A DNA stretch of 32,232 bases. It comes from Candidatus Curtissbacteria bacterium (lineage in GTDB: Bacteria; Patescibacteriota; Microgenomatia; Curtissbacterales; GWA2-41-24). Every line of letters starts with the position of its first letter. Positions within the stretch are counted from its first letter, which is position 1. Location of the stretch: assembly GCA_024654445.1 (NCBI GenBank), contig JANLHP010000012.1, positions 1-32,232 on the forward strand. The letters are read 5' to 3'. Positions 1 through 32,232 of this stretch are shown here, piece after piece. Position numbers and translations under genes: made by a program. The notes below the pieces were generated by a model. That model was not told where the DNA came from. It saw nothing but the letters and a program-made list of their open reading frames with translations, and searched no databases.

Positions 1-805
1 GTGAAACACTGGGACTTTCGGACGGCGAGACACTTGGAGAGACCGAAGGACTTATTGATGGACTTTGACTAGGTGAAACCGAAGGTGAAACAGAAGGACT
101 TACACTAGGCGAAACCGAAGGCGCTTCAGCCGTCTTAATCTCAACAGCAGCTCCGATCCAGCCGTTTTGGGCTGTTGCTACGCTAGCATCTACTGTTGTG
201 TCGTTGTCAGAGCGGAATTCGGAGCGGATACCTGTACCAGGTGCTGTATTGCTGTTGTTGCCTCCTAGCGCTGTGAAGCCTGACCCTTCGGTTGGAACAG
301 CAATGGTAGCGCCCGATGTTTTAAGAAGCGCCAAAGAGCCGTAAGTAGCATTACCATCGCTGCTAAAGGTACCAAGCACAACTGTAAACGACGACAAGCC
401 AGTATTGTCTGAGTTAGTGTTCGACTGCACGACAGCAGCAGATCCGTTTACCCCGCTTGCATCAACACCGCTGAATTCATCTACAGTCCATGAACTGCCA
501 CGCTGTGTAGTCCCTCCAAAGTCGATGGTAATTGTTCCACTGCCAGGAGACACCTCAAGAGCCCTAAAGAGGGTTACCCTGGCGTCGCTGCTTGTCCCGC
601 TAAAGTCAACCTCTCTGGTTCCCACCTGTGTCCATGTGCCCATGCCGCCGCCTGAAAGTGTCGGTACCACAGACGGTACGGCTGCACGACTGACAACCGT
701 AACTAAAACAAGGCGGTTTGCGCCGGGGGATATCGATGCTGTCGTGTAGGAAGAACTGTCCGTACCGTCTCCGCCGGCTGTCAGGGAATTGGCGGTGACT
801 GCCAT
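1..805 (-). CDS. Ser/Pro-repeat surface-type protein, N-terminal part (runs off the window)
   Basis: An open frame runs from an ATG at 805 to the window edge with no stop, so at least 268 residues are present and the C-terminus is missing. The first ~225 residues are rich in Ser, Thr, Gly and Val with short alternating strands (e.g. LVLVTVVSR, GSGTITIDFGG), as in beta-sandwich domains. From about residue 227 it becomes a near-perfect tetrapeptide repeat (S-V-S-P with Q, I and E variants) up to the edge. No signal peptide or membrane segment is seen in the part present. It is the most downstream gene of a glycosyltransferase/methyltransferase cluster on the same strand, after a 267-base gap. 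By inference it is a cell-surface stalk or fibre and a possible acceptor for the cluster's sugar. I recognise no named family. No good ribosome-binding site lies near the ATG. Confidence 0.75.
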   Translation of the reverse strand, partial: MAVTANSLTAGGDGTDSSSYTTASISPGANRLVLVTVVSRAAVPSVVPTLSGGGMGTWTQVGTREVDFSGTSSDARVTLFRALEVSPGSGTITIDFGGTTQRGSSWTVDEFSGVDASGVNGSAAVVQSNTNSDNTGLSSFTVVLGTFSSDGNATYGSLALLKTSGATIAVPTEGSGFTALGGNNSNTAPGTGIRSEFRSDNDTTVDASVATAQNGWIGAAVEIKTAEAPSVSPSVSPSVSPSVSPSQSPSISPSVSPSVSPSESPSVS

Positions 806-1072
806 ATTAGGCTAGGTTCCAATCTACCTTGCAGAAAGCTATATTTGAAGTATTTAAGTTTTGCGACATTTTATTGCACTACATTAAAACCGTACCAAAA
901 GACGGCTAAAAAACTATTTACATAGTAGCAGAGTATTAACAAGAATACTTCGAAACTTTGGGAGAGGTCTTGTCTTAAGAAATCTTGGTTATTTAAATGC
1001 GGATATATCTTTTTCTGGCAGTTTTTATTAGCTCATGCATATAGATAACGCCGTTAAGTTTGTTTGCTTGGT

Positions 1073-2170
1073 TCACTTTGGCGCTGATTTATCAATTAAA
1101 TCTTTGATGTAAATAATTCCGGTAATTTTTCCGTCGATGATTTGGATTGCTGGATTTTGAGTTTTCCCATTGGGCTGGATTGCAGATTTTTGATTAGTAA
1201 GTCCTTTTTCTGTTTCTTTCAGTTTTGCGAGATCGTTATCTGTCCAGCCGGGAACCGGCCAGAATTTCTCAATAAGCCAGCCTAAGGGGCGTTTTTGTTT
1301 CGGCCATTTATTTTCCCAAAACAGTTCCTTAACATTGTCTTTTGTTTTTTGTGTTTCTTTTCCGGAATTGGGCCAAGGGAAGCCGAAATCGCCGCCCTGG
1401 GTACGAAACATGTGAGCATACCAGGTTTTGTGGTTTACCAAAACGCGGCCTCCGGAAAGCCAGGTTTTGACTGCGACTTCGATTCCCTGGTTGCCCCAAT
1501 TGCCTAATTTTTCATCGCAGAGTTCCAAGTCCCAATAATTTTGACGAGTGGTCATAAAACATGAGCCCTGAAGAGACATTGTTTCGGTTAAGCCTTTTTC
1601 TTCTCTATCCTTTTTGTACTGGGGCCGGCGTTCCCATTCGCCGAAATATTGAAAATGTGGTTCGGTGTCAAAGCTATACGAGGTGCTTTGAGGCCTTTCT
1701 TTGCCGATCCAGAGCATTTTTCTTCTGATTTTGTCTGATTTACCGCACTGTTCACATTTTTGGGGTGTCGGGCCCTGATACTTTTTCCAACCACAATGGA
1801 AACATTTCCAGTCGAACGCCCAGAGGTTGCGCATTATAGGGACCATTGTCGCGTCGTCACGGCCTTTAAATGCTTCAAGCATTTTGCGGTCGAATCCTTT
1901 GTCGAAAGCGCAGTGGGCATCGAGCTTCATGACGTATCTGGCCTTACTTAGCTTTGCGGCCAAGTTGGATGCGGCACGCTGGCCGATGCTTTCGGGAACA
2001 TAGATAAGGTTAACCCGGTCATGTTGGGGAACCGGGGGATCGGCCCAGGCTCCGTCTAAAACTGCAATGACTTCTGTATCCGCTTCAATGTTTGAGAGGA
2101 TATCTTCTATGGTGCGGCTCAAGAACATTTCATTGCGACTTGGAATTAAAATACTAAGATCTTTGGCCAT
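1073..2170 (-). CDS. Family 2-like glycosyltransferase with an inserted zinc ribbon
   Basis: The N-terminus SILIPSRNE is the nucleotide-binding start of a GT-A/family 2 glycosyltransferase. KLDAHC (residues 83-87 region) is a DxH metal-binding motif, of the form seen in polypeptide GalNAc-transferases rather than the usual DxD. SLQGSCF (about 199-205), the G-N-x-G...E segment (223-231) and TWYAHMFR (249-256) fit the acceptor side of the fold. Between the metal motif and the acceptor half sits C123-x2-C126 ... C139-x2-C142, a small zinc ribbon not found in the two related enzymes at 10581-11303 and 11291-12073. The sugar and acceptor are unknown. It probably acts on the cytoplasmic face, as it has no membrane segment. 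It is separated from the upstream operon genes by a four-helix-bundle pseudogene, but lies on the same strand. Confidence 0.85.
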   Translation of the reverse strand: MAKDLSILIPSRNEMFLSRTIEDILSNIEADTEVIAVLDGAWADPPVPQHDRVNLIYVPESIGQRAASNLAAKLSKARYVMKLDAHCAFDKGFDRKMLEAFKGRDDATMVPIMRNLWAFDWKCFHCGWKKYQGPTPQKCEQCGKSDKIRRKMLWIGKERPQSTSYSFDTEPHFQYFGEWERRPQYKKDREEKGLTETMSLQGSCFMTTRQNYWDLELCDEKLGNWGNQGIEVAVKTWLSGGRVLVNHKTWYAHMFRTQGGDFGFPWPNSGKETQKTKDNVKELFWENKWPKQKRPLGWLIEKFWPVPGWTDNDLAKLKETEKGLTNQKSAIQPNGKTQNPAIQIIDGKITGIIYIKDLIDKSAPK

Positions 2171-2614
2171 GTTTTTTAATTTTCAATTTTTAATTTCTAA
2201 TTTTCGTTAAATTATTACTTTTTAATTTTCATTTAGCTCTTAAGGTAGTTGTTATCTTCTGGAATATGAAAGTTAGCTCTTGAGCTTCAGACCAAAGTTC
2301 TTCTATTTCGGCCTGTTTATCTAGAAATCACTGCTTTAACATCCTCAACCAATGTTTTGTTTCCTGGGCTTCTTTTTTTGCATATAAATATTTTGTTTTG
2401 AAAGTCTTTTCTGCTGCTTGCGCTATTTGCTTCCATATAATTTGCGCCAATACTTGTAGCTGATCTTATAAGTTGGTTAACCAAAGGTGCAGTGATGTTA
2501 TCTTGCTTTAATGTTCTACAAAATATAATGGTTGATTTGCCGAATTTGGCAGTTCTCTCTTCCAAGTTGTATTGTAAATTGTTCATTGAAAATTTAATGT
2601 AAATTGTAAATTCC
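2170..2614 (-). repeat. AT-rich ends of the four-helix-bundle unit (unit 1)
   Basis: The unit is bounded by imperfect inverted AT-rich sequences: AATTTTCAATTT near 2179-2190 and, inverted, AATTTACAATTT near 2598-2611. The 19 bases at 2184-2202 are identical, in the same orientation relative to the gene, to bases 30366-30384 behind the intact four-helix-bundle gene 28 kb away. This supports a mobile or once-mobile unit. Confidence 0.55.
2229..2586 (-). pseudogene. Four-helix-bundle (23S IVS-type) protein, broken by frameshift and nonsense
   Basis: Reading from ATG 2584-2586 gives MNNLQYNLEERTAKFG...SIGANYMEANSASSRKDF, the standard opening of the four-helix-bundle family first known from 23S rRNA intervening sequences. 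In a seven-A run (gene strand, near 2370) one extra base shifts the frame: the expected KKEAQETKHWLRMLKQ lies in the next frame. That frame then meets a TGA before FLDKQAEIEELWSEAQELTF and ends at a TGA at 2229-2231. Two independent lesions make it a pseudogene rather than a sequencing slip. A longer start at 2643 is possible, but it adds an atypical N-terminus and overlaps the upstream methyltransferase. AT-rich inverted repeats bound the unit on both sides. The intact relative lies at 29961-30302. Confidence 0.8.
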
Positions 2615-2639
2615 TCCCCAAATTTCTGGACAAACCCCT

Positions 2640-3158
2640 TCATAAAGTTTCCATTCTTTTATCGTATTGCTCGGTTTTTCTGGGGCGCAGGATAAAGTTT
2701 ATCTTTTTATCGACTGAAATCTTATACCAGGGCTTGATTCCATAATCGGCGTTTTTTGGCCTTGAAGGGTTGGATTTTTTGTGCCTGTTGACCCCGGTAA
2801 AGTAATCAAAAGTGTCTGTTATAAATATCCTTTTGTGCGTAGGGTCGGCAAGTGCTCCACGCCCGTTTTCCCTGGGGACTTTTCCCTTCAAAATACCTTC
2901 CGGCTTTAAAACCCTCCACATTTCATTCATAGCGAAGATTAAATTTTCCATATGTTCTAGGGTTTCATAGCAAGCAATCTCGTCCACACTATTGTCGGAA
3001 TGTGGGAGAGGTTCTTTTTCGATATCACAAATAACATCGGTGTATTGATTGCCTTTGTCATCGACACATGGATCACGATCTATATTTATGAATCCCTCTA
3101 TGCGAGTAAAACCTGAGCCGATATTTAGCTTTATCCCGCGTGAGATAGGAGACGTCAT
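2640..3158 (-). CDS. Class I SAM-dependent methyltransferase
   Basis: This is a 172-residue Rossmann-type methyltransferase. KLNIGSGFTRIEGFINID (about residues 9-27) is motif I with the acidic end of strand 2. The segment VDEIACYETLEHMENLIFAM is the typical post-motif II/III region of the Methyltransf_11 type, with the LEH signature. WRVLKPEGILKGKVP matches the motif preceding strand 5. It probably methylates a sugar or lipid intermediate of the glycan encoded around it, though the substrate cannot be read from the sequence. Its start overlaps the end of the upstream small gene by 4 bases (ATGA), so the two are likely translationally coupled. Downstream is the four-helix-bundle pseudogene. 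Confidence 0.85.
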   Translation of the reverse strand: MTSPISRGIKLNIGSGFTRIEGFINIDRDPCVDDKGNQYTDVICDIEKEPLPHSDNSVDEIACYETLEHMENLIFAMNEMWRVLKPEGILKGKVPRENGRGALADPTHKRIFITDTFDYFTGVNRHKKSNPSRPKNADYGIKPWYKISVDKKINFILRPRKTEQYDKRMETL

Positions 3159-3352
3159 ACTTTGATAATTTTCTTCTGTTTGAACTCATAATTTAGGGCA
3201 TTCATAAGTTCTGAGCGGTATTGGTTTAAGTCCTGCAGTTTTTTAGCATCGGCGCGGGTATGTTTGTTCCTCTGAACTTTATCTACCAAAAAAAATATTT
3301 TTATATTGGTTACGATCAGCTCATCAACAATAGTTGCAAGGGTCTTTCTCAT
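3155..3352 (-). CDS. Small helical protein of unknown function
   Basis: A 65-residue basic, mostly helical protein: TIVDELIVTNIKIFFLVDKV followed by a polar helix with QDLNQYRSELMNAL. It joins both neighbours by 4-base ATGA overlaps, which is the main reason to believe it is real. The 'DELIVTNIKIFFL' pattern recalls small helical proteins annotated as DUF4254 in sugar-modification clusters, but the match is from memory and weak. No enzyme motif or membrane segment is present. It may be an accessory or scaffold protein for the flanking glycosyltransferase and methyltransferase. Confidence 0.6.
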   Translation of the reverse strand: MRKTLATIVDELIVTNIKIFFLVDKVQRNKHTRADAKKLQDLNQYRSELMNALNYEFKQKKIIKV

Positions 3353-4194
3353 TTTAATTTCTTATAAAGTTTGGCGATTTCACTTATATGATACTTTTCT
3401 GATTCGGCAATTATTTTTTTTGGCCATTTATTATACTCAATGGGGTCTTTCATCTTTTTTGCTTCTTTTAATAATTCATCCAAATTATTAACAGCAATAT
3501 AATAACCTTCTACGTCCCGATATCCCAATCTGCGGCTGGCGATAGTTGGAATACCAAATGACATAGCATTAACGATCTTTGTCTGATGATAGTAAGGAAC
3601 ATTTAGGTGATTAAAAGCTCCGATAATTTGTAAATCTATCTTTTTGTAATAATTGACAATGTTTTTTCTGGAGCTGTAATTATACAAAGGTGTGAATTTT
3701 AGTCCAATTTCCGCTAACAATTTCGCTAGCTTTTTATTGACATTGATTTCGTATCCTGACCCTGAGCCTACATAACCGCAATTGATGATCTTTTTTCTAT
3801 TTCTTCTGAACTTCTCGAAATTGACATGATGGTGGGGGATGTAGGTAATTTTGTTTTTGAGAGTGCGGCGCAGATATTCTTTGTGCGGTGTGGACATAGC
3901 AATCACTTTGATTTTCGGCTTGTCTTTAATTCGCTCGGTTGCGTAGAGGTCGTCCAGCAGGTCGATATAATCGCCATCTTTCATCCTATGTAGGGCGTAT
4001 GCCTTTACATAAATGCAGACATCTTTTTCGTATCCTTCGGTTGGGTTGAGTTTGGCACCCAAATATTTAGCTATTTCTTCGCCCCTAATTCGAGACGTGA
4101 TCCTGCGCAAGAAAAACTTGCCGGGGCTATTATTATCGTCTAGAAAATAGGTGTGCTTGGCAAAGATCGAAATCAAACTACTTCTTTTAACCAT
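3349..4194 (-). CDS. GT-B-type glycosyltransferase-like protein
   Basis: 281 residues. The C-terminal half has GT-B features: CGYVGSGSGYEINVNKKLAKLL (start of the donor-binding domain), a 'YYKKIDLQIIGAF' strand, then YHQTKIVNAMSFGIPTIASR. The last matches the donor-site signature of family 4/1 enzymes, where a K-x-x-N/E-A-M-x-x-G-x-P segment holds the nucleotide sugar. The N-terminal domain is short and carries a 'NSPGKFFLRRITSRIRGEEIAKYLGAKL' segment instead of a clear acceptor motif. It probably transfers a sugar in the same glycan pathway. Its start overlaps the preceding gene by 22 bases. Confidence 0.75.
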   Translation of the reverse strand: MVKRSSLISIFAKHTYFLDDNNSPGKFFLRRITSRIRGEEIAKYLGAKLNPTEGYEKDVCIYVKAYALHRMKDGDYIDLLDDLYATERIKDKPKIKVIAMSTPHKEYLRRTLKNKITYIPHHHVNFEKFRRNRKKIINCGYVGSGSGYEINVNKKLAKLLAEIGLKFTPLYNYSSRKNIVNYYKKIDLQIIGAFNHLNVPYYHQTKIVNAMSFGIPTIASRRLGYRDVEGYYIAVNNLDELLKEAKKMKDPIEYNKWPKKIIAESEKYHISEIAKLYKKLK

Positions 4195-4877
4195 TCGTTA
4201 AACTTACCTAAAGTTATACCTGGCCAGCCGGGTATTCTATCTGACTCTGTCCAACCCCTACGGCTTCGTTCTGAGCGAAATTCAGACGGGTCCATTCTTT
4301 GTCTGGTAAATGCCTTAGGATGACGAATGTCTACATTGCAAACCTCTGACATGTAAGTGCCATAGTGTTTCTTTTTCTGTTCTTCCGGGGGAATCCCTCT
4401 CGGGGGAGAAATACCATAACTACTATGGAAACGGTCCGTATTGACTTCAATCGCGCGTTTGATATGGGCCATTAGTGGTTCTCGCAGGGCACAAAGTTGT
4501 GAAGTGTCATTGTGAAGATATGTAACAGTTTTGCCAGTAAGTGAGCTTACGTGCCATTGGTTGCGGTTATAATAAAAATGATCTTCTTTTTCCGGGGTAA
4601 AATCAAAATGCGAAGGGTGGTAAAGAAGATCATGTTCTATTAGAAAAATAGCGTCTGTCTGGCACTGTTCCAAACCTTCGTAAATTTGTTTATACATAGA
4701 AAGAAGAGAATTTTCCAAGTCCATGACAGTGTTGATTCCAAAATCAATTGGCTTTTGGGAAATGGAGTAAATCGGGAATCCCCATTGCTCCATGCATTTG
4801 TTGAGTTGTTTCTGACAAGCTAAGAAAATATTTTCGTCAGGTTTGTTATTGGTGTAATATACTAATCCTTTAGTCAT
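4173..4877 (-). CDS. GT-A-like protein with EHD motif (copy B of duplicated module)
   Basis: 234 residues. It starts MTKGLVYYTNN and has SISQKPIDFG (about 38-48), then FLIEHDLLYHPSHFDF. E81-H82-D83 follows a hydrophobic strand, just where GT-A enzymes carry their metal-binding acidic motif. The C-terminal part has HIKRAIEVNTDRFHSSYGI, PPRGIPPEEQ and a basic FRSERSRRGW segment. It is a close paralogue of the gene at 6783-7493 and a more distant one of 6121-6786. I infer a glycosyltransferase; no family is recognised with certainty. A methyltransferase lies directly upstream in the operon (4986-5630), as for the paralogue. Confidence 0.7.
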   Translation of the reverse strand: MTKGLVYYTNNKPDENIFLACQKQLNKCMEQWGFPIYSISQKPIDFGINTVMDLENSLLSMYKQIYEGLEQCQTDAIFLIEHDLLYHPSHFDFTPEKEDHFYYNRNQWHVSSLTGKTVTYLHNDTSQLCALREPLMAHIKRAIEVNTDRFHSSYGISPPRGIPPEEQKKKHYGTYMSEVCNVDIRHPKAFTRQRMDPSEFRSERSRRGWTESDRIPGWPGITLGKFNEWLKEVV

Positions 4878-4880
4878 CCG

Positions 4881-4990
4881 GTTAGAAATAGGACGCGGAC
4901 ACGAAATGTATCCTGCGCTTCATAATTGTTGATTAGCCTTGATTTTCTTCTGAATATCATAGTTGTAATCATGCGTCCGCGATTTCTAAC
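4881..4990. repeat. Inverted repeat spanning the gap between two operon genes
   Basis: The left arm GTTAGAAATAGGACGCGGAC (4881-4900) pairs with the right arm GTCCGCGATTTCTAAC (4975-4990): two blocks of 7 and 8 pairs with a bulge. It fills the only sizeable gap in the middle of the operon, and its right arm contains the TAG stop of the upstream methyltransferase. It could be a small palindromic insertion, or a hairpin that stabilises or attenuates the transcript. Confidence 0.55.
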
Positions 4991-5630
4991 GGGACCATTG
5001 TTTTACAAACCACCATGAAGGGCATTTGTCGCTTTTGTTTACCCCTATCGTCTTATCAGTAAGATATAAAGGACTGATTTTGTGTACGGAGACGTAATCA
5101 TCAACAGCATCCCTAACATTAATATCAAATTTGTGACGATATTCTCCGGGGAGGATGTAGTCATGTCCGCTAACGATACCACCCGGGCGTACTCTTCTGG
5201 CCCAGAGAATAATGTCTGTCATCACATAATCGTATGAGTGATCCCCATCTATGTATACAAAATCCAATGAGCCGTAGGGAATATCTTGTACCGCCTCTTC
5301 GCTAAATTTCTCAATCAGGGTAAAATCTCTGTCCTTCATTCTGCCTGCCGTTGCGTTTTTATTACGCTCATAGCGTGGTACTGTTTTATGCCGTGTTGAA
5401 GTTGGTTGATCCGCAAACGTCTCAACGCCATAGAGCTTTAACCCTGGAATACGCCTAAACATTTCTCTGGCATTTCTTGCTCTGAATACTCCTATTTCGG
5501 CGCCTACTTTGAATCCTAACTGCGCAAATAGTTCATAAAGATTTTTTCTTAACATGCCTGGAATTACTTGTGGCATATTAAGATTAGGATTCAGTCCGTA
5601 TTTTTCTAAAAGATAATCGGTGGTATTCAT
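4986..5630 (-). CDS. Class I SAM methyltransferase (copy B of duplicated module)
   Basis: 214 residues. LGFKVGAEIGVFRARNAREM is motif I (G-A-E-I-G-V-x-x-A/G) as in the Methyltransf_24 type; LKLYGVETFAD ends strand 2 with the ribose-binding acid. YGSLDFVYIDGDHSYDYVMTDI is the characteristic 'D-x-V-Y-I-D-G-D-H-x-Y' block, and PGGIVSGHDY is the next strand. Family members methylate sugars or small acceptors with a metal bound near D-G-D-H. It is a paralogue of 7513-8187. The start overlaps the upstream gene's stop by 4 bases. The substrate is presumably a glycan unit; this is inferred from context. Confidence 0.85.
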   Translation of the reverse strand: MNTTDYLLEKYGLNPNLNMPQVIPGMLRKNLYELFAQLGFKVGAEIGVFRARNAREMFRRIPGLKLYGVETFADQPTSTRHKTVPRYERNKNATAGRMKDRDFTLIEKFSEEAVQDIPYGSLDFVYIDGDHSYDYVMTDIILWARRVRPGGIVSGHDYILPGEYRHKFDINVRDAVDDYVSVHKISPLYLTDKTIGVNKSDKCPSWWFVKQWSR

Positions 5631-6124
5631 TTGAATATATTTAAATTTGAAGTATTACTAACAACAGAAGTTCTCGGTACATTTACTAAGTCATATTCCC
5701 AATGATAAATGTTTTTAAACTTCGACCAAAGTTTTTTATATCCATAATGATGCTCTGCTTCTTCCTGTGTGTCGTGTAAAACAATATATTGGGCATGTTT
5801 TTTTAATCTTAAAGCATCTGTAGTTCTTCTTTTTGCAGTATGGTCAATTAAAACGACACTCCATTTCTTTTTGTCAAAATCCTCTTTGTCCCAGTCAGTA
5901 ACAAAGTTAACCTCATGAGTCTCGGTTCTAAATTTTCTGGCAAATTTATAATACTCTTGAACATCTTCATAGGTAACTAGTTTTCTGCCTTGTTCTGCAC
6001 AAAGCCAATGAAGTAGGGGGGTACTGAATAAACCAGAACCTAGCTCCAAAATAGGTCCGTCTGTATTTTGAACGGTCTTAATTAAAACTGGAAAATATGA
6101 TGACCAACCTTGTCCAAATTTCAT
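5627..6124 (-). CDS. Rossmann-fold methyltransferase-like protein
   Basis: 165 residues. GPILELGSGLFSTPLLHWLC (about 24-43) is a SAM-binding motif I, followed by KLVTYEDVQEYYKFARKF (strand 2 with acidic end) and WSVVLIDHTAKRRTTDALRL, resembling motif II with D-H in place of D-G-D-H. KKHAQYIVLHDTQEEAEHHYG is the next strand with a metal-ligand-like HD. It is shorter than usual and may lack a cap domain. It is coupled by 4-base overlaps on both sides and sits between the two copies of the methyltransferase/EHD-protein module. Confidence 0.75.
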   Translation of the reverse strand: MKFGQGWSSYFPVLIKTVQNTDGPILELGSGLFSTPLLHWLCAEQGRKLVTYEDVQEYYKFARKFRTETHEVNFVTDWDKEDFDKKKWSVVLIDHTAKRRTTDALRLKKHAQYIVLHDTQEEAEHHYGYKKLWSKFKNIYHWEYDLVNVPRTSVVSNTSNLNIFK

Positions 6125-6786
6125 AAGAATTTACTCCTTAAATCTTTAACGTTTCCCCAATAAGGTAAATTCTTGCTGATATTTTCCGCCCCCCTTTTTA
6201 TACCAGTGATAAAAGTAATCCCATTCTTAGTTTTTATGGAAATACATGGGTTTTCTCCGTGGAAAAAAGTATAGGGTTCATTGTAATAAGGAGAGATATG
6301 TGATTTGAGTTCTTTATAGCTTTTATTGTACCAGGTAGGAAATTGTTCAAGATACTTTTCTAACAAATCAATAAAGTATTTCCGCCTAACAATTTGTGCT
6401 CCCTCAGAATAATGTTTTCTATGAAAATTATAACGTTTATATTTTTTATCGTTATCCAACCACATAATCCAAATATTATCGCAACGATAAATATTTTCAC
6501 CTTTTGGTTCAAACTGAAAATATTCGGGTGAATAAAGAAAATCTGATTCAGCCATAATGAGATACTTAGTTGTAGCAGTTTTGGCTCCAATAATAATTTG
6601 CCGCCACTCATTCACATAGGACTGTCCTACCTCTCCTACACAAATATTCTTACCTAATTTCATTGGTTTTTGTGAAACACTAACAATTGGAACATCACCA
6701 CAATTTTCAAGAAGACAGTCGATAATTTTTTGTTCAAAGGCAGGATCTTCGTGATTTGATGTGTAATATATTATTGTCTTATTCAT
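6121..6786 (-). CDS. GT-A-like protein, divergent member of the EHD family
   Basis: 221 residues. It begins MNKTIIYYTSN and keeps IVSVSQKPMKLGKN, aligning with SVSQKPIDFGQN of the gene at 6783-7493. AESDFLYSPEYFQFEP replaces the EHDLLYHPSHFDF block of the paralogues, giving an ESD acidic motif after the hydrophobic strand. The C-terminal end (FFHGENPCISIKTKNGITF) differs from the two closer paralogues. I infer a glycosyltransferase with a distinct acceptor. It overlaps both neighbouring genes by 4 bases. This gene and its neighbour use more AT-rich codons than the flanking genes. Confidence 0.65.
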   Translation of the reverse strand: MNKTIIYYTSNHEDPAFEQKIIDCLLENCGDVPIVSVSQKPMKLGKNICVGEVGQSYVNEWRQIIIGAKTATTKYLIMAESDFLYSPEYFQFEPKGENIYRCDNIWIMWLDNDKKYKRYNFHRKHYSEGAQIVRRKYFIDLLEKYLEQFPTWYNKSYKELKSHISPYYNEPYTFFHGENPCISIKTKNGITFITGIKRGAENISKNLPYWGNVKDLRSKFL

Positions 6787-7493
6787 TTAAGCTCAGCTAA
6801 AAATTCATCAAATCTACCCAGCGTTTTGCCCCAACCAGGTATTCCGTCCGATTCTTTCCATCCTCTGCGGCTCCTTTCGGAACGAAATTCAGCCTTTGTC
6901 ATTCGTGGCCTCGACAAAGTATTGGGATGCCTAATATCTATATTGGGAACTTTTGACACATAAGTACCAGCGTGTTTTCCTCTCTGTTCCTCTGGTGGGA
7001 TACCCCTAGGCGGAGCAATACCGTAGCTGGCGTGGAAACGATCCGTATTTACTTCAATCGCACGTTTAATATGAGCCATTAGAGGTTCTCTGAAGGCGGA
7101 AAGTTCCGTGGTATTGTTATGGAGATAAAAAACAGTGTTGCCAGTATCAGAACTAACATGCCATTCGTTGCGGTTATAATAGAAATGACCTGTCCTTTTT
7201 GGAGTAAAATCAAAATGTGAAGGATGGTACAGCACATCATGTTCTGCCAAAAAAACAATATCAGTTTTGCACTCCTCAAGACCTTTAAGAATTTGTCTAT
7301 ACATCGAAAGAAGAGAACTCTCTAAATTCATTACGAAATTTTGTCCAAAATCAATCGGTTTTTGGGAAACGGAGATGATAGGAAATTTCCATATCTCCAT
7401 ACATTTTTTAAGCTGTTTCTGACAAGCTAAGAAGATATTTTCGGCAAGAATATTATTGGTATAGTAAACAACCCCTTTTGTCATTTTTAGCAT
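6783..7493 (-). CDS. GT-A-like protein with EHD motif (copy A of duplicated module)
   Basis: 236 residues; close paralogue of 4173-4877 along the whole length (YYTNN, SVSQKPIDFG, AEHDVLYHPSHFDF, AHIKRAIEVNTDRFH, PPRGIPPEEQ, FRSERSRRGW). The acidic EHD motif after a hydrophobic strand suggests a metal-dependent GT-A fold. The paralogue begins MTKG, so the ATG at 7482-7484 (giving MTKGVVYYTNN) may be the true start rather than 7493. A methyltransferase precedes it by 19 bases, repeating the gene order of the second module. The function is inferred from fold-like motifs and context only. Confidence 0.7.
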   Translation of the reverse strand: MLKMTKGVVYYTNNILAENIFLACQKQLKKCMEIWKFPIISVSQKPIDFGQNFVMNLESSLLSMYRQILKGLEECKTDIVFLAEHDVLYHPSHFDFTPKRTGHFYYNRNEWHVSSDTGNTVFYLHNNTTELSAFREPLMAHIKRAIEVNTDRFHASYGIAPPRGIPPEEQRGKHAGTYVSKVPNIDIRHPNTLSRPRMTKAEFRSERSRRGWKESDGIPGWGKTLGRFDEFLAELK

Positions 7494-7512
7494 GGACGGC
7501 TGTCTATTTGCA

Positions 7513-8187
7513 TCATGATCCTATGACATTAGGCCAAATTTCTTCCAATTTAACCCAGAACCAGGAGGGATAGATATCTCCTTTTGCCTCGTAGTGCTTT
7601 TCGTCTGTTATATAAAACCTAATACCATGGACACTCGTGTAATCATTAATAGCTTGCGTAACTTTTACCCTTCTTCCTGATTTATCATTATCAAAAAAGT
7701 AATCATGCCCGCTCATAATTCCGCCTTTTCTAACTTTCCGGCCCCATTTAATAATATCCTGCATGACCGAATCGTATGAATGGTCAGAATCTATGTATAC
7801 GAAATCGACAGAGTTATCTTCCATTTTGTCGGCCATATTCTCACTAAAACCCTGAAGTAATGTGAAATTTTTGCCATTCATTCGTTTGAGGCATTGATTC
7901 TTGCAATCTTGAAACCACTTATCATCCCAGTTTCTGAGCTTAGCATGATACATGTGACTAGCTTGAGGATGATGTTTATATGCGTCAACTCCGTACAATT
8001 TCAGGTTCGGAATAATCTCAAACATTGTTTGTGCGTTCTTGCCTTTTTCTGTTCCCACTTCAACACCGGTCGTAAACCCCAATTCTGAAAATAATCTATA
8101 CATATCTTCACGAAGAAACCCTTCAAGTCTGTGGGGATTGTCTTTGTGCGGCCCAAACTTTTTTTCTAAATATTCAACGGTATTCAT
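7513..8187 (-). CDS. Class I SAM methyltransferase (copy A of duplicated module)
   Basis: 224 residues. LGFTTGVEVGTEKGKNAQTM is motif I; LKLYGVDAYKHHPQAS ends strand 2; VDFVYIDSDHSYDSVMQDI is the D-x-x-Y-I-D-x-D-H-x-Y block and KGGIMSGHDYFFD the following strand. It is a paralogue of 4986-5630, which carries DGDH where this has DSDH, and it has a longer central insert with C and W residues. It presumably methylates a sugar or another small acceptor in the same pathway. The start overlaps the C-methyltransferase homologue's stop by 4 bases. Confidence 0.85.
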   Translation of the reverse strand: MNTVEYLEKKFGPHKDNPHRLEGFLREDMYRLFSELGFTTGVEVGTEKGKNAQTMFEIIPNLKLYGVDAYKHHPQASHMYHAKLRNWDDKWFQDCKNQCLKRMNGKNFTLLQGFSENMADKMEDNSVDFVYIDSDHSYDSVMQDIIKWGRKVRKGGIMSGHDYFFDNDKSGRRVKVTQAINDYTSVHGIRFYITDEKHYEAKGDIYPSWFWVKLEEIWPNVIGS

Positions 8188-9434
8188 ACGACTTCGAATT
8201 CTGGCAGGGGAATGATGAATTTAGATTTTACCCCGTTTGCCCGCCAATTTTTAATTATATAATCGCTGTAATGCCAAGCAAGAATAAGCACATAATCCGG
8301 TTTTTCTTTTAAAATAATTTCATTGCTTACTATCGGAGTATGGGTTCCCGGTATGTACTTGCCAACCTTTTCCGTCCCCGGTAGTTGAGCGACATACGGT
8401 AAAATCGTTTTATCAAGACCATAGTGATTAAGCAGTACCACCCCCCTAGTTGGACATGAATCGGCTACAAGCCTTAGACCTTCTCTCTTAACTTTTCGAA
8501 CCAAATCCCAAAATTGCCCCTTCTGCGCAGTGACCCTCTCCCTAAACTTAGCCCATTCCTTTGGATCAAACAGGCGAGCATCCTCTTCGGCTTTTAATAG
8601 TTTTTTTACCATAGGACTAATGGGATGTTTTCCTTTCAAACCCGCAGACACTTCTATACTACCTTCACGTGTAGGTACTCTTTTGGCATCAAAAACCTCC
8701 ATGCCATAATAGGGGAATAACTTGACTAATGATTTTAGGCTATAAATACGAATATGATCATGGTAAATTTCATCAAACTGATTACCTTCAAAAACATCAA
8801 GAAGATATTGGCTTTCACTAACGACTACCCCTTTTTTATCTAATAAGGCGCTTATGCCATCCATAACTTCTCCTAATGCTGCCATGTGCGCAAAGACATT
8901 AGTCATTGTAATTATCTTTGCGCGACCATGTCTTTTTACGATATCCTCGGCCACCGCTTTGTTAAAAAAATCTTGGTGGGTAGGAATTCCATCTGCTAGT
9001 GCAACTTTAGCCATATTAGTTGGTTCTACTCCTATAACTTTCATGTCCCTCTTTTTAAAAAATGACAAGAGAGTACCGTCATTAGAACCTATATCAACAA
9101 CAAATGAATTAGGTTCTAATTTGTTTTTTAAGATAATATCATCAGCGAGTCTTTCGAGATGTTCCTTTAGGGGAACTGATATACCAGGACGATAAGTATA
9201 ATCGGCAGGAAAACAAATGCCACTTCCTACAACGTAATCTATTTGCCCAAGTCCTGATTCTGGGCAGATCATCAGTCTTAGGGGATAGTAAATTTCCGGA
9301 TCTCGGAGTGTTTCTTCTGTCAGTAGAGTCCCACAGGGTGGTTGAAAACCAAGATCAATAGCTTCGAATAAATCCTTCGAGCCAGTAATTTGGCAGTAAT
9401 CCAACCTGCCAACTTTAATATCGTGTTTAATCAT
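8184..9434 (-). CDS. Sugar C-methyltransferase homologue (NovU/TylC3-type) with degenerate zinc site
   Basis: 416 residues, the usual length of three-part sugar C-methyltransferases (zinc-binding N-domain, SAM domain, C-terminal domain). FVVDIGSNDGTLLSFF (about 111-126) is the SAM motif; SESQYLLDVFEGNQFDEIYHDH (207-227) is the family's catalytic stretch, with Y224-H-D-H227 where relatives have Y-H-E-H. The C-terminal Methyltransf_14-like domain follows. The N-domain normally holds zinc with two C-x2-C pairs; here they read CQIT (C14, T17) and CPES (C57, S60), so one Cys of each pair is gone. Its relatives methylate C3 of dTDP-4-keto-deoxysugars. Next to an aminotransferase this suggests a branched, perhaps amino, deoxysugar (inference). 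It overlaps the aminotransferase by 8 bases. Confidence 0.85.
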   Translation of the reverse strand: MIKHDIKVGRLDYCQITGSKDLFEAIDLGFQPPCGTLLTEETLRDPEIYYPLRLMICPESGLGQIDYVVGSGICFPADYTYRPGISVPLKEHLERLADDIILKNKLEPNSFVVDIGSNDGTLLSFFKKRDMKVIGVEPTNMAKVALADGIPTHQDFFNKAVAEDIVKRHGRAKIITMTNVFAHMAALGEVMDGISALLDKKGVVVSESQYLLDVFEGNQFDEIYHDHIRIYSLKSLVKLFPYYGMEVFDAKRVPTREGSIEVSAGLKGKHPISPMVKKLLKAEEDARLFDPKEWAKFRERVTAQKGQFWDLVRKVKREGLRLVADSCPTRGVVLLNHYGLDKTILPYVAQLPGTEKVGKYIPGTHTPIVSNEIILKEKPDYVLILAWHYSDYIIKNWRANGVKSKFIIPLPEFEVV

Positions 9435-10584
9435 AAGCGGAGCTTTTCTGCGAATAAGCGGAGCTTGCGGTCCTCGTCCCTTGACGAACTCGGGACTGCG
9501 GGCCTAAAAAAAATTGTTTGATTGTTTTGCAAATAAATCTCACGTCGGATTTATCAATTTTACAGTTTAAGGGCAAACACAGATATCTTGACTCAACCCA
9601 ATTCATATTTGGAAGGCTTTGACGCCTGTTACCAAAAATTTTAAATATGTCATTTCGTATGTGCACTAAATTGCATTCAATCCCTTTTTTGATCAGATAG
9701 GATGCCAATTGATTACGTTTCTCGGTGAGGATAGTCAGTAACCAGTACGTGCCGCCAGCTACTACTTGCACTTCTTCGATAGAACTTAATCCTTTACGAT
9801 ATTCAACAGCTAATTCTTGCCTATATTTAATAACTGTATCTAAATCCGGCAATGCCGCCAGTCCAAAACTGGCATCTACATCTGTAGGCTGAAATTTGTA
9901 ACCGGCTTCTTCGATATCAAAATTTACTTCCCTTCTTTCCCATGGTTTGAAATTATTTTTTTTCTTTATATCTCTTTCGGTTCCGAACCACCTCAACTTT
10001 TTAGCTCGCGTATATTCTTTTTTGTTGTTTAAGATTAGCATTCCGCCGTCAGCAGTTGTTATATGTTTAATTGCCTGAAAGGAATAGCAAATATAATCTC
10101 CTTTAGTAGGTGCAAGATATTGGGCAGAGTCAACTATCAATGGGACTTTATATTTTTTAGAAATAGAATAAATTTTCTGATTAAAATGAATTCCTCCTAA
10201 ATGAACTCCAACTACTGCTTTTGCTTTATGGGCTTGCAAAAGCCCTTCGAGAAAGTTGGGATCGATGTTTAAAGTATCTCGCTCTATATCACAAAATAAC
10301 AATCTACATTTCCGCCTTATAAGACCGACTTGCCCCGCAATGGAATCCAAAACTGGGATAATTACTTTGTCACCTTTTTTGAGGTCGAGAAGATGGTATG
10401 CCAATTCTAATGCTGATGTTGCTGAATTTACCATTAGTGCATATTTATAACCCATTTTGTTGGCGAACTTCTTTTCAAAGAGATCAACTTTTGGACCCTG
10501 GCCAATCCATCTGCTATCTAAAGTATTTGAAAGTTGTTGCAGAATTTTCTTTTTAGGGATATATGGATAAAACAAGGGAATCAC
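9427..10584 (-). CDS. DegT/DnrJ/EryC1-family PLP aminotransferase (sugar)
   Basis: 385 residues of fold-type I aminotransferase. DSRWIGQGPKVDLFEKKFA is the family's N-terminal block, VNSATSALELAYHLL the cofactor-phosphate region, VDSAQYLAP the Asp that contacts the pyridine nitrogen, and CYSFQAIKHITTADGGML carries the Schiff-base lysine in 'F-x-x-x-K-x-x-x-x-x-x-G-G'. Family members transaminate keto-sugar nucleotides. Here it likely supplies an amino sugar to the cluster, working beside the C-methyltransferase homologue. The last ~25 residues (from about GPQSRVRQ) are unlike the family and are encoded by a hairpin plus two copies of a 13-base repeat, so the natural C-terminus has been extended by repeat sequence. 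It overlaps both neighbours. Confidence 0.9.
   Translation of the reverse strand: MIPLFYPYIPKKKILQQLSNTLDSRWIGQGPKVDLFEKKFANKMGYKYALMVNSATSALELAYHLLDLKKGDKVIIPVLDSIAGQVGLIRRKCRLLFCDIERDTLNIDPNFLEGLLQAHKAKAVVGVHLGGIHFNQKIYSISKKYKVPLIVDSAQYLAPTKGDYICYSFQAIKHITTADGGMLILNNKKEYTRAKKLRWFGTERDIKKKNNFKPWERREVNFDIEEAGYKFQPTDVDASFGLAALPDLDTVIKYRQELAVEYRKGLSSIEEVQVVAGGTYWLLTILTEKRNQLASYLIKKGIECNLVHIRNDIFKIFGNRRQSLPNMNWVESRYLCLPLNCKIDKSDVRFICKTIKQFFLGPQSRVRQGTRTASSAYSQKSSAYD
9433..9504. repeat. Direct repeat and small hairpin inside the end of the aminotransferase gene
   Basis: ATAAGCGGAGCTT occurs twice (9433-9445 and 9454-9466), next to a GTCCC...GGGAC hairpin (about 9477-9497). It encodes the non-conserved C-terminal tail of the aminotransferase and reaches the overlap with the next gene. 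It resembles the short palindromic repeats seen elsewhere in the window. Confidence 0.5.
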
Positions 10585-11303
10585 AATTGTTGTGCTAAGA
10601 TTTTTATAAAGTTGCGGCTTTTTTCTCTTTCTTGTGTCCCGCCGCTATAATGGCGTTTGATATGGGCATGAGCATACCAAGTAGTTTTGTTTACAATTAC
10701 TCTGCCGTCTGCATGCCTGCACTTTAAGGCAATTTCAAGCGCTTCGCTTCCTAATTTCCCAAAGTTTTGGTCATCTAGAAGACCTAATTTGTAGAAAAAG
10801 TCCTTGGTTATAAAATAACAACTGCCTTGAAATACCTCCGTATCGTCCAGTAGTTTCTTTTTGAGGTTGGGGTCACGGTTTTTATCGTTATCTTTATGTC
10901 CTTTATAACTTCTTCCTACGAACATGTAATCTATATCCGGTTTATCCGTATCTACTAGTTCCCATTTGTAGGGATCAAATCGTTTGCGTCTTGGTGTCTG
11001 TACCCAATTCTCTTGGTGTACTGCCTTAAGTTTTTCGTCAACCCCTTCTGCTACCATGCAATGGGCATCAAGCTTCATAATATATTTACCAGAAGCTACT
11101 GCAACGGCTTGGTTGATAGCAGTTCTCATACCTCTGGGTTTTCGATTGTGAATATATCTGACACCTTCAACAGGTTCTTCTCCATCGCCGTCGAGAACAA
11201 CTATAATTTCAAAAGGCTCCTTAAATTTAGCCTTAATATCTAATATGGTCTGTTTTAAAAATTCTTCTTTTCTCGAAGGAATAATTACGCTTATATCTTC
11301 CAT
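10581..11303 (-). CDS. Family 2-like glycosyltransferase with DxH motif
   Basis: 240 residues. ISVIIPSRKEEFLKQTI is the GT-A/family 2 start, IIVVLDGDGEEP the first acidic loop, NRKPRGMRTAINQAV the conserved basic helix, and MKLDAHCMV (about 85-93) the DxH metal motif. FQGSCYFIT, LGSEALEIALKCR and TTWYAHAHIK complete the acceptor side. It is related to 1073-2170 and 11291-12073 but lacks the zinc ribbon of the first. D-x-H with a later Y-A-H is the arrangement known from polypeptide GalNAc-transferases; whether that reflects a protein acceptor is only a suggestion. It overlaps both neighbours. Confidence 0.88.
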   Translation of the reverse strand: MEDISVIIPSRKEEFLKQTILDIKAKFKEPFEIIVVLDGDGEEPVEGVRYIHNRKPRGMRTAINQAVAVASGKYIMKLDAHCMVAEGVDEKLKAVHQENWVQTPRRKRFDPYKWELVDTDKPDIDYMFVGRSYKGHKDNDKNRDPNLKKKLLDDTEVFQGSCYFITKDFFYKLGLLDDQNFGKLGSEALEIALKCRHADGRVIVNKTTWYAHAHIKRHYSGGTQEREKSRNFIKILAQQL

Positions 11304-12073
11304 TGTTTTCTAATCTCCTCATAATACGGCCTCCAGAGGTCATGCGCGTATTTCAAGTTTGGGTAAAAATCGGTATTTCCATACCTGTGGGTTCGTTGGA
11401 AGCTGACATGTTTGTGGGCAAACCAGGTTTTTTTGTTGACCATAAGTTTTCCGCCCGCTTTCCAGGTTTTGAATACCATCTCGTGTGAATCCTGGTACAT
11501 AGGTCCGTAACCTTCGGTTTGGAGTTCACCTATTACTCTGTCCCACCAGCTTCTTTTCATAACCCAGACGCTTCCCTGCATAGCCATGGTTTCGTCAATT
11601 TCGATATTTTTTCTTTCCTCCTGTCTTTCCTTCCATGGGATGCCTGTAAATTTTTTGGTATATTTGGCGGTTTGTATGGACAGCTTTTCGTAATCAACAT
11701 AAGGCAAGTCCATAACCTGCCATTTAACGGGGTCGAGAAAATAGCGTCTTGCCGTTAAAATCCAGTTATCCTGACAAGCGTCGGTCATGGCTTTGTCAAA
11801 ACCTTTAGCAAACATACAGTGCTCGTCTGAACGCATGATAAACTCTCCTCTTGAGACTGATACACCGGCGTTGATTGCATCCCTCATACCTCTGTTTTTG
11901 CCTAAATGGATATACCTTACCCTGGGGTCGTTTGTGATCTCAAATGTCGGCCAATACCCGTCGAATACTGCTATGATTTCGAGTTCATTTCCTAATGCAG
12001 AATTCACCAAAAGGGAATCAACGGTTTTTTTAAGTGAAGGATCTTTATAAGATGGGATTATGACAGAAAGCAT
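11291..12073 (-). CDS. Family 2-like glycosyltransferase with DxH motif, first gene of the operon
   Basis: 260 residues. LSVIIPSYKDPSLKKTVDSLL is the family 2 nucleotide-binding start; NRGMRDAINAGVSVSRGEFIM is the conserved central helix; RSDEHCMFAKGFD carries the D-x-H motif; MAMQGSVWVMKR, DSHEMVFKTWKAGG and TWFAHKH complete the catalytic core. It is the most upstream member of the minus-strand cluster and faces a 350-base palindrome-rich gap, where the operon promoter must lie. Its stop overlaps the next gene by 13 bases. The donor and acceptor sugars are unknown. Confidence 0.88.
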   Translation of the reverse strand: MLSVIIPSYKDPSLKKTVDSLLVNSALGNELEIIAVFDGYWPTFEITNDPRVRYIHLGKNRGMRDAINAGVSVSRGEFIMRSDEHCMFAKGFDKAMTDACQDNWILTARRYFLDPVKWQVMDLPYVDYEKLSIQTAKYTKKFTGIPWKERQEERKNIEIDETMAMQGSVWVMKRSWWDRVIGELQTEGYGPMYQDSHEMVFKTWKAGGKLMVNKKTWFAHKHVSFQRTHRYGNTDFYPNLKYAHDLWRPYYEEIRKQWKI

Positions 12074-12186
12074 ACCTTTATTCCTGACTGGGATCTTGGA
12101 AAAGTGAGCTTGGTGTGCATCATGGAACGATTTTTAAAACTGTAGAATTTCATGCAGTAGTTTTACAATCTAACCGGCAAAAAATC

Positions 12187-12269
12187 AACCCCGTTAGAAG
12201 TCTGCACAAAAAAATTTCAAGAAAATTTTTTTGTAACTCGGCTGATAAATGACGACTTCTAACGGGGTT
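12187..12269. repeat. Nested perfect inverted repeat in the divergent intergenic region
   Basis: The outer arms AACCCCGTTAGAAGTC (12187-12202) and GACTTCTAACGGGGTT (12254-12269) are perfectly complementary over 16 bases. Inside them, ACAAAAAAATTT and AAATTTTTTTGT (about 12206-12234) form a second perfect 12-base pair with a 5-base loop. It lies between the divergent glycan operon and the Cache-like gene. It could be a two-way terminator, a cruciform or regulator site, or a short non-autonomous mobile element. Confidence 0.7.
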
Positions 12270-12295
12270 AAGACATTAGGTATTTGCGAGCTTGT

Positions 12296-12375
12296 TAAAA
12301 ACCCCTTTACTCTTCGAACGAAGTGAGAAGTTTGATAGTTCTCGCTACGCTCGAACAATAAAGGTTTTCAGCAGA
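12296..12375. repeat. Small nested palindromic repeat ('cttcgaacg' type)
   Basis: TTCGAACGAAGTGAGAA (12313-12329) faces TTCTCGCTACGCTCGAA (12339-12355), pairing at 14 of 17 positions. It is enclosed by a weaker pair (AAAACCCCTTTA with ATAAAGGTTTT). This kind of short palindrome recurs between genes in this window (16304-16353, 18749-18886, 20344-20396, 26070-26100). Confidence 0.55.
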
Positions 12376-12421
12376 CTCTGGTCTTTGCAATATTGCCTGC
12401 GATGTTATTTACTAAATTAGG

Positions 12422-13363
12422 ATGTTTTGGGGCATACGTCTTCCCAGTTTGTGGATGTTTAGTCTAATTGCCGTGGCCGGACTGCTTGGGGCTGGCTATT
12501 TAATCTTGAGCCGCGGGGCGGATACGTCAACTGGCGGGCAGCTTTCCCGGCGGGAGGCGACAATCGCCAGAGCCGGGGCGAGTAATATAGCATCTTTCTT
12601 CCAGGTGTTTGGTCCGTCAGTCGTAGTCCTTTCTCAACTCTCCAGTATGGAGAGTTTAGGAACGGAAACTCTCGAGGATATGGATACATTTGTAGACCAG
12701 TGGCGCGACATTGGGCTTGTTGGAGGGGTTGTGTTAACGGATAGAAATGGAGTAGTTCAGCTTAATTCTAACGCATTGAGGACTTCGGATATTGGTGCAT
12801 CCCTGGCCGATCGGGATTATTTTGTCTGGGCTAAAGGTAAGTCGAAAGAGGGAGAATATTTTATAGGCCAACCGGTAGTTAGTCGATTGGGTGCCACGAA
12901 GGATCAAATTATCGTTCCCGTGGCCGCCTCAGTATATCAAAATAAAGCTTTTGTGGGGGTCATATCCGCATCAGTGAAACTAAAGCCTTTAACCGAACGC
13001 TATTTGGGCTTGATTAAAATCTCAGAGCGCACAAGTGTTTATCTGTTGAGTGAGCAGGGGGAACCGCTTTATAGCAATTCAGGCAGCCAAACTCTGAGCG
13101 ATAATCTTAAAAAGGCGCTTTCTACAACCAAAGAAGGAGGTCAATTGCGGGCAGAAGGACAGTCGATTGCTTATTCTCCGGTATCGCTGGGCAGTCAAAA
13201 CTGGTTGTTGATTGTCTCTTCGCCCATTGGCGAAGTTTCGAGTATACCTTTCTATATTCGGCAAGTGGCGGTACTTCTTTCGGTATCTTTGACTACTCTG
13301 ACTTTGGGAGTGTACGTTAGCCGGCAAAGTCAGAAGAGAAAATCACGTCAAATAAGGCCGTGA
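12422..13363 (+). CDS. Membrane-anchored Cache-like extracellular sensor without an output domain
   Basis: 313 residues. A membrane helix lies at about 13-30 (SLIAVAGLLGAGYLIL). A periplasmic or external domain of ~240 residues follows, with the double-Cache pattern: a long helix (ATIARAGASNIASFFQVF...), GLVGGVVLTDRNGVVQLNSN, DIGASLADRDYFVWAKGKSKEGEYFIGQPV, IIVPVAAS, FVGVISASVKLKPLTERYLG and SVYLLSEQGEPLYSN. A second helix sits at about 279-300, then a 13-residue basic tail. Cache domains bind small ligands, usually driving a kinase or chemotaxis module; none is attached here. It ends inside a hairpin that probably acts as a terminator. Confidence 0.75.
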   Translation: MFWGIRLPSLWMFSLIAVAGLLGAGYLILSRGADTSTGGQLSRREATIARAGASNIASFFQVFGPSVVVLSQLSSMESLGTETLEDMDTFVDQWRDIGLVGGVVLTDRNGVVQLNSNALRTSDIGASLADRDYFVWAKGKSKEGEYFIGQPVVSRLGATKDQIIVPVAASVYQNKAFVGVISASVKLKPLTERYLGLIKISERTSVYLLSEQGEPLYSNSGSQTLSDNLKKALSTTKEGGQLRAEGQSIAYSPVSLGSQNWLLIVSSPIGEVSSIPFYIRQVAVLLSVSLTTLTLGVYVSRQSQKRKSRQIRP

Positions 13364-13375
13364 TTTTCTGATTTT
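13337..13375. terminator. Two-way terminator hairpin between convergent genes
   Basis: AGAAAATCACG (13337-13347) pairs perfectly with CGTGATTTTCT (13359-13369), followed by GATTTT. The left arm lies inside the last codons of the plus-strand gene. The minus-strand gene ends at 13386, so the hairpin can serve both. Confidence 0.7.
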
Positions 13376-13385
13376 CGCTTCTCGC

Positions 13386-14021
13386 TCAAAATAGATTGTA
13401 GTAGTAGTCGTACCTTAGATTTTCGCGATTTTTCCAGTTACCGGGAAGGTCGGAGTCGCCTTTGGCGTAACGAAAATTATTATTACTTGAATCTTCGCGC
13501 ATGATGAGCCAAGCTCCGGTGTAGTTAATAAAGCCATAATAGGTAACAAGGCCTTCTTCCATTATCTCGGAAATTTTATAGCCGTCGGTGGGTGAGGCAC
13601 TGGCCAGTCCAGACTGGTTGCCGTCTGTTACACGTGGAGGGTTTATCATAGATTGCCCAGCTGTGCCAAAAATGAGAGACTCGACTCTTCTGCCTAGTAG
13701 CGAGAAGAGGAAAAAAGAGATTCCTGTTGCTCCAATTAGTTTAATAAAGGCCCGCTTGTCGATATCGGAGATGTAGGCAATTTCCTTATTTGGGTTAGGA
13801 GTTTCACTTTTGTCATGGCTCAATTTTGTCGGGGGTAGCTGGACAGCAATGTTCGGCTGTACCAGGACAGTTCGCGGGAATAGTTTAAATACTAAGAAAA
13901 TGAGGGTGGGGTAAATGACAATGGCGACAGCCAGTTGGGAGTAAGTTGTGGCGGTTACAAAGCCGAAGATTATAAGTAAGCCGGCTATTACAAGCAGGAG
14001 GTATGTTAGGGTTTTAGTCAT
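13386..14021 (-). CDS. Membrane protein of unknown function
   Basis: 211 residues. Two N-terminal membrane helices (about 5-24 and 28-47) are followed by a Pro/Asn-rich linker and a third hydrophobic segment within FIKLIGATGISFFLFSLLGRR (about 92-112). The remaining ~100 residues are probably outside and include EGLVTYYGFINYTGAWLIMR, NNNFRYAKGDSDLPGNW and YDYYYNLF. The C-terminal part looks like a small beta domain, and R-R-V-E-S follows the third helix. No known family is recognised. Its start overlaps the end of the transposase-SH3 fusion gene by 8 bases, so the two are one transcription and translation unit, and the products may meet at the membrane. Confidence 0.75.
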   Translation of the reverse strand: MTKTLTYLLLVIAGLLIIFGFVTATTYSQLAVAIVIYPTLIFLVFKLFPRTVLVQPNIAVQLPPTKLSHDKSETPNPNKEIAYISDIDKRAFIKLIGATGISFFLFSLLGRRVESLIFGTAGQSMINPPRVTDGNQSGLASASPTDGYKISEIMEEGLVTYYGFINYTGAWLIMREDSSNNNFRYAKGDSDLPGNWKNRENLRYDYYYNLF

Positions 14022-15111
14022 TATTTATTGTCTTCTCTTTTTCGATATATTGAGAAAATATGAAGCCATATGTGCCTTCTGGCAGGGCCACCTGATAAAA
14101 ACCAGAATCTTCGGAAATGAACTCAAATTTTTCTCCTGCTTTAGCCTCACCTATCTTGTTAGATTTAATAGATGGATTTTCCCTGATGTCGACTGGATCT
14201 TTTGTGTTTGTGATTATAAGTATTGTTTTAGGTTCAGGAATGGTTGTTGGAGGTGGAGTTGTGATGGGTGAGGGAGAGTAGGGTGAGGTAGATGCTATGA
14301 CTGAAGTTGTGTGTTCTCCTAGGGTGGCTGAGGCTGCTGAATAATTGTGTACGTTTCTTATCCCAATGCCGAGCAGAAGGACAAAGATAGCGCTAGTTAC
14401 CAATAATTCAGGGATTCTGGACCAGGGCTGTAGTTCTACCTTTTTAAGGTCTCTCCTTTCAAGGTGCTTATCGGCCTTTTCGATTGTGATCTCGTCGAGA
14501 AGCTCTAATTCATGCTTATCGGGGGTATATTTTTCTACAAAGTCTTTGTAATTGCCACTGATATTTTTAAGGGAAAGAACAACATTTGTTTTCACCCAAG
14601 AAGTGTGTTTTTGGCCTGAAAATTCAGGATAAGATGAGTAGCCGCCTTCCTTATGAAGGTACCGGGTTAAAAGCAAAAGACTTTGTTCGTCCTTTATGAC
14701 AACCGACTTATAGGGGCCATCGAAAAGAGACCCGGTGTGATTATATTTTTTATTGAAATACATCGAGTATCTTGTGCAAAGCGATCTGATTAGTGCTTGC
14801 AAGGATTTTTGGGTTCTTTGATGAATAAGTAGGTGAAAATGATCCGGGCTTAGGCTGTAGGCGAGGAGTTCCACTTGGTTGAAGTAGTTTTTTGGCTGGT
14901 GAGGCACGCCCGTGAAGGTGCGTCCGTTGACAATGAATTCTTTTTTAGTGCTCTCGGGAGCTTTGGGCGCAGTAAGATAGTCTTCCAGATAGCCTAGAAA
15001 GACCTGATAGTCAACATCGTCTGCGAAAATGTTCCTGTTTTCAATGCCCCTGTTGTAGACATGGCAATATGTTCCACCTTCAGCTACCCTCTGAAGGTTT
15101 TTGGCAGGCAT
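14014..15111 (-). CDS. IS200/REP-type (Y1) transposase domain fused to a membrane anchor and SH3-like domain
   Basis: 365 residues. The first ~195 are a REP-associated tyrosine transposase (RAYT)-like domain: GGTYCHVYNRGIENRNIF, AYSLSPDHFHLLIH with the two metal-binding histidines H91 and H93, and LCTRYSMYFNKKYNHTGSLF with the candidate catalytic tyrosine (Y115 or Y118) before GSLFDGPYKSVVI. The key residues appear intact. Instead of ending there, the protein continues with a charged linker, a membrane helix (about 234-250), a Pro/Ser/Thr-rich stretch (270-295) and an SH3b-like domain (about 297-356: DPVDIRENPSIKSNKIGEAK, FYQVALPEGTYGFIFSQYIE). SH3b domains usually bind cell wall or ligands outside the cell. 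A membrane-tethered transposase domain is very unusual. It is the first gene of a unit with the membrane protein at 13386-14021. Confidence 0.85.
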   Translation of the reverse strand: MPAKNLQRVAEGGTYCHVYNRGIENRNIFADDVDYQVFLGYLEDYLTAPKAPESTKKEFIVNGRTFTGVPHQPKNYFNQVELLAYSLSPDHFHLLIHQRTQKSLQALIRSLCTRYSMYFNKKYNHTGSLFDGPYKSVVIKDEQSLLLLTRYLHKEGGYSSYPEFSGQKHTSWVKTNVVLSLKNISGNYKDFVEKYTPDKHELELLDEITIEKADKHLERRDLKKVELQPWSRIPELLVTSAIFVLLLGIGIRNVHNYSAASATLGEHTTSVIASTSPYSPSPITTPPPTTIPEPKTILIITNTKDPVDIRENPSIKSNKIGEAKAGEKFEFISEDSGFYQVALPEGTYGFIFSQYIEKEKTINND

Positions 15112-15225
15112 AATTTAATGTTAACTTGAAAGCAGATACTCTGCAAGTAGGATGTTGAAAATCGAATCATGTCAACAAAATAAGCGTTTATCCAGATCTT
15201 TATTTGTGGTAATCTATCTAATGTT

Positions 15226-16269
15226 ATGGTTCGGGTTGCTATTAACGGTTTTGGAAGAATTGGCAGAAGTGCTTTTAAGGTTTGGTTCGAAAAGCACAGG
15301 GATGAGATGGAGATTGTTGCTGTTAATGATTTAACGGACGCGAAAACTCTAGCCCAACTTCTTAAATACGATTCTAATTATGGTATTTGGGAGCACGAAG
15401 TGGAGGGGACAAATGTAACAGAGGGATCAGATGATCCAGAGGGAGAAAAGGTTGGAGTAATAAAGGTAGACGGGGTGGAGATTGCTACATACGCGACGAA
15501 AGAGCCGGCAAAATTACCTTGGGGAGAGCTTGGTATTGATGTTGTAATTGAGTCGACAGGAAGGTTTACAGACGAAGAGGGAATGCGAGGACATTTGACT
15601 GCAGGAGCCAAGAAAGTAGTATTGAGTGCACCGGCAAAAGGTGGAAATGTAGGTACTTTTTTACTCGGAGTAAACGAAGACGAATACAAAGGCGAAGAAC
15701 TTATAAATAACGGTTCTTGCACAACAAATAGTATTGCCCCGGTTGCCAAAATAATGGAGGAAAAGTTCGGAGTCAAAAAAGCGATGATGACGACGGTCCA
15801 TGCTTATACAGCAGATCAACAACTTCAAGACGGTCCACATAAAGATTTAAGAAGAGCGAGGGCGGCTGCCGAAAACATCGTTCCTACAACTACAGGTGCT
15901 GCCATTTCTACGGGAGAGGTAATACCGAAGCTTAAGGGCGAATTTGATGGCGTCGCGATCAGGGTTCCGGTTGCGGTCGGATCTATTTCGGATTTCACTT
16001 TTTTGCTGGAGAAGGAAGTAACAGTCGACGAAGTGAATAAAGCCTTTGAGGAGGCCGCAGGTGACCCGAGATACAAGGGAATTTTGGCGGTAACACGAGA
16101 GCAAATAGTTTCCAGTGACATTGTTGGCAGAAGTGAATCTTCGATTGTTGACCTATCTTTAACGAAAGTTGTGGGTGGAGATATGGTCAAGGTATTCGCC
16201 TGGTACGATAACGAATTTGGATATGCGAATCGATTGATCGAGCAGGTTATTCAAGTAGGTACACACTAA
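15226..16269 (+). CDS. gap: Glyceraldehyde-3-phosphate dehydrogenase
   Basis: 347 residues, normal length. It oxidises and phosphorylates glyceraldehyde-3-phosphate to 1,3-bisphosphoglycerate with NAD(P)+ in glycolysis, in the cytoplasm. VRVAINGFGRIGRSAFK is the dinucleotide-binding start; VAVNDLTD ends strand 2. NNGSCTTNSIAPV contains the catalytic Cys165 (with Gly where most have Ala in ASCTTN). His192 in TTVHAYTADQ is its partner. RRARAAAENIVPTTTGAA binds phosphate, and WYDNEFGYANRL is the C-terminal signature. The loop EGTNVTEGSDDPEGEKVG (about 60-77) is slightly longer than usual. A TAATCT box 8-13 bases before the ATG and no Shine-Dalgarno suggest a very short or leaderless mRNA. It lies divergent from the transposase fusion. 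A diverged copy of its own 3' end lies just downstream. Confidence 0.97.
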   Translation: MVRVAINGFGRIGRSAFKVWFEKHRDEMEIVAVNDLTDAKTLAQLLKYDSNYGIWEHEVEGTNVTEGSDDPEGEKVGVIKVDGVEIATYATKEPAKLPWGELGIDVVIESTGRFTDEEGMRGHLTAGAKKVVLSAPAKGGNVGTFLLGVNEDEYKGEELINNGSCTTNSIAPVAKIMEEKFGVKKAMMTTVHAYTADQQLQDGPHKDLRRARAAAENIVPTTTGAAISTGEVIPKLKGEFDGVAIRVPVAVGSISDFTFLLEKEVTVDEVNKAFEEAAGDPRYKGILAVTREQIVSSDIVGRSESSIVDLSLTKVVGGDMVKVFAWYDNEFGYANRLIEQVIQVGTH

Positions 16270-16294
16270 CAACTTCTAATCCCGCTTCGCGGAA

Positions 16295-16416
16295 TGGTAC
16301 GATATCAGCCTCGTTCCGCTCGCTGATAGTTTTGAAAATCGTAGATTTTCAAAGATAATGAATGGGGATATTCCAATCGTTTGATTGAGCAAGTTATTCA
16401 GGTTGGAAACCACTAG
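16295..16416 (+). pseudogene. Remnant 3' end of a second gap gene, split by a palindromic insert
   Basis: Bases 16354-16416 read D-N-E-W-G-Y-S-N-R-L-I-E-Q-V-I-Q-V-G-N-H-stop, matching the last 20 residues of the intact gap gene at 17 positions, with 49 of 63 bases identical. The preceding codons W-Y-D (TGGTACGAT) sit at 16295-16303, cut off by a 50-base insert (16304-16353). GAT is present on both sides of the insert, as in a short target duplication. Most differences are at third positions, so this fragment evolved as a real gap gene before it was lost. It has no start and cannot be expressed as an enzyme. Confidence 0.85.
16304..16353. repeat. 50-base palindromic insert inside the gap remnant
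   Basis: It contains ATCAGC...GCTGAT (an imperfect palindrome, about 16303-16326) followed by TTTGAAAATC-GTA-GATTTTCAAA (10-base perfect arms, about 16331-16353). It separates TGGTACGAT from GATAATGAATGG, which together would read as the gap C-terminal motif W-Y-D-N-E-W, so its ends are defined to within a few bases. Confidence 0.7.
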
Positions 16417-16487
16417 ATAATTTTCTCCAGGTTGCTTTTTTCGAATTCGTAAGTTTAGAATTTATTTATCAATCTGCCCCTATTTTT

Positions 16488-17390
16488 ATGGAACAAGAAC
16501 CCTCAGTACACAGGGAGGTACGGGAATTAGTTAATTCGTTTCCAAACGATCATCGAGTTGAGGATGTCCGAGTTGGAGTCCCAGAGTCTGGTTTGATGGT
16601 GAACCGTGACGAGTTTTTAAGAGGGACTCTTTTTAAATTGGCTTTCTCTGCTTATTCTTGCATGCTGAATAATCCTGGTCATGAGTGGTCGATGGAAGAA
16701 ATTTATGACAAGTCTCTAGAAGAGTCGCATGAAGACGACGAGGGGGGCCGTCTAAAATCTGCAATTACAGTACTTGTTTACGACTTAAATGAGAATAGGT
16801 TATTGGTATTTGATGGGGATAATCGAGTTATTACTGATGGAAATTCCACGTTTAGGTTAAAAGGAGGCACAGTAGATATCTACAATTACGCTATCCATTT
16901 AGCAGAAAGTGCAGGCGTTGATCCGTCCGAAGTCGAAAAATATAAAGAGTTCATAAATTTTTTCAAGAGAGGAAATCAGCAAAGTGAGGAACAACCAAGC
17001 AGAGAGAGGAATGAAATAGCAAGTATTGCTTATGAAATGGTGCAGAGGATTTTACCAGAAGAACCAGATAGAGATAAACCGCCAAAAGTTCTTACTAGGC
17101 GAACTATAGAGAGGCTATATTTGCGTGGTCGCGAAGGCATGGACAAGAAGTACCATGAAAAGGTTCGAGTAGTCGCCGCCCTTTTTGTTCATAGACTAGC
17201 ATTTAGAGGATTATTGGTTAATAGGGACCACCAAAAGCCGTTGGCTCGGAATACTCATTTCAGACTTAAGGGTAGGTTGTTTTTAGCCGAGCTCTATGAC
17301 TTTAAAGCGGATCTTGCAGAAGAAGCAGGTTTGGAACCCGAGGCTGTAGGAGTGCTCAGAGAATCCGCAAGAATTCACAGAGGGGAGTAG
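16488..17390 (+). CDS. Duplicated-domain protein of unknown function
   Basis: 300 residues, acidic, soluble, with no signal or membrane segment. Two halves share a pattern. Residues ~44-160 contain a helix, GRLKSAITVLVYDLNENRLLVF, then NSTFRLKGGTVDIYNYAIHLAESAGVDPSEV. Residues ~176-295 contain HEKVRVVAALFVHRLAFRGLLV, then NTHFRLKGRLFLAELYDFKADLAEEAGLEPEAV. Each half looks like a helix-rich, winged-helix-like unit ending in 'F-R-L-K-G' and a helix. An internal duplication is clear; the function is not. It stands alone, convergent with the Tat-exported protein gene. A nucleic-acid-binding role is possible from the winged-helix impression but unproven. Confidence 0.75.
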   Translation: MEQEPSVHREVRELVNSFPNDHRVEDVRVGVPESGLMVNRDEFLRGTLFKLAFSAYSCMLNNPGHEWSMEEIYDKSLEESHEDDEGGRLKSAITVLVYDLNENRLLVFDGDNRVITDGNSTFRLKGGTVDIYNYAIHLAESAGVDPSEVEKYKEFINFFKRGNQQSEEQPSRERNEIASIAYEMVQRILPEEPDRDKPPKVLTRRTIERLYLRGREGMDKKYHEKVRVVAALFVHRLAFRGLLVNRDHQKPLARNTHFRLKGRLFLAELYDFKADLAEEAGLEPEAVGVLRESARIHRGE

Positions 17391-17434
17391 TTTTGTCTGT
17401 GCGTATTTTTAGAAGAGAAAACCCGCAGTAATTT

Positions 17435-18643
17435 CTAAAGGTTTGACGGTTCAGCTGTGTCTTTTAGATTCATTATAATCGTAACCCCGTTTCTATTTTT
17501 GAAAATAAAAGGATAACCACGGTCGTTGCCTTTGAATTTTAAATCGACGTAGGCTTTTTTCATATTTTCGAAAGCGGCAGTGTCTGTTTGGTATTCGTCG
17601 TCTGACTCTCGATGAAATAGTTCGTGTCTAAACTGGAAGCTAAGCGGTCGGTCTCTAAACCTATATTCTTGGCCGTTAAACTCAAAAGGGTTGTCGCTGA
17701 ACCAAGGGGGTGGAGTGAAAGATTGGTATGGATGAGGTTCCATGACACCTCCGACTGCAAGGAAAAGATAAATTTTGTCGGCGTATTCGGGATGTTCCGC
17801 AAAAAGTTTTTCGGCTCTTTTTTCCCGGGGAGTAGCTAGGCGGCCTTCAACCTTATAGTTAGATAGCATGGCAGGGGTATACTTTCCGCCCACATTGCTG
17901 AATTCTTTTTCTTTTAGTAATTCCTCTCGAGATCTGAGTGGTAGCTTGCTTAATATATCTTGTACGAATTCTAGTGATTTTCCATATTCCCGCATGTTTT
18001 CCAGAGCGAGTTCCCTCTTAGCTTGATCTTGGGGATTGCCGGTGTACTCAAGCCGAGATTCTTCAATTTTTTCAATGAAGTCGGAGTGTAACTCCCTCAG
18101 ATACTCTCGGTCTTCGCCTGGTAAATCATTTGTGGCTAACCAAATGTCTCGGGCTTCCTGGGGTAATTTTTGGATTGCGTTTGCGCTAACGGAGTCGGAG
18201 TCTACCAAAACGATAACAACTTCCCCTATCTTTCCTTCTTTTGCTTCTTGAAATAATCGGAATTGATCCAACGCGTCGTCTCTTAAGTAGAGCTCCGTGC
18301 CGGGTGTGTCGATAATTCTAATGTGAGCTTCTTCAAGTTGTTCTGGTGTCAATACATCCTGGGGGATTTCGAGTTGAGGAGTTCTTTGATTTTCTGTCAG
18401 GTTTCCGGCCGGCGCCAAATTATTGTCCTGTTTGATCAGCTGACTTTTGGATTTGGCTTCTGCCGGACTTGCGTATGATTGGGGGTCTAATTGGAAATGG
18501 GTTTTTGCAGGAGCTTCGGCTCTGTTTTCCGTTCCAATTAAGGCTTTGCCGGCAAGACCAGCAATACCTATTCCAGCTCCACGAAGGAGTGATCTTCTGG
18601 AAATTTGTCTCGGTCTGGGTTGTTCGGATTCTGGCTCTGCCAT
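17435..18643 (-). CDS. Tat-exported putative HExxH metallopeptidase
   Basis: 402 residues. ISRRSLLRGAGIGIAGLAGK (about 14-33) is a twin-arginine signal: S-R-R-x-L-L followed by a Gly/Ala-rich hydrophobic stretch, so the protein is probably exported folded. A polar linker follows (40-95). The body has a Rossmann-like strand EVVIVLVDSDS, a long helical middle (about 160-250) and, near the C-terminus, FQFRHELFHRESDDEYQTDTAAFENM. HELFH (340-344) fits the HExxH zinc-protease signature, with D or E 8-15 residues on as possible third ligands. This is inference: no protease family is recognised by other motifs. It stands alone, convergent with the duplicated-domain gene. Confidence 0.7.
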   Translation of the reverse strand: MAEPESEQPRPRQISRRSLLRGAGIGIAGLAGKALIGTENRAEAPAKTHFQLDPQSYASPAEAKSKSQLIKQDNNLAPAGNLTENQRTPQLEIPQDVLTPEQLEEAHIRIIDTPGTELYLRDDALDQFRLFQEAKEGKIGEVVIVLVDSDSVSANAIQKLPQEARDIWLATNDLPGEDREYLRELHSDFIEKIEESRLEYTGNPQDQAKRELALENMREYGKSLEFVQDILSKLPLRSREELLKEKEFSNVGGKYTPAMLSNYKVEGRLATPREKRAEKLFAEHPEYADKIYLFLAVGGVMEPHPYQSFTPPPWFSDNPFEFNGQEYRFRDRPLSFQFRHELFHRESDDEYQTDTAAFENMKKAYVDLKFKGNDRGYPFIFKNRNGVTIIMNLKDTAEPSNL

Positions 18644-18748
18644 GTTCTAAATTTAGTATTGCAGATACGAAGGCTTTAATACAATTGAATCCCTTGCTCC
18701 AATCTTCTATTTCTGATATACCCTTTTTGAAGAAGAGTATTACGGGAA

Positions 18749-18886
18749 TTAAGAGTACCAAGAGTATCATGAGCTATATTCGAGTGTCATTCTGAACCGA
18801 AGGTGAAGAATCTAGATCCTTCGTTTCACTCAGGATGACATTACTTGTGGTATTCGTGATACCCAGACTACTCGTGGTACTCTTAA
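18749..18886. repeat. Nested palindromic repeat element directly upstream of the hydratase gene
   Basis: The outer arms TTAAGAGTACCA (18749-18760) and TGGTACTCTTAA (18875-18886) are perfect over 12 bases. Within them TGTCATTCTGA (18785-18795) faces TCAGGATGACA (18830-18840). That inner 'TGTCATTCTGAA...CAGGATGACA' form is a palindrome familiar from many bacterial genomes. The right part (CGTGATACC ... CTCGTGGTACT) is also found in the in-frame insert of the S1 gene (28013-28048). The element ends 6 bases before the ATG at 18893. Confidence 0.75.
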
Positions 18887-18892
18887 ACTGCC

Positions 18893-19726
18893 ATGGATTT
18901 ATCTAAAATTTATCCCGCGAGACCTCTTGAGGTGCACAAAGGCAACTATGGAAGCCTGATGGTCGTCGCGTCTTCGAAACTTTATTCCGGATCGGCGACG
19001 CTCGCCGCAGTTTCCGCGGTTCGCGCCGGTGTTGATCTTGTTACGGTTTGCTCCCCGCAGAGAGCTGCCGATATAGCCGCCAATACTCTTCCCGATTTGA
19101 TGACGTTGCCTCTCCGTGGAGACAAATTAACCGGAAGACACGTCAGTTCCATTTTGGATACTGCGCACCTAAGACGGATAAATGCTGTGGTTATGGGGTG
19201 TGGATTGGGGAGGAATGCCTCCACAATTTCCGCGATTCATAAAATAATTGGCAAGCTCTCGATCCCCATGGTTTTGGACGCGGACGCGCTTTTCGCGATT
19301 GCCCAAAGACCGGATGTTGTTTCTGGTAAACATGTAGTTTTGACGCCGCATGCGGGAGAGCTCGCGATACTTTTGGGACAAAAAGAAATTATGGGCGGTT
19401 TTGAGTCTAAATTGGTTGCAGCAAAACAAGCCGCCACAAAATATCATGCTGTAGTTTTATTGAAGGGGAATGTTGATATTGTGACAGATGGACAAACGAC
19501 AATTACGAATAATTCTGGTACACCATTTATGACGAAGGGTGGGTTTGGAGATTGTTTGGCGGGGATAGTTGGAGCACTCTTGTGCCGTGGAGTTGGGCTG
19601 ATTGAGTCTGCTCACGTAGGCGCGTATATATGTGGAAGGGCAGGAGAGTTGGCAGCAAGAGAAAAGGGCGAAGGGTTAGTTGCTTCGGATATATTTGAAA
19701 AAATTCCCCGAGTAATTCACACATAA
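18893..19726 (+). CDS. nnrD: ADP/ATP-dependent NAD(P)H-hydrate dehydratase (YjeF C-terminal type)
   Basis: 277 residues, the stand-alone dehydratase length. It repairs NADH and NADPH damaged by hydration, using ADP or ATP, in the cytoplasm. GNYGSLMVVASSKLYSGSATLAA is the ribokinase-like N-terminal block; VMGCGLGRN is the substrate loop; LDADALFAI and VLTPHAGELAILLG are family signatures. GTPFMTKGGFGDCLAGIVGALL is the nucleotide-binding/catalytic motif, with the Asp of G-G-x-G-D; Phe replaces the usual Thr in GGTGD. The epimerase half (YjeF N) is not fused and not seen nearby. A palindromic repeat ends 6 bases upstream, so the promoter must lie in or before it. Confidence 0.92.
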   Translation: MDLSKIYPARPLEVHKGNYGSLMVVASSKLYSGSATLAAVSAVRAGVDLVTVCSPQRAADIAANTLPDLMTLPLRGDKLTGRHVSSILDTAHLRRINAVVMGCGLGRNASTISAIHKIIGKLSIPMVLDADALFAIAQRPDVVSGKHVVLTPHAGELAILLGQKEIMGGFESKLVAAKQAATKYHAVVLLKGNVDIVTDGQTTITNNSGTPFMTKGGFGDCLAGIVGALLCRGVGLIESAHVGAYICGRAGELAAREKGEGLVASDIFEKIPRVIHT

Positions 19727-19730
19727 AAAA

Positions 19731-20133
19731 GTTGACAGTTGTCGGTTGACAGTTTGCAGTTCGCTGCATGTTTAACTTCGAGAAACTTGAGGTCTACCAT
19801 GAGTCTGTTTTTTTGGCTCTATAGATTTATAAAATTACAAGGAAATTTCCGAAAGAAGAACTTTTCGGTTTAAGTAGTCAGCTAAGAAGAGCAGCGGTAT
19901 CAATTTCTCTGAACATTGCAGAGGGTTCATCTAGAGGATCTAAGGATTTTTGCCGTTTCCTTGATATTTCTAGAGGTTCTTGTTATGAACTAGTTCCACT
20001 GCTAAAGCTTTCTGTCGAACTTAAATATATTGATAAAGTGGAGTATGATCGGATGTATGGACTGTTTAACAATCTAACTACGAGAATTAATGCTTTGAAA
20101 AAATCTGTTAACCGTAAACTGATAACTGTAGAC
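19731..20133. repeat. Inverted-repeat ends of the four-helix-bundle unit (unit 2)
   Basis: Bases 19731-19759, beginning GTTGACAGTTGTCGGTTGAC, and the reverse complement of 20105-20133 agree at 21 of 29 positions. The right arm lies within the last codons of the four-helix-bundle pseudogene. The arrangement, inverted repeats around a single small gene, is that of 23S intervening-sequence elements, but placed between genes. Confidence 0.65.
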
Positions 20134-20139
20134 TCATAA
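19768..20139 (+). pseudogene. Four-helix-bundle protein with one in-frame stop
   Basis: From ATG 19768 a single frame of 124 codons runs to TAA 20137-20139, interrupted only by TAG at 19822-19824. The product reads MFNFEKLEVYHESVFLAL, stop, [20 protein letters not shown], then [20 protein letters not shown] and [19 protein letters not shown]. This is the classical four-helix-bundle/S23-type family in full length. The stop falls where relatives usually carry a charged residue, so one base change may have caused it. TAG ends other genes here (for example 17388-17390), so readthrough by recoding is unlikely. It lies between the hydratase gene and the rRNA promoter. Confidence 0.85.
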
Positions 20140-20159
20140 TTTACCCAAATTTTAGCTTG

Positions 20160-20188
20160 TTGACAGCCTCGAGATGCGTTGGTATACT
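20160..20188 (+). promoter_or_regulatory. Near-consensus sigma-70 promoter for the tRNA-Ala/23S unit
   Basis: TTGACA (20160-20165), a 17-base spacer and TATACT (20183-20188). The -35 is perfect and the -10 matches five of six. Transcription would start near 20195, about 300 bases before tRNA-Ala and 670 before 23S. Confidence 0.8.
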
Positions 20189-20194
20189 TTGATC

Positions 20195-20491
20195 CGTGAT
20201 ATTTGTCACCTGTCGAAATCGGCAGACCAAGGGGACTAATTTTTTTATGTTGAACAACACATTTTCCTACACCAAGCGTGCGGTTTTTTGCGCGTAAAAG
20301 TTGGAAATTTTCAAGTAATAAAAAAATAATCTCCATCACAATTTAACCCTCCTTCGTTCTGCATAGCAGAACTTCGGAAGGGCAAGCCCCACTTCGCCAA
20401 GGCTACGTGGGGCAAGCAAAAGGATCAGGTAACAAGTGACGCGTTTTTTGTGTCGCTTCCCTCGAAAGATGCGATTAACGCGCGTTTTCGA
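20195..20491 (+). other. Leader of the tRNA-Ala/23S transcript, hairpin-rich, no gene seen
   Basis: No convincing reading frame. Hairpins include CTG-T-CG-AAAT-CG-G-CAG (about 20212-20227), GTTCTGC/GCAGAAC nested in CCTTC/GAAGG (20344-20374), GCCCCAC/GTGGGGC (about 20385-20413) and CCCTCGAAA/TTTCGAGGG (20459-20467 with 20486-20494). The last hairpin takes in the first three bases of the tRNA. At least two of these are of the short palindromic-repeat type seen elsewhere in the window. Confidence 0.5.
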
Positions 20492-20564
20492 GGGCCCGTA
20501 GTTCACCTGGTAGAACATCGCACTTGCACTGCGAAGGTAAGCGGTTCGAGTCCGCTCGGGTCCA
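20492..20564 (+). tRNA. tRNA-Ala (anticodon TGC)
   Basis: A complete cloverleaf. The acceptor GGGCCCG/CGGGTCC contains the G3-U70 wobble that identifies alanine tRNA. The D stem is GTTC/GAAC, the anticodon stem TCGCA/TGCGA with loop CTTGCAC (anticodon TGC), and the T stem AGCGG/CCGCT with loop TTCGAGT. The discriminator is A at 20564; the following bases are CAC, so CCA is not encoded. Placement just before 23S is the usual spacer-tRNA position, but no 16S lies upstream. Confidence 0.96.
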
Positions 20565-20860
20565 CACTTCGATCTGCAAAGCAGATCTCTGTGTAAACTA
20601 TTACGAGCGTAGTTTGAGATTAATTAACAAATTACGACAGTAAGAAGTTTATCCTGAACCAACAAAGGTTGGTGAAGGGCTCTTTAACAACAGAATAAGT
20701 ATGTAAAGACCAATTAAAAGAAATTTAGTTTTAAAAGTTTTGTACTTTTAAAACTGGATGGAATGGATCTAAAAAAGAGCTTAATAATACTCAATAAGCT
20801 CTAGAAAATATGGTTCCGTATTTTATTGAGACTACCTTTTTAGTTTCGATGTAGTACGGG
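20565..20860 (+). other. Spacer and 23S processing leader
   Basis: No gene seen. The stretch has hairpins (GATCTGC/GCAGATC near 20571-20587; GTTTTAAAAGT/ACTTTTAAAAC, 20729-20754; AGAGCTTA/TAAGCTCT near 20776-20802). Two segments can pair with the 23S trailer. 20749-20763 is perfectly complementary to 24669-24683 (15 bases). 20847-20868 pairs with 24635-24656 with a few mismatches. Together they form the long stalk cut by RNase III during 23S maturation. Confidence 0.75.
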
Positions 20861-21325
20861 ATAAAGGTAAATATGCGTTTAATGGATGCCTTGGTACAAC
20901 ACACCGAAGAAGGACGTGGAGGGCTGCGATAAGTACCGGTTAGCTGCCGTCAAGCTATGACCCGGTAATTTCCGAATGGGGAAACCCCAGTTTTAAACTG
21001 ACTCTATATTGAATACATAGGTATAGAGAGGGCACCGCCTGAACTGAAACATCTAAGTAAGGCGAGGAAAAGAAAACAATTAGTGATTCCCTGAGTAGTG
21101 GCGAGCGAAAGGGGAACAGCCTAAACCGAGTCTTCGGACTCGGGGTTGCGGGACTCAAATGTGAGACCACTTGAAATAGCTGAACAACCCGGAATGGTTG
21201 ACCACAGGAAGTGAAAGTCTTGTAAGCGAAATTTTAAGCGGCTCTATGAGTATCCCAAGTACTGCGGGGCACGTGGAATCCTGCAGGAATCTGGCTCGAC
21301 CATGAGCTAAGGCTAAATATGTGTT

Positions 21326-21365
<40 letters not shown>

Positions 21366-22835
21366 GAGTACCCCGGAAGGGGAATGAAAAGTACCTGAAA
21401 TTAAACGCTAACAAGCAGTGGGAGCTCGGATTTATCCGGGTGACCGCGTGCCTATTGAAGAATGAACCGGTGAGTTTACATTTTCGTGCACGTTTAAGTC
21501 AGTAATTCTGACGGAGGCAAAGGGAAACCAAGTCTTAATAGGGCGATTTATTGCACATGATGTATGACCCGAAACCGCGTGAGCTAACCATGACCAGGGT
21601 GAAGCTTGCTTAACGGCAAGTGGAGGCCCGAACCCGTGTCAGCTGCAAGTGGCTGGGATGAGTTGTGGCTAGGGGTGATATGCCAATCGAACGCGGAGAT
21701 AGCTGGTTCTCCCCGAAATATATCTAGGTATAGCCCATATTAACTACGTACTGGGGGTAGAGCACTGAATGGATCGTTGCGCACTTGTGTGTAGCATTCA
21801 ATCAAACTCCGAATACCGGTACGACTACGTATGGAGTCAGTCCGTGAGGGCTAAGCCTTACTGGGCTAAAGGGAAACATCCCAGATCCAAAGCTAAGGTC
21901 CCTAAGTGTATCTTAAGTGTTAAAGGTAGTATTTACGTTTAGACAGCAAGGAAGTTGGCTCAGAGGCAGCCATCTTTTAAAGAAAGCGTAATAGCTCACT
22001 TGTCGATTCCGCCTTCGGGCGGAGGGCGTAGATGCGCCGAAAATGTACCGGGGCTAAAGATATCACCGAAGCTTGGAATTATGCCGCAAGGCATAGTGGT
22101 AGGGGAGCGTTCGCATTGCCGTGAAGTTTGCGCGTAAGCGTGAGTGGAGCGATGCGAAGTGAGAATGCCGGTATGAGTAGCGAAATCCCTGTGAGAATCA
22201 GGGACGCCGGATGTCCAAGGTTTCCTACGCAACGTTCGTCGACGTAGGGTTAGTCGGTCCTAAGGCGAGGCCAGAAGGCGTAGTCGATGGACAAGCCGTT
22301 AATATTCGGCTACTTTGGCAAAATCGTTATGAGTAAAGGGAAGACGGAGAATGAATCTTTCTGGGTCGAAATGATACGGCCTCCAAAAAGCAAGGAAGTG
22401 AAAGGTGAAAAATCTACTTTCGCGTTTATTCGAGCTTTGATGGCAAGTCGGCGCAAGCTGACAAGAGAAATCGTTTAATCTTCCAAGAAATAATCTCGTT
22501 ACCAGATTTTGTCAAATCCGTACCGCAAACCGACACAGGTGGACTGGTAGAGTATACCAAGGCGAGCGAGAGAACCATCCTTAAGGAACTCGGCAATACA
22601 ACTGGACGTACCTTTGGTAGATGTCCCCCCGCCCTGCGTAAGCAGTGGCGGGCGCAGTTAACGACGCTAAGCGACTGTTTAACAAAAACACAGGTCCCTG
22701 CAAAATCGAAAGATGATGTATAGGGGCTGACGCCTGCCCAGTGCCTGTAGGTCAAGCATTTGGAGTGATCTCTCCTTCGGGAGGGTGAGCCCCGGATGTA
22801 AGCCCGGGTAAACGGCAGCAGTAACTATAACTGTT

Positions 22836-22885
<50 letters not shown>

Positions 22886-22960
22886 TGAACGACTTAGCGA
22901 CTGTCTCAAGGATGGACTCGGCGAAATTGCAATGGCTGTGAAGATGCGGCCAACTTGCAC

Positions 22961-22991
<31 letters not shown>

Positions 22992-23121
22992 CAACTTGAT
23001 ATTGTTTCATTTTTTGAGACTGTATAGGATAGGTGGGAGACTTCGGTCGACAGTGTAATACCACTCTTCTTAATGAATGAAACTCACTATTTGTCCTAAC
23101 AAAATACGGGAGATAGGACAG

Positions 23122-23157
<36 letters not shown>

Positions 23158-23318
23158 AAAAAGGTAACGGAGGCGTACAAAGGTCGACTCAAGTCCTACA
23201 GAAACGGACTTTTAGAGTGCAAAGGCATAAGTCGGCTTGACTGCGAGTGGTACATCACGAGCAGGTGCGAAAGCAGGTCTTAGTGATCCTTGCGTGGCTT
23301 ATGGGAGCGCGCAAGCTT

Positions 23319-23352
<34 letters not shown>

Positions 23353-23550
23353 ATCTTTTCCAAGAGTTCATATCGACGAAAAGGTTTGGCACCTCGATGT
23401 CGGCTCACCGTATCCTCCTGCTGAAGTAGGCGGGAAGGGTTGGGCTGTTCGCCCATTAAAACGGTACGCGAGCTGGGTTCAGAACGGCGTGAGCCAGTTC
23501 GGCCTCTATCCGGTGCAAGCGTTAGATATTTGAGAGGGGTCACCTCTAGT

Positions 23551-24291
23551 AAGAAATTGCTACTTCCGGCAGGAATGTCGGATGACAATTCGGCTTATAA
23601 CGGTGAAATCCTATTTGACTACGGGTTATGTTCGGTCCATAATTAACCCGATTAAAATGTCAAAGGATAATACCGTGGGAAGACTCTCTAAAATAGATCC
23701 AACTTCTCTTTCTTAATATTGCTGGTTTTCTAGATGGGGACGGAAGTATTATGCTTCAACTTCATCGGAGGAAGTCTGGCAAAGAAGTTTATCGAGTAAA
23801 AGCAGTAATCTGTTTTTACCAAGACAATCGATATAGAAAAGAGATTGAATGGATTAAAGAGGTTTTAGGTTGTGGTTATGTTTACACCAGGAATGACCAT
23901 ATATGCGAATTGCGTATAGAAGGTTTTTCGAAGGTGCTTGAAACATTAACAAACTTAAATCCATATTTGCGATTCAAAAAAAGACAAGCAGATTTAATGC
24001 TTGAAGTTATTCCGAAACTGCAGCAAAAATTGATTTTAAAGACAAATATTGATGTATGGATTAAGGAAATGCAAAGTTTGAACTATTTTTCATCGCAGAG
24101 AAATATTTTAGTAGATGTCCCCGTAACGACTGATCCAATCTTACTTTATAAAAAGTGAGTAAGGTGAGACTCATTGCTACTTGCCATTTTAGGGCAAAAT
24201 TCAGAGCATGGGTCAAATGCCGACACCCTAACCCTTTAAGGACGGGTGAAGATATAGTCTGATTCTCCGAGTAATCGGAGTAAACGAAATG
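23551..24291 (+). other. Group I intron in the sarcin-ricin loop of 23S rRNA
   Basis: Joining CACCTCTAGT (to 23550) with ACGAGAGGACC (from 24292) restores the universal sarcin-ricin loop, so the intron lies between E. coli U2656 and A2657. The ends follow group I rules: the 5' exon ends in U and the intron ends in G. TAGT/GCTA can form a short P1. CGGCTTATAACGGTGAAATC (23591-23610) resembles a conserved P/Q core. TGAAGATATAGTCTGA (24247-24262) is the classical S element, pairing AGTC with GACT of AACGACTGAT (24125-24134) to form P7. CTCCG/CGGAG (24265-24280) forms a P9-like hairpin. It is 741 bases long and carries a LAGLIDADG reading frame. Confidence 0.88.
23657..24158 (+). pseudogene. LAGLIDADG homing endonuclease, apparently frameshifted near the N-terminus
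   Basis: The frame ending at TGA 24156-24158 contains NIAGFLDGDGSIMLQLHRR (23715 onward), a single LAGLIDADG motif, followed by YRVKAVICFYQDNRYRKEIE and about 100 further residues typical of the ~150-residue rRNA-intron enzymes. These dimerise and cut intronless 23S genes. The first in-frame ATG (23751) lies after the motif. The natural start seems to be ATG 23657 (MSKDNTVGRLSKIDPTSLS), but that frame hits TAA just before the motif; removing one T near 23710 would join them. So the gene looks broken by one base, unless it uses a non-standard start or a frameshift. Its 3' end overlaps the R element of the intron core. Confidence 0.75.
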
Positions 24292-24668
24292 ACGAGAGGA
24301 CCGAGGTGAGCGAACCTCTGGTGTGCCAGTTGTTCCATCAGGAGCACTGCTGGGTAGCTATGTTCGTAACTGAGAAGCGCTGAAAGCATCTAAGCGCCAA
24401 ACAGGCCTCAAGACTAAATATCTTAGATCCCAGAAAGACTATCTGGTTGATAGGCGGCGTGTGTAAAGGCAGTAATGTTTGTCACGCGTAAGCGTGGGTT
24501 GATTGGGAAATTGGGGATGTAGGGTGGAAGGAATATTCCTTAGCCTACTGACCCAAGTACCTAATTTTCAGCTAAGCCGTACTAATAGATCATTTAAAAA
24601 ATGGTCTGCGAGAACTTTGTTCTCTAAGATCATCACCTTTATCCCGTAGTGCGTCGAAACCACTACAT

Positions 24669-24822
24669 TTCCATCCAGTTTTATCAGGGCAAAACTTCTA
24701 AGTTTCTTCTAAAACTCCAATTACTGAAAGGTAACAAGAGGCTAAAAATTGGTCTCATAATAATAGTAGGACGAAGAGTCCGTTTTTTTGTTGGGAAACC
24801 TCGGGTAAAGGAGGTGAATATT
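24669..24822 (+). other. 23S trailer and leader of the next gene
   Basis: 24669-24683 is the distal arm of the 23S processing stalk. GGAC-GAAGA-GTCC followed by seven T (about 24771-24790) is a possible weak terminator after the rRNA. AAAGGAGGTGA (24807-24817) is the ribosome-binding site of the next gene. Confidence 0.5.
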
Positions 24823-25173
24823 ATGGTAGAAACGTTAGAATCAAAATTATCAGCTACAGAGCAAGAAGCTGGAAACTTTCTAAAAATGAGCCTATTGGGG
24901 CATCCGCAAATGGCATCTGTTGTCGGGAGGTTAAGAAGAGAAGAGCCACTTTTTGACCTTGAAATAGAGCAATCTCAGAGCGCGGGTGAAGTTTTGGATT
25001 TCTTTGCGGATCGAGTTACTGCAGTTGAAGCTGGCAAAATTGGAAATTTACTGGACGCTTGGACGCGAGAGATTCGCGAACGAGGATCGAGTAGACATCC
25101 AAGAGGAATAATAATTTTTAAAGCTTACGCAGGTTCTATATTTGGAAGCATAGAGGTTGGTTTTGACAAGTAA
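24823..25173 (+). CDS. Small protein of unknown function between 23S and 5S
   Basis: 116 residues starting at ATG 24823, chosen because an almost perfect Shine-Dalgarno (AAAGGAGGTGA) lies 6 bases upstream; a longer frame from 24649 would read into the 23S processing stalk. The protein (VETLESKLSATEQEAGNFLK, LFDLEIEQSQSAGEVLDFFA, AGKIGNLLDAWTREIRER, then GIIIFKAYAGSIFGSIEVGF) is helical with a short beta-rich end and no membrane segment. No family is recognised. Its position inside an rRNA unit and strong ribosome-binding site suggest high expression. A role linked to ribosomes is possible but not shown by any motif. Confidence 0.7.
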   Translation: MVETLESKLSATEQEAGNFLKMSLLGHPQMASVVGRLRREEPLFDLEIEQSQSAGEVLDFFADRVTAVEAGKIGNLLDAWTREIRERGSSRHPRGIIIFKAYAGSIFGSIEVGFDK

Positions 25174-25310
25174 GCGTCCTGGGGTTTTAATTTAAACGGT
25201 AAGTTGTCAGGTTTATGTCAAGCGTACAGCTTGACTCCAGCCTTACAATTACACTAATAAGCAGAGTAGAAGTTCCAAAAGAGGAAATTTAAGAAATGGC
25301 CCGCTTTGCT
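25174..25310 (+). other. Gap without a gene
   Basis: No reading frame of note. CAAGCGTACAGCTTG (about 25218-25232) can form a CAAGC/GCTTG hairpin; it is not followed by a T run. Otherwise nothing recognisable. Confidence 0.4.
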
Positions 25311-25339
25311 TTGACAAAACTGTCATTTAGGTGTAAAAT
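25311..25339 (+). promoter_or_regulatory. Strong sigma-70 promoter inside the 23S-5S interval
   Basis: TTGACA (25311-25316), a 17-base spacer, TAAAAT (25334-25339). Transcription would start near 25346. It can drive the 25408 gene and the 5S RNA independently of the 23S promoter. Confidence 0.8.
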
Positions 25340-25360
25340 ACGGCCTATAGCATATAGACC

Positions 25361-25396
25361 ACACACAGCAACCCCAAAGGTGCGTGTGTTTTTTTT
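25361..25396 (+). terminator. Terminator-like hairpin in the leader of the next gene (possible attenuator)
   Basis: ACACACAGCA (25361-25370) pairs with TGCGTGTGT (25381-25389) with one bulge and is followed by a run of eight T. It lies about 15 bases after the predicted start of transcription. It ends 1 base before AAGGA, the ribosome-binding site of the gene at 25408, so the T run touches that site. Confidence 0.7.
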
Positions 25397-25407
25397 AAGG
25401 AATCAAT

Positions 25408-25875
25408 ATGGGTGAAAGATTAACTGCGTGTACTCTAAAGGATAGAAATATCGATTTTGAAAGATTAACCGACGAAGCCGTCGCTGAAATTAAGGCATTA
25501 GACGTAGCTGCGTCTTTGGCCATTCAGGTTTTTGCTGATGATATTGGTTCCCGGGAAAGTTTAAGCGGGAGCGTTGGTAATACAAGCAGCCTGGCTGAAT
25601 TGGGCGGTCTTCTTTCTGAAAGATACGGCCGTCAAACAGTAGACGCGTTTAGGGAATCAATTGCAAACTCCGCGGATAGTTTGGTAGGCACTGAAGGCCA
25701 TTATGCGACGCAGGTTAGGGACAGGTTAAGCCAATGGTCCGAATCCGACTTAGAAGGAAGAGCAAAGCATCCAAAGAAAAAGGATTCCAAGAAGGCTCAA
25801 AGAAAACAGGCTTCCTCTAGCGCAGTTAAGGGAAAATTTCAAAGGCATTTAGTTAATTCGAATAGGGGACGTTAA
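25408..25875 (+). CDS. Small basic-tailed protein of unknown function between 23S and 5S
   Basis: 155 residues. The first ~115 are acidic to neutral and helical (DFERLTDEAVAEIKALDVAA, SLAELGGLLSERYGRQTVDA, FRESIANSADSLV). The last ~40 are strongly basic and low in complexity (AKHPKKKDSKKAQRKQ, then KGKFQRHLVNSNRGR), as in RNA- or DNA-binding tails. The start ATG 25408 has AAGGA 7 bases upstream. It has its own promoter and a terminator-like leader hairpin. It is co-directional with 23S and 5S. No family is recognised; the tail and location allow an RNA- or ribosome-associated role, which is inference. Confidence 0.75.
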   Translation: MGERLTACTLKDRNIDFERLTDEAVAEIKALDVAASLAIQVFADDIGSRESLSGSVGNTSSLAELGGLLSERYGRQTVDAFRESIANSADSLVGTEGHYATQVRDRLSQWSESDLEGRAKHPKKKDSKKAQRKQASSSAVKGKFQRHLVNSNRGR

Positions 25876-25913
25876 TACTTGAAATTTTAGGCTTAACAAG
25901 GTAGAATCTTGCA

Positions 25914-26029
25914 ACTGGTGTCTCGAGCGAGGTGGAACCACTCCATCCCATTCCGAACTGGATAGTGAAACGCTTCAGCGGCGACAATAGTGCCTGGGCA
26001 ACTGGGTGTGAAGATAGCTCGATGCCAGT
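25914..26029 (+). rRNA. 5S ribosomal RNA
   Basis: The signature CCATCCCATTCCGAACTGG and the AAACGC loop are present. The terminal helix ACTGGTGTC (25914-25922) pairs with GATGCCAGT (26021-26029), including two G-U pairs. GGTGTGAAGATAGCTCGATG forms the 3' half. It lies about 1.27 kb after 23S, with two protein genes in between, so it is not in the usual 23S-5S spacing. Confidence 0.95.
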
Positions 26030-26037
26030 ACAAAACA

Positions 26038-26061
26038 ACTCACCCTACCGTGAGTTTTTTT
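26038..26061 (+). terminator. Terminator of the 5S gene
   Basis: ACTCAC (26038-26043), loop CCTACC, GTGAGT (26050-26055), then a T run to 26061. It begins 8 bases after the 5S 3' end. Confidence 0.85.
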
Positions 26062-26069
26062 GTAGGTAT

Positions 26070-26117
26070 CTCGCTGCGGTGCTCGTCCTTCGACTTCGCT
26101 CAGGATTGCGCGCCTAA
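26070..26117. repeat. Short palindromic repeat between 5S and its echo
   Basis: CTCGCTGCGGTGCTCGTCC followed by TTCGACTTCGCTCAGGATTG resembles the 'cttcgcttcgctcaggat' palindromic repeats also seen at 18749-18886. It separates the 5S terminator from the second 5S-like 3' end. Confidence 0.45.
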
Positions 26118-26157
26118 GCTCGATGTCAGTATTAAGCAGCTCATCTTTGGGTGAGCT
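26118..26157 (+). pseudogene. Echo of the 5S rRNA 3' end with a second terminator
   Basis: GCTCGATGTCAGTATTAAGC (26118-26137) and the following CTCA match the 5S end and trailer (GCTCGATGCCAGTACAAAAC at 26017-26036) at 21 of 26 positions. AGCTCA-TCTTTGGG-TGAGCTTTTT (26137-26157) then replaces the ACTCAC/GTGAGT hairpin with a differently composed but equivalent terminator. It is the tail of a diverged second 5S gene. Confidence 0.75.
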
Positions 26158-26179
26158 TTTTAAATTGGAAAGACAAATT

Positions 26180-27181
26180 ATGGAAAGACAAGTACACAAA
26201 CCAGTTGATGAACCTACCACCGCTAGCTTAGGACGGCTGGATTTTAGTGACCTGACAAGCAACCGTGAAAGCGTGAGACAAACAGATCTCGAAGAGATCG
26301 AGCTTGGTAAACTATACATGCAACAATTAAGCCGATTTCCGACTTTCCCCCCTGACAGGACAAAAACTCTATTTGAGCACATGGGGAAAAACCACACTGT
26401 TGCCGATTTAAGAAAAGATTTAAGTTTGAAGGATTGGGCTAGGGAAGACGACTTGGTAAAAATTGAAAATGTGTTCGCGGGAAGTAGCACTGTGAGGGAT
26501 GTTATCGCAAATTCCAATCTCGGCTTAGCTGTTTATTTTGCCAATAAATATAGAGGTTTTATCCCATATCTGGATCTTATTCAGGCTGGAAACGAGGGCT
26601 TGATGGTTGCAATCGACAGATATGACCTTGGGTGTGAGGCAAATTTCTCTACATATGCGGAGGATTGGATAAAGCAAAGGATTAGAGCGGCGATTGTTGA
26701 ATCTAAACCAATAATACCTCCTATCCATGTCTATTACGGGGTTTTGAGGGCTAAAAAAATGGCAGATGAGTTTCAGTCTGCCCAGGGACGTTATCCTTCT
26801 AGAGCAGAACTTCAAGCGCACTGGTTACAGAATGGCGGCGACAGATCCACACTTAATTCTGTCTTTGAGTTGATGAGGATGAGAACCGGAGCTGTTTCTT
26901 CACTAGAGCAAACGAATGATAGGGAAGCGACTTTTGATACGCGAGAAGATTCACAAGAAGAAAACCGTTCAAAACTTCGCGATGTAAAGCGCGCGGTTGA
27001 AAGCGGGCAGTTGAGCCAAAGAGAACAAATGGTTCTTTTATTAATATACGAGCATAGCATGACACTTTCAGAAGCAGGTGAGGTTGTGAAGGTGACCAGA
27101 CAAGGTGTCGGCCAGATTCGAAAAAGGGCTCTTGGTAAAATTCGAGATAATGCGGAATCCCTTTTGGTTGCCGGAGACTAG
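26180..27181 (+). CDS. Sigma-70-type RNA polymerase sigma factor
   Basis: 333 residues from ATG 26180. The upstream ATG (26123) is rejected because it would translate the second 5S terminator. Region 2 is clear: ANSNLGLAVYFANKYRGFIP, YLDLIQAGNEGLMVAIDRYD, ANFSTYAEDWIKQRIRAAI, with the core-binding and -10-recognition helices. Region 3 follows (ESKPIIPPIHVYYGVLRAKK, ADEFQSAQGRYPSRAELQAH). Region 4 has LSQREQMVLLLIYEHSMTLS and EAGEVVKVTRQGVGQIRKRA, a helix-turn-helix for the -35 box. A divergent N-terminus with LGKLYMQQLSRFPTFPPDRT stands in for region 1.2. It is shorter than a primary RpoD and the -10 recognition residues diverge, so an alternative (group 2/3) factor seems likely. No anti-sigma gene is adjacent. 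Confidence 0.88.
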   Translation: MERQVHKPVDEPTTASLGRLDFSDLTSNRESVRQTDLEEIELGKLYMQQLSRFPTFPPDRTKTLFEHMGKNHTVADLRKDLSLKDWAREDDLVKIENVFAGSSTVRDVIANSNLGLAVYFANKYRGFIPYLDLIQAGNEGLMVAIDRYDLGCEANFSTYAEDWIKQRIRAAIVESKPIIPPIHVYYGVLRAKKMADEFQSAQGRYPSRAELQAHWLQNGGDRSTLNSVFELMRMRTGAVSSLEQTNDREATFDTREDSQEENRSKLRDVKRAVESGQLSQREQMVLLLIYEHSMTLSEAGEVVKVTRQGVGQIRKRALGKIRDNAESLLVAGD

Positions 27182-27203
27182 ACTTTTTTTATCCAAAAAA
27201 ACC

Positions 27204-27212
27204 TGTTATACT
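27204..27212 (+). promoter_or_regulatory. Possible extended -10 promoter of the S1 gene
   Basis: TGT followed by TATACT (27207-27212) is an extended -10 box; the -35 region is only a T-rich run. It lies 63 bases before the S1 start codon. Confidence 0.4.
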
Positions 27213-27274
27213 TCGGGGCAGCAAATTTGAAAGCATTTTTAAATTTGGAATTTTAAACTAAGGGGTGGTTATGA

Positions 27275-28465
27275 TTGGCGAAATTAAATCAAACTTCAAG
27301 CTCATCTAAGTCTCCAGGCCATTTGTCTATGGCCGATCTTTTGGCATCTTCAACTTACATAAGTTCTGCATTGAAGAGAGGACAAGAAGTTACTGGCAAG
27401 GTAGTTCTTGCGACTCCTCAGGAAATCCTTGTCGATATCGGAGCGAAATCCGAAGGCATAATTGCGGGTAAAGAGCTCCCACTTTCTAAAGACGAAATTT
27501 CCAAAATTAGTATTGGTGACAATATAGAGGCGATGGTTCTTTACCCTGAAAACGATGCGGGGCAGGTAGTTCTGACATTAAGAAGACTTTCCGGAGAAAA
27601 TAGGTGGAAAGAACTCGAAAGTAAGATGAAAGACGGGGACGAGGTGGAAGTTTCTGTTGTTGAAGCAAATCGGGGCGGAATTATTTGTGATTTTGCTGGG
27701 CTTCGAGGATTTTTGCCGGCATCGCAGCTGCTTAAAGCTCCAACTAAACTTGAAGATTTAATCGGTAAAAGCTTTTCCGTAAGAGTTCTGGAAGTCGATA
27801 GAGCTTCAAACAGGCTCATTTTCTCTCAGAAACACCCTGGAAAGAAAGATTTGGATGAGCTTCTTAAATTGCTCGCCCAGATCAAAATTAGTGATAAGTA
27901 CAGTGGTGTAGTTTCGGCTATTTTGCCCTTTGGAATATTTGTAGAGATTAATCTCAAGGGTATCACAGGGAGTAAGGGTAGCACGAGTACCACGAGTTCG
28001 GAAGAAAAAGCCCGTGATACCAGTGATACTCTTGATTCTCGTGGTACTTCTAAAATTGAAGGCTTAGTTCATATTTCCGAAATTTCTTGGGAGAAGGTAG
28101 ACGAAGTTGGCAGGCTGTTCAAGGTGGGTGATAAGGTCGACGTTGTTGTTATTGCCAAGGATACGACAACCGGCAGGTTAAATTTGAGCTTGAAGCAGTT
28201 ACAGGAAGACCCCTTTGTTAAAGCTACAGAGAAATATTCCAAGGATCAGAAGGTTATCGGTAAGGTTTCGAGGATTACTCCATTTGGTGTGTTTGTTACT
28301 TTGGAAGAAGGCGTAGAAGGACTGATCCATATTTCCAAAATTCCGCCTAATGTTAGTTATAAAGATGGGGAGAAAGTTGAGTGTGAGATAGAATCGGTTG
28401 ATATACCTTCAAGAAAGATCGCGCTTGTTCCGCTTGTGACTGAAAAGCCGGTACTATATAGATGA
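27275..28465 (+). CDS. rpsA: Ribosomal protein S1-like RNA-binding protein, four S1 domains, with an in-frame repeat insert
   Basis: 396 residues starting at TTG 27275. AAGGGGTGG (27260-27268) is 6 bases upstream, which is right for the TTG and too close for the out-of-frame ATG at 27271. It has four S1 OB-fold domains: about 36-104 (GQEVTGKVVLATPQEILVDI), 120-186 (GGIICDFAGLRGFLPASQL), 205-308 and 324-390 (VIGKVSRITPFGVFVTLEEG, VEGLIHISKI). S1 proteins bind mRNA to the 30S subunit. Domain 3 should read GIFVEI...KIEGLVHISEISW in one short loop, but residues ~228-261 add a Ser/Thr-rich segment (GSKGSTSTTSSEEKARDTSD and on). Its DNA has perfect 11-base inverted arms and resembles the intergenic repeat at 18749-18886. 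The fold should tolerate it as a surface loop. A terminator follows at 28504. Confidence 0.93.
   Translation: MAKLNQTSSSSKSPGHLSMADLLASSTYISSALKRGQEVTGKVVLATPQEILVDIGAKSEGIIAGKELPLSKDEISKISIGDNIEAMVLYPENDAGQVVLTLRRLSGENRWKELESKMKDGDEVEVSVVEANRGGIICDFAGLRGFLPASQLLKAPTKLEDLIGKSFSVRVLEVDRASNRLIFSQKHPGKKDLDELLKLLAQIKISDKYSGVVSAILPFGIFVEINLKGITGSKGSTSTTSSEEKARDTSDTLDSRGTSKIEGLVHISEISWEKVDEVGRLFKVGDKVDVVVIAKDTTTGRLNLSLKQLQEDPFVKATEKYSKDQKVIGKVSRITPFGVFVTLEEGVEGLIHISKIPPNVSYKDGEKVECEIESVDIPSRKIALVPLVTEKPVLYR
27983..28048. repeat. Palindromic repeat inserted in frame in the S1 gene
   Basis: The arms AGTACCACGAG (27986-27996) and CTCGTGGTACT (28038-28048) are perfectly complementary over 11 bases. 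CGTGATACC (about 28013-28021) and CTCGTGGTACT also occur in that order in the intergenic element at 18749-18886. The region codes for the non-conserved loop of S1 domain 3. Confidence 0.7.
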
Positions 28466-28503
28466 GACAAAAGTTACAAAAGAGTCAAATGGGAGAGTAA
28501 AGA

Positions 28504-28530
28504 AGCCGAGCGATCGGCTTTTATTTTAGA
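28504..28530 (+). terminator. Terminator between the S1 and radA genes
   Basis: AAGCCGA (28504-28510), loop GCGA, TCGGCTT (28515-28521), then TTTATTTT. It ends 2 bases before the radA start codon, so the same bases are the radA leader. Confidence 0.8.
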
Positions 28531-28531
28531 A

Positions 28532-29911
28532 ATGAAGAGTCATTCGGAGTTTGTATGTCAGCAATGCGGTTACAAGTCAGCCTCGTTTTTGGGCAGGTGT
28601 CCTCAATGTGGGGAGTGGAACAGCCTTGTTGAGTCTGTGGACTCGGCTTCAGGGCAAAGACTAGACACTTTAAATATTAAAGTTGAAGAAAGCCTGGTTC
28701 GACTTTCCGCTGTTAAAGCTCAAAACCTTCCTCGGATTACTTCTGGTTTTGGTGAGTTTGACAGGGTGTTGGGAGGGGGAATTGTTCCTGGCTCGATTGT
28801 TCTTATTTCTGGTGATCCAGGGATCGGGAAGAGTACACTTTTGTTGCAGTCTGCAATGGCAATTGCTAAAGACTCGGAGGGGTCGAGTGCTAAAAGCGCC
28901 AAGAGTAAAAAAGTACCCAATGGTGATCCTGGTCCGTCAGTTCTCTACGTAACAGGCGAAGAATCTGCGCATCAAGTGAAGCTGAGGGCGGATAGGATAG
29001 CCAAGGTTCCCGACGGTCTTTATATTTTGCCTCAAACAGACGTGGACGTGGTTGTGGGAGTTTCCGAAAAGGTCGATCCGAAGCTACTTATTATAGATTC
29101 AATTCAAACGCTGACCACTTCGAGGCTGAATGGTTCTGCAGGGAGCGTGGGGCAAGTTCGTGAATCTGCTCAAACTCTACAGTCTCACGCAAAGTCTAAG
29201 GGAATTCCAATCATTATAGTCGGCCACGTTACTAAGGAGGGAAGTGTTGCGGGCCCAAAGGTGCTCGAACATTTAGTCGATGCGGTTTTGAACCTGGAAG
29301 GGGATGGGATGCACGCGTTCAGGATCCTAAGGTGCAACAAAAATAGGTTTGGGTCTACATACGAGGTTGGTGTTTTTGAAATGACTGATGCTGGCATGGA
29401 AGAAGTCGCTAATCCTTCGAAGATATTTCTGGCTCAGCGAATCGAAAAGAGGCCAGGGAGCGTCGTTGCATCGACTATTACGGGTGACAGGCCGATTCTT
29501 GCGGAGGTTCAAAGCCTTGTTACGCCTACTATGTTTGGAATTCCAACTAGAAGAGCGACGGGTTTGGACTTTTCTCGAGTTCAAATCGTTATCGCTGCGC
29601 TTTCTAAGGCTGCGAATTTGACGCTTGGGAACTTGGATATTTACGTTAACGTAGCGGGGGGACTGCGGATAATTGAGCCTGCGGCTGACCTTTCTGTTGC
29701 GCTTGCTATCGTGTCTGCTGCCCAGGACATGCCTGTTCGGGAAAACGTTTGCGCCTTCGGTGAAGTAGGACTTTTAGGTGAGTTGAGGCCAGTTTCTGGG
29801 TCAGTAAACAGGATGAGTGAAGCCAAAAGGCTGGGTTTTTCTGATTTTATTACACCTGATAGGTTCAAAAGTTTAGAGGCTGCGATTAGTTACGCAATAC
29901 ATGGAGATTAA
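28532..29911 (+). CDS. radA: DNA repair/recombination protein RadA (Sms)
   Basis: 459 residues, full length. RadA is a hexameric DnaB-like ATPase that drives branch migration in recombination. CQQCGYKSASFLGRCPQCGEW is the N-terminal zinc finger (C9, C12, C23, C26). GDPGIGKST (94-102) is Walker A, LLIIDSIQT (185-193) Walker B, LRCNKNRFGSTYEVGVFEM the RadA-specific KNRFG motif (270-274). The C-terminal third is Lon-protease-like (GLDFSRVQIVIAAL, YVNVAGGLRI, DLSVALAIVSA, FGEVGLLGELRPVSG). Between Walker A and VLYVTGEES there is an extra low-complexity stretch (about 114-134, DSEGSSAKSAKSKKVPNGDP), where relatives have only a few residues. No Shine-Dalgarno is seen; the gene starts right after a terminator. 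Confidence 0.96.
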   Translation: MKSHSEFVCQQCGYKSASFLGRCPQCGEWNSLVESVDSASGQRLDTLNIKVEESLVRLSAVKAQNLPRITSGFGEFDRVLGGGIVPGSIVLISGDPGIGKSTLLLQSAMAIAKDSEGSSAKSAKSKKVPNGDPGPSVLYVTGEESAHQVKLRADRIAKVPDGLYILPQTDVDVVVGVSEKVDPKLLIIDSIQTLTTSRLNGSAGSVGQVRESAQTLQSHAKSKGIPIIIVGHVTKEGSVAGPKVLEHLVDAVLNLEGDGMHAFRILRCNKNRFGSTYEVGVFEMTDAGMEEVANPSKIFLAQRIEKRPGSVVASTITGDRPILAEVQSLVTPTMFGIPTRRATGLDFSRVQIVIAALSKAANLTLGNLDIYVNVAGGLRIIEPAADLSVALAIVSAAQDMPVRENVCAFGEVGLLGELRPVSGSVNRMSEAKRLGFSDFITPDRFKSLEAAISYAIHGD

Positions 29912-30384
29912 TTCTTAATTTAAAATTTTTAATTTTTATTGAATTTTTTAAATATTAATTATGAAATATGACTTAGAAGAAAGAACGGCATTATTCGGAG
30001 AACGGATTATTAATTTATGTAAAAAAGCTCCTAAAAATGTTGTTACGGTTCCGATAATAGGCCAACTAGTTCGCTCCGGTACAAGTATGGGGGCGAACTA
30101 TTGTGAAGCTAACGGAGCTTCAAGCAGAAAGGATTTCAGAAACAAAATACGTATCTGTAAAAAGGAGACTATCGAGACTAAATACTGGTTAAGGATGCTA
30201 CCAAAAGCTTCAGAGAAAGTGGCAGATGATTGTCGCGAATTATGGAAAGAAGCCCGAGAGCTTACCTTGATATTTTCAAAAATAGCGTCCAGTTCAAAAT
30301 AAGAGAGCTTGTTTCTCGCAAGCTCGAAATAGAAATTTAGATTTATTATTTGATTAAAAATTAAGAATTAGAAATTAAAAATTG
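29909..30384. repeat. Inverted-repeat ends of the four-helix-bundle unit (unit 3)
   Basis: TAATTCTTAATTT (29909-29921) and AAATTAAGAATTA (30358-30370) are perfect 13-base inverted repeats around the four-helix-bundle gene. AATTAGAAATTAAAAATTG (30366-30384) is identical, in the same orientation relative to the gene, to the 3' end of unit 1 (complement of 2184-2202). The left end begins in the last codon of radA. Confidence 0.65.
29961..30302 (+). CDS. Four-helix-bundle (23S IVS-type) protein, intact
   Basis: 113 residues: YDLEERTALFGERIINLCKK, VPIIGQLVRSGTSMGANYCE, ANGASSRKDFRNKIRICKKE, ETKYWLRMLPKASEKVADDC, RELWKEARELTLIFSKI. This is the full four-helix-bundle family, whose members form pentameric bundles and were first found encoded in 23S intervening sequences; their function is not established. 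It is the intact relative of the broken gene at 2229-2586, sharing YNLEERTA/YDLEERTA, the ANxASSRKDF motif and ETKHWLRML. It lies between radA and the PIN-TRAM gene, inside inverted repeats, so it looks inserted rather than part of an operon. Confidence 0.92.
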   Translation: MKYDLEERTALFGERIINLCKKAPKNVVTVPIIGQLVRSGTSMGANYCEANGASSRKDFRNKIRICKKETIETKYWLRMLPKASEKVADDCRELWKEARELTLIFSKIASSSK

Positions 30385-30389
30385 ATGTT
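30303..30389 (+). other. Spacer with small hairpin and unit 3 right end
   Basis: GAGCTTG-TTTCTCG-CAAGCTC (30305-30325) forms a 7-base stem just after the four-helix-bundle stop; it is followed by an AT-rich stretch without a T run of terminator type. Confidence 0.45.
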
Positions 30390-31292
30390 ATGAAATATAA
30401 AGTTCTTCTTAGACCGACGCTTACGATTGTTCTTGCCTTTATTGGGGCACTGGTTGCTCGAGTTGTTACGCCCCCCGCTATTTTCGCGGAAACGGGTACT
30501 ATTTTTGTGCTTACGGCAGCAGCCGCTTTTGGCCTATTTGGATTTATATTGCCTGAACTTGTAGAGCTTGCAGGCCGGGCTGGGATCGCGGTTCTTGCCA
30601 AGCAAATTGCGAGCCATTTACCCGAAACCCCTTCCGTGAGTGTTGGCGCTCTTTCTTTTGGTAAAAGAAGTGGGAGGAAGAAAGTAAGTTCCAAATACAT
30701 GAATCCCATGGTTATTGATACGTCTGCTCTAATTGATGGGAGACTGGTGGATATTACGAAAACGGGTTTTTTGTTCGGAACGTTTCTTGTTATTCCTGCG
30801 GTTGTGGGTGAATTGCATACGCTTTCTGATAGCGCGGACGATTTAAAGAGGGCAAGAGGGAGAAGGGGTCTCGAGGTGCTTTCCGAGCTCAAAAAGAACA
30901 AAAAGGTCAAAGTCGAAGTGCTTTCTAGCGACCCCAATGAGGAAAAAGTGGATGACAAACTGGTTAATCTTGCCAAAAAGGTTAGGGGGAAATTGGTTAC
31001 GGTTGACTACAATTTGAACAAGGTCGCGACAGTCAAGGGAGTTGATAGTCTTAACCTCAATGAGCTTGCTAACGCGGTCAAGACGGTTGTTTTGCCAAAT
31101 GAGAGTATGACAGTCACGATAAACGCTCAGGGCAAGGAGAAAAACCAGGGCGTAGGGTATTTACCGGACGGAACAATGGTGGTTGTCGAAGGTGGAGCTA
31201 TCTATAAGGGGCGCGACGTGACGGTCAAAGTCTTAAGAGTACTGCAGACTGCTGCGGGTAAAATGATCTTTGGTAAACCGGATCGTCTATGA
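30390..31292 (+). CDS. PIN-TRAM domain membrane protein (YacL-like)
   Basis: 300 residues. Two membrane helices lie at about 9-24 and 36-57, then a linker, a PIN ribonuclease domain (about 107-222) and a TRAM RNA-binding domain (about 233-292: ESMTVTINAQGKEKNQGVGY, TMVVVEGGAIYKGRDVTVKV). PIN acidic residues are in place: D110 in VIDTSALIDGR, E141 in VVGELH, D189 in KVDDKL, D206 in VTVDYNLNKVA. This is the architecture of B. subtilis YacL, but with two rather than four helices and shorter. The family is predicted to act on RNA at the membrane; its targets are unknown. Its stop overlaps the start of the next (broken) gene by 4 bases. Confidence 0.9.
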   Translation: MKYKVLLRPTLTIVLAFIGALVARVVTPPAIFAETGTIFVLTAAAAFGLFGFILPELVELAGRAGIAVLAKQIASHLPETPSVSVGALSFGKRSGRKKVSSKYMNPMVIDTSALIDGRLVDITKTGFLFGTFLVIPAVVGELHTLSDSADDLKRARGRRGLEVLSELKKNKKVKVEVLSSDPNEEKVDDKLVNLAKKVRGKLVTVDYNLNKVATVKGVDSLNLNELANAVKTVVLPNESMTVTINAQGKEKNQGVGYLPDGTMVVVEGGAIYKGRDVTVKVLRVLQTAAGKMIFGKPDRL

Positions 31293-31688
31293 AAGCAAAT
31301 AGTGAGCTAATTAAAGCGAATGGGCTTATTTATCCTGATCTTAGTTATCGGATTATGTCTGTGCTTTTTAAGGTTCACAATCAATTAGGTCCGAATTTCC
31401 AAGAGAAATATTATCAGAGAGCAATAGAAATCGAATTCAAAGCAGAGCACATTTCTTTTAACAGAGAAAGAATGGTTCCTTTAAAATACGGAGGTGAATC
31501 GATAGGTAGATATTTTATTGATTTTGTAATTGGAGATAAAGGCTTCTGATTACTTTAAAAGAGATTTTACTGTCCAAGTCTTAGCGTATTTGTCTTCTGC
31601 TAGCCTCAAACTAGGTATAATTGCCAATTTTAATTCCAACAAGCTTCTTTATAAAAGATTGGTAAATGCTACTATTCGCGAATATTAG
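31289..31688 (+). pseudogene. GxxExxY-type (PDDEXK-like) protein, broken by internal deletion and frameshift
   Basis: The first frame (to the TGA at 31547-31549) gives LSYRIMSVLFKVHNQLGPNF, then QEKYYQRAIEIEF and YFIDFVIGDKGF: the G-x-x-(x)-E-x-x-Y family with the first acidic residue of its nuclease-like core. The expected next strand (V-x-E-L-K-A) is missing. The family's C-terminal half continues in another frame: SDYFKRDFTVQVLAYLSSAS, LKLGIIANFNSNKLLYKRLV, ending at TAG 31686-31688. About ten codons were lost along with the frame, removing the E-x-K pair of the core, so the product cannot be active. The ATGA overlap with the PIN-TRAM gene shows it was once co-translated. Confidence 0.82.
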
Positions 31689-31923
31689 CTAATATCGCTT
31701 TACTTCCTCTTATATATATTACTGTATCATCTAGCCTCCAATTTGTGGCCAAAATAGCGTCAAATGAACATTGCATCTCAAAACAATTTCTGACAGTTTT
31801 ATGAATATTTCATTGTGGGATTAGCTTGTAATATTAGCGTAATCTCTTTAAACATGTCTTTTATAATAACTACAGGATAACAGTTTTGAGCACGTTTTTT
31901 TACTATAAGGTAGGGTAAGGGTA
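31689..31923. other. AT-rich stretch without a recognisable gene
   Basis: No reading frame or RNA gene seen. GCGAATATTA-GC-TAATATCGC (about 31678-31699), a near-perfect palindrome, covers the stop of the broken gene before it. Otherwise nothing recognisable. Confidence 0.4.
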
Positions 31924-31953
31924 TTGACAAGAATTATAGAAGGGTGCTACATT
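31924..31953 (+). promoter_or_regulatory. Promoter of the terminal noncoding RNA candidate
   Basis: TTGACA (31924-31929), an 18-base spacer and TACATT (31948-31953). Transcription would start near 31960. Confidence 0.6.
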
Positions 31954-31959
31954 AATTTT

Positions 31960-32232
31960 GCAGGCTGAAACTCTACGTTTAAGGTAAAACTTAAACGTTA
32001 CAAAGGTCCTTTGAAGCCTCTTGTTCTTTTCAAAATTAGGATGAGAGGCCTAAAAGACCAAACATAAAGTCTGACAGGACCGTAAATCGGCTGGCAGATT
32101 CAAAATATTTTTGGGAGTTTTATAAATTTCCAAAAGAAAAGAGCATCACTACCGCAGACTGAAACTCGAATAGCAATGCTCTTTTGAGGTGTAAGGGAAG
32201 CGACTTAGGGCAGCTAAGTTGCTTTCCTTTTT
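31960..32232 (+). ncRNA. Structured noncoding RNA candidate of unknown family
   Basis: Between the promoter above and a strong terminator there is no reading frame but a chain of stems. ACGTTTAAG/CTTAAACGT is at 31975-31998. GCCTC/GAGGC is at about 32016-32049, within GGTC/GACC. TCTG-CAG-CCG pairs with CGG-CTG-CAGA with two interruptions at 32070-32098. TTTTGGGA/TTTCCAAAA is at 32109-32135. AAAAGAGCAT/ATGCTCTTTT is at 32137-32185. GCAGRCTGAAACTC occurs twice (31960-31973 and 32154-32167). It does not match what I know of RNase P RNA, tmRNA, SRP RNA or 6S RNA. It could also be a long leader of a gene beyond the window. Confidence 0.5.
32196..32232 (+). terminator. Strong terminator at the window end
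   Basis: GGAAGCGACTTAG (32196-32208), loop GGCAG, CTAAGTTGCTTTCC (32214-32227): 13 pairs with one bulge, then a T run reaching the window edge. Confidence 0.85.

Follow-up and report, generated by a model that had tools for sequence, protein, structure and literature searches.

A REPtron, that is, a RAYT/TnpA-REP gene bracketed by REP palindromes (PMC6006769), has probably been fused to a gene encoding a transmembrane helix and an SH3b domain in a lineage of tiny, uncultured bacteria, and domesticated to serve a membrane-anchored, probably autoregulatory protein as the half that binds DNA. The product of this fusion, here called gene A, precedes a gene for a partner membrane protein, gene B, in an operon near the middle of the window (the whole stretch of 32,232 nucleotides that was analysed, from Candidatus Curtissbacteria), and carries two REP-like palindromes, one directly upstream of its start codon and the other within its open reading frame, where the Y1 part ends, rather than on the two flanks of the gene (Table 1).

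Architecture and distribution of gene A and its partner

The open reading frame of gene A is intact, and encodes a Y1-transposase-like domain, a membrane helix, a Pro/Ser/Thr-rich linker and an SH3b domain, in an order that was proposed in the first-pass annotation and is confirmed by Pfam, hydropathy, a structure model and homologues. The matches to Y1_Tnp (E 6.5e-9, residues 78-154) and SH3_3 (E 9.3e-11, residues 307-357) are above the curated cut-offs of Pfam, and the only hydrophobic segment (about residues 230-256, Kyte-Doolittle 2.24) corresponds to a helix at residues 229-260 of the predicted structure, a model of moderate confidence (mean pLDDT 66; Y1 core mostly 69-91; SH3b part 72-78). 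In a fold search the model matches the RAYT-REP hairpin structure 4er8 and the ISDra2 and IS608 transposases, and the SH3 part matches bacterial SH3 domains by both profile and fold. The Y1_Tnp match and the match to 4er8 support a RAYT affinity, the annotation having assigned the domain to the REP-associated/IS200 type; a match to the NCBIfam family REP_Tyr_transpos has an E-value of 4e-5, yet scores 23.5 bits against a cut-off of 80. Gene A is the sole Y1_Tnp match of its source genome, on which ground it was rejected as a mobile IS200 copy; identification as an IS200/IS605 transposase was also set aside, on account of the single genomic copy, the lack of Q at the fourth position after the catalytic tyrosine (Tyr+4) and the length of 365 residues with a transmembrane helix and SH3b. 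A single chain thus joins a DNA-binding type of domain, one transmembrane helix and SH3b, for which a weak positive-inside signal predicts an orientation with Y1 in the cytoplasm and SH3b, a domain of wall-binding-like type, outside.

Table 1. Features of the gene A-gene B locus and its neighbours (window coordinates)
Feature	Position	Strand	Evidence
Gene A: Y1-transposase-like domain, TM helix, linker and SH3b, 365 aa	14014..15111	-	ORF call, Pfam, order kept in homologues
Y1 (HUH, RAYT-like) domain, residues 1-200	14512..15111	-	Pfam Y1_Tnp, fold match, catalytic residues
HxH codons of gene A	14833-14841	-	H91-F-H93
Tyr151 codon of gene A	14659-14661	-	Tyr+4 = Glu155
Transmembrane helix of gene A, residues 230-256	14344..14424	-	Hydropathy and structure model
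Pro/Ser/Thr-rich linker of gene A, residues 257-303	14203..14343	-	Sequence; low pLDDT in model
SH3b domain of gene A, residues 304-358	14038..14202	-	Pfam SH3_3; PDB sequence and fold matches 4krt, 2krs, 2kt8
Gene B: partner membrane protein, 211 aa	13386..14021	-	ORF call, homologue comparison
Conserved element upstream of gene A, with 3 bases between it and the start codon	15115..15154	-	Comparison, pattern and model searches
REP-like palindrome CTTGCAGAGTATCTGCTTTCAAG within the upstream element	15125-15147	-	Sequence comparison
Internal REP-like palindrome of gene A, where Y1 and TM helix adjoin, codons 217-224 (LERRDLKK)	14441..14463	.	Synonymous shuffles
dCache membrane protein, convergent to gene B	12422..13363	+	Pfam; recurrent neighbour, 8/18 Y1 forms
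GT2 glycosyltransferase	11291..12073	-	Pfam; recurrent neighbour, 10/18 Y1 forms and 3/3 MerR forms

Gene B overlaps gene A by eight bases (14014-14021), as had been noted, and its product has two N-terminal transmembrane helices, a loop, a (K/R)RxFLK motif, a third transmembrane helix and a small C-terminal beta domain. No significant match was found in Pfam, PHROG, NCBIfam or PDB, or by structure search. In the gene B family (loci L040-L096), which is mostly found behind a TM-SH3b protein, the internal (K/R)RxFLK motif precedes the third transmembrane helix; Tat export of B as a requirement, suggested by this motif, was not upheld, TatC being present in only 11 of the 18 genomes tested. The recurrent GT2 and dCache neighbours are in keeping with an envelope locus. 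Rfam identified no RNA family in the part of the window from 11 to 17 kb.

Gene B was detected in 53 of 374 genomes of the Microgenomates class and, outside this class, in only four genomes of a sample across the phylum. Among the loci of the 374 genomes with a readable gene upstream of B, Y1-TM(-SH3b) forms were found at 18, always with B directly after them, and tandem MerR helix-turn-helix (HTH)-TM-SH3b forms at three; the remainder have mostly TM-SH3b proteins without a DNA-binding domain, and some have only short membrane proteins. The prevalence of TM-SH3b proteins without a DNA-binding domain suggests that the TM-SH3b/B pair is a wider chassis, to which the Y1 domain looks like an addition. 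Full-length homologues of gene A (43-51% identity) occur in Levybacteria, Daviesbacteria, Woesebacteria and Gottesmanbacteria, and because the same order of domains with the same downstream gene is found in many independent genomes, it is not an artefact of assembly or of a frameshift joining two genes, and the partnership with B, also claimed from the window alone, is conserved. The composite architecture does not extend to every relative: free RAYT-like genes are homologues that lack the C-terminal part, though as a clade apart from the fused forms, and SH3b is missing from two of the fused forms themselves (L070 and L075).

Single origin, catalytic loss and replacement of the Y1 domain

A tree of Y1 domains places the 18 fused copies on one side of a branch that separates them from 39 free RAYT-like proteins with support of 99/99, and the split persists with the catalytic columns removed; the free proteins were chosen by similarity to the query, and thus represent near relatives only. 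As judged from this tree, the fusion arose once. TnpA-Y1 enzymes have a HuH motif, a catalytic tyrosine and a third metal ligand at Tyr+4 (Q131 in IS608, N119 in E. coli TnpA-REP), which is the Asn of the motif Y---NP in TnpA-REP and the Gln of the motif Y---Q in TnpA-IS200 (PMC6006769). The complete set of HxH, Tyr and Asn/Gln at Tyr+4 is present in all 39 free proteins versus none of the 18 fused ones, a comparison by which the full catalytic set has been lost in the fused clade. HxH or Tyr or both have been lost from 12 of the 18 fused copies, with at least six changes required on the tree for each of the two motifs. The other six retain both HxH and Tyr, which counts against a reading of the domain as domesticated; the window copy is one of these, with H91-F-H93 and Tyr151 intact just as the first-pass annotation reported, but with Glu at Tyr+4, the position of the third ligand, which it had missed. 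Even so, conservation within the fused proteins is highest in the Y1 core (mean pairwise identity 62%, versus 52% for SH3b and 27% for the linker), which is positively charged in all of them.

The Y1 forms and the MerR forms share one clade of the gene B tree (support 99/95), within which MerR forms are nested at two places, L048 as the sister of L042 (100/96), and L049 and L051 elsewhere. The gene A product of L048 is 48% identical to that of L033 (the same protein as L042) over the transmembrane helix, linker and SH3b, with no similarity before, and the alignment begins right behind the palindrome at the junction. By these comparisons, a tandem MerR HTH has taken the place of Y1 on two occasions, the TM-SH3b-B chassis remaining the same. 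Such a swap points to a role in DNA binding, since a nuclease could hardly be exchanged in this way, and the Y1 domain has most likely been kept as a DNA-binding module rather than as a DNA-cutting enzyme. The three MerR forms have a conserved region of their own upstream of gene A (with TTTACCTAAGCAGAGGATAACCAA or nearly so), unlike the element of the Y1 forms.

REP-like palindromes upstream of and within gene A

In most Y1 forms, the start codon is directly preceded by a shared 40-bp element that includes a REP-like palindrome of the form CTTGnAAGG-N5-CCTTnCAAG, such as CTTGCAAAGTCTCTTCTTTCAAG. At least 12 of the 16 specified positions of the palindrome are matched in 14 of the 18 Y1 forms, a 24-base pattern taken from the element is expected to have zero matches by chance, and a sequence model of the element matches its own gene in nearly all of the Y1-form genomes (E 4e-10 to 4e-4), the only match in genome G105 being the copy inside gene A. 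The element has been kept between genera whose proteins are about 50% identical; the model finds no site at the MerR-form genes, upstream of which the palindrome is absent. Covariation of the paired positions, which hardly vary, was not above that of shuffles, so the upstream palindrome is supported by conservation and not by compensatory change. The element of the window can also be taken for a promoter (TTGCAG, 17 nt, TAACAT), albeit a weak one, whose transcript would be leaderless, the start codon being located at the transcript start expected from these hexamers; the hexamers are weak, and a general sigma-70 scan did not list this promoter. Because the upstream palindrome overlaps the putative promoter, its occupation by a protein would block transcription of both A and B, and negative autoregulation is the simplest reading.

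An internal palindrome is present near codons 203-241, at the junction of Y1 and the transmembrane helix, in about 10 of the 18 Y1 forms. Shuffles of synonymous codons reached the observed match in four of 300 trials for the window gene, and in zero to four of 300 for each of the other carriers. The internal palindromes of L043 and L053 are perfect even though the encoded residues differ (LERRSLSS and LERSVLSS), which points to selection on the DNA. Free relatives have like palindromes on both sides of the gene, one in front of the start codon and one at the stop codon or closely behind it, as in the REPtron layout (PMC6006769), and the two are often identical in sequence (L009, L014, L015, L017, L025, L027), although in shuffle tests at single free genes the palindrome of each side reached significance at no more than 12 of the 39. 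Since the free relatives carry a REP just after the stop codon, the internal copy looks like a former downstream REP, which would now be translated as the fusion joint.

Free RAYT-like genes (L005-L031, L111-L126) are common: 192 of the 374 genomes match the profile of the fused family at E 1e-25, the Y1 part being what matches in nearly all of them, and many of the free genes carry the same palindrome on both sides, constituting Microgenomates REPtrons that are seemingly undescribed. Tat genes (L163-L167, L169-L173) recur beside the gene of a giant protein made of Ser-Pro-Ser repeats and beside a small conserved gene (about 65 amino acids), and the gap before the latter contains a REP-like palindrome in genome G239 and, weakly, in G277 and G000. 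A regulon of tat operons was considered on this basis and not adopted, the palindrome being strong in G239, weaker in G277 and G000, and absent from most others.

A proposed membrane-anchored DNA-binding module, its alternatives and known systems

In the sequence of events that is proposed, a REPtron would have been joined in frame to the pre-existing TM-SH3b gene of a TM-SH3b/B pair, and its Y1 domain would then have lost the complete catalytic set, whereas its fold, its positive charge and the palindromes on either side of its coding part would have been retained. In this membrane-anchored protein, the Y1 domain would most likely be the half that lies in the cytoplasm and binds DNA in a sequence-specific manner. 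It would bind the internal palindrome and the one that directly precedes its own gene, and this binding would repress or tune the A-B operon. On the outer face, SH3b and the partner B would report the state of the envelope, both being candidate envelope sensors. An extension of this proposal, about evenly poised between right and wrong, is that gene A represents a new Microgenomates family of membrane-spanning, envelope-linked DNA-binding regulators that captured a RAYT with its REP sites, turned the downstream REP into a fusion joint, lost catalysis, converted REP recognition into autoregulation, and later gave up the module in favour of a tandem MerR HTH, with the TM-SH3b-B chassis kept.

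ToxR/CadC-type one-component regulators consist of a cytoplasmic DNA-binding domain, one transmembrane helix and an extracytoplasmic domain, with a partner membrane protein in the operon. Gene A appears to have the same layout, but its DNA-binding half is a decayed transposase or, in the MerR forms, a tandem HTH, its outer half is SH3b, and its role in regulation is putative.

One alternative, which seems unlikely, is that Y1 has ceased to bind DNA and is only a scaffold for dimerisation or protein-protein contacts, the palindromes being relics or serving another factor. Both palindromes could be retained relics; the catalytic decay of the fused copies, the absence of covariation above shuffles, and the fact that TnpA-IS200 proteins work as dimers (PMC6006769) would suit such a scaffold, but its replacement by a DNA-binding fold, the retained positive charge, and the conservation of an upstream element across genera that is missing in the MerR forms argue for contact with DNA. 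Likewise unlikely is a chromosome tether, in which Y1 or MerR would bind dispersed REP-like palindromes and hold the nucleoid to the envelope through the transmembrane helix and SH3b, with no regulation. The joining of both modules to the same anchor is consistent with a tether, as are the dispersed palindromes of several fused-form genomes (10 in G135, eight in G104 and seven in G277, versus zero for a control pattern); however, the palindrome-rich genomes also carry free RAYT-like genes that may have spread them, several fused-form genomes have zero to three, and the genome of the window has only two at up to two mismatches, one of them inside gene A. An active HUH single-strand nuclease processing incoming or outgoing DNA at the membrane, which the first-pass annotation proposed, is very doubtful and was rejected as the leading reading: HxH and Tyr persist in the window copy and the five others, and Glu at Tyr+4 might still hold metal, but the complete set survives in no fused copy, HxH and Tyr have changed repeatedly, all of Y1 was exchanged for MerR HTH on the same chassis, and no DNA-uptake or secretion genes were recognised beside gene A.

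The Y1 part of gene A shares with TnpA-REP/RAYT proteins (class 2 of the TnpA-Y1 family, PMC6006769) the HUH fold, Y1 sequence relatedness, low copy number, and palindromes that bracket the Y1 coding part; it differs from them in its incomplete catalytic set, in the C-terminal membrane helix and SH3b, in the operon with gene B, and in having the second palindrome inside the open reading frame. TnpA-Y1 subclass 2.1 also has C-terminal additions to the Y1 core, but these are DNA-binding domains (DnaA-like or HTH), whereas gene A adds a transmembrane helix and SH3b, neither of which is mentioned in the text of that study (PMC6006769). Reuse of transposon-derived DNA recognition for another task is known from domesticated proteins such as SETMAR (PMC9062482) and the TldR RNA-guided transcription factors (PMC13418256), which belong to different enzyme families; here the module is membrane-anchored, and the joint of the fusion contains the palindrome that it likely recognises. 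A literature search yielded no description of a membrane-anchored, SH3b-fused RAYT, so the order of domains is apparently undescribed, as had been supposed, with novelty unproven because many subscription journals are outside the coverage of the search.

The family touches on two open questions, the function of RAYTs in the bacteria that carry them and the conversion of bacterial transposases into host genes, and it permits comparison of a free ancestor-like form, an eroded fused form, a likely fossil REP at the joint, and a later replacement by HTH. Its interest is high, since the passage from a mobile gene to a module of the host can be followed step by step in the sequences and is testable, the predicted DNA sites being 15125-15147 and 14441-14463, and it may represent a route of signalling from envelope to DNA in ultra-small bacteria, in which few regulators are known.

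Two other features of the window were observed. The gene at 17435-18643 (minus strand) encodes a protein with a Tat-like signal (RQISRRSLLRG) and an RHELFH motif, with no significant Pfam match, that is possibly secreted and metallopeptidase-like. On the 3' side of the GAPDH gene, positions 16290-16420 (plus strand) contain its last codons a second time (aatcgtttgattgagcaagttattcaggttgg...), in degenerate form and with inverted repeats in between, which constitutes a partial duplication of the 3' end of the gene.
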